Source of the DNA: Lytechinus variegatus
Taxonomy: Eukaryota; Echinodermata; Echinoidea; Temnopleuroida; Toxopneustidae
Reading direction: 5' to 3'
Assembly: GCF_018143015.1 (NCBI RefSeq)
Contig: NC_054741.1
Span: 16,553,736-16,617,735, forward strand
Length of the DNA stretch: 64,000 nt
A program made the position numbers and the translations under genes. Under the pieces are notes generated by a model, which did not search any database, had not been told where the DNA came from, and saw only the letters and a list, made by a program, of their open reading frames with translations. Position 1 is the first letter of the stretch; the number at the start of each line of letters is the position of its first letter. Positions 1 to 64,000 of this stretch are shown here, in pieces.

Positions 1-97
1 TACCTTTCCTAAAGCTTACCTATTGTGCGAAAGGATTGGTACTGGGTTTGGGAATTCTTATTTTATCAACATCCATTCCATTTTATCGACTACACAG

Positions 98-274
98 GAC
101 GTAATTCGTGAGATGAACCGTCTTGGCATGCTCGTTGACCTCTCACACGTCTCTGTAGACACGATGAATGACGCTCTTGACGTAACCGAAGCACCGGTCA
201 TCTTTAGCCACACCTCGGCATACGCACTATGCAACCACTACCGAAACGCACCAGACAGTGTCCTCAGGAGAGTG
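98..274 (+). CDS. DPEP1: Dipeptidase exon A (zinc-site exon)
   Basis: Acceptor TACACAG ends at 97 and donor GTATGT begins at 275; 59 codons, phase 0 at both ends. Encodes the segment from [10 protein letters not shown] to the RRV end, including the DLSH and IFSH zinc ligands and the Arg of HYRN. An open frame extending left to 23 is intron read-through, because similarity to the family starts only at the acceptor. Confidence 0.9.
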
Positions 275-3200
275 GTATGTAAACTGTCACCAAAAATTGA
301 AGCATTTATAGTATTATTAATTCCTGGCGACAATAACAATTTTAAACGTAATCGGCCAAACTTAGATCCTAACCTCAGCCCATGTAGCCCCACCCTTGAC
401 CAAAATCAGGTCTCTCAAGCTGTGCAGGGGTGTTACAATAGAGATTACGTCTGAATCCACTGACGGACACCAACTAGAAAAGTCAAAAGATGTTTGAAAG
501 CTATCAGATTGATTTTTCAAGCACTAGCAAATTCTAAAAAAATAATCCCAGTCATATTAACATGTTGACCAGCATACCCAAACACGACCGCAATTCCTAG
601 CCATATATATAATTTTTTTTAATCAGTCACAAAGGGTGGGTCCATGATGGTGGCTAGCTAGGAACCTACTAAAACGGCTAACGGAGCTATCCCACTTAGA
701 AACTACAACCTTGCAGCTAGAGTCAAGGAAAGGGATAGAGCTATGATGGTATCATAAGCGCGAGATAGTAGGTATCTCCAACTCTACAGTAAGGAGACTG
801 ATCTAACAGAGCACCGAGGGCCAGTTTCATACAAATTTCCGGGAAATCCATTGCTAAAGAGATGGAGGGGCTTCAGTAGGTGGTCTGTGTGACAAATGAG
901 AAAGGGCTGAAATCAAGACTGTAGAAGCGGTATTGTCTTGGTCATGTGTATACCTTGATAATCGCACCTTCAGAAGGCATTTCATTCAAAGAGACAACAC
1001 ATACATCATCGCCAGGACGTAGTCTGGACCAGATTCAGTAAGGAAGATCCGTGTATTCATTGACCTAGCATTTTATTACCGTGCCGCTTAATGGATCAGA
1101 CATTGGGATGTCCAGTACTAGGGGCTGACTTCATATCTAGTGTAGATCGATGGTTTATGCTAGACACAGAATCCAGCAATAATGCCATGTAGCGTTGTTA
1201 TAACAGAAACAGAATGATTAGGAAATGTTCATAGTCTATATACTGAATATCCTGAGCAAACAATAAAGCAGTATAAGTATGTGTGGCCGCCAAGAACATG
1301 TCCAGTAGAGAAACGACCATGCATGCAGCACTCTTGGATGGCTGTTAAGGCCTGGTCACACCGCCCGAGCGTTGTTGGAGTGGTCGTGGAGCGGAGAGAA
1401 AAAATCATCACCGCTCGCTATCGTTCACCATTTTCGATTCCGATTGTTTTTTTTTGTTTTTTTTTTCAATTTTTCCCCCAATTTTACGACCGAAATTCGA
1501 CCCCCTCTCCCTACCGCTCCACGACCGCTCCAACAACGCTCGGGCGGTGTGACCAGGCATTAAGCAACCAGAGGTTCAACCGACATCCGGCTTGAAATCC
1601 AAGCAAGCTACGATGTGGAGACAATGCATCAGGTGTGGAGAGGTCACATTATGAGTAATGATGACGTCCTTCATCTCGACGACCATGTAGTCAGTGTGGA
1701 TGAAAAGGAAGCCGCGCCCCTAACTTACTTATGCTAGATCGAGCAGTCTGACATCGAGAGGCTTAATTTGGAGATCCCAGCATAAACCAGTGATGGATAT
1801 ACTGAGGGAAGGGATCGAGGAAGCCATCCTTAAAAGAGCTAGGTGAAGTGACGGCGTTTACCTTCAAGGTAAAGGTTCCTATAATTCATTGAGACACGGG
1901 ATTGAGACCAGCTGGATCTACAAGATGATTATATTCTTGCACATGGACGTTTCTGCTCGGTAGGAATGAAGGAAGGTGTCAGGCCCTATAGCTTCATTTC
2001 CCAGAATCGCCGACAAGAGCAGTGAAATTAGCTCCTCTAGAGGGTGGATAGCGCGTATGGAGGACATGGAAAAATATATCCTTGTGATAGCCGACCATGT
2101 AGCCGTATGTCGAGGCATGTAAAAATATTATTAGAATTGGTTGAAACTGTGGCACTGAAGTTGGTAGACGGATCTGTCTGCCGTAATCGAGGTCCTTGTG
2201 AGGCACACTGTGACCAGGACATGAACTTCGAGTCCAACATATTCCAAGAGATTATGATGATGATGATGATGATTTTTTTTTTTTTGGGGGGGGGGTAAGA
2301 GTCGATTTCGCTACTGTAACTACAACACATGACTTAAAATCATATGTCCTTTTTCTTCTTCCTTTCAGAAAGAAAATAAAGGTATTGTAATGGTAAACTT
2401 CTACACGTTATATATCAACTGCCCACCTAATAATGTTACGGCCGACCCTTCGTATGCCACGCTGGCTCAAGTAGCAGGTATGATATTTTTCAACTTATGA
2501 CGATCGAGGTGAATGATGAGGAGGGGTCGGGGCGGGGTGTAACGTAAAGGGGACTCGATTAGTTAGATTAATTAGAATAAGACAAAATGATAAGAGACAC
2601 ATTAGATATCTATGCAAATTTGACTTACTCTTTCAAAGGGGGACATGGAGAGTTTATATTTATATTCTGCGACGTCACATACGTGAGGCTGGCAAACAGT
2701 GTTATAGAATATTATTTGTAAAAAAATATATATATTTCGCAAAACTAACTTAATTCCTTCTAATAATGGCGTGTATGCATGTCAGGAGACAGTGGCGTAA
2801 CTACGGGGGGGCATGGGGGGCACGTGCCCCCCCAATCGGATGGCCAAAAAAAAAAAAAACGGGGAAAAGGAGAAAAAGAGGGAAAAAGGAAGAGAAACGT
2901 AGTGGGGGAAAGAAGAAATTGTTGTTTATCATAGTGTTATATTATGTTATATAACATAAGAAGCATTTTTCACAACTTTATGAAACATTATTTGCTTAAT
3001 TGTGTCTTCATTGTTTCTGGTGCTCGCATAGACTTTTTAACGAGACATATAAAACTGCTGTACTAAAGCCTCCCGTTTTCAAATCAATATACAACAAAAT
3101 AATATATTTCCTCGCAATTAGAGTAATTATTGTTTTAAGTAGTGATATATTCTTCTTTTCCATGACTACTGAAAGTTATTGACCTATTTTAAGGTCTTAA

Positions 3201-6200
3201 TATAAAACATTTCCTGTCCGTGCTAACGTTCGCATTAGTGGATTGGTGAGATTTCTGCTCTTCATGAACTCCTAAAATCAGTCCTTAAAATGTCAATTTT
3301 TCTTATCTGAATATCAAAAAATTTTAGCTCGCGCTTCGCGCTCGCATCATTTGGTTAGTGAAATACGTGGGGTCTTAGTGAATTCCTACAAACAAGCCTT
3401 GGAATGCCCCTCTTCATGTCTGAATTTCCTAGATTTTCAGCTAGCGCTTCGCGCTCGCAGTATTTCATTAGTGAGATGCGTATGATAATCATGATTACAA
3501 TGACTTCAAAAAGTGCTCCATGTGTTTAGATGTAATTCTAACAAAATCAGCAAGCGCTTGGCACTCGCATTAGATGACTATGGTGAGATATGTAGGCTAT
3601 ACTCTGACTTAATGGATTCGTAACTATAGTCCTTAAACTATCCATGTTTTGAGGTCAATATATACAAAAATTTCAGCTCGGCGCTTCGAGCTCGCATCAT
3701 TTGGTTAGTCAAATACGTAGGGTCTTAGAGAATTCCTACAAACAACCCTTAGAATGCCCCTCTTTAGGTCTATATTTCCTAAATGTTCAGCTCGCGCTTT
3801 TGCGCTTGCAGTATTTGATTAGTAAGATACGTATGATAATCATGATTACATGACTACAAAAGGTGCTTCATGACTGTGTTTAGATGTAATTCTAACAAAA
3901 TTAGCAAAGGATGGCACTAGCATTAGATGACTATGGTGAGATATTTATACTCTTAATGGATTCTAAAATATAATCCTTAAAATTTCCTTGTTTAGGGTCA
4001 GTATATACAAAAATTTTAGCTCGCGCTTCGCGCTCCCATTGTTTGTTTAACGAGACAGTTAAGTATCATGATTACAAAACAATTTCCTTATAATGTCAAT
4101 TTTTAGCCCTCAATATCAAAAATTTTCAGCTCGCGCTTCGCGCTCGCATTATTTAATCGGTGAGATACATATTCGTTTGATGGCACTGCATGTCCTTAAA
4201 ATATCTCTATTAGGTCAGTATGCCTGTCAACTGAGCGCGCTTCGCGCGCTCCCTAAGTGACCCGAAATTTTTGCTGGTGCCCCCCCAATGTCGTGACCCA
4301 CGGTACGCCACTGTCAGGAGATTCATCGAATTCGCAGGCATTATAATTTCATTGACGTCTTAATGAATCTACATCACGTGACATTGTTGTGGAGATATCC
4401 GCGTGCGATGACACAAAATTGATTTTGTTAACTTCGTGACTTGGTGACTCTCCTTATGTCAGGCTTACAGAAACGATGTACATGCATAGGAATTACCGAA
4501 ATAATACAAAACTTTAAAATATAACTTTTTCATTCCTTGTCTGATTTTGGTGAAACTTTCAGTGTTTTGTTTTTCTGAACTTCTTATCTGTTCAAGTCAT
4601 ATTATTTTAATCATGAGTAACGTTTAATTTTGATATCATTTCTTTGTCAGGTTTACACATACTTAACATTAAAGGAAACAAATATACAAGGAGAAAATTT
4701 ATCTTGTCAGAAAGAATAAAATGAGAGGAGCAATCTAAAAGTTGTTTTATAAAAAATCGGTTATAGAATAAGCGAGTTATGGAAGTTTGAAAACTCTTGT
4801 TGTACTTTCTATTGGGATTCTCAAATTGGCAAACATGCTTAAAAATGAATTATTTATGGACAACTCTCCATTTGTTATGTACACAAATTTTCAGATTTTC
4901 CTCATTATCTTTCAAATTGCATCTTGCCTCCTTCTGAGCACAGCATGCTGTGATCATGCATATGTCATGGGAAAATATCGTTCACACCGCATGTGTCAAG
5001 GTCAGGAGGAGATAATGTGAAATATGTAAAACAAAAGGGAAAATTTGAAAATTTGTGTACAAAACAAAATCAGAGTTGTCCACAAAATCAGCCATTTTGA
5101 AGCACGTTGCCAATTTGAGGATCCCCGTAGAAACTAAAACATGAGTTTACAAACTTCCATGACTTGCTTGTTTCACAACCGATTTTAAAAAAATTGTTTA
5201 AATTGTTTCTCTAATTTTACCCTTTCCAATAAGATTGCTTCTCTTCTTGGGTTTCGGTTTCCTTTAAGGTCGACATTCATGAACGCTTGAAAAGAAAATC
5301 AATTAAAGCTCAAGAGCTTCTTTACAAATGAATTCTAAATAATTACATTAATTGTATTGATTATAACAACTTGTATGCTTTGTAGACAGGGCCGTTGTGG
5401 AAAGCAATGATAACCTGAATAGATAAAACTACAAATAAACATAAAACAGTTACACACTCCTCCTTTTCTTTTCCTTCTCCATGTTATCGCTAGAATTCCA
5501 AAATTATTATCTTTGTAAATCAAAAATTTCATCATTATCTAGATCATATGGATCATATAAAAGAAGTATGTGGCTGGGAATGCGTCGGGTTTGGCAGTGA
5601 CTACGACGGGATTGACACGTAAGTTTTCAAGATTTGCGCCAATAGTACGCTCTTTTGGGTGGGATGTGGGATTCTTCAGTCCCCTGTTCATGATGAAATA
5701 AAGAAATCAAAATCTTCGACATGTTCATATTTGCAATTACTGATCTGTTTCTTTATTGATTTAATTCTTGTTTTCATTGAACAAGGTAGCTCCATCAGTC
5801 ATCATATTGTTTTCTAGGGGTCCGGTTAATAACTTCTTTAATAATATAAATAATACATCATTGTGTACATAGCTGGCTATATTAACACATGAGTAAAAAA
5901 CAAGATTACATAATTAGTGAAACCCAATACGAATGCCAATATTTCAATTTACAAATATGCATTTACAAATTGAGGTCTGAGCTCTTTACACGTTACGTAC
6001 GGACTCAATTAAAGAGTAAATATACTGTCAAATGACAAAGAACACTTACTCTGACAAGAATTGCTGTATCAGAAGTTTAGAACAGCCATTTCGTCCTTAA
6101 ACTCCCTATCTCTGTGATCTGATAGGTACAACCATGTTTGTGGGGGAGGGGGGGAGTAACTGTTTGGCCCCAAACGGAAGGGAAAACAATCTGACCTTTA

Positions 6201-7622
6201 ACGTTTAACTTATTTAAGTGAACATTGAACATTATAAAGATCAATTTTTGTGATTGTCTGTGTATAATATTGTAGTGCCCCTGAGGGATTAGAAGATGCT
6301 TCCACGTTCCCTGCCCTAGTAACAGAACTCATCCAGAGACAGTGGACTGAAGAAGAAATAAAGGGCGCCCTCGGAAATAACTTCCTTCGTGTCTTCGAAG
6401 AGGCGGAACAGGTAAAAAGTTAAACTATTTTCCATCCAGATTTAGTTTATTTATTGTTGAATGATCCCGTGAACGAAATCTATGTATTCCCTAATACCCC
6501 CTACCACAGGGAGGGGGGGGGGGTCACGTTGCAAGGTACGTGTATGCTGAATTTCGACATCGTCACGTAGTCTGCAAGTCAAATTTCAAATCCAAATTCG
6601 TATTTCAGAAAAGGACGCGTCATGGCCCCTCGTCCGCAATTAAACGAAATACACTCCTAATTTGGGGTTATCTAAATTTTGAAAGGTAAATTTTGAAAGG
6701 TATTTTTTTCATAATTCAAAAGATTAATTTTCCAACACGTTGACATTTTAACTATTTGAAAGGATGATTAATAGTTTGCAGTTAAAAAGTGTGCAAGGGC
6801 TTACATTCACCTACAAAAAAAATCTTGATTTTTCATTTGGGATGATCGTTTTTCATCATCGGCAGAAGTGAATTGACAATATTGGTCTCATCATGCATGG
6901 TCTAATCCTAGTTAATCTGCCTAAGCAATGATTCAATTGCCATTTAGTCAAATTACCATTTGACTGAAGGTCTTCCGTCATTTAGTCGTCATGAGCAGGT
7001 CGCTCATGACAACGGTCTCCTGCGTTCTGAAATTCAGTTAAATAATATTTTTCATATACTTTTTTATATTCAGAAAGAGATTGTAAATGATACGTGTGTC
7101 TAAGATGTATATATATGTAAAATCTATGTAATAATTGATTATGTTGTACTATGTTGAACATGTGGAACGCAGAAATAAATTTCAAGCAAACAAACAAATG
7201 ATAAAATAAACCGTTCATGAACCAAATTTTCATCTGACAATATGCAAAATAATAGACGAAGTGGAATATTTAGCATCTGGACATTAGCTAATTAGACTAT
7301 GTGGATATTTACCCAAGAGTCGTAGTCGGTCGCTGTAGACTAAACAGCAATTTAATCAAACTGGTAGTGGACCAGATAGGTTTAGCCCCATCGGACAAAA
7401 GACTATCTAAGAAGAAGACCAACTGCGTTTTTACCATTTGAATACGAACCTCGGATGAGAGTTGTTGATTTAATCGTTTGTATCATGTTATGTTTTATTC
7501 AGGTTAGTCGAGATCTTAAAGCAAATGGGATGAAACCTAAAGTGGCTACACTCCCAAGAGATGAACCAGATGAAGCAAATAACGTTTGTCGCACCTACAT
7601 GTATGGCACCTCCTTTTATTGA
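98..7622 (+). CDS. DPEP1: Membrane dipeptidase (renal dipeptidase family), 3' part, five exons
   Basis: Zinc-dependent peptidase of family M19, which hydrolyses dipeptides at the cell surface. Exons 98-274, 2369-2477, 5543-5618, 6276-6411 and 7503-7622 join in frame to 205 residues plus stop, corresponding to roughly the C-terminal half of vertebrate DPEP1. Visible family residues (human mature numbering): zinc ligands His198 in DLSHVSV and His219 in IFSHTSAY, substrate-binding Arg230 in HYRN, and Asp288 in GFGSDYDG. The remaining zinc ligands (His20, Asp22, Glu125) lie upstream of the window. The protein ends soon after the conserved VCRTYMYG with no GPI-anchor hydrophobic tail, unlike human DPEP1. 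A GTATGG donor-like site at about 7600 leaves open a further 3' exon. Orthology to DPEP1 rather than DPEP2/3 cannot be fixed from this fragment. Confidence 0.9.
275..2368 (+). other. Dipeptidase intron with unclassified repeat-like block
   Basis: 2.1 kb intron. From about 600 to 2240 the base composition is less AT-rich than neighbouring introns and full of short broken frames, as expected for an old inactive element that I could not classify. A TTAA-flanked MITE has inserted in the middle of it (1349-1559), so the block is older than the MITE. A short ATG/GAT repeat followed by T10 and G10 runs lies at 2254-2296. Confidence 0.4.
1349..1559. mobile_element. TTAA-flanked MITE with about 45-bp terminal inverted repeats
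   Basis: Both ends are flanked by TTAA (1345-1348 and 1560-1563). The arms 1350-1394 and 1514-1558 are inverted copies beginning GCCTGGTCACACCGCC and differ at one position in about 45. A pyrimidine-rich loop separates them. TTAA duplication fits piggyBac, Kolobok or ISL2EU-type transposases; there is no coding capacity. High arm identity suggests a fairly recent insertion. Confidence 0.85.
2369..2477 (+). CDS. DPEP1: Dipeptidase exon B
   Basis: Acceptor CCTTTCAG ends at 2368, donor GTATGA at 2478. Encodes [18 protein letters not shown] and onward to LAQVA; matches human DPEP1 LVMVNFYNNYISC. Ends in phase 1, completed by the next exon to give Asp of DHMDHIKEV. Confidence 0.88.
2790..4313. 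mobile_element. Non-autonomous hAT element with internal array of GCGCTTCGCGC palindromes
   Basis: Termini CAGTGGCGTAACTACGG and CGGTACGCCACTG are inverted copies, and the exact 8-bp duplication TCAGGAGA flanks the element (2782-2789, 4314-4321), as hAT transposases produce. No transposase frame is visible. The interior (about 3290-4250) carries nine units of about 110 bp, each centred on a version of AGCTCGCGCTTCGCGCTCGC followed by a TTAGTGAGATACG-like box. A variant unit (with AGATGACTATGGTGAG) recurs every third position, giving a higher-order period of about 350 bp. Related arrays lie at 17040-19044 and 23440-24270. Confidence 0.88.
4676..5267. mobile_element. TTAA-flanked fold-back MITE (Kolobok-like ends)
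   Basis: Left end TTAA-AGGAAAC near 4672 and right end GTTTCCT-TTAA near 5271. Long imperfect inverted arms run inward: the segment from the GGAAGTTTG box at about 4780 through CAACTCTCCA at 4861 reappears inverted from about 5065 to 5165. The 77-codon open frame at 4787 is one arm of the hairpin and not a gene. Confidence 0.7.
5543..5618 (+). CDS. DPEP1: Dipeptidase exon C
   Basis: Acceptor ATTATCTAG ends at 5542, donor GTAAGT at 5619. Encodes [19 protein letters not shown] then YDGID; the Asp in SDYDG corresponds to human Asp288 in the substrate pocket. Phase 1 in, phase 2 out. Confidence 0.88.
6276..6411 (+). CDS. DPEP1: Dipeptidase exon D
   Basis: Acceptor ATATTGTAG ends at 6275, donor GTAAAA at 6412. 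Encodes [18 protein letters not shown] and ends [12 protein letters not shown], matching human PEGLEDVSKYPDLIAELL and NLLRVFEAVEQ. Confidence 0.9.
7503..7622 (+). CDS. DPEP1: Dipeptidase terminal exon E
   Basis: Acceptor TTTATTCAG ends at 7502. Forty codons including TGA at 7620. Ends [11 protein letters not shown], aligning with human CRTHYGYS, after which the human protein continues into its GPI signal. Here the stop comes within about seven residues. An internal ATGTATGG (donor-like) at about 7599-7606 could splice to a downstream anchor exon, which I could not find. Confidence 0.82.
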   Translation, partial: VSRDLKANGMKPKVATLPRDEPDEANNVCRTYMYGTSFY

Positions 7623-7683
7623 TAGTTATATATAGTTTGGGGTGTTTCATTTGTTTTCTTTTCGAAGGAGGGGGCATCTTCTT

Positions 7684-8250
7684 TGCTATGGTCTTTTTAG
7701 ATGGTGATATAAACGATGGTGGTGATGATGATAATGGTGATGATGATGATGATATGGTGATCAGTAGCGGACCGTGACCCGGACGAGACAAAGCTTTGGG
7801 GGGCACTGCATTGTCTGTGAACAATGCTGTGCCCCCCCCCCCCCCCAATGCTTTGTCTCCTCCGGGTCACGGTCCGCCACTGATGGTGATAATGACCAAA
7901 CCATTGATATTATGAATATAATTTTAAATAATTGATGATTACGATAATAAGAATAATATCAGTAAGAATGACGACTAATGATAATGGTGGTAATGGTGGC
8001 GGCGGTGAAGATGATATCATGATATTGGAAATAATGATAAAAAATGCTGCTGGTGGTGGTGATGATGAATATTAGTAGGGATAGCCTTTGATGGCGGTGA
8101 TGATGCTGATGGTAGTGTTAGTGATATGGTGATGATAACAAATATATTACTTTATCAATAATAGTAACATTTAAGATGATTTAAAAATAAAAGTAAAAAT
8201 GTCATGATGATGATGATTATGATGATGATAGCAATAATGATAACATATGT
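7684..8250. repeat. Imperfect GAT/GGT trinucleotide-rich tract
   Basis: Interrupted runs of GATGATGATGG-type repeats on the + strand over about 550 bp. The hAT MITE 7762-7882 has inserted into it and its 8-bp target is a piece of the tract. No gene. Confidence 0.7.
7762..7882. mobile_element. hAT MITE, 121 bp
   Basis: Ends CAGTAGCGGACCGTGACCC and GGGTCACGGTCCGCCACTG are inverted copies, and the exact duplication ATGGTGAT flanks both sides (7754-7761, 7883-7890). The inner arms contain GAGACAAAGC and its complement, plus unequal G and C runs. It is one long hairpin without coding capacity. Confidence 0.88.
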
Positions 8251-8529
8251 AGACTTCGCCTAATGCTTTAATTGTTTTAGGTATAGAGGTTTATAAACCG
8301 TAGCTGAAGTTTACAATAATAATAATAATAATGATAATATTAATGACAGTAATATTGATAAAGGACAAACATTTCAATGCGCTGTTTACACATATACATA
8401 ATGAAACAGAAAAGAATATGATAATAATAACCAATAGATAATAAAATATTACATTATATTTAGAATCATTCATTCGAATAGAAACAGTTAATACACAATT
8501 ACATATTCTACAGAGTGACAAAATAAACA

Positions 8530-8668
8530 AATTTAATACATAACTATCGGTGCTGTTTCTGGAAAAGCTTCGTCTTGAGTCTCTTCTTTAAAGTGTCAGT
8601 GTTGGGTGCATCGTGAATGTAAGCAGGGAGAGAGTTCCAAAGGTGCACAAACAAATAAAGTCCAGTCC
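8530..8668 (-). mobile_element. LINE reverse-transcriptase C-terminus, 3' piece
   Basis: On the minus strand this reads LWNSLPAYIHDAPNTDTLK followed by KRLKTKLF and a stop near 8540. This is the conserved last segment of many CR1/L2/Jockey-type LINE ORF2 proteins (WNSLP...FK..LK..LF). The adjoining upstream part is displaced to 10020-10215 by the insertion 8671-10016. The clade is not resolvable from so little. Confidence 0.65.
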
Positions 8669-8670
8669 TG

Positions 8671-10016
8671 GGGCCGTTTCATAAAGCTGTTCGTAAGTTA
8701 AGAGCGACTTTAAGAACAACTGGTGACCCTTTCTTATGCGCTAAAAAATCACCATGCAGTGAACATTTTTCGTATGTACCATTTACCAGAAGAAATGATC
8801 ACCATTCGTTCTTAAAGTTTTTAACGAACAGTTTTATGAAACACCCACCACCAAGTGGGTTAAGAACGACTTTATTTACAGAGAACAAGATCGCTGAAAG
8901 ACCTTTAAAAGACCATGAATTGTGGTTGATCTTTCAGATGTCTCTCAATGAATCTACAATGGTCTTTGAGGACTTACACGAGTCCTGATCAATCTTTCAG
9001 TGGTCTTCGTGGTCTTCATGGGCTCCATAACTTTTTGAAACGGTTCAAAACAGTCTTCAACGGTCTTACAGGAAAAGGGTCTTTCAGTGGTCTTTCAGCA
9101 GTCTTTCAGTGGTCTTTCGATGATCTTTCCAAGGTCTTAATAGTCTTTCAATGATCTTTCGGTAGTCTCTCAAGATTTTCGCTGAGATCACTGTAAGACT
9201 CATGAGAGATCATTTAAAGATCATTCAAAGACCATTGACAGACCAGGCAAAGTCAATGGAAAGAATTCTGAAAGATCACTTGTTGCATAAAAGATATCTG
9301 AAAGACCATTGAAAGATCTTTATAGGACTAGTCTAAGACCAGTAAGACAAGAAACGTTCATCAGTCTTTCAGAGTTCTTTGAGGGGTCTTCCTGAGCCAT
9401 TCCACAGAGATGACAAATTTCAATGATCTTGAAGACTGCTGTAAAACCTTACCAATTTTAAGTCTTTCAGTGGTCTTTCCACGTTCTGTGGAATGGGGGC
9501 CACCATTTCACAGAGATCAAGACCACTGGAAGACTTTTGGAAGACCATGAATTCTGATTGATCTTTCAAAGGTCTCTCAATAAACCTACAATGGTCTTTG
9601 ATGTCTTACACGATTCCTGACCAATCTTTCAGTGGTCTTCTTGGTCTTCTTGCGCTCCAAATCTTTTTGAAACGGTTCAAAACAGTCTTACAATGGTCTA
9701 CAGGAAAATGGTCTTTCAGTTGTCTTTTGACAAACTTTCATAGGTCTTAATAGTCTTTCAAGGATCTTTCGGCAGTCTCTCAAGATTTTTGAGGAGATCA
9801 CTCTTAGACTTATAAATGATCATTGAAAGACCAGGCAAAGGCCATTGAAAGATCACTTGTTGCATAAAAGATCTCTGAAAGACCATTGACAGATCTCTAA
9901 AGACCGCTGTAAGACCTTACCAATTTTAAGTCTTTCAGTGGTCTTTCAACGATCTTACCACAAGAAAGGATCACCAGTCATTCTTAAAGTCGCTCTTAAC
10001 TACATGAAACGGCCCC
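8671..10016. mobile_element. Composite element with GGGCCGTTTCAT ends and a palindromic GGTCTTTCA minisatellite
   Basis: Ends GGGCCGTTTCATAAAGCTG and the inverse TACATGAAACGGCCCCC, with subterminal AAGAGCGACTTTAAGAA and its inverse. The first about 180 bp (8671-8850) is itself a complete small hairpin of the family seen at 35685-35833. The core (8880-9960) is a directly repeated unit of about 630 bp (TGAAACGGTTCAAAACAGTC recurs at about 9036 and 9667). Within each unit the left half is rich in GGTCTTTCAGT and the right half in its inverse CTGAAAGACC, so each unit folds on itself. Splits a LINE tail. Confidence 0.65.
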
Positions 10017-10215
10017 CGGTTACCATAGCGATTATAGGAGTGAGGTGCGAGCTGGGGGTCTAGGTGAATATTTGAGATTTCGTGTTGCCAATAATTTTTT
10101 TAATGGCGTGAATACATTTCATGTAAAAATAACGAATCGCATCGTGTACCTTGTTGAACGGTTACATCAACTCCGGAATTTAAAGTATTTGGTGAATTTA
10201 TAGAATTTGTGATTT
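10017..10215 (-). mobile_element. LINE ORF2 fragment, upstream piece of 8530-8668
   Basis: Read on the minus strand this runs directly into the 8530-8668 segment once the insertion is ignored. It carries the kind of broken sequence expected just before the WNSLP block in these LINEs. The match is weaker than in the downstream piece, and the assignment rests mainly on continuity. Confidence 0.4.
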
Positions 10216-10273
10216 AGTCTGTATGATATTTAGATTTTGGTTAGATTTAGTGTGCAGACACCATACACCCCGC

Positions 10274-10301
10274 CCACACACACCCACCCCCACACATTAT
10301 G

Positions 10302-10336
<35 letters not shown>

Positions 10337-10370
10337 TGTGTGTGTGTGGGTGAAGGGGTGTGTGTGCTAT
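10274..10370. repeat. Compound microsatellite (CA, TA, GA, TG)
   Basis: CACACACCCACCCCCACACA, then (TA) about 9 copies, (GA) about 9 copies, then TGTGTGTGTG. The open frame through it is low complexity. Confidence 0.9.
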
Positions 10371-10904
10371 CAACTCATGTTACCGAATCCACTTGGTCTA
10401 GCAGCAGATAATGAAAATTGATAAAAGAGTGTTTACATGCATCACTTGAAAGAAGAACTACCTCGCTTATTAATAAATCATCGAAGAAAAATTGGTAGGT
10501 TGTTTATTGAAAATATCCATATCACGTCTCTTCGTTTATCATATCATTACCTATGGTATAGATGATAATGGAAAGCCTATTTGCCTATATATATAATCTA
10601 TTATTCCATCTATACTACATCTTTTGAAACATTTTGTTATATCATTCTAATGGATCCGATTGGAAATATGCACGATAAGCCAAATGTAAAATCTAACCGA
10701 CAAAACCCTAATCCTTATATTTATTCTGAACCAAAAGTTTCTAACTCTAACCCTATATGCCCTCTGAGATAATGAGACTGGAGCAAGTAGTTATTTTCAC
10801 CTCATTTTGGTTTATTTGGGGTTGGTAGTTGAAAATACCTTTTACTTCTGAAGAGCTCACTTGCAAAAGGATTTTAGATCTAGTTTATAAAATTTGATAT
10901 TTTT

Positions 10905-11096
10905 TGTCTCGTGATTTTTTACCATAATTTCATGTAGGCAAGCTGCTTGCTTATGACGTCACAAATCAAATAATTTAAATTCTAATAACTTTCTTTTTTT
11001 CTCTAATGGATTTTTCTTAAACCTTCGGCAATGATATTATTATTTTTTCTATTGTTTTTACAATAATCTTTTAGTCAGGGTGGACTTCCCTTTAAT
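10905..11096. mobile_element. Truncated TTAA MITE terminus
   Basis: Contains GACGTCACAAATC, then an AATAACTTTCTTTTT box, an ACCTTCGGCAATGAT box and the end GGTGGACTTCCCTTTAA. The same layout recurs near 21060-21162 and 62480-62620 and in the arms of 12763-13343. No matching opposite end is nearby, so this is a fragment. Confidence 0.45.
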
Positions 11097-12070
11097 TGCT
11101 CTCATGAATAAAGAGAACTGATCCAAATTATTGATGGGTATCACTTGGCAAAGAGACCACGTTTAAAATTGCCGAAGGTTTATTTTTTCAAGATTAGTCT
11201 TTATTTTGCACTTTTCAAAAATTCATCTTGTACGTTCTTCCTGTTGTGCGTTTCCTCTTGAACCTATCTTCATTATTATTACGCCTTTTAATCTCATTGA
11301 ATTAGCTGTATGTGTGTGTGCGTTTTTTTCCTGTTCGCTGTACAACAGTGATATTGCTTCCTATCACACATCATATACGAATGAATAACGTGTAATACTT
11401 TCATATGATTATTTGTGAATTTTATAATGATTTGTGATATTTTTCTTCGATATTCAAACGTTAAAAAAAGACAGTTCAATTATATCTTTTAATTATCGAC
11501 ATGCAAACCAAGAACAATTGTACTTAAATTTCATTGGTTCCTTTATATGGTTTATCAATAACCATGATAACAAACCATGACACAGGTCTCTAATAGTCAC
11601 GTAGCTTTTAAATTTATCGACACATTTGTTTAGGGCACGCCAAGATATACAGGGGGGGGGGTAAAACGGCCGAAAGATTACGTCACTTTTTCTTAATGGA
11701 ATAATATAGAAAATTAGAATTCACGAGGCAGATTTCTTTTTGTTTTTACTTTTCTTTCTATTTCTTCCCCCTTTCCCTTTTTGTTCCTCTTTTTCAATCA
11801 AAGTTAATAGTTTTCTGAGAATGAATAATAAATCATTCAACATAGATCAGGTAACAGTGCAATTGACATGAAAGCAGAATTTGTTAATCATGAAACCAAA
11901 ACTCATGAATTATCAATGACCTTGAAGAATGCCTTTTAAACGCAGGCTAACAATGCGGTCAGAATCTATTCTTGAACGCAGTAATGACTTCATACGTTAC
12001 ATTTTCAAAACATCTTTAAATGATAACATGATTCAATAAAGCTCACGTTAGTTGGCATCAACTCATAACG
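11097..12070. other. Intergenic, no gene seen
   Basis: AT-rich DNA between the dipeptidase and the ependymin-related gene. A run of nine Gs sits near 11653. I see no coding segment or clear repeat. Confidence 0.5.
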
Positions 12071-12420
12071 AAATTATATCTTTTCTGATTTACTTATTTG
12101 ATGTGATTTTATTTTATTTTACATATTTCACAAGTACAAACAGAAATGTGAAAAACAATATAAAAACTCATGAGAATACAAATCAGACAAGGCATAACAA
12201 TTAATTCAAATTAAAGAAAATAGCGATTTGGAATTAAAGACAGTTTAAAAGAGTGAAATATGAGGGAACCTGCATAAAAAAAGCAAAGCTTGTTAAGTCT
12301 GCAGGATCCAGAAAAAAATATCAGTCTTAATGAGAAGGAGAGGACAGGTAAGTAAATTGATTATAACAAGGTAATGCCAAAATGTTACGATTGTGGATAT
12401 GTAAGGAATAAAAAAATGAT
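12070..12420 (-). mobile_element. Probable LINE 3' tail
   Basis: Carries the motif AAAAAAGCAAAGCTTGT-AAG in a setting like that of 47712-48255 and 50000-50890, the latter sitting next to a recognisable LINE RT C-terminus. The upstream coding part is absent here. Assignment is by similarity of short blocks only. Confidence 0.4.
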
Positions 12421-12762
12421 AATAATAAAATAGATAAATCAAAAAGAGTCTGCCACTCTATGACTATTATCATAGACGATATGTAAGTTTTTTTTAACGC
12501 AGATCACATCAAGGAGTAGATTATTATATCTATAATAAATGCACCATTTATTTTTCTTTTCTTTTCAGTATATTTGTGTGTAATTTATTCCATTTTTTTT
12601 TTATATTATTTTATTCAACTCTATTCGGTATGTGATAAACTTTGTATTTGCGTATTCCTCCTACAGATCTTCAGAAAATTATACTTTGCCAAAAGCATGG
12701 AACAATAAATGGAACTTTATGAATAAAAAAAAAAGACAAAACGCCTGATTTATTGTCTCGTA

Positions 12763-13343
12763 AAGGACAGGTCCACCGCAACAAAAAGTCGATTTGAATA
12801 AAAAGAGAAAATCCAACAAGCATAGCTCTGAAAATTTCTTCAAAATCGGATGTAAAATAAGAAAGTTATGAAATTTTCAAGTTTTGCTTAAATTCACAAA
12901 ACAGTTAAATTATCCTGGTCGGCATGCAAATGAGGAGACTGATGACGTCATCCACTCACTATTTCTTTTGTATTTTATTATATGAAATATTCTAATTTTC
13001 TCCTCATTGTCATGTGAATCAACGATCAATTCCATTCTTAACATGTGAAATTAGCATTGTTTTATGCTATGCGGTTCAGTCAAGTTGGTCCTTATTGTCA
13101 AATCTGAAAAAAAAAATGAAATATTGTTTAATTCAAACAATAAAAAAAGAAATAGTGAGTGATGGACATCATCGACTGACTCATTTGCATGTCACTGAGT
13201 TATGTATATCACTGTTTTGTGAAAAATAAGCAAAACTTTAAAATGCTACATCCAATTTTGATGAAATTTTCAGAGTTATGCTAGTTTTATTTATTTTTTC
13301 TATTTATTCAAATCAACATTTCCTGGGCTGGACTTGACCTTCA
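12763..13343. mobile_element. Fold-back MITE, about 580 bp
   Basis: Left end AAAGGACAGGTCCACCGC and right end GGGCTGGACTTGACCTT are imperfect inverted copies. Inner blocks also invert: AGCATAGCTCTGAAAATTTC against GAAATTTTCAGAGTTATGCT, GCATGCAAATGAGGAG against CTCATTTGCATGTCAC, and GATGACGTCATCCACTCACT against GTGAGTGATGGACATCATC. The TTAA target is no longer intact. The 71-codon open frame inside is hairpin sequence. Confidence 0.7.
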
Positions 13344-13439
13344 ATTATAGATAAACTTGTTTGTATATGATGGCACTACATTTTCTGGATTTTTACTGTT
13401 TTCATGTTTTATTTATCCATTCATTGTATTTTATTTCAT

Positions 13440-13556
13440 ACATTAGTCAATTAACTGATTGATTTTATAATCATTTCATTTATTTATTTATTCATTTTAT
13501 TTATATTTATTCATTTATTTATTTATTTATTCACCTATTCATTTATTTATTTCTTA
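13440..13556. repeat. (TTTA)n/(TTCA)n microsatellite
   Basis: Imperfect repeats of ATTTATTTATTCATTT over about 115 bp, abutting the MITE's AT-rich flank. Confidence 0.8.
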
Positions 13557-13882
13557 AGTTGGGGGATATGTCCCCTCCTGGTACTTGCAGAGCTCAGCAT
13601 TTGATGGGTTAAGTATCTGATCACACCATTTTAACTGGGTGCGGTGCTGATCCACCATCGCGTGATTATTATTAATAACTGATAGGTCCTTATTTCATAC
13701 AATATGCTCTGTAATCTGACCCACGAACAATTCACAATTATCTTTGAACTTTGGCTGCCATGTGCTTGGTGATAAGAGTATATCGTATTGACATTTATTA
13801 ATTTGAACTAATTAATTGGCGCGTAGTTACAAAAATAAAATATTGCCTCATGAAATCGCTTGAAATTAAATGGGCGAAAGGG

Positions 13883-13890
13883 TATAAATA
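13883..13890 (+). promoter_or_regulatory. TATA box of the ependymin-related gene
   Basis: TATAAATA at 13883-13890 lies 25-35 bp upstream of the inferred start of the non-coding first exon, in the expected place for a TATA promoter. The start site itself is inferred. Confidence 0.6.
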
Positions 13891-13914
13891 TTGCAAGAAT
13901 GCACCGCTTTGGCC

Positions 13915-13989
13915 ACACGGTTCCTGACACATTCAGCTACGAAGAAAGTTGACGAAGCCAACTTTTTATTTCTTTTTTCGCTAAGAAAG
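13915..13989 (+). other. Non-coding exon 1 of the ependymin-related gene (inferred)
   Basis: From about 30 bp after the TATA box to a strong donor AAAG|GTGAGT at 13990. It contains no start codon that reads into the later exons. The acceptor for the coding exon is at 14895, giving a 906-bp first intron; the 130-codon frame inside that intron has no family likeness. Confidence 0.5.
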
Positions 13990-14904
13990 GTGAGTAAATT
14001 ACTATTCTCTTTTCTCTTAATTTCAAATAAAATGATTATATTTTTTCATGCGAGCAGCTGGTATCTGTATGGACAGCGAATGCCGCCATAATTCGTACTT
14101 CGTATACCCATATTCTATGCTATCATTTCCATATTCCTTTTACGCAGGTGCGGATTTGACATCACAATTTTGTTTGGAGTTTTCAAAAATGGAATTGTAC
14201 GGAATTATTGCTCTGACTGCCCCTGGTTCTTTACCAAAAATGCAACAGTGTGATCACGTAATCTTAAAATGTAGACCTATTAGAATTGTAAAATTATTTG
14301 TTGACTCTACCATATATCATATTTATGCAGTGGTGGGAGGGAACAAAATAAGATATTTTCTGAGTAGAGCAATAGTATTGATTGCTTTGTCAAAATCAGT
14401 GGCTATAATATCTAGGAGAAAATACTCAGGGCAGTTATAGGTGTTATCGCTCCCCTTCCAGCCAATGATGCTGGTCGGCAAATCGATCAAACCTTGTCTC
14501 TTAGAGCATCTCCCGCCCTCATCAAGTTTATATGTTAGCCTTTCAACTTGTAAGGTGGTTTGATCTTTCCGCTCCATGTTGGGTTCTCATTCCACTCCTC
14601 CTCCCTTGTGCTCCCCTCAGAGTGGAGTATTTGAGCCCCCCCTCCCCGCCATTGCCCCTATACGCCATTTATCAAATAGTATAGGCCTACGATCTATATA
14701 GAAACTGTCAAGAGTAGGCTGCATCAGAAGATTTTTGCAATTGATTACGCTTGGAGAAAGTCGCCCGATGAGAATCGAATCATTCAGGTGCTCAGTCATT
14801 TACAATAAAAAAAATCGTGAAAAACTTGTCAATGTGTTTACGTTTTCACACATTTATGCTGTTGATTGAAACATGTTTTCCATTTTTCTATACAGAATCT
14901 GAAC

Positions 14905-14989
14905 ATGAAGCTGCTAATATTCTTTGCCCTTGTGGCTCTGGCCAGTGCACGTCAATGTTGCGGACCTCGTCAGATCATGGCCGGAAATG
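14905..14989 (+). CDS. Ependymin-related coding exon 1 (signal peptide)
   Basis: ATG at 14905, ten bases after acceptor TATACAG (ends 14895); donor GTAAGT at 14990. Encodes the signal peptide and QCCGPRQIMAGN. Chosen start is the first ATG in the exon and the only one giving a secretory leader. Confidence 0.88.
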
Positions 14990-17900
14990 GTAAGTTATAA
15001 AAGAACAAATTCATCCTGACAGCAAGTTTGTTTGTTTTTTTTAATAAAAAAAACATGAAATTTTGACGTTACTAGATTAATTATCAAAAAGATAAATCAT
15101 AGCCCAACCACCAATCAGGATGAACGTTCATGGAATAATGGTAGTGGTGACGTGTGGTACATGCTCTGGGCTCGAACCCCAGACCTCCGTTTATAGGATA
15201 ACTTCCAAATTATCTCTAGTAACAGTTTTACAGATGGGGAGGGGGGGCTTAGGGCCAAATGGACCCATATAAATTGCACGACCAGAAAAAGAAAAACAGA
15301 GTAATAGAGAGAAAAGTGTGAAATATAATATCATTTTCTCAGTTTTACGTATAGATCTCTTACAATATTAGTATTTTTTGTACTAAAATTGCCAGATTTT
15401 TTTTTCGTACACTTCACTCTCTCGCAGCTTTGCAGAAATTCTGCCCCACAGGCCATGTCTGGCTCCCTCATTTTTTATTTATTTTTTTTATTGATCGGTA
15501 CTGTTTCTAGAGAGGGAAATTTTATTGTTGCCAAAATGGACCTTATTTTCGCCCTATAAAAATCTGATATCCTCAGTTCCAATCGGGGGGGGGGGGGGGA
15601 GGGTGGAAAAAGGGCACCTCTCATGTAGCCCTTTAGAGGTGAACACTTCATTCTCCCCCCCCCCCCCCGATCTGTGCTTGGTTCTATGACTCAGGTTTAA
15701 TACAAAATGTATGTTTGCCGCAATGAGGGAAATTTGGTCGGTCTGTCGTTATGATAATAATTTAGTAATGAAATAAAAGAGCTCCTAGATCTATTTTTAC
15801 ATTGGAAGTGGATATTTTTTTTGTTTAGGCTCAGGACACCGTCCTCTTATTACGACACGAAATCTTGAGCATATGATTTAGATAAAATACGTCACGTCGA
15901 TTAATAAAAATTAAATTAATACAATAAGCCAATTAAGGGAAACCTTAAACAAGATTAGGCCTATTCCTATCGAGGCCTTGTTTGCATCTTTATTGTCGCA
16001 TGCGAAAGGGGATATCAGATTTATTTCAAGTTAGCAAAACTATCTTGATGACATCAATTGTGATTTTAGACATTTTTGTTTCAATTATCCTGCATAATTA
16101 CAAGAAACAAAACATGAAACTGTATACATGCACATGCATAATGGATCGATAAACTACAATATCAGGAAAGCCTACGAAATTCAATGACAGATTTATCAAG
16201 TATGTTTGTTATGGTGCCCAAATTCTGTTCGAAGTGGATATAATAAAAGCATCAAAGATTCTTCTATTCACATGAATAAAAAAAATCACCAGAAATAAGT
16301 TTGGTCGTATAGCAATGGTGAAATATATGGGTAACGTCATGCCCCCATCTTTGTCTGTAAATACTTCGGGCTTGGAAAAGTGGCGTAATGAGAAAAACAG
16401 AAATGAGGAGGTGCCAAACATTGGTATATGGGACAACAATTTTTTAAGTCGCGAGCAAGCGAGCGAACCTGAAAAGTAATTTTGATCTTTTCTGTACGAA
16501 AAATTAATCATTTTGATAGATTTTTAACGTATGTTTAGAAAATGATATCATATATCTTTCTTTCCCTGTCCATTTCTTTCTTTATCTCATTTTTCTTGGT
16601 GGTGGAACTTTTATTGAGGAGGGGGGGGGGGTGGTCAACCCAGATTCCCCCTCCCCAGCTATACTCCAGTGCTCGAATGTAATTTATTTCTTGCTTGTTT
16701 TCTGTGCAGGTGCAACCGTTGGCATAGATAATGGTAGTCCAGAGGGATACCACACCTATGCTTATGGAGCGTTCGATTACATCAATCGCAGGTTTGGATA
16801 TACCATGTACGTGAACAATGTCGACGGAAAAAGCTCGCATGTCTACCGTGTGGTCCAAAAATATGAGGAGGTAAGAGGAGAAACAATTGTGCGACTTGTG
16901 TCTGTGTCATAAATACTTGCTTAAAAATAGTATGTGCCGCCATTGTAAATTACTTGTCTAGCTTTCAAATCTGTCTGACAAAGGGAAGGAGAGAAGAAAA
17001 GGAAGAAAAGTGAATGAAACAAAGGAAGGGGAATAGGTAGGAAAAATAAGAACAAATTCAGGCCATTACAGAAAACTAAAAATGTCGCTTACGCTTCGTG
17101 TTCGCTTTGCATTGAGGGAGATAGGATTCTGTTAAAAAGGTTAAAATGGAACTTCAAATATCCCGTTTTCAAGTCAATAATGCATTATTCCGTTCGCGAT
17201 TGTAATTGTCATTATTGTGTTCAGTGAGATACGTTCTTGTACATGCTTACAAACAAGTTCTGAATATCAAATATATTCGGCTTGCGCTACGCGCTCATAA
17301 TATTTTATCAGCAAGATACGTATCATCTTAATCAATTCCCACAAACAGCTCTCGTATTACTAAGTGGCCCCTTTTCTAGTCAGTATGTCTAGGCCTGTAT
17401 CAAATATTTTTAGCGCTTTGCATTCGCATTATTAATTTCATTTTCACTATCACTGACTATAGGATACTGAATGGATCATACATGAAGTTACACGGAGCTG
17501 TCTGAAGAGGAAGGCCTATCAACCAGAGCCAAGTCCTTGCGTACCAGGTAAGACTTATATGAACGACATTGTCTGTTTTATGAGATATACAAAACATCCC
17601 GTTTTCAAGTCAATATACACCAAATATATTTCCTCGCTCGGCGAGTTATTATTGTTTTATGTAGTGACATATCCTTCTTTTTCATGACTACCCCCTTTTA
17701 AGGTCTGAATATGAATCAGCTCCAGTCCGTATTTACTTTCGTATTAGTGGATCGGTGAGATAGGTCTGGTCATTCCTACTAACAATCCTTAGAATGTCCC
17801 CTTTTCTGGTCTGAATATCAAAATATAAAAAACTTTCAGCTCGCGCTTCGCGCTCTCATCAATTTAGTTAGCGAAGATGTATGGCCTTAGTGAATTCCTA

Positions 17901-20900
17901 AAAACAAGCGTTGGAACGATGACTGAAAACGTTAAACAAGCCTCAGAATGACCCTCTTCAGATCTGAACTACAAATTTTTTTAGCAATTAATGAGATACG
18001 TATCATATGATTACAATAACTACAAAAAGTGCTTCATGTGTTAATTCTAACAAAATCAGCAAGCACTTTGCGCTCGCATTAGATGACTACAGTGAGGTAC
18101 GTATGCTCTTAAAGAATTCCTAAACAAATAGTTATTAAAATTACCCTGTTTAGGGTCAATCAAATAAAAATATTTAGCTCGCGCTTTGCGCTCGCATAGT
18201 TTGTTTAGTACCCGGGGGCCACTTACATTGACGAGTGGATACCATGCGCGACAAAAAAAACACGTAGAAAGGATGTCTTTTTCACGATAGGGCACGTTAC
18301 GTACGTAACGTGATAAGGGTGTCAAAAACACAAAAATAATGAAAAAAGGGTATCTATTTTGCTAATAAGATTACGTGTTTAGGGTCGAATTTGCGGGGAT
18401 GATAAAACAAAATTAAAATGTTTTATAAAGGATGCCCTTTTTGCCCCAACACTTCGTGTTTAGAGTCCGATTTGCGCGAGGTGTAGAAAGTGGGGTCGTA
18501 CTAAACCAAATAAGGTAAAGCCGACGACCGAAGGACCCGTAACAATAAAACATTCCTGTACTTGTTTAGGGGTTCATTTCAGGTAATATTTGCCAAGAGT
18601 ATCGTTTTGTTTCCAATACTTGTTAAGGGTATTGTTTCACACGCCAATACTTGTTAAACATGTTAAGGGTGCATTGTCAGAATATGGAAATTACGTGTTT
18701 AGGCTAGGGTGCTTTTCGAGACCCCATGGTCGCGCATGGTATCCACTCGTGAATGGAAGTGCCCCCCCCCCCCGGGGTTTAGTGAGACAGGTACGTATCA
18801 GGACTACAAAAATTTGCTTATAATAATCCTTCTTTATGTCTAAATATCAACAATTTTCAGCTCGCGCTTCGTTATTTTATCATTAAGATACATATCCGTT
18901 TAATAACACAGTCCTTAAAATGTCTATATTAGGCGGGATATTAGGTCAGTATACCTGGCAAATGAGGCGCGCTTTGCGCGCCAACTAAGTTTTTGGGGGC
19001 TGGTGCCCCCCCCCCCCCATGCTGTGACCTACGGTACGCCACTGCTTATGAAATTAAATGCAAATTGAGAAGATTGAAAGACAAATAAGTAGTAAGACTT
19101 GCATTATTGTCATATTATATACATAGACCAACAAAATAATGTAATGTCATTACATACATCTGCTCTTTTCATGCTTCCATTGAGTACTTCAAGTTTTGGT
19201 ATAGAGATTTTTTTAATCCTTGGTCCTCTCATGGAGCTATTACAGAACTATTAATAGCTCCTGGTGCTATATTATATACCTGCCCTATGTAAAATGCATC
19301 GAGGCCTGCAGACACTGCGCGTGTTAACAACAACTTTCCTCTCCTCTCATTCTATCGATAAAAAAGAGCGAGCAGATTTCTCGACCACCTTCTTCTTGGG
19401 CGGGGCCAAAGGATTGGAGGTAGATACCTGGTCCTACACCTATACCAGTCCTAAGGATCCTCTAGACGGTGTGGTAGCTCTGAACACGGTCCATGGATCC
19501 TGTATACCTACGGGAGGATCTATCTTCGGCAAGGTCAACAGCGGTGGACAGGATGGTGAGTATAGGTGCACTGGCTATGTTTTCTTCTTCATTCAAATGT
19601 TATGAGATTCTATTCAATAAATACATTTTGGAAGGGGTTTATTGTGTGGTGGTTCGATGCTTGCTCGCTATACACTGTTAAAAATAATCCAAACAACGCC
19701 TTTTACTATGTGAATCGCACAGTAGTTGTTTAAACAGTTTAAACAAGTGTTTAATAATAATAATAATAATAATAATATAGGGTATTGCGCACCTTGTTTG
19801 CTCAAGGCGCTCCTATATTACCCGGCTAAGCTAGGCGTTCACAGCGCACAGCTTCCTGAGGAATAACTCCCTACAGGTACCCATTTACCTCACCTGGGTT
19901 GAGTGCTGGGTTATTAAGTTTAAAACCTAATAACCATACTTAAATCATTGATAATTAAATATTTGAATTTAGACTTTGTTGTTTGAGATTTTAAACACTT
20001 GTTTAAAATGTTTAAACAACTACTGTGCGGTTCACATAGTAAACAGCGTTGTTTAAATTATTTTTAATAGGGTTCTCCAGAACGTGGAAGAACACTCCCC
20101 TAATTATTTACATTTGGTTCATATTTACTTCAAATTAAATGTGTTTCTTTTATAGGATTATTCTTAAAAACTGAGATAATTGTGTTTTTCCTAGTTTCTT
20201 TCGTGATTGCCAGTGGAGTACTAAACATGACCCGTTCCATACCCGATCCTGATCGTTGGTTCACTCTACCAAGCTATTGCAACCAATCGGTGAGCTTTGT
20301 TACCACTATCTCATTCTCATTGAACTGTACAAGATGTATGTTTTTTTTTCAGTAGGCTATATACTTTTTATAGATAAGGTTTCGCCTTACCATACTATAT
20401 TATCATGGGCGGAAATCCCAGGGGGGACGCGTCCCCCCTACCAAAAATAGTAGGGGGACATAATATCAAATGTCCCCCTGCTATTTTTGATGGAGAACAT
20501 TTTCATCATTCACAATCGAAATAATACATGTATTTTGGACTAAATGACCCTAAATTTAGGGTTAAAACCTTTTTTTTCCTTTTTTTTGCTTGACAAATTT
20601 TTCAGCCCCTGGTCTCCCCTACCTTTGGGGACAGATTTCCGCCCATGTATATCATCAAATTACAGAGTATAGGCCTATTATTAATATTCTACAAATTGTT
20701 TGTATTTGGTTTATTGACTTGCGGCAGGGAGACATTCATTGGCCTATATGGGCTTGCGCGTAAAATGTGATGATTTATGAAGGTGTATGAGGTTAAAGAG
20801 AGAGTCAGCACATAAAAACTTATGTTTCAGTGTCATGTGATATAATTTTTTTAATGCAATTTTCTATTTAAAAAATTCAAATTGGTTTTACCTGTTCGGG

Positions 20901-21506
20901 AGGGGAGTATATCATCATTCATATATACAATGTAATACCCCTCCTATAGAAAATATTCTATTCATCATTTTCCATAAAAATAAAAGAGTATTTGATGTAT
21001 TGGGGCAGCTGATCTCATAGTTACGATGTCTCAAATTCAAATAGGCCCATTAAGAATCATCTAGAAGTCTTATTCTTTAATTGATTTTCTTCAAACCTTC
21101 ACCAACTTTATTATCTGCTTTATAAAAATCAGCTTTTCTCCAAGGTGAGCTTTCCCTTTAACTTCCAATGCAATTGTCCACCTCCATCCCTAACGCGACC
21201 CAATTTGTCCTCATTTTTTTTCTTTCTTCTTTTGTGCACCTCTTTATCCTGGAAAAGTGTTTACATCATTTTATTTGGACCGAGCTTTGCAAAGAAATTT
21301 TATTTTTTATTTTTATTTAGTTATTTTTTATTGTTATTATTATTATTTTTTTTTTTTTGGGGGGGGGGGTAATCGGAAAAGATTAATCACAATCCAACAA
21401 TTACTTTGTACAATCGAACAATGCTTTTCTCTTTTTTCAGGTGAGCGTGTCCGGTGACAGCACAGTGTTTGATCACGAAGTCTTGAAGTTACCCATCTTC
21501 TTCTAA
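14905..21506 (+). CDS. Ependymin-related secreted protein
   Basis: Six coding exons (14905-14989, 16710-16870, 17463-17547, about 19367-19555, 20195-20289, 21441-21506) join in frame to about 226 residues, the usual ependymin size. A signal peptide is clear (MKLLIFFALVALASA). Spaced cysteines follow (RQCCGPRQ, TRSCLKRK, PSPCVP, HGSCIPTGG, PSYCNQS), with the late WFTLPSYC block characteristic of the family. Potential N-glycosylation sites are NMT and NQS. Ependymins are secreted, disulfide-bonded glycoproteins with a lipid-binding-type fold; the echinoderm family is expanded and its function is mostly unknown. A TATA promoter and its own poly(A) signals make it a self-contained gene. The exon 5 start is uncertain (19367 or 19376, same frame). 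Confidence 0.87.
15000..16709 (+). other. Ependymin-related intron 2, mostly unremarkable
   Basis: 1.7 kb. Holds paired homopolymers, G15 at 15585-15599 and C15 at 15656-15670, around a short GTAGCCCTTTAGAGGTG stretch, and a G11 run near 16620. I see no gene in it. Confidence 0.5.
16710..16870 (+). CDS. Ependymin-related coding exon 2
   Basis: Acceptor TCTGTGCAG ends at 16709, donor GTAAGA at 16871. Encodes ATVGIDNGSPEGYHTYAYGA, then FDYINRRFGYTM and the VYRVVQKYEE end. The open frame continuing past 16870 is intron. Confidence 0.88.
17040..17445. repeat. Diverged GCGCTTCGCGC-type array, left of the exon
   Basis: Units with CTTACGCTTCGTGTTCGC, GGCTTGCGCTACGCGCTC and TAGCGCTTTGCATTCGC alternate with GAGATACGT boxes and CCCGTTTTCAAGTCAATA, all also found in the hAT element 2790-4313. 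No terminal CAGTGGCG end is present, so this is a decayed or partial copy. Confidence 0.6.
17463..17547 (+). CDS. Ependymin-related coding exon 3, embedded between two hAT arrays
   Basis: Acceptor GACTATAG ends at 17462, donor GTAAGA at 17548. Encodes DTEWIIHEVTRSCLKRKAYQ and PEPSPCVP. Repeat DNA begins about 20 bp upstream of the acceptor and 30 bp downstream of the donor. Confidence 0.82.
17580..19044. mobile_element. 5'-truncated hAT array element related to 2790-4313
   Basis: Starts at the counterpart of about 3040 in the intact element (CCCGTTTTCAAGTCAATATA) and ends with the family terminus CGGTACGCCACTG at 19044. Several CGCGCTTCGCGCTC units lie between. The left terminus is missing and no 8-bp duplication can be paired. 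Another element has inserted in it at 18210-18776. Confidence 0.7.
18210..18776. mobile_element. Nested inverted-repeat element inside the hAT array
   Basis: Ends CCCGGGGGCCACTTACATTG and the inverse GAATGGAAGTGCCCCC lead into GAGTGGATACCATGCGCGAC and its exact inverse. GTTTAGT flanks both sides (18203-18209, 18777-18783), and the host repeat is continuous across that target in sister units. The interior repeats (C/A)ACTTGTTTAGGGT-like boxes at least six times. Confidence 0.75.
19367..19555 (+). CDS. Ependymin-related coding exon 4
   Basis: Donor GTGAGT at 19556. A pyrimidine tract at 19331-19353 is followed by AG at 19366 or CAG at 19375; both keep the frame (phase 1). Encodes DFSTTFFLGGAKGLEVDTWS and YTYTSPKDPLDG, ending GGSIFGKVNSGGQD. 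Confidence 0.8.
19673..20072. mobile_element. Inverted-repeat element interrupted by a SINE-like sequence
   Basis: The left arm from TTAAAAATAATCCAAACAAC through GCACAGTAGTTGTTTAAAC to AAACAAGTGTTTA (about 19677-19752) recurs inverted at 19993-20068. The ends CACTGTT and its partner AATAGGG are imperfect and no clear target duplication remains. Confidence 0.65.
19753..19922 (-). mobile_element. SINE-like element with (ATT)n tail
   Basis: Read on the minus strand: GGTGAGGTAAATGGGTACCT, then GTAGGGAGTTATTCCTC, an internal GCGCCTTGAGCAAACAAGG segment and a tail of about eight ATT repeats. Such 3' trinucleotide tails are typical of tRNA-related SINEs in marine invertebrates. A clear A box is not visible. 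Nested in the element 19673-20072. Confidence 0.5.
20195..20289 (+). CDS. Ependymin-related coding exon 5
   Basis: Acceptor TTTCCTAG ends at 20194, donor GTGAGC at 20290. Encodes SFVIASGVLNMTRSIPDPDR then WFTLPSYCNQS, the most family-diagnostic segment of the protein. Confidence 0.88.
20404..20647. mobile_element. hAT MITE, 244 bp
   Basis: Ends CATGGGCGGAAATC and GATTTCCGCCCATG are inverted copies. Flanks TATATTAT (20396-20403) and TATATCAT (20648-20655) are an 8-bp duplication with one difference. An inner hairpin ATAGTAGGGGGACA / TGTCCCCCTGCTAT sits at 20446-20490. Confidence 0.82.
21060..21164. mobile_element. Truncated TTAA MITE terminus
   Basis: Ends in GGTGAGCTTTCCCTTTAA with an upstream TTCAAACCTTCACCAA box, like the fragment 10905-11096. 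No opposite end is present. Confidence 0.4.
21441..21506 (+). CDS. Ependymin-related last coding exon
   Basis: Acceptor TTTTTTCAG ends at 21440; encodes VSVSGDSTVFDHEVLKLPIF and F, then TAA at 21504-21506. Confidence 0.85.
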   Translation: MSVSGDSTVFDHEVLKLPIFF

Positions 21507-22217
21507 ACGAGATTGTTCTCACAGATGTGTTTCATAAATCTCACGGTGCTTAAAAACATTATGCACTACTCTGCTTTCTTGATGTTCCCATTTTAAATTC
21601 AGAATAATATTGTCGTCAGCCCTTAAAAAAACTTACACCAAAACGCCTTTCAAAAATCAAGTTGCAGCTTATATGGATTTACGAACAGCTTTATGATACT
21701 TCGGACTGACAGTCACTTCTAACCATTTGGAAAAAAAAATTAGGCCTACCTGATGACTGAGGGGATGGGGTAAATCTTGAAGATTCCATTTTCCTTTTCA
21801 AGTAAAGGGGCGGCTGTGGTAAATTTCAGATTCTGACATTCCAAAACTTTCCCTAATATAGCAAGATCCATGGTAAAATCATGATTGTAAATTTTGGTAG
21901 GACTCTTGCAGACGAACGCTGGTACAATATTGGAAATGGTAAGACAAATGACATCCATTGTTAGATTTGTACCGCAGTGAATATATTTGATTAATAATGT
22001 TTATTATTTGTTTGACTAAATTTTGTATATAATCTGTTACTTTCCTAAATATGGTTTTAAACCAGTATCGATCGTTGCACCAGCTTTTTAGTATAGACTA
22101 GGCCAAAATAAATGTGTATGGGCAATTGCAAAATATTGTTGTACTAATTAAGAAATAAACCAAGTTTGAAACAAAGTTTGTGTCGGAAAAATATTGTTGC
22201 TCTAATTAAGAAATAAA
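21507..22217 (+). other. Ependymin-related 3' UTR (inferred)
   Basis: About 700 bp of AT-rich sequence from the stop to the second AATAAA. No coding segment is visible on either strand; the minus-strand 70-codon frame at 21746-21958 has no family likeness. Confidence 0.5.
22154..22217 (+). terminator. Tandemly duplicated poly(A) signals
   Basis: AATAAA at 22154-22159 and again at 22212-22217. Both lie in a 58-bp direct repeat whose units share AATATTGTTG, CTAATTAAGAAATAAACC and AAGTTTGAAAC. These are probable 3' end signals for the ependymin-related gene. Confidence 0.5.
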
Positions 22218-22469
22218 CCAAGTTTGAAACATAAATTTTGTGTCGGATTTCTTAGTTTTATGATGTCCAAAAAAGAAGTACCTACAAATTTGTCCTTTCC
22301 TTTCGGGCAGAGCACATGGAAGGGGGGGGGCGGCGGGTTGATGCAGGATTTCAACCCCCCACCCGCCCCATACACATACACTCCTTTGTCCTGTAAATGT
22401 GTGTATAAAATATGCCATCTTATTGTGATATTTAAATGGTCACCCCATGATCTTCATGGACCTATGGGA

Positions 22470-22735
22470 CAGGGGCGGATCCAGGATTTTCCAGCGGGGG
22501 GGGGTCCACATTTTCCCGATGAAAATTTGACAAGCAAAAAAAAAAGAGGTTTCCACCTAAAATCGAAGGTCATCTCGTCCGTGGAAAATGATTTATGACA
22601 AGCAAGAAAAAGGGTCCTCACTTTCAAAAGGGGGATGTACACTTGGGTAAAAACGGTATTTTTACATTAAAAATTTTCATTATGGCTTTAAAAGGGGCAC
22701 GGGCCGGCTGTGCCCTCCCCCTTGGATCCGCCAGT
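22470..22735. mobile_element. Probable degraded hAT-type MITE
   Basis: The left end CAGGGGCGGATCCAGGATTT faces CTTGGATCCGCCAG near 22721-22734. These CAGNGGCGGATCC ends are common in non-autonomous hAT elements. The target duplication is not recoverable. Confidence 0.45.
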
Positions 22736-23204
22736 TATTGGATGCCTAGACCTGTGCAGTAGAGTCCCCCTTCCAGTGTGACTGTTCACAACGTGTTCAC
22801 ATTGTCGACTGTGTGAATATTTCAAATGCTCAAATTTAATAGTGGCCATCTCTATAGGCCCGCCCTGCAGTATGAAATAAATACAATATAATGAATAAAT
22901 AAATAACAAATACTAAATGTGATTTCATATTGTGTTCCATGTAAACACGTACACCGTGGTACACAGTGCTCAAGTATAGGTTAATAATTACGGAAGAGTC
23001 CACCCAAGAGAGATTGCCCATAGCATGGACCATACATTGATTATAACTATAGGACCTTTCAAATGAAAATCTAAACCAAAATGTGGGTTTTGCACCCTGG
23101 GTAACTTGTATTTCTAATTCGATGTGTTGTGCAAATCATTGTAAACAATAAGGTCGTGTAATACAGCTGCATCTCTGCCTCTTTGCAATTTGAAGCACGT
23201 ATGT

Positions 23205-23382
23205 TGATTGGTTGATTGATTATTGAATTTTATTGATCAATAATATTGGTCAATTGATCGATCGATAGATTGATTCGTTGATTAAGTGATAGATTGATCG
23301 AATTGTTGATTGATGCTTGAATTGATTGGTTGGTTGGTTGATTGATTGATTGATTGAATGACTGATTGATTATTGATTAAAC

Positions 23383-23414
<32 letters not shown>

Positions 23415-23425
23415 GATAGATATAC
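23205..23425. repeat. (GATT)n-rich tract followed by (TA)n
   Basis: Imperfect TTGATTGATTGATTGA repeats over about 170 bp, then about 12 TA units at 23390-23415. Confidence 0.85.
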
Positions 23426-23439
23426 AATATAAGTGCCCC

Positions 23440-24270
23440 CCCAAAAAAATCCCCCGTACGAAACAATGCCCTTTTTTCAAAATGAAATTTTAGGTTAGAA
23501 ATCACAATTTTTGGGGCTAGCGCTTTGCACTTTCATATTGTTTAGTATAAGGGTTAGTCCTTGTATATTTGTCTTGTTTATGGTTACAAAATTCATAGAA
23601 TACGGTCCAGTTTTCACACATTTTTGGCTCGTGTTTCGCGCTCGCATCAGTTTTTTTTAAGGTACTCATTCTGTTCCTGATTACAAACAGTGTTTAGAAT
23701 ATCCAATTTTCATGTGAGAAAATCACAACTTTCTGGCGTGCTTCGCGCTCGCATCATTAATGTTTAGTAAGATACTCATCCTGTTCATACAAAAATGCTT
23801 AGAATGTTAGATTTTCAGGTTGGAATATCACACATTATTTTTTTGGCTCGTGTTTTGTGCTTGCAACAATCCGATTGTTTAGTAAGGTAGTCATTCTGTT
23901 TCTGTTTAAATAAAATGCCTAGAATGTCCAGTTTTCTGGTAAGAATATCACAAAGCGCGAGTTTTACAACTTCAGATTTGAAATATCTTTTCGATCAGAA
24001 ATCACAAAAAAACGTTGCTCAACTCATACCTCGGTCACATTTGCTCAAAGGATGCTATTCGACAAGTCGAAAACAACCGTTTTAACATTTATCTACCAGA
24101 GCTACATGAATAAAACGGCTGTTTTCGACTCACCGTGCGGCCACCGCGCCGTAGAGCAAATGTGACTGAGGTATTAATAAAAACAATCCACACAATTTCA
24201 TGATGCACCAAAATGCCCTTTTTTGGGTTTGCCCCCCCCCCCATACGAAAATACGTTCTGCCGCCCCTGC
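23440..24270. mobile_element. Second, diverged GCGCTTCGCGC array element with nested MITE
   Basis: Units with GGCTCGTGTTTCGCGCTCGC, GCGTGCTTCGCGCTCGCATC and GGCTCGTGTTTTGTGCTTGC are spaced about 110-125 bp, alternating with GTTTAGTAAGATACTCAT boxes. The right end reads GCCGCCCCTG, a hAT-like terminus; the left end is lost. A small inverted repeat (ACCTCGGTCACATTTGCTC and its near-exact inverse at 24029-24172) is inserted near the right side. Confidence 0.6.
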
Positions 24271-24434
24271 AGTCTACCAACTTTGTCACTGAATGTGCTC
24301 TATTGTTTCCAGTGTATAGATACTCATAATGTGTATGCTGTTTTTTTAAATATTTTGTTTAAACTATTATGATTTTCTCAATTATTTGCGTTGATAATTA
24401 CCTTCGATACTTGCCTGCTGTGATTTTATTTTGT

Positions 24435-24765
24435 AACACCAGGGGCGGATATAGCTTTTTTTAAAGGAGGAGATTGACCGAGAAATTTCACAAGCAAAAA
24501 AATAATATTAAAAAATATGAATGAAAAGCACAAAAAAGGCGTACGTAGGATTTTCCACGGGGGGGGGGGAACCGTCCGCCAAAAAAATTGACAAGCAAAA
24601 AAAAAGTTCTTCAAGCTCGTCAGGGGGGGGGGGGCAATAAAGGTCTTTAAGCTCGTCAGGGGGGCAAAAAAGGTCTTTCGAGCTCATCATGGGGGCAGGG
24701 ATACGTCCTTTACATGGGTTGTGGCTCGTCAGGGGGGCAGACTGCCCCCCCCCCACTAGCGTAAC
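24435..24765. repeat. G-rich element with CTCGTCAGGGGGG repeats
   Basis: Starts CAGGGGCGGATATAGC and holds four copies of a block reading GCTCGTCAGGGGGGCA / AAAGGTCTTT. It ends in a C11 run near 24755. Likely a hAT-related fragment with internal amplification; no target duplication found. Confidence 0.45.
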
Positions 24766-24923
24766 TACTTGTTATATCCCCCACTTAACACAGAATCATG
24801 AACATGGCCGTACGTAACAGGAGGGCAGTCGATTTTTTTTCAAAAAAAGGTTTACGCATCCTACCCCCCCCCCCCGCAAGAAATTATGCTTACCTCCATG
24901 ATCATCAAAACCCAAGGTAAAAC

Positions 24924-26051
24924 TATGGAAGCTTAAAAGTGCCACCGAGATGTTGAGATAATTATCTCGGGAAGTCGACATCTTGATAGCAAAGGATAAG
25001 ATGACGAGATCCCAGATCTCATCATGTCAACATCTTTAAGAAGAGATGATGAGATGACGAGATCCTGGATCTCATCATGTCAACATCTTTTAGAAGAGAT
25101 GATGAGATGACAAGATCCCGGATCTCATCATGTCAACATCTTTTAGAAGAGATGTTGAGATGACAAGATCCCGGATCTCATCATGTTGACATCGTTTAGA
25201 AGAGATGATGAGATGACAAGATCCTGGATCTCATCATGTTGACATCTTTTGGAAGAGATGATGAGATGACAAGATCCCGGATCTCATCATGTTGACATCT
25301 TGTAGAAGAGATGATGAGATGACAAGATCCTGGATCTCATCATGTTGACATCTTGTAGAAGAGATGATGAGATGACAAGATCCTGGATCTCATCATGTCA
25401 ACATCTTGTAGAAGAGATGATGAGATGACAAGATCCTGGATCTCATCATGTCAACATCTTTAGAAGAGATGTTGAGATGACAAGATCATCTCATCATCTC
25501 ATCATCTCTTCTACAAGATGTCAACATGATGAGATCCGGGATCTTGTCATCTCATCATCTCTTCTACAAGATGTCAACATGATGAGATCCGGGATCTTGT
25601 CATCTCATCATCTCTTCCAAAAGATGTCAACATGATGAGATCCAGGATCTTGTCATCTCATCATCTCTTCTAAACGATGTCAACATGATGAGATCCGGGA
25701 TCTTGTCATCTCAACATCTCTTCTAAAAGATGTTGACATGATGAGATCCGGGATCTTGTCATCTCATCATCTCTTCTAAAAGATGTTGACATGATGAGAT
25801 CCAGGATCTTGTCATCTCATCATCTCTTCTAAAAGATGTCGACATGATGAGATCCAGGATCTCGTCATCTCAACATCTCTTCTAAAAGATGTCGACATGA
25901 TGAGATCCAGGATCTTGTCATCTCATCATCTCTTCTAAAAGATGTCGACATGATGAGATCCAGGATCTCGTCATCTTATCTTTTGCTATCAAGATGTCGA
26001 CTTCCCGAGATAATTATCTCAACATCTCGGTGGCACTTTTAAGCTTCCATA
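24924..26051. mobile_element. Giant hairpin element made of 53-bp tandem units
   Basis: Terminal inverted repeats of about 70 bp start TATGGAAGCTTAAAAGTGCC and include ATAATTATCTCGGG and GTCGACATCTTGATAGC. TAAAAC flanks both ends (24918-24923, 26052-26057). Between the termini, about nine direct 53-bp units (each with GAGATCCTGGATCTC and GAGATGATGAGATGAC) fill the left arm to about 25490. They then run in opposite orientation back to the right end. There is no coding capacity. A solo copy of the terminus lies at 41212-41261. The superfamily is not identified. Confidence 0.9.
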
Positions 26052-26654
26052 TAAAACCACACAAAAAACGTAGTTCACGAAGCTGATCGATGCGACAGCC
26101 GGGAGAGGGCAGCAAACAACATCCGCGAAATATAAACTTTGCTTGGATTACACTGTCAATAATCAGAAGGTAAGCAATTTTTTATATTAAAAATTTTCGT
26201 GGCAGTTCATTCAATTATTTGAGAGAGAGAGAGTTAATTGTATGGTATTACCTCCATCATTTGAGTCATGATTTTATGTACCAGTTTATACTATATTGCT
26301 CAAAGAGGGGTGGATGATGAGGCGGTGGATAGCCCGCGTAATTCCGCCTCACGGAGTGCGACCTTCGGTACCGCCGAGTGTCCCCGACCGGACCCGTGCC
26401 AAGTCGGACGTAAACAGCTGACATGGCTGGCAGCTCGGCAGCCGTTTCTTTCGAGGATTTTTTTTTAATATTTTATTTTTTATTTCTCCTCGTACACAGA
26501 CGGCTCACAATCGTGTAGCCACCATTAGTATAGGGGGTTAACAACGCAAAATCCCCAGACGGGGCTCATCGTTTTTGTCTTTATTTCATAAAATTAAAAA
26601 TAGGCCTACATGTAGGCCCTAGCCCACTCACACAACATGCGAGGATGCGAAATG

Positions 26655-27020
26655 CGAGGTTAGTATTACTAACCTCGCACAACGCATGTGGTTTCATAGT
26701 GGACTTTGACGTTTTCATTCATCACACGAATGTGAGGGAATAAAAAACGCCAAACGTTTCAGTATTTCTCCACTAATGATTTCTTTTTAATAGTTTTAGT
26801 TTTAAAAAAAAATGAATTGGAAATTATTTATAAAACTGTTTTTATCGCTTACCTCCAAGTCTCAACCAGGATACTCCGTTCGATCCGTCCTTAATACTGC
26901 GGTGGAAAGTACGCAAACAACAATCGAAAAGCAATTTTTCGTATCGAACATTCTCAATTCAAGTCGTCAGCGCGTAATAGGAAATTGTACCAAAAATCAA
27001 CAGGTTGCATCTCATGTATA
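26655..27020. repeat. Dispersed repeat, copy 1
   Basis: Shares with 43670-43955, in the same order and orientation, the blocks CATCACACGAATGTGAGGGA, CGCTTACCTCCAA, GGATACTC(C/T)GT, CGCAAACAA.AATCGAAA, CAAGTCGT and AATAGGAAATTGTA, ending at ATCAACAGGTTG. It begins with a small palindrome around GCGAGGTTAGTATTACTAAC. No coding potential or ends that I recognise. Confidence 0.7.
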
Positions 27021-27143
27021 TACTTATTGGTAAAGTACGCCATCTTTTGACAAGATGATGATGAAAGTGGATTGAACGAGCAAGAAAATAATGCTGATCG
27101 CCTAGAATGCAGCTAGCTTGCAACACCGTAAACAAAGGTACGG

Positions 27144-27362
27144 TAGGCACTTAAGAACCAAGTTTGAAAGGACACTCGTAAAATTATGTCACTCTCGCGA
27201 TGAATATTCATTAGATCCTGGTCGTGCGTGTTCAATACAAACTCTCTGCATGCATGCACTCGGTGTGTATTGAACACGCACGACCACGATCTAATGAATA
27301 TTCATCGGCGAGAGTGACATAATTTTACGAGTATCCTTTCAAACTTGGTTCTTAAGTGCCTA
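27144..27362. mobile_element. 219-bp near-perfect palindrome, probable TA-flanked MITE
   Basis: Arms starting TAGGCACTTAAGAACCAAG and ending in the inverse match for about 95 bp with only a few differences, around a GCATGCATGC-containing loop at 27241-27270. Includes GAATATTCATTAGATC. TA at each edge may be the target duplication (Tc1/mariner-like) or part of the repeat. The arms are so similar that the insertion looks young. Confidence 0.75.
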
Positions 27363-27369
27363 CTGGCTT

Positions 27370-29640
27370 GGTGAATAATATCGCGTGCCCTCTTTAGGCA
27401 AAAGTTGATATCAACGCTGATCAAGAGGCATCTACGTGAAGATCACGAAAATGCTCTTATTTTATTAAAACAAACAACATAGAGAATTCAACAAACGATC
27501 GATATGGTTCGGTAAGTGTTATAGAAAAATTATAAGTCATAGCTAATTAGCTATGATGTAAAGTCATAGTTATTTTAGTAAAAATGGTGTGAAAGATTCG
27601 CGTGCACCAGGTGCATATGAATCCTTCACACACGAGACGATTTGAAACCATGAGTGGCCCTAGCCCAGCCTAGCTAGTACTAGTAGGCCATGTAGGCCCA
27701 CTCATCCTATAAAGAACTGGACCAATACTAGATAGGCAATAGATTATTAATTCCGTTTTGGACTGAAATGCACCAAAATAGGAGAAAAAAAAAATGAAAA
27801 GGGGAAAAAACATTGACTTCGGCTATCGCGCAAGTCCCACTTCCCTGGTTTATCCTAACTTGATACTAACTGTGATTCGTACATAAACATGCCCATTGAC
27901 TGATTGAGTCCCTGTACAGATCAAGTTAGAACTTCGGTCGGACATTGGCGAGTGGAGCCAATGAAGTTCAGCAGAACAACCAACATAACAAAGACTGAAG
28001 CTTTTGGTCTAAGTAGGACGGTGCAACTAGCCATGGGAGTCCTACGACCTAGCTAAATAGATAGTCTTTTAGTTAATAGAGAGTAAAAATCACTAACGTG
28101 GGCTTACTCTTTATCGAGCCAGGGCGCGTGCCTATAATATGATCTCCATAGTGGCTGGGCTTTATAATGAAACTTAAATTAAACTATGGCTATACCTTAA
28201 TGAATTGCCCCAACTGCCTAAGTCTACGCAGTGCCTGCTGCGCACATGCGTATCAGCGTGATTCGAATAAATACGCAACGACCACAAAATTTACACCTGA
28301 AATACATAGATATTCATTAAAGAATCTGACTAAAAACATGGTGGAAAAATAATGAATTTATGGCATTTCATGTGACGGCCTCAAAATGCAGCCTTTCTCA
28401 TCAATATCCTTGAATCTTGTGTAAAGTGAACAGGTGCGCAGACAAGGGGCACCTTTGTTTTGTTCAATCTGAAAATGACTGAAGGTTTTTCCAAGAAAAT
28501 CATGTAGGTCTAGATCTATTTCTTTCAAATTTTATGAGATTTTTGGCACACTTATAATAATACCTACCTGTATCATCAACTGAAAACTTTTGTGGAATAA
28601 AAATAAATTCATGTTTCATCTTAAGTTTTAGGTGTGCAGACATGGGGCTCCCCTTCATACTTCATAAGTCGAGAAATATTTTTCTTTTAAAACTGATATG
28701 AACCAAAAAATTCAGAAAATATTGTGAGAACATGGGACGGGATGGGATGTAACTCACCAATGTATTTTTTGCCATCGTGCCCTCTTTGTTATGGTAGCTT
28801 TAAGCTGAGCTACGACATTGATATGAGCAGTGCTAGATGTCTAATAAGACGATGCGTGCATTGCCATTTGCTGATAAATATCCCGAACCTCACCTCCGCC
28901 TCGATGGCGATGCTTACGTACCATCTTTCTTTCGTCTTTCTCCCTTCCTTTTCTTATTGAAGTCTCCCTCTTCATCCTTTTTGCGTTGCCAAATAGGATT
29001 GAGGTTTTATATATTCTGATATCTTTCTTTTTCTTCTGGAAACAGATGAGTGCAGGCCACCGTCTGGTGTATTGTTGTACCGGTGAAGTGCAGTGTGCAA
29101 GTGTATATACATTATCTGATAAAAGATTGCATACAGTGTGCAAGTAAATAAACTTTCCCCCTCTAATCTATGTATTTTTTGGTACAAAAAGATGCAAGTG
29201 AGTGCTCAAATTCTCAAGACTTGCCTACTCCACAGCTACATGATAATGCCCCAGCTGAGTGCAGATGCAGATCAACCCCCCTTAAAAAAAGATAAGAGGT
29301 CGGGGGGGAGAAAAAGAGGAAAAGGAGGAGGAAGAGAAAGAAAAGGGAGAGGGGAATGAAAAAGGAGGAGGAAAAATGAGAGGCAAATCTACTTGGCGAT
29401 CGCATGATCAGTGGCCGAGATTTGAAGGGGGTCAAAGTGACACCCCCTCCCCAGTTAAAGCCTGGTCTGAAATGGCTCAGTTAAAATAGGGTTAAGCCAG
29501 GTAATAAAATGATCCCAGCTACTCGTTCAATATCTCGTTGAAGTCTGAAGATGATCAGATGTGACAGGAACTTAACTTGTGAAAATTTGCCTGAGCAAAG
29601 TTTTTTGGTATGATTTTTATTTTTTTTTTGGTCTGCTTTA
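27370..29640. other. Region upstream of CENP-T coding start
   Basis: No coding exon recognised. Two donor-like sites (AGAAG|GTAAGC at 26170 and TTCG|GTAAGT at about 27510) could end a non-coding first exon of CENP-T, since the first coding exon opens with an acceptor. Neither can be confirmed here. Confidence 0.35.
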
Positions 29641-29645
29641 CAGGT

Positions 29646-29714
29646 ATGGATTCTGTAAGGAGAAATAAGAGGCGATCTCTGGCAGTAGATGACAATGTAA
29701 CTCCAAGGACACTG
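29646..29714 (+). CDS. CENPT: CENP-T coding exon 1
   Basis: Acceptor TTTACAG ends at 29643, so an upstream non-coding exon exists. ATG at 29646; donor GTGAGA at 29715. Encodes MDSVRRNKRRSLAVDDNVTP and RTL. The phase 0 join to the next exon builds the first TPRTL-IQGFLQTA motif. Confidence 0.88.
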
Positions 29715-32700
29715 GTGAGATTATCAAACTCTTTAGCATTATAACTACATGTGACATACATGGAATGCAGTAAAGTCACAGTTAACATTTTAGATCTTAT
29801 TCTACAAAAGATCAAGAACTTTGATGACATGTGTTGCATTTTATATTGTTCATGGGTTAACAAGAAAACATCCAGAAAAATCAAATTCAGACAGACAAAT
29901 TCATGCAGACTAGTTCAAAATACATGTTGATCTGTGACTGAAAAATTATTCAATTTATCTCCTGATGAGTCTAATTGCAAGACATGGAATAAAATTGTGG
30001 TTGTGTTTCGGTTCATTTACATAGTAAATACACACTGTTTTGAAGCACTTAATAGTGATTTTGCATTTTCAGTTGCAATTTTTTTTTTAGTGCTTCACAG
30101 GTGACAAATGAGACCTTGCAGCTCAGATTTTTAAAGTCAATGTTACCCAATGCCTTTAACTATATCTTAACTGTTCTTGTGGAATTACTTTATGTGTAAC
30201 AAGCAATTTCTCATACTTTGGACAAAAGACATTTCCTCCCAAGCAATCACTTATTAATTCCTCAAACACAATTCTCTTATTCTTGACCCTGATATTTTAG
30301 ATCCAGGGGTTCCTCCAAACGGCACAGACGATTCGTCAGTCGCCCAGAAAGAGGGCCCGGATGACCCCCTCTCGCACCCCTGGAGCAACCCCTTCATCAG
30401 TCAGGGGTGCAAAGACACCACGTACTCTCCCCAAACCTGCCCCATCAAACAGACGTAGATCTAACCGGCTAGAGACTTTAGCAACTCCAGGTGGTAGCAA
30501 CCCAACACCAAGAGGGCTTATCACAGGATTCTTGAAAGCAGGTTAGCTTTTTAGTTCATATGATGAATCAGATTAGCAATATTTACTCTTTTATGGATTT
30601 ACCAAATCCTAAAATTTTTCTTAAAGTTCAGGCACTAAAAATAGATGAATATTGATAAGGGAATAGATACATGTACAAGAGTTGAAATCTTGTGGATAAG
30701 AGAGGAAAAACAAACTTTGATTTCAAATTTTACTTTGCAAACTTGATGATTCTAGTGTTTATCCAGTGCAGTTTTTTATACATGTATTTGAAATCATTCA
30801 AATGCAAAACGTGAATTGTAGGTTTGAATAAAAAAGAAATGATGCAATGATGATGATGCACATCATTTGTATAGCACCATATATCTGTCAAAGACATTCA
30901 GAGGCGCATTGGAGTAGCCAGCCAATCTGGGTCGCCAAGAAGGGTGCGCACACAGAACTGTGACCCGCATGTCTCTCCTCCCGATAACTGGTTGGGAAAT
31001 GCAGGTGGACCACTACACCGGGGTTTCCCCCTACTCTTATTCGAATAGTGCAGTGGGTTCTGAACGTGCCAAGATGGTGATTCTCCTTTACACGGGGCCT
31101 CCATTTAATGTCCTATCAGAGGGACAGAGTGTTTTCCACTGTAACATAGCCTGCATCTATGAAACGGGAGAGACGTTTACACACAACGCACTGGCTTCAG
31201 TCATCCTCCCGGGGTGGACTCGAACCCACGATATTTGGTTCGACGGGCAGACGCTTTACCGACTGAGCCAACTTCGTGCAATGGAAATGTTCACACTATG
31301 TTTTGATTTTTTTTTAACATTCTTTGTTAGATTTGGTATAATTTTGGGCTTATTTTCATTGAAAGGCATTTGGCAACACTAGTAAAAGAGTGATCCATTC
31401 ATCCTATGGACATAAGAAGAGGACTCGTTCATTTGATTCAATGATTTATTTTCTTGACTACAGCTGACATCCAGACACCTGCAGTGCACATAGGTACCAG
31501 ACGCTCTTCACCTCTCAAGCAACCTACACCATCAGTACAAAGGAATGCATTTCAGGACAGAGCTGAGAGGTAACCTTTGTTTGTATACTTTGTTGAAATT
31601 CAATATGAATCTACCTTGTTTAGGTTTCTGTATAAGCCAGTATTGAAGTGTACAAATATTTGATGATTTTCGTAGTTATGGGATTTGATGATTTTTGTTG
31701 TTCTGTGCAAACACTTTGGTAGCAGTATTGCCTGTAGTGTCCTGTGAGCGTGATTGACCACAATATTCAATACATTTTTTAAATGATGATTGTAATAAAT
31801 TATCTTGTTATTCAGTTGCTGATTTGTTACATGTATCCATATGATTAATTACTAGTGTTTGACATACAGAACTACTGGTCCTCATTAATGACCTACTAAC
31901 CTTAATACTCAAATTATCTTGTTTTACCAGCACAAACTCATCCTCTGTAGAGTCTCCCATCGACCATGCTCTCTCACGCTTCATCAGACCGCAGCAGAGA
32001 GAGAGGCGAGGGAGAAGACAACATGCCATCGACAGGGAGGAATTTGCAGAGAGAGTGAGAGATAGGATCGGGCAAGAGGAGAGTGAGGTCACAACGGATG
32101 AAGACGAGATGGAAAGGTCTAGGGATGCCACTGGGAACAGAACACAGCTGGATAGCATCGCAGAAGAAGGGCGTGATAGTTCACCTGTAAGTACAAGAAT
32201 AATTAAGGATTGCCAATATTTTTATGAATATTGGCCCAGATCATAATCTTTTAAGAAAGGGGAGAAATATGCAAGGAGTACAAAATATGGAGGACATAGT
32301 AATTACACTCACAAGATACCTTGGATACATTTCTAACATAAAGCTATGACTGGTCACTGTACTTCACTCATGAATGCTTATCACTGGTCATTGTGTAGGC
32401 ATTAGGCTGCAATATATATATGTATGATAGGGTCATGTCTGCACATGGAACCAATCATTTCTTCTTCTAATGAATGGTACTATCTTCTTTTTTTCTGCTT
32501 ATAGCCAAAAAAAGGCTATAGAATACAGAGTTTTGTTGAAGACCCAGCTAGTGAAAGGTCAAGTCGTAGTTCAAGGAGCCGTAGATCGCTGCTGCTAGAG
32601 AATTCATCATTCCAGGTTCCATCTGCTAAGGTCCCAGATGACTCGGTGTCAGAGATGAGAGGTACTTATATGCATGTCTAGAGAGTCAATATGTAGGTCA

Positions 32701-35700
32701 TAGGTGACCCTCCACCCCAACATCAACAATAATTCACCAGGGCAGGTTCCTTTTAAATATGAAAAATAGTATTTTGGTTTTCAAAAGAAAAACTTCGAAA
32801 AATTGGCTTACGGTGTTTGAAAGAACAATCACTCTTCTTCATACTGTAAAAATTTTGAAGTTGCAAAGCTGAAAATTATATGGTATACTAGAGTGTCAGT
32901 GTCAGGTGTGGAGTTGGTGATCCCAAACTCATGAACAGGCAATGAACAGTTTGAAAAAAAATATTATATTGACATTGGCTCTAACAGTTATGATGAGTGC
33001 GAATCATTAGAGCTATTTTAATGACCAATAATATATACTCGGATTCTTGAAGTGATTCTTGCCTTTGCATTTTTTACGATGAGATTTTACTGCAATTTCT
33101 CCTTGATTTCATTTTCATCATCAAGACTTCTTGCTTAGATCATGATTGGCAGCGCAGCGGCATGACATCATGAGCTACCTACAATGCAATTGGCATCGTA
33201 CTTCTGAACCCAACTCGGTGTCTGAGCTTAGTTCAACAGCATTTTTCAGGCTCCCAACACTGAACTTGAAATCACCCATTGTGTAGTACAAAGTTGATTT
33301 TAAAAAAAGTTTTGTCAAATTGGCAATGGTTTTGCCTGTGCATTCAATATCAAATAGATTCTAGCTTACCGCTAACAAAAATTGGTCATGTATTACATGA
33401 CAGACAGGAGTTCTTTATGAGAACCCACTATTATGATCATTATCAATTATATTCTGTTTATGTACCATAGATTCAAAGGCATCCCACCTCAGTGGCTCCT
33501 TAGAGGAAGACTCCATCATGGTGCAAGCCAGCCAGGAGACCATAAGGGTACCACATTCCTCCCATAGTGACTCAGATAATGAAGAAAGAGGAGATGAATC
33601 CAGACAAGATGAATCGAGGCGGGAGGAATCGAGACAAGACGAATCAAAGACAGTGGAAGGTGATGAAGAGATTTAAGTTATTGAACAAAGCTCTATAATT
33701 TGGTGAAGCAGTTTACAGCTACGCCATGTAGATTGAGTAGTCCTGAAAAGGACTATTGTCTAATCTTTTCATCAAAATTTTGAAAAGTGTGCCCTGTTTT
33801 TTGTCAGGAGTATGCACTGTTCTTCCTCACTGATGAAGAGCTATGTCGTGAATCTTCCTGTTCCTCAAAACTCATTAACGTTATTAATGGTAACAATATG
33901 CTCATAATCAAACAAATCTTACCTAATATTGTATTTTCATATTTATTATAATCTTTCATAAGAAAAAAAAACTATTCGCCACATCACTATTCACCATTTC
34001 CTTACCCCTTAACGCTCCCCTTCAGTCTTGGTATCGTATGTATTGATATATCTGTTTGTTTGTACATCAGGGGCCCAATCTTTACATGCTCTGCTTTTTG
34101 TTGGCCTCTGATGTCATTTTCGTTTTCAAATTTTACTATTTGTTATCTTAGATATGTCACTTTTTGTTGTTGTTTTGTTTACTGAAAAAATATGACCCGC
34201 TACCGCAAAACTAACAAGTCACAGGGGAAGGCTTTCTTTAAGTAACCACAATAGAAATTGGTCTTCCCCCAAAAAATCAAAAATTGAAAATGAATTTATT
34301 GAAAGAGTAATTCTTAATTATACTGTTAAAATTTGAAGTTGCAATGTCGAATAAAAGGCAAGATAACTGAGTTTCTCTAACAGTACTTTTTTTCTGGACT
34401 GTTTGGAAGTTTCATTGAGATTGCATAGTGTGCTCATCTCATGCTTGAATGAACCCCCAAACTTAAAACCTTGTTTTCTTATTTTTTTGAAGCTTTCACT
34501 GAATTCATTCTGCATTTACATTCAATCAAGTATTTGTTTGGGTTATTGTTTACAGATTTCGACAGTTAATTTTCATTTTAAACCTTTTTGCCGTGTCAGG
34601 TTCAATAAAAATCTCAAAATTCATTGTGGGTGACTTATTGTTGTCATTGCAGTGGCAAGTCAGAAAATGAAAAATATGGAAATGAAATGAAATAAAATAA
34701 ATGCCGTGTCTTCTTAAAGAGGGACTGCCACAAGGAAATGAAACGGACAATGAGACAAACGATGAAACGCCTGATGATGGAATGGATCAGGAAGAAGAGA
34801 TGGATATTGAAGATGATGATGGTGTCTTTGATGAGGAAAATGTCATTGCACCTACTCAACCGACACAATTACACAGTGCTATCAAGGGGTAAGCAAGATC
34901 TTGTTTCATTAGTGAACAATTTGTTAATACGAATCTGTCATGTGTATTTTATTTTCATTTGTAATGATTCAGCATACTGTTTATTAAAGAACCAACCCAG
35001 TAAAATCAAACTAATAAGTGGAGTAAAGGAAATGAAAATGTACACTCTCGACACCTTTGATACTGAATCCAATAGGTTGACCTTCCTCACTCAAAGCAAT
35101 TACCGGTATCTTCTCATTGGTCACATCGGATTTTACTAGGGCACCCTACCCAAATTCAAAGCCGCATCTCTCACACAGGAATTTTGCAAGCATCTATTCA
35201 TTGCTAATTGCTGTATCCAAGTTTTGCCCGTTCTGCCCCTGCACTTTGGAATATCACCCCATTAAAAAAAGAACTCGTCTGCATCAAATTAAAATCCTCT
35301 TTAATAACCATACTTGTTACATATGAAATCTTTTGAATGAATCAGTGTTAAGATTGCCATTATTAACTTCTTTCTTCTCTGATCAATGCATATGGAGGCA
35401 TTTTCCAGTGATCTGCATGTTGGTGTTGTTACTAGTAGGAACAGCAGTATTAATTCTCACATTCATCATAGATGAAATTAAGTGAAATGCTGGAATGCCC
35501 CTATGAAAGCCTTAGATTATAGTGGATTTCAAAGGCGTCTTGCATAGCCGCTTTCCTCCATTTCCACTGTATTTTGTATGTAAGTCTCCAGACTATGAAC
35601 CACAGGGTCCGGGTTCAGCTCTCAATGCACCACTCTTGTCCTTTGACAAGGCATTTATTTTCATTTGCCACTTTCCAACCAGGTGGGTGTTTCATAAAGC

Positions 35701-38292
35701 TGTTTATAAGCTAAGAGCGACTTTAAAAACGACTGGTGATCCTTTCTTGTGGTAAAAGGTATACACCATTATGTTCATTGGTGATTGGTTAGCACGTAAG
35801 AAAGGATCACCATCAACAGCTTTATGAAATGGTTACCTGGGCTCTGTAACACAAAGCTTAGCGATGAATGGCAAATGTGAAAGAATACTTCTGATTGGTT
35901 CCTGGTCAGTATTTTCAACCAAATGCGCGGGTAACGTTGATCTTGATTGGTCAGTCCATTTAGGGATTGATCGCTAATCTTTGTGTTACGCAGCCCAGGT
36001 GTAGGAAATGGGAAACTGGTAAGGAGATATTCCTTGGAATACTTGAGCGCCTGATCAGCGTAGACAAGCGAGAGCCAGGGTAGTATGCAGTGCTTAATAG
36101 GAACATCGTATTATGACTATTGTTGTTGGTGTTATTGTCATTATCATGATTATTAAGTACATGCATATTTATATCATGTTTTCATTCTGTTGAGTCCTTG
36201 TCTTTTACTTTAGTTCGAGATCTTACATGGCCTCTCCTTTGAATACACCACACTTGAGGGATAGAGGAAAACACCCTACCCCAGAGATTAGGAGACCAAC
36301 ATCACTCAGAGAGACGTCAAACAGGTAGGAATCTCGCAGTAAAAACATATCTTTTAAAAATACTACTGTTGAGGTCAAGTATTGCTATGAAGTTACAAAT
36401 TATTGTATGATTGCTGCAATGAATTCACAATTTATAGTACATTGCCTCTACAGGGTTGAAATTTGTAGTTCATTGCAACTGTAAATTCACTCTAGCATAT
36501 TGCTGCAATTTTGCAATTCGTAATGGAATTTTGTCAGATAAGGAATCAACCCATAGGATACTGAGCTTTTGAGATTCATGTAGATTTTGTACAGGGAATA
36601 TCCAGTTCCAGTAGGCAATGGGATAAGTTTTCTGGATTTTTCTTACAATCAGGAATTGAGGGAATAAGGGGAAAATTTTCAGCCCTTATCCCTGATTGCT
36701 GAACATTTTGGGGGAAGAATTTATTTAGAAAAGATTCAAATATGCACTAGTGAAGCAGGGAAAAAAATATCTTAGTACCAGAACTTCATTAAGCTTTTTT
36801 TTTCTCTTTGAACCAATCACACACATAATTCCTAGGAAAGGCCCGGTTCCTGTCTACCGGAAGGATATCCCAAAGAAACCTGCAGTTCCAGGATCAAGGA
36901 AGCCCCCAACTGCACCCAGCCTACCTAAGAGCCTGACAAGGGGTATCTTCACACACTTCTCCAAGGCAAGAGTTCCCCGTAATGCCTTGACTGCGCTTGA
37001 TGAAGTGTGAGTAAGAAACAGCCTTGACTGATCATGTGTATCTTTATCCTGAATAAATATGTTACAATAAAATAAAAATAAAAATCGTAGATGGGATCTT
37101 CCTCTTAGCTGTCAGATGTTTCTGATTAAAGGGGGCCATATTCATAAAACCCTAAGTCACACTTGGCCCCCTCCCCCTGGATCCACCTCAAATTATATTA
37201 CATTAATAATTGACGGAGTATTGCTAGGCAAATCAATTAACAAAGGAAGTGCAATGTATTTGCAGTGAGTTCCACATGTTTCAGTCATCCATTGCCATTA
37301 CCGGTATATAATAGCTTCCGTATATGGATACCACCTGAAGTTACTGAGGTTATGGTCTGTTGTGTTATATATATTATAGTAATAGCTGGATTTATAAAGG
37401 TTTAAAAAGTTAAACCAGAGTTGGTAAGTTACCTTATTAAATACCAACTGAGACGATTTAAAACATGAAATAGCACATAGTGATGTAGGAATGTTCATTT
37501 TAATTGTACCTTTCACAGTTCAAGTAAGTTTTTCAAGAACGTATCCAAAGATCTGATGGCCTATTGTAAGCATGCTGGGAGGCAAACCATAGAGCAAGCT
37601 GATGTTGAACTCCTCATGCATAGGTATGTAGCTTTATGATTATATTAATAACACTAATGGTTGACCCATAGGAGAGTGAGTGAGGAAGTGTGTAAATGAC
37701 ATATGCCTGTATTCTGAAGTCAGGTTTAACTTAGACCATGGACTAACTCTGTACTAAAATCATGGGAAGCCAAAACTGTTGAAATTTTCATTACGTTGTA
37801 TGTTTCTCATGTTTACTGTGCTCTTTCCTGATTCATTGATGGTGAAGACAATCACCTGTTTATAATTCCTAGACAATTATGAAGGATTTGAGAGCCAAAT
37901 GAGCTGAAATATGATATCTCTACTGTTAGTGATTTATGTAACAATTGGTTATCCATACTTAAACCACAACTTTAAACCCTGAGTTAAAGTTAATCCGGAC
38001 TTGAGAATATGGGCCCCAGGGACTATGGAAAATGGATGTTAAAGCATAATCAGCCAGTATCCATTTTGTAAGACAGGGCCCCAAATTGTAAATATATACA
38101 TATCACATGCCTGCTGCTTCATTCAATGGCTAAATTGTATATATTCTTTTTGCTTTTAGGCAACGCCTAGTCTCGGACAAGGAGCCTCTACAGAGCCTCA
38201 TTGAGAAGTATCTTCCAATGGAATACAGGGAGGAACTCATTCCAATCGCAAGGTCTGGAAATAAAGTCTATCCAAAGATGCCAAAGAAATGA
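29646..38292 (+). CDS. CENPT: Centromere protein T (CENP-T)
   Basis: Inner-kinetochore protein of the CCAN. Its C-terminal histone fold pairs with CENP-W on centromeric DNA, and its N-terminal tail recruits the Ndc80 complex after CDK phosphorylation. Eleven exons join without any frame conflict to 568 residues (human: 561). The N-terminus carries basic SP/TP-rich sequence with three TPR-(T/G)-L motifs (NVTPRTLIQGFLQTAQ, AKTPRTLPKP, NPTPRGLITGFLKA), resembling the human TPRTLL Ndc80-binding repeats. The middle is charged, Ser-rich and then acidic (EEEMDIEDDDGVFDEE). The C-terminus is the histone fold: SLTRGIFTHFSKARVPRNAL, DLMAYCKHAGRQTIEQADVE, QRLVSDKEPLQSLIEKYLPM, ending with the CENP-T extension ELIPIARSGNKVYP. 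Identification is firm. Confidence 0.95.
30301..30541 (+). CDS. CENPT: CENP-T coding exon 2
   Basis: Acceptor GATATTTTAG ends at 30300, donor GTTAGC at 30542. Basic and rich in TP/SP sites: IQGFLQTAQTIRQSPRKRAR, KTPRTLPKPAPSNRRRSNR, then NPTPRGLITGFLKA. Candidate CDK-regulated Ndc80 docking region. Confidence 0.92.
30845..31278 (-). mobile_element. tRNA-derived SINE, family 1, in a CENP-T intron
   Basis: The minus-strand head GTTGGCTCAGTCGGTAAAGC has an A box and GTGGGTTCGAGTCCACCC a B box. The body is about 330 bp, and the tail GCTATACAAATGATG is followed by CATCATCATCAT. The same body, without the head, recurs on the + strand at 59355-59560. The 140-codon + strand frame is an artefact of the body. 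Confidence 0.8.
31464..31569 (+). CDS. CENPT: CENP-T coding exon 3
   Basis: Acceptor GACTACAG ends at 31463, donor GTAACC at 31570. Encodes ADIQTPAVHIGTRRSSPLKQ then PTPSVQRNAFQDRAE, continuing the SP/TP-rich tail. Phase 1 in, 2 out. Confidence 0.85.
31931..32186 (+). CDS. CENPT: CENP-T coding exon 4
   Basis: Acceptor TTTTACCAG ends at 31930, donor GTAAGT at 32187. Encodes a charged, Arg/Glu-rich stretch beginning TNSSSVESPIDHALSRFI and including EEFAERVRDRIGQEESEVTT; likely disordered. Confidence 0.87.
32505..32661 (+). CDS. CENPT: CENP-T coding exon 5
   Basis: Acceptor CTTATAG ends at 32504, donor GTACTT at 32662. Encodes PKKGYRIQSFVEDPASERSS, then a Ser/Arg run (RSSRSRRSLLLENSSF) and VPDDSVSEMR. 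Low-complexity linker. Confidence 0.85.
33471..33659 (+). CDS. CENPT: CENP-T coding exon 6
   Basis: Acceptor GTACCATAG ends at 33470, donor GTGATG at 33660. Ser-rich then repeated acidic/basic units of the type DESRQDESRREESRQDE, an internal short-period protein repeat. Phase 1 both sides. Confidence 0.85.
34720..34888 (+). CDS. CENPT: CENP-T coding exon 7 (acidic)
   Basis: Acceptor CTTAAAG ends at 34719, donor GTAAGC at 34889. Encodes GNETDNETNDETPDDGMDQE and EEMDIEDDDGVFDEENVIAP. The polypyrimidine tract is weak, but phase (1 in, 2 out) fits both neighbours. Confidence 0.82.
35685..35833. mobile_element. Small hairpin MITE of the TTTCATAAAGCTG family
   Basis: GTGTTTCATAAAGCTGTTTA faces the inverse CAGCTTTATGAAAT. 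Inner GGTGATCCTTTCTTG faces AAGAAAGGATCACC. Same family as the ends of 8671-10016. Confidence 0.7.
35838..35999. mobile_element. MITE with GGGCTCTGTAACACAAAG ends
   Basis: CTGGGCTCTGTAACACAAAG / CTTAGCGAT on the left and ATCGCTAATCTTTGTGTTAC / GCAGCCCAG on the right are inverted copies about 30 bp long. Abuts the preceding MITE within the same SINE target. Confidence 0.7.
36214..36324 (+). CDS. CENPT: CENP-T coding exon 8
   Basis: Acceptor TTACTTTAG ends at 36213, donor GTAGGA at 36325. Encodes SRSYMASPLNTPHLRDRGKH and PTPEIRRPTSLRETSN; further SP/TP sites. Phase 2 both sides. Confidence 0.85.
36836..37006 (+). CDS. CENPT: CENP-T coding exon 9 (start of histone fold)
   Basis: Acceptor ATTCCTAG ends at 36835, donor GTGAGT at 37007. 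Basic linker KGPVPVYRKDIPKKPAVPGS, then PKSLTRGIFTHFSKARVPRN and ALTALDEV, corresponding to the pre-helix and first helix of the CENP-T histone fold. Confidence 0.92.
37519..37623 (+). CDS. CENPT: CENP-T coding exon 10 (histone fold helix 2)
   Basis: Acceptor TTTCACAG ends at 37518, donor GTATGT at 37624. Encodes SSKFFKNVSKDLMAYCKHAG and RQTIEQADVELLMH, matching human DLEVFAAHAGRKTVKPEDLE. Confidence 0.94.
37705..38015. mobile_element. Degraded MITE, GCCTGTATTC family
   Basis: TGCCTGTATTCTGAAGTCAG and GGTTTAAC near 37705 face GTTAATCCGGACTTGAGAAT and ATGGGC near 38010, with inner CCATGGACTAAC-like blocks. Related to 40545-40925 and 58688-58920. Confidence 0.5.
38160..38292 (+). CDS. CENPT: CENP-T last coding exon (histone fold helix 3 and tail)
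   Basis: Acceptor TGCTTTTAG ends at 38159; TGA at 38290-38292. Encodes QRLVSDKEPLQSLIEKYLPM, EYREELIPIARSGNKVYPKM and PKK, matching human QGLVTDQVSLHVLVERHLPL. Directly after the stop is a partial copy of this exon (38293-38391). Confidence 0.95.
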
Positions 38293-38391
38293 ATAACTTT
38301 TGAAGATTCAAAACAATATGAGCTTCCCATTCAAAGCATCATTGATAAGTATCTTCCATTGAAATACTATAAGCGAGAAGAGCGTAAATGA
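38293..38391 (+). pseudogene. In-frame partial duplicate of the CENP-T C-terminal segment after the stop codon
   Basis: The frame after TGA 38290 stays open for 32 codons to a second TGA at 38389, ending LPIQSIIDKYLPLKYYKREE and RK. This copies the exon's PLQSLIEKYLPMEYREE at a 140-bp offset, and the nucleotides match as well (GATAAGTATCTTCCATTGAA against GAGAAGTATCTTCCAATGGA). It is a short tandem duplication in the 3' UTR. Read-through would add it to the protein, but nothing shows that this happens. Confidence 0.7.
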
Positions 38392-40157
38392 TGTATAGTG
38401 CACGGTCGTAGGGACGTAGGATGAGCACAATCATCTTTCCAGACATAAAGTGGTGCATGGATGTGAATTTATTTAGCAAGACAAATTTTATTTCTCAGAT
38501 CTTTATCTTGGCAAAAGGTTCCATTTTCCATTAATACAGCCCAATCTGTAGCTTTGCGAAATTCTAGCAAGTCTGGCTTATTTGGGCAGGAGCTTGATAT
38601 TTAATATTAATTTCAGTTGCCGCAAGTAAGGCAAATTGTGTATCATAATTATCATGCTTCTGCAAGTCCTGTATGCCTGTCCATTATCTTTTTTACTCTC
38701 TCTCTCTCTCCTTGGTTTCTCTAACCTTATTCTCTATGCCACACTTATCATTTTACTGCCTTTATTTAAACCCAAATTCATATTGTGCTAAATTGTAAAG
38801 ATCGCAATGTGGAGTGGAGCAACTGTTGACACCTACAGGTGAACTCCCAAAGAGTCCCAATATGTCTGAGGATTGAATAGCCGTACAACATTATAGGCAG
38901 TAAACTTGAAATAAGGTTATCATGTGCATTCTTGTTTGAGAGAACACATAGATGTAAACAGTTCTTAATTGTAGTGAAGTGAGAGCCATTAATAGGATTG
39001 CGTATGATCTGAAACTTATCTGATTTGTAATCAAGATGCATATCTTACCTTTCAAAAAATGAGTTTTGTACTTTGTCCAGAGACTAAGGCAAGGAAAATT
39101 GATTAATCATTATAAAAATTCTTAAATTTCATACTATTGCTATTTATAGCTTACTGTGAAGCATGGTTAACTATGATAGTCCCATGGTATTTTAATACTC
39201 TTTCAATTCCTGTCATGATGCTCCCCCTCAACCTTGGTCATGAATTGCACAATCAAGATAAACAAAATTCCTCCTCCTCTTCCCCCCCAAAAAAAAATGT
39301 GATCTATGGGGTTGCATAGCTGAATTTCACGAAATCAAATTTGGTTGAATATGAATTGAGCAATGAATCATGCAATCAAGACAAAACCCCCCCCCCCAAA
39401 AAAAAAAAAAAATCCTGTGATCTATTAGGTTGCATAGCTGAATTTCACTAAATCAATTTATTTGATTGATTATGAATTAATTATGCTAATTTATGCATGA
39501 AAATAAAGATTTAAATCATTTGACTGTAAATCTAGAAATAGGGCCCTTTAACTTAGGCAAATTTAGTGTAAAAAGATGTGTGAGACTTGAAAGTGAAAAG
39601 TCAGCACGTAGGGAAGTCAGAATATTTCGCCCGGCTGAATGGCCATGGAAAATGTCCAACAGATCATTTCAGGGTCAAGTGTAAGGTGTAAATTTTGGGG
39701 GCTAACTTGGCATTCAGATTATACAACCTACAATAACATTGCACTTTTAGTTTTAGCCACTTTAGTTGAAGTTTTAGAACAGCATTCAAATTAATTTTGA
39801 ATTCAGAACTTTGTTTATGTAGGTTGTATTGCCATGATAATTATTTTTAAAGTAATCCACATTGAAATGTGTTTATTTTTTGTCATTTTAATGAATGAAT
39901 TATGTCACACATTGCTTGGTAGTTCAATTGCTTTTCAAAATTCATGTATGATATTATCCATGTTTGAAAAATGGTATTTTAAATGATTTTACATGTGACT
40001 TTTGTAATACTTTGAAGCTTCCCCTGCCATCAAGGTTTGTGTTATTTTTAATGTCCTTATGTTCTGTCCTATTTATACAAGTTACACGTAGTCAACTTGT
40101 TTCCATGTACCGTATATCATTGTGAAATGTGAAGTAAACTATATTAACGTAAATAAA
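38392..40157 (+). other. CENPT: CENP-T 3' UTR (inferred)
   Basis: No further coding segment. Contains a direct duplication of about 130 bp (39235-39360 and 39366-39485, sharing GATCTAT..GGTTGCATAGCTG and GAATTTCAC.AAATCAA), each with a C-run/A-run block. Where transcription ends is inferred from AATAAA at 40152. Confidence 0.4.
40152..40157 (+). terminator. CENPT: Candidate CENP-T poly(A) signal
   Basis: AATAAA followed by a GT-rich stretch (GTGATGG, GTTGTTATTATCTGTATGT). Earlier AATAAA-like sites are not excluded. Confidence 0.35.
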
Positions 40158-40544
40158 GTGATGGTAACCTAGCATTCATATGTTGTTATTATCTGTATGT
40201 ATCTGAATCGTTGTTGGATAATCATCCTGAATGATGTTTTATAAATCTTCTTGGAAGTTATGAGTCGTAACCTTGTTGGGTACGAAACCAGATTCCAAGT
40301 AACATTAGGTGATTTCAAGTTCAGTGTTGACCTATTGGTGTTGGTGTTTTTTTTTTTACACGAGTATAACACCAAACATGAAATGAAGATGGTCCTGAAA
40401 ACTAGTTTATAAGATGTCAATAATGTGATCTGGATCAGTTTTACATGCTAAAAATAGATTTTGGAGCTAGGGGAAGCAATGCAAATTCAAATTCCAACAC
40501 TAACACCAACACCAATAATGCCAACACCGGACTTGAAATCACCC

Positions 40545-40925
40545 ATTGATTCCCATAGTAAAAGTTGAAATCCAGTCTCTGTGGCCTGTATTCTGGAAAA
40601 ATGTTTCAATTGTACCATGGTACCAAACCATGGACTATGCAGATTTTCATACATATAAAGCTTGTTTCATCGCGTTCACTGAAACGCATGCTTAAGTTTG
40701 CTAAAAGGGAAGCGCGATAATATGATAAATCTACATAATCCATGGTTTTATGGATAAATGGTTTAGTAATAAAAATCAAGACATCATCGCAACTAAGACC
40801 GAATTGCAATGTATTTACAAGGTAATAAGGTAAAAAAATGTTCAAACAATAACACAGATAATTACAAAATATACCATGGTAAAATTGAAACCTTTTTCCA
40901 GAATACAGGCCTCAGAGACTGGATG
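40545..40925. mobile_element. MITE, GCCTGTATTC/CCATGG family
   Basis: Left GGCCTGTATTCTGGAAAAAT and TTCAATTGTACCATGG face right CCATGGTAAAATTGAAACC and TTTTTCCAGAATACAGGCC. Inverted similarity continues outward through CCAGTCTCTG / CAGAGACTGG, so the element may be nested in a larger palindrome. Confidence 0.75.
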
Positions 40926-41211
40926 TTAAAACTGAAAAAGTAGGTATATCTTCAAAGAGACTTGCAGTTACCTGTATGTCAGTGTCACAATAAGATTTAA
41001 GAAATAGCTTTATAATGCTTTGAAAAGTTTAATTAAATCTGTCTCAGATTACGCATGACATCACATGGATAGAATGGTTAATCCTGTAAAAAAAAGAAGT
41101 TCAAATCTGATCTCTTAAGAAGCATGTGAATGTGAAGTTTGTCATTTCTCAAGATTTCATTAGAAAGTTCACACCCACTATACTAGAACAGGAAAATTCT
41201 GTTTAGATATC

Positions 41212-41261
41212 TATGGAAGCTTAAAGGTGCCACCCAGATGTTTAGATAACCATCTTGTCAT
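41212..41261 (+). mobile_element. Solo terminus of the giant hairpin element family
   Basis: TATGGAAGCTTAAAGGTGCC, ACCCAGATGTTTAGATAACC and ATCTTGTCATG match the first about 50 bp of 24924-26051 with a few differences. No opposite arm or tandem units follow. Confidence 0.65.
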
Positions 41262-41269
41262 GCCTAGGG

Positions 41270-42050
41270 GAAGGCGGGGTAAGTTAAGCATAGGGGCAAG
41301 TTGAGCCACCAGCCCCAGGCCAATAATGGGTCCGACATTGTGGTGATGTCATATATTGATAACCACTAACCCCACCATATTTTTTTCAACTTGAAACAAA
41401 AAGTGTTTTTTAGAGGGAAAATCACAAATTTCAGCCAAAAAAGTAGAAAAGGGTGTGAAATAGATCAGTGCTTTTTGCCCACACATGTATTTAAATATAA
41501 TAAAGAAATAAGAACAATATTGTTAGTCCAGGTATGGATTCACATTCTTGTCATAGTCTTACATGATGAATGCATAAGAAATGTGTGGATGTAAAAATAT
41601 TGCATAAAGTTCGGACTGGTGTAAGTTGAGCCAGAAAACATGGGCAAGTTGAGCCATGGTAATTCTTATGGTAATGTATAAGAGAAAAAAAAAAATCTTT
41701 AAAAATGCCATTGATATGCAGGCAGAAAGGAGCAAAACTACATGACAGTTATTTTACTTTTAGAGGATGTTAGTATTTATAGAGAATTAGCAAGTGAAAA
41801 TACTTTAAATGAATAAATTGGCATGCTGGTTCTTCCAGCATACATTTTGTACATTGTTTTTTTTTTCATTTTTTTAGTTTCTTTTTTTTTCTTTCTGCCT
41901 TTTAATTCATTGTTTTCTTTTATTTCGCTTTCCTGAATATATTTGTTTGAATGAGGAGAAGAAGTTGAAAATTTTCGGGGGGGGGGGGGGGGGGAGGGAG
42001 AAAAGGGGGTGGCGATCAATGATCAATCAATATATTGTTGTCCCAATGCT
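41270..42050. repeat. AAGTTGAGCC-rich repeat
   Basis: Four copies of (T/C)AAGTTGAGCCA-like sequence at 41306, 41618, 41643 and (diverged) 41281 lie in AT-rich DNA, ending with CCCAATGCTTAACCTC. A long G run sits at 41978-41994. Probably an old dispersed repeat. Confidence 0.4.
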
Positions 42051-42631
42051 TAACCTCAGGATTTACAAACCCACCTTAAATAAGTTTTATCCATTGGCCA
42101 AATTTATACCTTATTAAAAGTATTTTGGCATGTTTTTTCAACAACCTTGCCCCTATCAATTATATATATATCCTATAAATTGTTTTTTTTTTACAAACAC
42201 ATGTACCTACCTTTTTTCAGTGAAATTTGCTTTTTTATTTTGACACCATAAATGAGTGACACACCATTATCTGCTAAAAATTCCTTAATTCATTTTTTTA
42301 TTACTCGTGTGTGCAACAATATGAACTTGATCTTGAGTGCCTCCCTGCATTTTTCCAAAAACTTTCTCAGATATTTCTGCTTTTATGAAAACAATTTTTT
42401 TCTGATGGAATGCTAGTGGTTACTATACAATAACACTATACACACAGATGCTAGTGTACTGACGTCGGTATCATAACAATGAAATGTCACTCCCCCCCCA
42501 AAAAAAAATCCCTAGAATCTTTTTTTTTTTTCATTTAAGGTTTGCTATATTAACATTACCATGAAACATTTTCTGCTGTTGTTGGGAACATCGCGTAATT
42601 TGTAGTCGATATCATCAGGAAAATCACTATA

Positions 42632-42693
42632 ATGGCAGCATCCAGGGGAAGTCCGGTGATTGACAAAGCCAAGAAATATGATCGCCAATTGAG
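42632..42693 (+). CDS. NAE1: NAE1 exon 1
   Basis: ATG at 42632 in ACTATAATGG; donor GTATTT at 42694. Encodes [20 protein letters not shown] with two bases of the next Arg codon. No TATA box is visible upstream. Confidence 0.88.
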
Positions 42694-45600
42694 GTATTTG
42701 TTGATTAAATAAATAACCATAGTCTAAGATATTTCAGACACGTAATATCCCTCTAAAACCGGCGCACATAGCACCGGTTTTAGATGAATTTTTATTAAGC
42801 TCATTCACATCACCAACGCGTGCAATCTGTTATACACACAACTTGTGTAGGCGATCTCACGATTCCTTGAGAAATGAGTTCGATCAGCACACAAGCGAAG
42901 TTACCTACTTATGGCTAAGCTACAGCACATAAGCTGTGCAAATTTTATAGCAATATAGAACGCCCACTCATTCAATGAACAAGGTTATATAATATAACCT
43001 TGTTCTCACTTATATCTCCATGTGTGGCAAAGTAAGGGTGGCAATGTTTGGCTTATTTTCTCTTTTTCTTTGGGGCAAATGCTTGATTTTTTACACTGAA
43101 AGTTTCCATTACACATACAACTTGAGTGACTTATTTAAATTTGATTCTTTAAATTATTTTTTCTTAATTAAAAATAGAGATAAAAAAAATGAACATTTTC
43201 TTGCCATATTACTTTCCACCAATAGAGGGCGTACAAAAAAATATGCCCAAAATTCAAGTTTTTGAGCGCTCTTGTGTCTTGTGAATACAAAAATTATTCC
43301 CAAGTTACTAATGAAAAATAAATTGCAACTGTATGGAAATTGGTAATTTTGGTCACAAAAGTGATATTTTAATGATTTTTTTAAAGTATGTGCTCTGTAC
43401 AACATTGGCATACCATAGTCCTACCTGTAGATTCCCCACAGGCAGGGTGGTAGCAGTGAACAAGTGGCGAACGCCTAAGATTGAGAGATGCATGCACTGA
43501 GTGATGGGCTATTCAAAATTTACTTACATCATGTACATTTAAAAAACAATATAAGGCAGGAGAACAAAAATTTAGATAGCTTCTAACCTAAACGAGTCCA
43601 AAGACCAAACCAAGCTTTTTTGGGTGTGATATTGACACGGGGGTTTGACTTTAGTTTGAGACATGCATGCAAGTTATTACTAACCCCGCACATGCACTAC
43701 GCATGTGATTTCATAATGCATTTTGATGTATCTTTCATCACACGAATGTGAGGGAATAAAACACGCCAAAACTTATACATTTAAAAATTAATATTTTAAC
43801 GCTTACCTCCAAATTTTGGCCAAGATACTCTGTCCAAATACTTTGGTGGAAATCACGCAAACAAGAATCGAAATGCGAATTTTTCCTATCAGTCTCGATT
43901 CAAGTCGTAGGTGCATAATAGGAAATTGTAAAAAAAAAAATCAACAGGTTGTATCAACTCATCCTTAACCATTCGCCATAGAGCGAGCAAAGAAAGAAAG
44001 AAAGAAAGAAAGAAATAAAGAAAGAAAGAAAGAAGGAAAAGGGAGGAGGGAGGGAAGGAAGGGAAATAAAAAAAATTCAGGGAAAAGAATAAGAGGAAAA
44101 ATAAAATAAAGAATGAAAGGAGGAAAGAATGAAGGGAGGAGAGAATGAAACAAGAAAAATAATGGAAGGAGAGAAAGAATGAAAAGAAGTAAAGAAAAGT
44201 TTAAGGAAAGAAAGAATGAAGGAAATAAAAAAAATAAATTCAATAAAGAAGGAAAGTAAGAGAAAGAAAAATGAACACAGAGAGAAATGTCAAGGAAAAA
44301 AAAGATAGGAAATAAAAAATAGATGCAACAAAAAAAAGCAAGCAGGAAGGATAGGATGAAGAAAGAAGGATAGAAAAGAAGGAAGAGGAAAAAGTTTAAA
44401 CTTGAAGCAAAAAAAAAATCTAACAAAAATCATGATATTTCGGACGATCCTGGGACGTCTGCTCTTCCTGAGTGAGAGAGTTTGACTTACCAGTCTTCCC
44501 CCCCTGAACCAAACGTTGATCTTGCTTCCATTGTTGCTGTAATTTATCTTGGAATCAAGATAAATCCTTGCTGTAGGATCTTATTCAAAACTGGATAACT
44601 CTTTTGTTAAAGTCCATGTACAGATGTGCACTGTATACCTTGGTATTCTGTAGTCATGGTAGGTTGCCTGGCATTTCATTAGGCATGTTACCCATAGTAA
44701 CTAAACTGTAGGCATGATAGGTGGCCTGGTATTTCAGCAGGCTGGGTTGTCATAATAAGTAGACTATAGGTTAACAGGTGTGTGGATTACAGACTCTTTG
44801 TGTTACATATTTCTGTTTGATGTGCTGGCAAGAAAAGCCAAGCCAGCTCACTCAGACTTTTGATTTTGGAGAAGAAGGTCTCTGAATTGGGGTGTTTTCC
44901 TAACCAAGCAAAAGGGCGTTTGCCACCCGACCCAGTGCAGGCAGGTTCCTCTCTTCTCAATGCCGAAGTGTAAGTAATGTATATATTTTTAATGTTTATG
45001 CCATTCTTATGCTTAATATGGTATGTGTGTTTCCAGAAAGAAAGACAAATTTACATATATATATATTCTGCTCATTTTGTTACCAAATGACATATATATT
45101 TCCTATTTTACTCCATTCTTCTAAGTGAATATAATCATCCTTACAAAAAAAGAACAAAGTTGTATTTTGCTATTTAAAGTCATACAATTCTGTGTCATTT
45201 ATAAAAACCTTGTTTTTCAAATTATGATTATTTCATGTGATACTTCCGGTGAAGGAAATGTATTTTGCAAGTCTGTTAATGTCAATTATGTAATTGATCT
45301 ATGATTCAGAGAGAAAGATAATTATATTAGATTTCTCATCTGTTTTGTATTTTCTTGACTATCATAAAGCTCATGCTAATGGGAGCTTGTTATTTATTTA
45401 CTTTTATAATAAATATGACAGCTAATTTCAATAAGCTGATATCCTTGTGAATAGAATATTGTTAGGGCCTTTGCTGTTAAGTATTTAGTCTATTTCTATT
45501 TTAGACGGCTGTCAACATCAGGTCAGCCCAGGGTCAATGTAGAGTCAACGTAGGTCAGGGTCAAAAATCCCATAACAGAGGATTACAAAAAATCGAAACA

Positions 45601-48600
45601 ACTGACTTTCTCTATTTTTTTATTTCATACAAAAATGTCTTATTTTCATTTCAGTTTCACAAATATCAATTTTCGAAGTTTTTAAACGAAAGATCTGAAC
45701 TGGTAGCTCACAAAACTGCATGCCACCTCATACTTCTCCACTAGCGTGATTACCATATATAGTTATCTTTGAATAATTCTATTCAAGGTTAGACTTCACC
45801 TCTTCGTGTACCTTCCCCTCTCCCTGCCTCTCTTCCCCCTCTCATTCCTCACTATGTACAATTCATCTCACTTCTGCTACAAATCCTTTATTTTCTCGTT
45901 GTGTCATCTTCACTTTATTTTAGTTTATCATTCCTTTCCTCGTTGGTAGGAATCTTCTGTGTCTATACAAAAAATGAATATTGGTCACTACACATTTGAT
46001 CATCTACAGCAATTAAGTACAAAGTATTATCCTTAAATTCAAACTTACAAGTTATAGAAAGATTTGAATATAAATAAAATAATTGACGTGATGATTTAAA
46101 GTAACTATTTATGGGCAAAAAATTACTCCAATATGATTTATCAAAAAACGAGTCATGTTCTGTCCATTCCATATATATATCATACATACACCTCTTGAAA
46201 TCTTTCTTAATTCCCCTACATGATTTCAGTAATAATATACTTCAAAATCAACATTATGAAACCTCTAATAATTTGGATACAATTCCCATTACTCTTTATC
46301 CATCTGAAAACTCATATATGATGGATGATAATAGTGATATATTATCAGTATTCAGAATCGTACACATCTGAAATAATACCTCTTCCGAACAATTAAAACA
46401 ATCGTTTGATAATCAATAATCAAGAAAACAAAAATGAAGCAAATCTGTGGCGTTTCATATAATGCATACACAAGTCGCTGTTCAATACTCCAACAATGAA
46501 AGAGGCAACAGAAATGAATCCGAGGTTTATATACGTGCCAACAAACGTGTATATTTCGATTCCAAGTAGGTAATAAAAGTCAAAATTTACATATAATCCT
46601 TATTTTGTACGACAAAGTTTCTATGCAAAACATTATATAATGCCTTTCATGAAATTGTATTTATAAAGGGCTCTTTTGTTCCAGAGATGTTTATTTCCTT
46701 GCCATGTGCTAATGACATCAGATGGCCAGGTTTGAATTACTAGCTATTGCCCTGAACATATATGGTTTTATTTTTGTAGACAGGTTTTTGACCTGAAAAT
46801 CTAACCAACTGTTGAGCAGTTAGTAACTGATGGCCAATTAGATTCACCCAACCATACAAACTGATTACCCTATGTGAGTTACGCAAATTTTAACCAATAG
46901 TTGACGTTGTGGACGGTATTATGTTAACCAGTGTTGGGTAAAACTTGAGCATTCATTAATTTTGATTAAGTATTTTAAGAGTGTAAGGAATTGGAATTCC
47001 TGCATATGCAAACATTTCCTTTCCTTCCCTTCCCTCCACTTTTTACTTGACTTTTCTTTTATGATAAAGTGCTAGAGAATGGTTCTTTTTATGAAATCCA
47101 TATTTTACGATGTACAGATTGCATGTATCTCATCTAAGACCACTGCCCCAAGCTCCTTTTTATCACTGAGCTCCTTTGCCATGTCCTGAAAGTTCACTTC
47201 TGCCGCTTGCTCCGGGGTGGCAAGTATTATGGTTGCATCTGATGACAGACAAAGTTTAATGAAGGGAATAAATAGATATACAAATTAATTCCAAATGTAC
47301 ATGACACGTTTTATGAAATCCATATTTTACCGTGTACAAATTGCTTGTATCTCATCTTGGACTACTGCTCCAAGCTCCTTGTTATCATTTAGCTCCTTTG
47401 CCATGTCCTGGAACTCAACTGCTGCCGCTGCTTCCTGGGTGGCAAGTATTATGTTTGCATCTGGTGACAGACAAAGTTTAATCAAGGGAATAAATAGAGA
47501 TACAAATTAATTCCAAATGTACATGACACGTTTTGTACAGATTGCATGTATCTCATCTTGGACTACTGCTCCAAGCTCCTTGACATTATCCAGAACTCAG
47601 CTGCTGCTGCTGCTTCCTGGTGGCAAGTATTATGGTTGCATCTGGTGACAGAGAAAGTTTAATCAAGGGAATAAATAGAAGTACAAATTAATTCCAACTG
47701 TATATGACTCATTTATTTATTTATTCATTTTTCCAACAAAATTTATAATGCAATAAGACATAACATCAGAAAATATAGTGACATAAATATTCAAATAAAC
47801 CAAATATAAAGAATATACACCTGATACAGAAGACAATATTTCCAATTTGATAATAACAATATGCAAGATACAGTATGTTGCAAAAATGGAGTGGCCCACT
47901 AAAAAAGCAAAGCTTGTAAAGTGTGGACCACTCAAGAAGAAAAAAAAGTATAACACTTAAATCTATGTGGGCCAAAAGGAAGCAGCAATACAAAATAGAT
48001 AATGAAATAAAGAAATATAATATAATAAAGGAAATTAATGTTTAAAGGTGAGCAGAGACAAAAACAAGACATGAAGACACAACAAAACAAAACAACAACA
48101 ATAACAAAAAATAAGACACACAAAACAACAGAGTAAAAATAAACAAACATCGCTGCACAAACTGCGAAAATCCGAAGAAGGGAGAAATGGAGAAAGAGAA
48201 AGGCAAATAGAGAAAGAGAATGAGATAAGTGTAGTCAATCTAACACAATCACCGATTGGACAGTTGTCCAGCACCTATCATTCATTATTTCGTTTAAAGA
48301 CATTGCTGATGATTAATTATTGATCATTCTCCTGAAAATTAATTTCTCTCTAAGACGTTTGATATACATAACCAGACCGCATCGGGCTACAAATGTAATG
48401 TTTGTGCAGAATACACAATATTCGTTTGTCACCCCTAGACTTTTTTTAAAGAATAAACTAAAAGAAACTAGGTATGGACAAGTTGTAATAATGAAATCCC
48501 TATAGTTTGGCTAAAATTATTATTTGTCTATTTATCAATGTTTATCAATGACATGACAAATCATCGTGCCAAAAATACAATGCATCTGGTTAACTTTTAT

Positions 48601-51600
48601 TGCCTTCATTGTTTTTGTAGTTCTATTTTGTCATTAAAATCGGAATCCGATCGGTCGCTCTCTGAAAATGAGAAGCCTAGAAATGTGAAGTCATAATCAT
48701 AATAAACCTTTTTGTGCTTGAGAAAATATACCCCTGCCCCCCAAAAAGTTTTCACCAGACTTCACAATCAATCATGCAACACCCAGATACCAATTCCAAG
48801 TCAGAATCTAAATGTGTCCCTCCAACTACATGGCGACGGGGAATAACCTTTCTCCCATTGCCCCCTAGATGTGCTTTACTGATTACTCTACAAGTCGGAG
48901 ATGGGATGAAACATACTTTGATAATCTTCTTTAGATGCATTTTTGGTCCACTGCACCGTCGCTATACCATTATAAGTCCATGAATGTATCTGGTCCTTGA
49001 TTATTGATAGTAAGGGTGTTACTATTAATACTTTTGTTGTCTTCTTGTCAATCAGCAAAAAAAATAGAGCGGGAATGCCATACCCTAAGGACCGTAATTG
49101 ACTTTATGAAAAGGATGCATATCTCACCAATGGAATATAACAAAAATCTTATCTCGTTTGCAAGGCTTAAAGCAAAGTTGTACTTATCAACTCGAATTCA
49201 TTCCACTTGCTGTGATGGATAAAACTTGAGCATTCATTAATTATTTTGAAAGTAAGGAATTGAAATTCCTGCTTATGCAAACATCCTTTCCTTCCCTCCA
49301 CTTTTTAACTTTTCTTTTATGATAAAGCGCTAGAGAATGGTTATTTTTATGAAATCCATATTTTACCATGTAGAGATTGCGTGTATCTCATCTAAGACTT
49401 CTGCTCCAAGCTCCTTGGCATCATCCAGATCTTTCGCCATGTCCTGGAACTCGGCTGCTGCTTCCGGGGTGGCAAGTATTATGGTTGTATCTGGTGACAG
49501 AGAAAGTTTAATCGAGGGAATGAATAGAAGTACGAATTAATTCCAAATGTATATGACACGTTTTATGAAATCCATATTTTACCATGTAGAGATTGCATGT
49601 ACAAATCTCATCTTGGACTACTGCTCCAAGCCCCTTGTTATCTAGATTTTTCGCCATGTCCTGGAACTCGCTCGAAGCTGCTGATTCCGGGGTGGCAAGT
49701 ATTATGGTTGCGTCTGGTGACAGAGAAAGTTTAATGAAGGGAATAGAGGTACAAATTAATTCCAAATGTACATGACACGTTTTATGAAATCCATATTTTA
49801 CCGTGTACAAATTGCTTGTATCTCATCTTGGACTACTGCTCCAAGCTCCTTGTTATCATTTAGCTCCTTTGCCATGTCCTGGAACTCAACTGCTGCCGCT
49901 GCTTCCTGGGTGGCAAGTATTATTGCATCTGGTGACAGACAAAGTTTAATCAAGGGAATAGAAGTAATTAATTCCAAATGTATATGACACATTCATTTAT
50001 TTAGTTATTCATTTTTCCAACAAAATTTATAATGCAATAAGACATACATGTAACATCAGAAAATATAGTGACATAAATATTCAAATAAACCAAATATAAA
50101 GAATATACACCTGATACAGAAGATAATATTTCCAATTTGATAACAATATGCAAGATATGTTGGAAAAATGGAGTGGCCCACTAAAAAAAGCAAAGCTTGT
50201 AAAGTATGGACCACTCAAGAAGAAAAAAAGTATAACACTTAAATCTATATCGGCCAAAAACAAGCAGCAATACAAAATAGATAATGAAATAAAGATATAA
50301 AAAAATCAATTATAATAAAAGGAAATTAATATTAAAAGGTGAGCAGAGACAAAAAAGACATGAAGACACAACAAAACAACAACAACAAAAAATAAGACAC
50401 AAAACAACAATAAAAATAAACAAACATTGCTGCACAAACTGCAAAAATCCGAAGAAGGGAGAAATGGAGAAAAAAAAGCAAAGAAAGAAAGAGGGATAGA
50501 GAGAGAGAAGTGTAGTCTATCTAACACAATCACCGAAGGCAACATGTAAACAGGTAAACAAAATAAATTATAGAGGTAAAGGAATCAATATGAGTTGTTG
50601 TAAGAATATTAATTTCAATTTTCTTTTAAATGAATGAAGAGAAGGGGAAAACTGGATATCAGGGTGAAGAGAATTCCAAAATTTTGGGCCTCTACATATA
50701 AATGTATTTTGGGCGAACAGCGTTCTAAGCATCTAGGCAAATGAAGGTCATTGCAACGTCTAGTAGGGTATTGAATGGAGATGGATTATTTTTTGTATAA
50801 ATAAGATGTGTGTTTATGGTTTTCATATGATATTAACCTTTGATTTAAAAAAAAACATAATGCTGTGTTTTCATCAACATTACAGGACACTAGTCCAGCA
50901 CCTATCATTCATTATTTCATTTAAAGACATTGCTGATTAATTATTGCTCATTCTCCTAAAACTAATTTCTCTCGAAGACATATTTCATAGATAACCAGAC
51001 TGCATTGGGCTACAAAAATAATTTTTGGGCAGAATACACAATATTCGTTTGTCACCCCTAGACTTTTTTTAAAGAATAAACTAAAAGAAACAAGGTATGG
51101 AAAAGTTGTATTAATGAAATCCCTAAAGTTTGGCTAAAATTATTATTTGTCTATTTATCAATGTTTATCAATAAATGACATGACAAATCTTCTTTCCGAA
51201 AATATCTGGTTAAATTTCATCGCCTGCATTCGCATGCTCAGCTGATGTTTTATTTCTTTTTTTTTCAAAATCCATCACCGGAGTGGAAAAACTGGCTGCC
51301 GAGTTCGTGTGTGTGTGTTTTATGACTTTTATCAAGGCTTTCTGATATGCCGGCCAATCTATAGATACAAGGTTAAAGATGTCAATTAATATTTGATTTC
51401 TCTGCTCTTGTCTTGACACAGAACCTGGGGAGACCATGGACAAGAAGCATTAGAATCAGCTCATGTGTGTCTTGTCAATGCTACTGCTACTGGCACAGAA
51501 ACCCTCAAGAATCTTATCTTACCAGGAATTGGTTCTTTCACCATTGTTGACGGTGGAAAGGTCAAAGGTGACGATGTCGGTAACAAGTGAGTGATGATGA

Positions 51601-54600
51601 TAGTTTAGAAGCTTAGAATAATAAATGCATCCTGATGAGATTTGTAAAACTTTGATTGCATCCCTTTTGACTGCTTAATATTTTTTGTGTGATTTCAAAT
51701 GAAGAAAAGCCTTGGTATAGTGGCTATTTGAAATTAAAAGGGCATGTGTTCAAATCCCACCACAGCCTTGCGTCCTTTGGCAAGGTGTCAATCCACACTT
51801 TGAAACTCTCAACCCAGTAGGATGTGAATGTCATTGTAGCTTGTCCAGTACTTTGTACACATCACATGGTGACTGGGTGGAATACTCCCCAGGGAGAGTA
51901 GAATGTGCATACAGTATGTTGTGTGCAGGAATGACTCATTAGATCTAATGACTAGGGCAATAACTAATTTGTTAGTGCTTAGATATGTACAATGTATGTC
52001 TTATGTGCCCTTGTATATACCCAGATTATTATCATTATGCAATTATGCAATCTGACTATGACTGCTGTGTCTCCTCAGTATCACTCTTAAAATATGTTAA
52101 CTTCTTCCAGATTGCCTCTGAAGTAATACATGTAATTTGTACTGTATCCTTCACCTTATTTTTTTTATTCTCTTCAAATAAAATTGTTATTTCAATGAAG
52201 CTTATTATTGAAAGCTAATATGTGTTATACTTCTTTGTATACATATCTAAATAATTGAAAATTTCATATTAAAATCATCTAAAAAATAAGATTTCCATAA
52301 TTTGAAACTTTTTATTGTTAGCTTTGATAATGTATAAATTTATATATTTTTGTACTGTTAATTTCTGTATTATGTTGATTTAAAATTCTATTTTCTGGTT
52401 TTCAGTTTTTTCTTTACGAAGGACAGTATTGGGCAATCAAGGGCTCAGGTAGCTTCAGAGCTGCTTCAAGAGTTGAACAGTGATGTCAGAGGAGATTTCG
52501 TAGAGGAGGTAAGATCAAATATCATAGAAGTACTGGTAGTAGCAGGAATGAATTACTGTGTTCAGGGTGTCCAAGGACTCATTTCCAGAGGAAAAATTTA
52601 GGGAAAGGAATCTATATTCGTCGTTCGAAATAGATATCTGAAATATATATACTCCGTAAATTCATTTTGCCTAAGTGATCGTGGTCCCGGCAGCCACTGT
52701 GCAGCGCCAGATCGATGTTGCTCTATCACTTAAATCGTTGAACACCAAACAGGGTAGCAGCAACTCCCATCTTTTAACGTCTTTTGGTCTGACGTGGCCG
52801 GGGTTTGAACTCCCGACCTACTGGTAGTGAGACGGACGCTCTACCAACTGAGCCAACAAACCCATTACATGGGATACTGGATACATAATGAAATTTTTTA
52901 GACGTATATGGGATTTACGTAATTTTTTTCTGGCATTGGAAGGTCTTCACTTTGTTTTAACCATCCTCTATCAAATTCATGCTTAGACTTGCAATGCATG
53001 CATAGCTATCAGATAGATGAGTATAGATTTTCCATTTCACTGCTCTGGAAACACATAGAATTTTGCAAACGAACCCCGAGTAGTAGCAGTAGTAATAATT
53101 ATTCCTCACCTTCTTTGCAATTTATGTATTTATTTATACCCTGTAATTTTTTTGCAGAATTAATTGTAAACTTTTTGTCCGATATGAAAAAAGAAATGTT
53201 GAATATTAGATTGTCATACTGGTACTTAAATTGTTATTCGCTAATCAGATATCAGGATCATGCCCATGTTGCACTTTCAAAATAGGACTTGAATATCTTG
53301 AATAACTTTTTTTTTTTTTTACATTTATTGTTTATATTTGTTATACGTGTTGACATTATCGGTGTATAATATGCAACAGGTATGGTAATTGTGCCATGTA
53401 TTCACTATCAATCATTGATATGAAGTTTTCTGTGTATCTCTTGCAGTCTGTTGAGCAACTTCTGGAAAGCAACCCCAGTTTCTTTGATAACTTCAGTGCC
53501 GTCATAGCGACTGCTTTACCAGAGAGGTACTGTATAATCTGCCTTTTTGCCAATAGGCAGTAAACAATGCAGTTAAGGCAGGGTGCTACATAACTTTTTA
53601 GAAGCACTTGCACTGGTTGGGCAAGTAAATGTTTAAATAGTTGGAAATATTATTTCACTTGTCCGAAAATATCATTGAAAAAAAAAGGTTTACCTCTTCA
53701 AAGGAAAGTTTTGCGGTTATTTAAACCATTTACCTTTTTCTCTCTTTTGACATGAACTGATCTACCATGTTATTGCATTTCTTTGTCCAAGTGGTTTTGT
53801 CTTGCCTGCCATGACCAAAATCAGGGTCAATATGATATGGTATTGACCCTAATTTTGGTCATTCTACTGCGAGAATTTTGCTTCCCCTAATCGGGCAAGT
53901 AGTTTTGGTTTTTACTTCAAAACACTTGCCTAACTCTAACTTTTACTTGCCCCGAGCAATCGGGCAAGTGCTTATGTAGCACCCTGCCCTTTCTGCAGAT
54001 GGTCTGCATTATATATTTTCAATGTGTTCTAATCTTCTCTTTCACAAGGAGTCTATTCTTGTGCAGCAATACATGTACATGTATGTGACCTCCCTTCAAA
54101 TTTTGTCTGTAGCATTGGAGGGCATACTAAAAATGCATGATTTATTTAATTCACTACAGACTATCGTGATCGAGATCTATGCTCTGATATATTATCCTTT
54201 ACTTAATCTTGTATTATGTTCTGTATTGTCTGTCCTGCTTTTATCATTTGATTTATCATTTGGTGGTAATGTGCGAGAACCTGGACAACTCATTACATTT
54301 TCTTTTCAATGTGTTTGTAACTTTATTGATTTGAAAATAAAGTGTTTCAAAATCAAAATAAATCTGTGTGTGTGTACTTGTCTTTAGGACTCTACTGGAT
54401 CTGGCTGCTGTATTGTGGAGTAATGATATTCCTCTGTTGGTATGCCGTTGCTATGGTTTCCTCGGCTACATGAGATTGGCCATCAAAGAGCACACAGGTG
54501 ATTATCTGGGTAGTAAATTGTGTATTGAATTTTGTCTATTACTTTTTAACTTGCATCATACCCACCAACCAATAAGATTTTATCAGACATAATAAGATTT

Positions 54601-57600
54601 TTCCTTTCAAAATAGGGAGAAAAACAATCTTAAGCAAAATCAGATTCTGTAATTATAAGTAGTGTACTTTTAGTTTGTTTCTGCTTGAAAATAGATTTTT
54701 TCTATGTTCCAGGAAGATTTTTAATTTGAAACCTTTGGCAGGTATGCAGCACCTATGTAGACCCAAGATAAAATGAGATGTAGTTCAGGGCCCCCGTCTT
54801 ACAAAGAGTTTTGATCGATCTGCTCTTTCTAAAGTATGTGGAAATCCATCAGTGTCATTTTTTTCTGTAGGATATTTGCTCAATTTCCTTTGAAAACAAA
54901 GAGAAGCATACTGAAAGCTTGGTGCTTACCAGCAAAAATGCTGTCCTGCCAAGTTCTTACGGGAATGCTAATAACAGAATCACAAACAAACAGAATTGTC
55001 CAGAAAAAAGTGAATGAATATACATCATTTCTAGAAATTATTTTGAACAAACATGTATTTTAGATGTTGACATTAACATTAACAGAGATGCCAACTAGTA
55101 CTATTTTATTGTATTTAGTATGATAAAACAAGTAAAATACGACAGTACGATTTTTTGGCCATCAAAAATAAGATTTCCCGACTTTCTGTCATTGTCCTGT
55201 TTTTGTCCCATATATGTGTGCTGTGTATGTATAAGCACAGTTTCAAATTGCCAAGTGCGTCTTTTTTTCAGTACCATAAAAAGTGAGCTACGTCCGTCTT
55301 TTTTTTTCCTGTAATACATGTACGCGCGTGCTTCCAGTAGCGGTAACAGTTTTTCCTACTTCACCATGTGCAATTTCTAATGCACACATTTCCAGTCGGG
55401 ATATCACAATTCTGTGATATAGTAATTTGAATTGCACAGGAGATAAATCCCCGTTCACAGCACATAGGATGTGCGAGTCTTTTATCCTCACAGTCGCCGA
55501 CTTTGCTTGTCAAAACGGAGCCTTATTAATCTTTATCCAAAATCAATAGTTGTGAATTATAGCTTTTTAATTTCTTTCTTGGTGAGGGGTAAATATCAGA
55601 CAATAAATCATCAAACAAGGCTCCATCTAAAAAAAAAATGGGAGGACGCCGTGCACTTGAGTGTGGTACTTGTATGCTGTTAGCTAGCCAGTTTGAGCTC
55701 ATGTTCTCTGCCAGAGCTCTGGGTGAGAATTCTATCAGTAATGGCCTAAGTGATGGTGATTTTCTGTTTCAGATAGAGTTTAGATTTCATGTTAATTTTT
55801 GAAAACTGTCAAAAAAACTTCATGATTTCTTCATTGTGATGAATATTTAAGTTATTAATGAATACATTTTCACAGAATTTAGACTCTCCCAGAATGAAAG
55901 GCATTTTCTGTGAAGATCTGCGTTTTCAAATAACTTGTGAAAAACTTAAGGTACATGAACCTACAATACATGTACATTTAAAAATTTACATGTAGCCTGT
56001 GGCTATGTGCTGGAATTTGAATAGACTGAGTTAGATATTGATTTAATTTCTTCATTTCTTTAACATAATTTATATGCAATCCAAGTGCACCTCACAGTCA
56101 CAATCATACACAAACACTCACCCACAACCGTGATTCTAACCATGAAAAAAAACCTTAAAAATTTTTTTCTAAATTTATTATTTGATCTGAATTCTCTTTT
56201 TTATGTTTATTTTATTCATTTATTTAGATTTTTTTTTGGGGGGTTCATTGTTTGTGGTTCATTAAAGATGAAAAGTAAATAAGCCCATGTAAAGGGGATG
56301 TGGAGTGAGGGTGTCAAAACACACTTAAACATTTAAATCTGATTTCTTAGTTGTTTGAATAAGCCTATTACTTAGCATGCTATTTCTGTACTAATTAAAA
56401 AATTGCAGGAGCTGCGCTTACTATAAACAAATTTGGAGTGTGGTTCACAGTTATATTCTTTTTTTTTAAATTGCCCCTGGTTCCAGAAAATTGCCCCCGG
56501 TTCCTGTAAAAAGCCCGCGAGCCGGGGGCAATTTAAAAAAAAAAATTGCCCCCGGCCTGCAGCTGCTTAATTCAAGGCTTGCACTGGTCATGTTGAGTTT
56601 TCGTGAAAATCTGATTTTTCACTAAAAAATATGATTTTTGAGGATATTCAGTCTGATTTTTTGTGTCAAGAGGTTGGCATCTCTGCATTAATGGCTTTCT
56701 ATTGTCATGATTGAACAGATCAATTGCAACTCTTTGCAAGAGAGGCCCCAGTTCATATGTTTATGACAGAATTACTTGATGACAAATAACAAGTAATGTG
56801 TCTAATGGTATCTAAAAATACCATCATTATTATTTTTTATCAAGATGCTCTGGTATAAGGGGTAAGGAAATGTTCAGTGTAAGTGACTAGGGTTAGTAGG
56901 ATGAGCCATAGATCTTAGAAGTCTTGTTAGCTGACTCGTTAAAGGTTGGACTATGGTATTGGTGATAAGACATTAATGGCAATCTGATATTTCTTACATG
57001 GGGAGTGGATAAAAAGGTAAATGTGGATGACTGAAAGGATGACAGGAGTTAAAAACTAAACAACATAAATAATGATAATAGTGATAATGGCTATTTAAGT
57101 GATGGGTGACACTGAGTTATTCAACAAACTTGAAATTGATTTTGACTTTTTTGTTGAACTATCCTCTGAAGTACAACTGTATGTAAATTTGTTAATTATT
57201 GACAATGCTGCGTATCATACTTGGAGAAGGAAACTATGAGGAACAGGTATTTGTGGTTATATATAAGATTAACCGAGATCGCAAAAATATCTTTACTTGC
57301 TCCACCCTAGACTTAGTTTAACCTTTAAAGTGGAAAAAAAATTCTGACAAGACAACATGGATTTTTAAAAAATGATGAGTCTCTTTTTATGTCTTTCAGT
57401 TATCGAGTCTCATCCAGACAATGCCCATGATGACCTGAGACTGGATCGTCCATTCTCTAGTTTCAAAGAGTTTGCCAGGTCCTTTGATCTTGCTTCTATG
57501 TCAAAACAGGTATGATATGGCCTCACAAAGGCTTAGAGATGCCTGAAATATTTTTAATGCCACTTTTTAATCTAGATTCTTGGTGTTTTTCTTTGTACAA

Positions 57601-60600
57601 ACCTATGGAATCAAGACAATTCTGATACAGAACGACATCAGAGGCCTTTAAAATCAGTTGATGAAAAGCAATATATAAAGCTTATTTTGGAAACCTGATA
57701 GTTGGAGCTATTCTTAAGCAAAATACCCAGCTGGCAAGTAGTGAAAATGAATAAACCTGTATTATAATCATTGCTGTGTTTTTTAGTTTATGAGCTTCTA
57801 TTAGTGTATAATTTGTCAATATCACTTTTAAGTCCGGTCAGGGTCTTTAATGCAAAACAGTCTATTTCAGGTTGGTGCTGTGGCTAACATAAAATCATGA
57901 ATTCAAACTGTAGTAGCAATAGTCATGACCTTTGTTGATTTTATTATTACAGGACCACATGCATACGCCTTACCTCATCCTTCTACACAACTACTTGGAG
58001 GAATGGAGAAAAGAGGTAAGATATGAATGGATTTGATTATTTTTGTGCTTCGGCAAGAATAATACAGTTATCTGAAAACTGAGCATAAGCCTATGCAGAT
58101 TGATTTTTGTCATTCTTTTCTCCCCTTTACCTTCTGTTGTGTTTACTAAACTCTCTCCTTTCATTTGAGGAGGATACCAAAACAAAAGTATTAAGTGAAA
58201 TATTTGTTTTGTTGAACAGCATGACAGTGAGATGCCTAAGAACTACAAAGAGAAATCTGCCTTCAAGGAAATGATCAGGCGAGGGATTCTGGTCAACGAA
58301 CATGGCGTGCCGGAGCTGGAAGAGAACTTTGATGAAGCCATCAAGGCTGTCAACGCTTCCCTGACAAAGACCAGGATCCCAAGCCAAGTCCAGGATATCC
58401 TGACAGACCCAGCATGTACTAGCCTAACGTCAGAGGTAGGTTAGACTGCTTGATTCTCCCAAAGACCTCATGCATTGATGTCATCGTGCTGCCATTTGAG
58501 GCTGAAGCTATTGCCTTCATACATTTCCGATCTCCAGCTGGCGCATCTCTGACAACTCTGTTTACCTGTTTTCCTATATCCTCTAAAGGAGGGCACTATA
58601 AGATTATGATGTCATATGCATAAGACATATTGATCAGTTACTCAGTTATCACTGTGGTGTACAAATATTTAAATGTTTCCCAAGCATAATGGCCTGTATT
58701 CACAAACGTGGTTTCTTTGGTACCATGGTATAAATTCATGGACTTTGTATATTTTGTGCATATCATTACGCCTATTTCAATGTGAAAGAAGACTCCAAAC
58801 AAATTTATCCATTTGGCAAAGAATGCTAAATTGATGTTTGCATGATGTGCGATAATACAAGAAATCTGCATAGTCCATGGTACAATTGAAACCTCTTTTA
58901 TGAAGTTAGTTTTATTCTATAAAAAGCTACACAAAATCTTAACAGGATTTTACATAGGATTCTGTAGAACAGTATTGAAGATTTCCCAAACAGCCTTCTT
59001 CCAATTTGAGAATGAATTTTATGTTTTTGTAGAGTTCAAATTACTGGATCTTAGCCCAGGCAGTCAAACAGTTCACTGAGAATGAAGGAAATGGAGCACT
59101 ACCCCTACGAGGATCTATCCCTGATATGACGGCTGATTCCAAGAGATACATACAGCTCCAAAATGTGTAAGCAAAAGCAAATGCTAAGTTTTATTTTGTT
59201 TGTTATGGTGTCAAAGGTGTTATGAAGTAAAGACTGATAAAAAATATATAAAGTTGGTACCATTCCCAACTATCATATGCTTAGACTTCATCCTCTATGA
59301 AGATCAATCCCTGATACGACTGCTAGTTTCAAGAGATACATTCAGCTAACCGTTACATACAGGTCTGTCCTTTGGCTAGGATGTTAATAAAGGAGAGGAG
59401 AGTCACCAGTTTGTTAACAACCCACTATACTATTACGATAAGACTAGTACTGGTGTAGAGGTTCACCTGCACAACCGCAATCAGTTATATCGGGAGGAGA
59501 GATCCGATGGTCATAGTGATTCAGTTTGATTTTTGCCTTCTCGGCACAGGCAACGGCGCCAAACAAAATGATGTATGATAATAGTAAATAATGGACAGTC
59601 AAGAATCTATTTAGTTTTACATTATATTCATATTGGACCCTGGTATTGACTTCGATAATAGGTTGATGTATTGGAATACATTTTTGTCTCGCCCACCAGA
59701 GGTGAAGGCGAGACTTAGGGATCCAAATGTCGTCCGTCCGTCACAAACCTTATGACACATAACTCCACAACCGTAAGTCACTTTTCAACCAAACTTGGAT
59801 GGTAGATGGACTTGGGGGACCTGCGTGTTATGCTGCAGTCGGAGGTCACATGGTAAGGTCAAAGGTCATTTTCAGGTCAACGTTAAAGTTTACATGCAAG
59901 ACTCTCTTATGACTCCTAACTCTGCAACCGTATGTCACTTTTCACCCAAACTTGGATGGTAGATGGACTTGGGGGACCTGCGTGTTATGCTGCAGTCGGA
60001 GGTCACATGGTAAGGTCAAAGGTCATTTTCAGGTCAACATTAAAGTTTACCTGCAAGGCTCTTATGACAAGTGTTATTCCATCCCAGTCATTTCACAATG
60101 AAGTTTCGATATTCTCTTGCGTGCCCTCACAAATCATGATATTTCTGGTTATTTTCATATTAAGTGGGCGAGACACAAAATTGCTTTTGCCTTGTTATTT
60201 GATAAAATTGATTTTATGATCAACTTTTAAATTGATTATAATTCTATTTTTTTTAGTTAAAAATGTTGGGAGATGAATCCTTTAAATTGATTTTAAAAAC
60301 ATACAGCAGGTTTAACCTTGTAGTGTTAGGCATTGCAATTGATTTTGAATGTGATAAATTCAATGTTATGATCAATTTTAAAATCAATTGTAAGTCTTAT
60401 TTTGTAGCTACAAAAAAAACGACTAAGAGTGAGCTTTTTGTTGATTCTAATGCAATGAATTGATTCAAGGCCTTACATTGGATTCTACAAAGACGTTGAC
60501 CTAGTCCATACAAGCAATGATAGCTGTCTAATATTAAATGTTATGAAACCACTTGCTGAAGAATGATTGTCAAGTATCCGTATTCAACATTTGAGAATAT

Positions 60601-63600
60601 CACATCTTTTCTATTTTACATTCAATTTTGATTAATTTTTCAGTGCTATGTTTGCTTGAATTTTCTCTTTTATTCAAATCTATTTTTTGTAGGTGTGTGC
60701 CTCCCCTTCAATGAGAAAGTATGCATTTTTTAGTAATTTTCTCTCTTTCTAGTTCAATCATGTCTGCTCAGACCTAAACTTTGAATTTTTTTTTTTCCAT
60801 TCGTCATGTCAGGTATTTGGAACAGGCAAGACATGATGTGTCACAGGTATCCACACGTGTACAACAAATATTAGCTGCTCTAGGGAGGGTATGTGTATAA
60901 CAATATTGTCATTATTTCTGTTAACTGTATTGGCCAATTCATCCAAAATATTTAATCAAATCCATGTTTATCCCACTCCGTACATTTTGACTAAAAAGCA
61001 GATCTAATGGTGGCTGTAGGATGACAAATAATTTGTCAAATAAAACAATTCCTTTCATTGGTGCTTTTTTCATTGACTGGAAGCCTGTAGTTATTGTGTC
61101 CATGATAATTCATTTTGAGTAATTGAAGAAAACAATGAAACGATTTCTGTGAATATGCTATTTGGTTTTTGGTAGCTTTTCATTCATTTCAGGCATTTCT
61201 GGATAGAATTTCAGGATGGAATTTCAGGATATAATTTACACACAAAATTGACTTTTTGTGTTTCAACAATATCCCGTGTTTATCTCAATTTGAGCAATTG
61301 TTGATTGGATCGTTCCCATATTCATATACTGAAATTCATGAGAAAATTTGTTTCTGTTTTCATTTAGTCTCCAGATAGTATACAAGAGTCTGAGATCCGT
61401 CTGTTTTGCAAGAATTCATCCTTCCTGCGTGTAGTGAGGTGCAGGGCATTAGCGGATGAGCATATACCAGAGAAGGTTAATGTAGCTGATATAGGTAAAG
61501 TCTTCACTTCCACTATTTTGTACGGTCTTTAATTAAAATACTGCAGGTTCTATGAAAATACTGAGGGGGGGGTAACCAAAATCTAATTGTACAATTGTCT
61601 CTTTGAGAAAAGTTTAAAATTATTTTTGAAATTATGAACAATAAAGTTGGGCAAGATTTTTTCATTTAGAGTAGGGATATAAATAAATATTTATTTACTG
61701 GCTCGGCCCTTTCCAAAACAAAATTGTTTGGAGAATATTTCGGGATTCTCGGCTCATCAATACTCCTTCATCTTTCCTTTTTCCTTAATGTCTATCATGA
61801 GAGCTTTGAAAGTTATAACACACTGTAAAGGGTACGTTTACCTGGTAATGATAGTAGAAAAATTAAAGAACAATATTGGTTAAGATTTAATGAGAATCAG
61901 AAATGGAGAGGAAATTCTTTAAATTTTTGTCTCGCCTGCTATTAGAGCGTGACTATAGGCACTGCTTTTCCGACAGCTGTGTCAACATCAAGTCTTAATT
62001 CAAAGTTAAGTTTTTGAAATGTCGTAACTTAGAAAGTATATGGGCCTAGTTCATGAAACTTGGACATAAACTAACATACCATGTTGGTTATCAAGTATCA
62101 TTAAACATCCTGCGAGAGTTTGAGGTCACATGACCGAGATCAAAGGTCATTTAGGGCCAATAAACTTATACCATGTTGGGGGAATTATCATCAAAATCTA
62201 AATCAAAGGTAAAGTCTTTGAAATGTCATAATTTAGAAAGTATATAGGCCTCGTTTATGAAGCTTTGACATAAGGGTTATCAAGTATTACTGAACGTCCT
62301 GCCTGAATTTTAGGTTACATGACCAAGGTCAAAGGTTGGATAGGGACAATGAAATTTGTTCATGTTAGGGGTATTTGTTGATTTCCATCATAACTTTGAA
62401 AGTTACCCTTCAATAAGGAAAATAATTCTATTATCCATTCAAACTGGTTATTTATGGAATTTATGTAACATGTTTGGGGAAGCTGCTCGTATGTGACATC
62501 ACAAATTGAAAAACTTGAAAAGAATCGTAACTCAATATTTTTTGATGGACCTTCATCAAATCTTCACCAATGTGTTTCTCAAATTTTTCTGTTTTTATGA
62601 GACACAAGTAGCAAACTTCCCCTGTAATAACTATTATGTTTATTATAGTTCATGATTACTTGCTGGAATTGCCTAATTGCATTGATACAAACTTACTATT
62701 TTCTGTATTATGATAATTACCTGCAGAAATTGCTTAATTATATAAATACAACTTTGTGTATTCTCCCATTCAGCCATGAATCTTGAGAACCCAGACAGTG
62801 AGATGTGTCTTTACGTGGCATTGAGGGCAGTAGATAAATTCTATAATCAATACAACCAATATCCTGGCTGGTATGATGATCAGATAGAAGAAGACTTTGG
62901 AAGATTAAAGGTAAATTGTTATAATAATTTTTTTAAACTAATATGTTATTATTATGATGATTTTTATCAATTCTATTTCTGTTATGTTGTGTAAGAGACG
63001 AGAAAAATAAGTAAAAAAAAATGGGGAAAGTTTTAAAGAAATCAAACTAAGCAATAAGATAGTTATGGCTGTTTTGAAATTGAGATTGCACTTAAGAGTC
63101 ATGGATTTGTGGGTTCTCTCTCTAAGTGCCTATTCCCCTGGAGCAGTAATAAAAATATAACACATGTAGCATATTGTTTTGTTCTCATGAAATGAACATG
63201 AAATTAAAGTACTAGTAATACTTATGAAAAAAAATCATTTTAGCCATTTTATGCATTGGAGTAATGGCAGAGTTAGTCCATGCCCAATATTCTTATGAAG
63301 TCTCTATTGGTATAGTGATTATCAATTTTTACAACTTTTATGAATTCATATCGTTCTTACTGTTTGTTCAAACTCTCATCTACATGTATATACTTGTCTG
63401 ATTTTTCCTTTTCCTCTAAAAACATTTTATTTTGTTTGGATTCCCCTTTAAACTTTATGTAGTGATTGAGAGCAAATGCACACACACAGAAAAGAGACAG
63501 ATTTCATGCTTAAGTCATGGTAATCATGATTTAGAAAATAGCTTTGTTTTGATGGGAAAAAATGGTTCAGTCTTGGGTTTCACATCTTAAGTTTTATTAT

Positions 63601-63857
63601 GGTCAATGGAATTGAACAGTTATGATCTTAAAGGATGCTGAATCACCCAAGCTGCTTTAGGCATCAAAATAAACCTGTCTCTTTCTCTCTCTTTCAGTTA
63701 CTAACCTTATATTAAAGAGGAAACCATGAATTTTGACTGCCACCATTTCATAAATTTATGTCATGTTTCATGTTGTCTTTCTACAGGCATGTGCTAACAG
63801 TTTACTACAGGAATGGAATATAAGTGCAACCATCAAAGAAGACTTCATTAGGGAAAT
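42632..63857 (+). CDS. NAE1: NEDD8-activating enzyme E1 regulatory subunit (NAE1 / APP-BP1), 3' end outside window
   Basis: Regulatory half of the NEDD8 E1. It pairs with UBA3 to adenylate NEDD8 and start cullin neddylation in cytoplasm and nucleus. Thirteen exons join in frame to 484 residues plus two bases; human NAE1 has 534, so about 50 residues and at least one exon lie to the right. Diagnostic stretches: [99 protein letters not shown]. As in other NAE1 proteins it carries an E1-type adenylation fold without catalytic cysteine, which UBA3 supplies. Introns range from 204 bp to 8.7 kb; intron 1 is filled with repeats. Confidence 0.96.
43670..43955. repeat. Dispersed repeat, copy 2
   Basis: Colinear copy of 26655-27020 (see that entry), about 290 bp, in NAE1 intron 1. 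It has several small indels relative to copy 1. Confidence 0.7.
43981..44420. repeat. 440-bp purine tract (GAAA/GGAA-rich)
   Basis: The + strand is almost pure A/G, starting with GAAAGAAAGAAAGAAAG and degenerating to GGAGGAAAGAATGAA types. The 153-codon minus-strand frame (Phe/Leu/Ser only) is a by-product. Such tracts can form triplex DNA. Confidence 0.85.
44421..46930 (+). other. NAE1 intron 1, middle part, little recognised
   Basis: AT-rich. A short imperfect tandem pair at about 44636-44770 (GGTAGGTTGCCTGGCATTTC / GATAGGTGGCCTGGTATTTC). No gene seen. Confidence 0.5.
47109..47238 (-). pseudogene. DExH-helicase-like exon unit a
   Basis: Minus strand: pyrimidine tract, acceptor CATCAG, 130-bp open segment, donor GTAAAATA. 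Reads [47 protein letters not shown] followed by VVLDEIH resembles motifs Ib and II of RecQ-type SF2 helicases. No other helicase exon is recognised nearby, so I treat it as a stray exon copy. The most intact of six units. Confidence 0.5.
47331..47460 (-). pseudogene. DExH-helicase-like exon unit b
   Basis: Same size and flanks as unit a (acceptor CACCAG, donor GTAAAATA). Reads [20 protein letters not shown] and [14 protein letters not shown]: the DEIH His is replaced by Gln and TPE by TQE, so the motifs are no longer canonical although the frame is open. Confidence 0.45.
47534..47641 (-). pseudogene. DExH-helicase-like exon unit c (degraded)
   Basis: Recognisable by the GGAGCAGTAGTCCAAGATGA and CAGATGCAACCATAATAC blocks on the minus strand. 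It is internally shortened by about 22 bp, which breaks the frame. Confidence 0.4.
47712..48255 (-). mobile_element. LINE 3' tail, copy 1
   Basis: Near-identical to 50000-50535 (shared AAAATTTATAATGCAATAAG and AAAGCAAAGCTTGTAAAGT). The reverse-transcriptase C-terminus that adjoins copy 2 is absent here: copy 1 jumps from AACACAATCACCGA to GTCCAGCACCTATC. Confidence 0.55.
48621..49219 (+). other. Spacer between the two large duplication copies
   Basis: About 600 bp unique in this window. The open frames at 48714-48983 and 49004-49222 show no family likeness. Confidence 0.5.
49367..49490 (-). pseudogene. DExH-helicase-like exon unit d
   Basis: Reads [20 protein letters not shown] and [20 protein letters not shown] on the minus strand, keeping both the TPE and DEIH motifs. 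Two codons shorter than unit a, frame open, acceptor CACCAG. Leading unit of copy 2, as unit a is of copy 1. Confidence 0.48.
49583..49713 (-). pseudogene. DExH-helicase-like exon unit e (degraded)
   Basis: Reads [20 protein letters not shown], then [15 protein letters not shown], after which a small insertion changes the frame. The helicase motif II His is lost. Confidence 0.42.
49802..49928 (-). pseudogene. DExH-helicase-like exon unit f
   Basis: Nearly identical to unit b ([34 protein letters not shown]), one codon shorter, supporting duplication of the whole three-unit block. Confidence 0.45.
50000..50890 (-). mobile_element. LINE 3' end with RT C-terminus, copy 2
   Basis: On the minus strand about 50790-50640 reads [20 protein letters not shown] and [13 protein letters not shown], the conserved C-terminal block of CR1/L2/Jockey-type LINE ORF2. 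It is followed by about 600 bp of 3' UTR that ends in ATTCATTTATTTAG-type sequence near 50000. 5'-truncated. Confidence 0.65.
51422..51586 (+). CDS. NAE1: NAE1 exon 2
   Basis: Acceptor TTGACACAG ends at 51421, donor GTGAGT at 51587. Encodes [40 protein letters not shown] and [14 protein letters not shown], the first part of the E1-type nucleotide fold. Confidence 0.95.
51709..52045 (+). mobile_element. tRNA-derived SINE, family 2
   Basis: A-box-like TTGGTATAGTGGCTA, B-box-like GTGTTCAAATCCCACC, a body with CCTTTGGCAAGGTGTCAATC and CTCTCAACCCAG, and a 3' ATTATTATCATTATG tail. In NAE1 intron 2. Confidence 0.7.
52406..52508 (+). CDS. NAE1: NAE1 exon 3
   Basis: Acceptor GTTTTCAG ends at 52405, donor GTAAGA at 52509. 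Encodes [20 protein letters not shown] and [15 protein letters not shown], matching human [15 protein letters not shown]. Confidence 0.94.
52676..52862 (-). mobile_element. tRNA-derived SINE, family 3
   Basis: The minus-strand head TTGGCTCAGTTGGTAGAGCG is an A box and GGGAGTTCAAACCCCGGCC a B box, followed by CACGTCAGACCAAAAGACG and a short body. In NAE1 intron 3. Confidence 0.75.
53447..53526 (+). CDS. NAE1: NAE1 exon 4
   Basis: Acceptor CTCTTGCAG ends at 53446, donor GTACTG at 53527. Encodes [20 protein letters not shown] and ATALPE. Confidence 0.93.
53577..53989. mobile_element. Inverted-repeat element with GGCAGGGTGCTAC ends
   Basis: GGCAGGGTGCTACATAA and inner GCACTTGC face GCAAGTGCTTATGTAGCACC and CTGCC. 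A second inner hairpin ACCAAAATCAGGGTCAATA / TATTGACCCTAATTTTGGT lies at 53815-53864. Several CGGGCAAGT boxes are shared by both arms. Intron 4 of NAE1. Confidence 0.75.
54388..54497 (+). CDS. NAE1: NAE1 exon 5
   Basis: Acceptor GTCTTTAG ends at 54387, donor GTGATT at 54498. Encodes [20 protein letters not shown] and [16 protein letters not shown], matching human [20 protein letters not shown]. Confidence 0.95.
54552..54745. mobile_element. Probable degraded inverted-repeat element
   Basis: GCATCATACCCACCAACC faces TTTGGCAGGTATGCAGCAC. Inner AATAAGATTTTTCC-like blocks resemble subterminal sequence in 55083-56685. Confidence 0.4.
55083..56685. mobile_element. 1.6-kb non-autonomous DNA transposon with CAGAGATGCCAAC ends
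   Basis: CAGAGATGCCAAC at 55083 faces GTTGGCATCTCTG ending at 56685, and CATTAA flanks both (55077-55082, 56686-56691). CAG..CTG ends suggest a hAT relative, but only 6 bp of duplication are certain. Repeated AAGATTT/CTGATTTTT boxes sit near both ends. A small hairpin with AATTGCCCCCGG repeats lies at 56470-56560. No transposase frame is seen. Confidence 0.65.
57400..57509 (+). CDS. NAE1: NAE1 exon 6
   Basis: Acceptor GTCTTTCAG ends at 57399, donor GTATGA at 57510. Encodes [20 protein letters not shown] and [17 protein letters not shown]; human has [20 protein letters not shown]. Confidence 0.95.
57953..58015 (+). CDS. NAE1: NAE1 exon 7
   Basis: Acceptor TTATTACAG ends at 57952, donor GTAAGA at 58016. 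Encodes [20 protein letters not shown] and E. Confidence 0.93.
58220..58435 (+). CDS. NAE1: NAE1 exon 8
   Basis: Acceptor TTGAACAG ends at 58219, donor GTAGGT at 58436. Encodes [40 protein letters not shown] and [18 protein letters not shown]; matches the human PKTYKEKEDFRDLIRQGIL region. Confidence 0.95.
58688..58920. mobile_element. Degraded MITE, GCCTGTATTC/CCATGG family
   Basis: GGCCTGTATTCACAAACG, GTGGTTTC and GGTACCATGG on the left face CCATGGTACAATTGAAACC on the right. The family is the same as 40545-40925. Confidence 0.5.
59033..59166 (+). CDS. NAE1: NAE1 exon 9
   Basis: Acceptor TTTTTGTAG ends at 59032, donor GTAAGC at 59167. Encodes [40 protein letters not shown] and QLQN; human has LPVRGTIPDMIADSGKYIKL. 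Confidence 0.95.
59355..59560 (+). mobile_element. SINE family 1 fragment
   Basis: Matches the body of 30845-31278 (read on its minus strand): GAGAGTCACCA, ACCCACT, GGTGTAGAGGTTCACCTGCA and CAGTTATATCGGGAGGAGAG in the same order. The tRNA-like head is missing. Confidence 0.6.
59686..60180. mobile_element. GTCTCGCCCAC element with internal duplication and nuclear-receptor-like half-sites
   Basis: TGTCTCGCCCACCAG faces GTGGGCGAGACA. The inside is a direct repeat of about 160 bp (GTCACTTTTCA.CCAAACTTG at 59776 and 59935). Each copy holds AAGGTCAAAGGTCATTTTC followed by AGGTCAACG. In NAE1 intron 9. No coding capacity. Confidence 0.7.
60813..60888 (+). CDS. NAE1: NAE1 exon 10
   Basis: Acceptor CATGTCAG ends at 60812, donor GTATGT at 60889. 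Encodes [20 protein letters not shown] and LAALGR (first Val shared with exon 9). Confidence 0.93.
61368..61494 (+). CDS. NAE1: NAE1 exon 11
   Basis: Acceptor TCATTTAG ends at 61367, donor GTAAAG at 61495. Encodes [20 protein letters not shown] and [22 protein letters not shown]; human has [20 protein letters not shown]. Confidence 0.95.
61930..62345. mobile_element. GTCTCGCCTGC repeat, 3'-truncated, internally duplicated
   Basis: Starts TTTTTGTCTCGCCTGCTATT. A unit of about 190 bp with TTTGAAATGTCGTAACTTAG, AAAGTATATGGGCCT and GAGGTCACATGACC recurs, diverged, from about 62217. No closing GGCGAGAC end. Related in style to 59686-60180. Confidence 0.6.
62480..62622. mobile_element. Truncated TTAA-type MITE terminus
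   Basis: TGTGACATCACAAATTGAAA, CCTTCATCAAATCTTCACCA and AACTTCCCCTGTAA follow the order of the fragments at 10905-11096 and 21060-21164. Confidence 0.35.
62774..62910 (+). CDS. NAE1: NAE1 exon 12
   Basis: Acceptor CATTCAG ends at 62773, donor GTAAAT at 62911. Encodes [20 protein letters not shown] and [25 protein letters not shown]; human has [20 protein letters not shown]. The in-exon ATG is not a start codon. Confidence 0.95.
62911..63786 (+). other. NAE1 intron 12, nothing recognised
   Basis: AT-rich intron of 876 bp without a clear repeat or frame. Confidence 0.5.
63787..63857 (+). CDS. NAE1: NAE1 exon 13 (last in window)
   Basis: Acceptor TCTACAG ends at 63786, donor GTGAGT at 63858. 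Encodes [20 protein letters not shown] and IRE plus two bases. The next family block, FCRYGAAEPHTIAAFLGG in human, is beyond the window. Confidence 0.9.
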
Positions 63858-64000
63858 GTGAGTATAAGTCAACAAAATTATATTACCAGACTTGCGATTT
63901 AATTTAAGCGTTATTAGGACAAGGCGCATCAAAGCTTATCAACTTAGGTGTACAAATTCTGTTGGACTTCATCCTATACACAAAGCTCCATGTTTGATGT

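What the first reader, a model, noticed from the sequence alone, without database searches (positions are those of the whole stretch)
47109..49928. Six tandem copies of a DExH-helicase-like exon on the minus strand inside NAE1 intron 1
Six units (three in each copy of a large direct duplication) each have an acceptor-like CACCAG/CATCAG with upstream pyrimidines, a segment of about 130 bp, and a GTAAAATA donor. Units a and d read ATIILATPE...VLDEIHAI, like RecQ-family motif Ib (TPE) and motif II (DExH). Units b and f have TQE and DEIQ; c and e are degraded. The frame is open in four of six. Amplifying a single helicase exon as an array is unusual: it could be an exon array of a minus-strand gene, a captured exon carried by the duplication, or a decaying remnant.
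Basis: partly seen in the sequence, partly recalled or inferred. Interest (0 to 1): 0.8.

Follow-up and report, generated by a model that had tools for sequence, protein, structure and literature searches.

The report
Helicase gene scrap, one exon repeated
Inside an intron of another gene lies a broken piece of a RecQ-type DNA helicase gene in which one small coding segment occurs six times; it is most likely a decaying remnant, though its coding parts still carry traces of past selection.

Summary
The six units are real: exon-like segments of 124-131 nt (u3 is broken) on the minus strand of NAE1 intron 1, with no other close copy found in the genome. They come from a RecQ-family helicase. Its donor phase fits the array exons, and the joined exons match RecQ (TIGR00614 E 9e-6 and 3e-8) and, for u1, pass Pfam DEAD. 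The C1:72.31 Mb relative has the same exon order, boundaries and phases. Walker A and C-terminal helicase exons were not found in 83 kb around it or near C2:16.6 Mb genome-wide. The exon-Ia acceptor is CTG where two relatives have CAG; u3 lost its donor, u5 its frame. Silent sites exceed spacer divergence in 5 of 6 pairs tested; dN/dS is about 0.4 among units (modest support) and 0.18 in exon Ia (strong). Best reading: a two-exon fragment of a RecQ-like gene, its second exon tripled, then duplicated, now decaying. Mutually exclusive exons, past or present, are not excluded.

The parts
48917..49052 (-). RecQ motif Ia exon ([45 protein letters not shown]), 136 nt, phase 0 to phase 1, donor A|GTATGT; acceptor reads GCTG where two relatives have GCAG
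47109..47238 (-). u1: exon with TPE and DEIH, frame intact, acceptor CATCAG, donor GTAAAA
47331..47460 (-). u2: exon with TQE and DEIQ, frame intact; same exon as u6 (0 of 127 mismatches, one 3-nt gap)
47534..47641 (-). u3: broken unit (-1 nt, -19 nt, donor deleted)
49367..49490 (-). u4: exon with TPE and DEIH, frame intact, ends ...ISTW like the C4 and C1:72.31 Mb relatives (STW)
49583..49713 (-). u5: unit with +4 nt after DEI, leaves the frame
49802..49928 (-). u6: exon with TQE and DEIQ, frame intact, 3-nt gap
46931..49211 (.). copy 1 of the tandem duplication (three units, LINE-like remnant, motif Ia exon); its right edge is inferred from where copy 2 begins
49212..51230 (.). copy 2 of the tandem duplication, cut before the motif Ia exon
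47711..48255 (-). dispersed repeat ending at unit u3, read as the 3' end of a 5'-truncated LINE (37 matches elsewhere in the genome, with 40 of 222 candidates scored, so a lower bound; its second copy ends at u6)
   Evidence: ORF reading; LINE name recalled, no Pfam match

Best explanation
A fragment of a RecQ-family-like helicase gene sits on the minus strand of NAE1 intron 1. It keeps two consecutive exons, one for motif Ia and one for motifs Ib-II. The second exon was multiplied to three units, a LINE-like element sits just upstream of the triplet, and a stretch of about 2.3 kb was then duplicated in tandem (second copy cut short), giving six units. Exon sequence moved between units by gene conversion or unequal exchange (u2 = u6). 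The exons diverged while still under coding constraint, probably when they belonged to a working gene or gene family. With no Walker A exon and no C-terminal helicase exon found, a mutated exon-Ia acceptor and two of six units broken, the present fragment most likely makes no helicase and is decaying. Shown: anatomy, homology, phases, no missing exon found in the searched range, constraint signal. Inferred: order of events, absence of function.
For: RecQ: Ia+u1 PF00270 26.6 bits (cut-off 26); Ia+u1 TIGR00614 E 9.2e-6 and Ia+u4 E 3.2e-8, contiguous over profile 55-140 and 55-142 (both below TIGR00614's whole-protein cut-off). Same exon order, boundaries and split codons as the exons at C1:72313.4-72316.0 kb; C4:1607297-1629059 has the same order and the same phases of the TPE-DExH exon, which is five codons longer at its start there. 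The C1 gene's three joined exons match WRN and RecQ chains at E 9e-25 and 2e-20. Incomplete: in C2:16544000-16627000 the best Walker A match was E 0.25 on the plus strand with a profile, and the C-terminal profile had no match at E<=1 (weak tblastn matches only). Genome-wide, none of the matches lay on C2 near 16.6 Mb (30 of 30, 72 of 72 and 56 of 56 candidates scored). Decay: acceptor CTG for CAG, u3 and u5 broken. Scattered partial kin of the C1 C-terminal exon on C8, C9/C10, C14, C19.
Against: dN/dS is below 1 in 9 of 10 pairs of units (0.29-0.57; the tenth pair is identical), and the codon model prefers omega 0.41-0.42 over 1 (p 0.007-0.012, four topologies), which a fragment amplified only after death would not show. 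4 of 6 units keep frame and both splice signals. Weakening that: codon-position counts in the units (9, 11, 16) are not significant (p 0.34), and open frames alone mean little (0.28-0.33 chance of no nonsense in 41 random changes).
Confidence: 0.7

Rival explanations
1. A working or recently working set of mutually exclusive exons: one of several motif Ib-II exons is chosen for a RecQ-like protein, with active (DEIH) and altered (DEIQ) versions; the remaining exons are unrecognised, distant or recently lost.
For: Exon length is 3n+1 in the four intact units, so only one can be used in frame. Silent sites exceed the spacers in 5 of 6 pairs tested, with counts rounded: u1-u2 8 of 27 against 3 of 94 (p 2.5e-4), u1-u5 11 of 28 against 4 of 90 (p 1.6e-5). 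Omega about 0.4. Exon u1-u4 18.5% against 7.5% in the non-exon parts of the duplication (p 2.5e-4). Exon-Ia donor GTATGT looks strong (my reading).
Against: Walker A and C-terminal exons not found; exon-Ia acceptor CTG; u3 and u5 broken; no transcript data. Whole exon against spacer is significant in only 3 of 9 pairs, silent against spacer not in u4-u5 (p 0.12), exon u3-u6 is like the flanks (p 0.44), and u2-u6 goes the other way (exon 0 differences, spacer 5 of 87, p 0.012). Conversion between older paralogues could give the same pattern.
Confidence: 0.13
2. Origin rather than present state: the fragment is a degraded copy of a mobile element that carries a RecQ-like helicase together with a DUF6589 gene, so its coding constraint reflects selection on active copies elsewhere. 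This can be true together with the best explanation.
For: The only other close motif Ia exon found in the genome, C1:92338382-92338517 (72% aa, dN/dS 0.18, Fisher p 1.6e-4), has a DUF6589-like exon 2.1 kb downstream (PF20231 E 2.3e-4; tblastn 5.8e-7 to the C4:4557.6 kb DUF6589 exon). Three other RecQ-like loci on C4 have a convergent DUF6589 gene 4.9-6.2 kb away. The C1:72.31 Mb kind has scattered partial copies.
Against: No DUF6589 match at E<=0.01 in the 83 kb around the array, nor in the fetched parts of C4:1.60-1.63 Mb and C1:72.31 Mb. The C1:92.34 Mb DUF6589 match is under Pfam's cut-off (20.4 against 27 bits). No clear terminal inverted repeats at the array. The paired RecQs on C4 are distant (25-29% to the C4:1.63 Mb and C1:72.32 Mb C-terminal exons).
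Confidence: 0.3
3. A lone helicase exon captured and amplified as a simple tandem array.
For: Units are near-tandem at about 220 bp.
Against: A second helicase exon with fitting phase lies with the array.
Confidence: 0.03

Closest known systems
RecQ-family SF2 helicases (TIGR00614; WRN, RecQ, RECQL5; and the C1:72.31 Mb and C4:1.61 Mb loci of this genome)
   Same: Motif Ia, TPE and DExH sequence; exon order and phases of the in-genome relatives
   Different: Only about 85 residues remain; Walker A and motifs III-VI not found; u2 and u6 have DEIQ for DExH
Tandem exon duplications and mutually exclusive exons (PMC9013439 and PMC6071210, seen in a search listing with the start of the abstract)
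   Same: Similar exons head to tail, each with acceptor and donor, length not a multiple of 3
   Different: No host gene and no transcript shown; two of six units broken
C4:1.607-1.629 Mb RecQ-like locus of this genome
   Same: The same exon is repeated (4 copies) downstream of single Walker A and motif Ia exons
   Different: There the C-terminal exon is repeated too (first three copies cut at residue 166), and the copied stretches are 99.0-99.9% alike
Helicase-bearing DNA transposons (AcademH, KolobokH; passages of PMC10799480 read; the AcademH paper PMC7165386 was not held)
   Same: DEAD and Helicase_C domains carried by transposons
   Different: No transposase, terminal repeats or target-site duplication shown at the array

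Membership tests
RecQ-family helicase | Sequence match to RecQ/DEAD profiles | tested here: met
   Ia+u1 PF00270 26.6 bits vs cut-off 26, Ia+u2 17.1; TIGR00614 E 3.2e-8 for Ia+u4, under its whole-protein cut-off
RecQ-family helicase | Motifs Ib (TPE) and II (DExH); motif names recalled | tested here: met
   u1 and u4 have TPE and DEIH; u2 and u6 TQE and DEIQ
RecQ-family helicase | Walker A motif and C-terminal helicase domain in the same gene | tested here: not met
   none found:
Mutually exclusive exon array | Homologous adjacent exons with splice signals, in-frame use of one only | tested here: met
   4 of 6 units, length 3n+1
Mutually exclusive exon array | Transcripts that include exactly one unit | not testable with these tools
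   no RNA data
Mutually exclusive exon array | Host gene with upstream and downstream exons | tested here: not met
   one upstream exon with mutated acceptor, none recognised downstream
Helicase/DUF6589 mobile element | Linked DUF6589 gene | tested here: not met
   none in 83 kb at E<=0.01; one near the C1:92.34 Mb relative, below Pfam's cut-off
Helicase/DUF6589 mobile element | Terminal repeats and target-site duplication | tested here: inconclusive
   18 inverted pairs of 14-25 nt, 74-88% complementary, none convincing; target-site duplication not tested

The most novel reading that the evidence does not exclude
The array is, or until recently was, a set of alternative catalytic-centre exons: a RecQ-like protein that swaps its motif Ib-II segment between active (DEIH) and altered (DEIQ) versions, with exon diversity kept by selection while the spacers are homogenised; the same exon is repeated in a second RecQ-like locus of the genome (C4).
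Probability: 0.1. Interest if true: 0.75.

Novelty: new member of a known kind. Interest (0 to 1): 0.33.

Why it matters
If a relic, it is an ordinary example of how gene fragments amplify inside introns, with the useful twist that the exons preserve older coding divergence than the DNA around them. If the exons are still used, a helicase that alternates its catalytic motif by splicing would be new to me; I know of none from memory, and the searches nearest to the point listed none.

Tried and rejected
Lone-exon capture: rejected after the motif Ia exon was found. Searching for the rest of the gene with Walker A, C-terminal and DUF6589 queries in C2:16544000-16627000 (about 57 kb on the low side and 23 kb on the high side of the array) and, for Walker A and C-terminal, genome-wide gave nothing credible near the array. 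PDB search with one unit alone gave only a chance hit, E 0.76. Open frames as proof of function: rejected by simulation. Codon-position test on the units: not significant. Inverted repeats as transposon ends: weak ones only. The joined exons also had chance-level matches to unrelated families (citrate synthase II E 0.0034 and 0.027; ResIII and PepSY_TM). Eight paper searches showed nothing on this array in their listings: RecQ in sea urchin with transposon, 3 papers; DUF6589, 0; RecQ with exon duplication, helicase gene and echinoderm, 1 paper with 3 of 4 terms; Academ with sea urchin, 10 of 206 listed.
Full report
Observation. The window is C2:16553736-16617735 of an 870-Mb genome of 33 contigs. 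All six have a CACCAG or CATCAG acceptor; five of six have the donor GTAAAATATGG; four of six hold the frame from acceptor to donor. No other close copy was found in the genome: a DNA search gave six matches, all within the array (2 of 2 first-look candidates scored). The 3+3 arrangement comes from a tandem duplication, 46931-48255 with 49212-50536 and 48258-48610 with 50885-51230.

Homology. Unit u1 alone matches Pfam DEAD below its cut-off (E 0.0091) and, in the genome, four places on C4 at 49% (E 0.0026). The C4 query finds the array back (E 0.0016 and 0.0047). Within 83 kb around the array the C4 exon gives E 1.6e-8 to u4. C1:72.31 Mb uses the same exon: EASIIFTTPEGAQSDRLLQEIANAELTTIVVDEVHAVSTW, starting two bases before the same codon as the units and ending TG|GTAAGG. 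The C4 exon has the same phases but starts five codons earlier.

The missed exon. The C1:72.31 Mb gene has a motif Ia exon upstream. The same exon is in the window at 49052-48917, minus strand: [45 protein letters not shown]. Its donor A|GTATGT leaves one base and the array exons start with two, so the frame closes. Genome-wide this exon has four matches at E<=10: itself, C1:92338391 (72%), C1:72313472 (31%, E 0.02) and C4:1607975 (30%, E 0.69). Joined Ia+u1 reaches 26.6 bits with PF00270 (cut-off 26) while Ia+u2, with TQE and DEIQ, reaches 17.1. TIGR00614 gives E 9.2e-6 for Ia+u1 and 3.2e-8 for Ia+u4, both under the whole-protein cut-off, as expected for 84-86 residues. The C1:72.31 Mb gene, three exons joined, matches WRN (E 8.6e-25), bacterial RecQ (1.6e-20) and RECQL5 (5.6e-19) chains. 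Its Walker A exon was not in the 6 kb fetched; the C4 locus has one.

What is missing. Profiles and sequences of the Walker A and C-terminal exons found nothing credible in C2:16544000-16627000: the best profile match to Walker A was E 0.25 on the plus strand, none to the C-terminal exon at E<=1, and tblastn gave only weak matches. Genome-wide, 30 of 30 Walker A candidates, 72 of 72 candidates for the C4 C-terminal exon and 56 of 56 for the C1 one were scored, with no match on C2 near 16.6 Mb. The family profile search scored 40 of 218 candidates, none there. The exon Ia acceptor is GCTG in the window where C1:92.34 Mb and C1:72.31 Mb have GCAG; the next AG is nine bases inside. Unit u3 has lost bases and its donor, u5 its frame. 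The second triplet (u4-u6) lies upstream of exon Ia on the minus strand, and its own copy of exon Ia is cut off.

Selection and age. Among five units (u3 left out), pairwise dN/dS is 0.29-0.57 in nine pairs and undefined in u2-u6, whose exons are identical over 127 aligned bases. A codon model gives omega 0.41-0.42, better than 1 at p 0.007-0.012 over four topologies; exchange between units breaks the tree assumption. Variable columns by codon position are 9, 11, 16, not significant (p 0.34). Exon Ia against C1:92.34 Mb is clearer: differences 9, 1, 17 by codon position, dN/dS 0.18, Fisher p 1.6e-4. Silent sites differ more than spacers in 5 of 6 pairs tested (u1-u2 8 of 27 against 3 of 94; u1-u5 11 of 28 against 4 of 90; not u4-u5, p 0.12, rounded counts). 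Whole exon against spacer is significant in 3 of 9 pairs, and u2-u6 goes the other way (0 differences in the exon, 5 of 87 in the spacer). The non-exon parts of the duplication differ by 74 of 993, exon u1-u4 by 23 of 124 (p 2.5e-4), exon u2-u5 by 20 of 127 (p 0.003), exon u3-u6 by 10 of 106 (p 0.44). For exon Ia the downstream intron aligns with C1:92.34 Mb (84 mismatches of 608 aligned bases in the rows from 48882 to 48259) while the upstream intron does not align, so a recombination edge lies at or in the exon. I infer that exons diverged in working genes, and that spacers and flanks were later made alike by duplication and conversion.

Origin. The C4:1.61 Mb locus has one Walker A exon and one motif Ia exon, followed by four copies of the TPE-DExH exon alternating with four copies of the C-terminal exon, three of them cut short; so the same exon is repeated in a second RecQ-like locus, there in stretches 99.0-99.9% alike, which could also be an assembly effect. 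The C1:72.31 Mb kind has scattered partial copies. A DUF6589-like exon lies 2.1 kb from the C1:92.34 Mb motif Ia exon, and three distant RecQ-like loci on C4 each have a convergent DUF6589 gene 4.9-6.2 kb away, out of 29 DUF6589 matches. This hints at a mobile helicase/DUF6589 pair, but no DUF6589 was found near the array and no convincing element ends.

Verdict. A decaying two-exon fragment of a RecQ-like gene with an amplified second exon is the most likely reading (0.7). Mutually exclusive exons, past or present, are not excluded (about 0.1). As a kind it is known: tandem exon duplication inside a gene fragment.

Noticed in passing
window 25001-25976: 18.5 tandem copies of a 53-bp unit (ATGACGAGATCCAGGATCTCATCATCTCAACATCTCTTCGAAAAGATGTTGAC), 93% matches; the unit looks partly self-complementary to the eye.
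   Followed up: no
G000 C4:1607297-1629059 (L019-L021): RecQ-like locus with single Walker A and motif Ia exons, then the TPE-DExH exon and the C-terminal exon alternating four times, three C-terminal copies cut at residue 166.
   Followed up: partly
G000 C4:1487023/1492484, C4:4549275/4556083, C4:34957410/34950310: Three RecQ-like helicase loci each with a convergent DUF6589 gene 4.9-6.2 kb away, possibly one composite mobile unit.
   Followed up: partly
window 47715-48255 and 49994-50536: Dispersed repeat read as a LINE 3' end, placed directly beside the outermost unit in both halves; it differs by 32 of 518 between the halves.
   Followed up: partly
G000 C9:8742574 and C10:3432308; C9:33805159 and C9:37409721; C1:23275179 and C1:27398296: RecQ-like pieces that occur as pairs with the same match scores at distant places, perhaps large duplications or assembly duplicates.
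   Followed up: no
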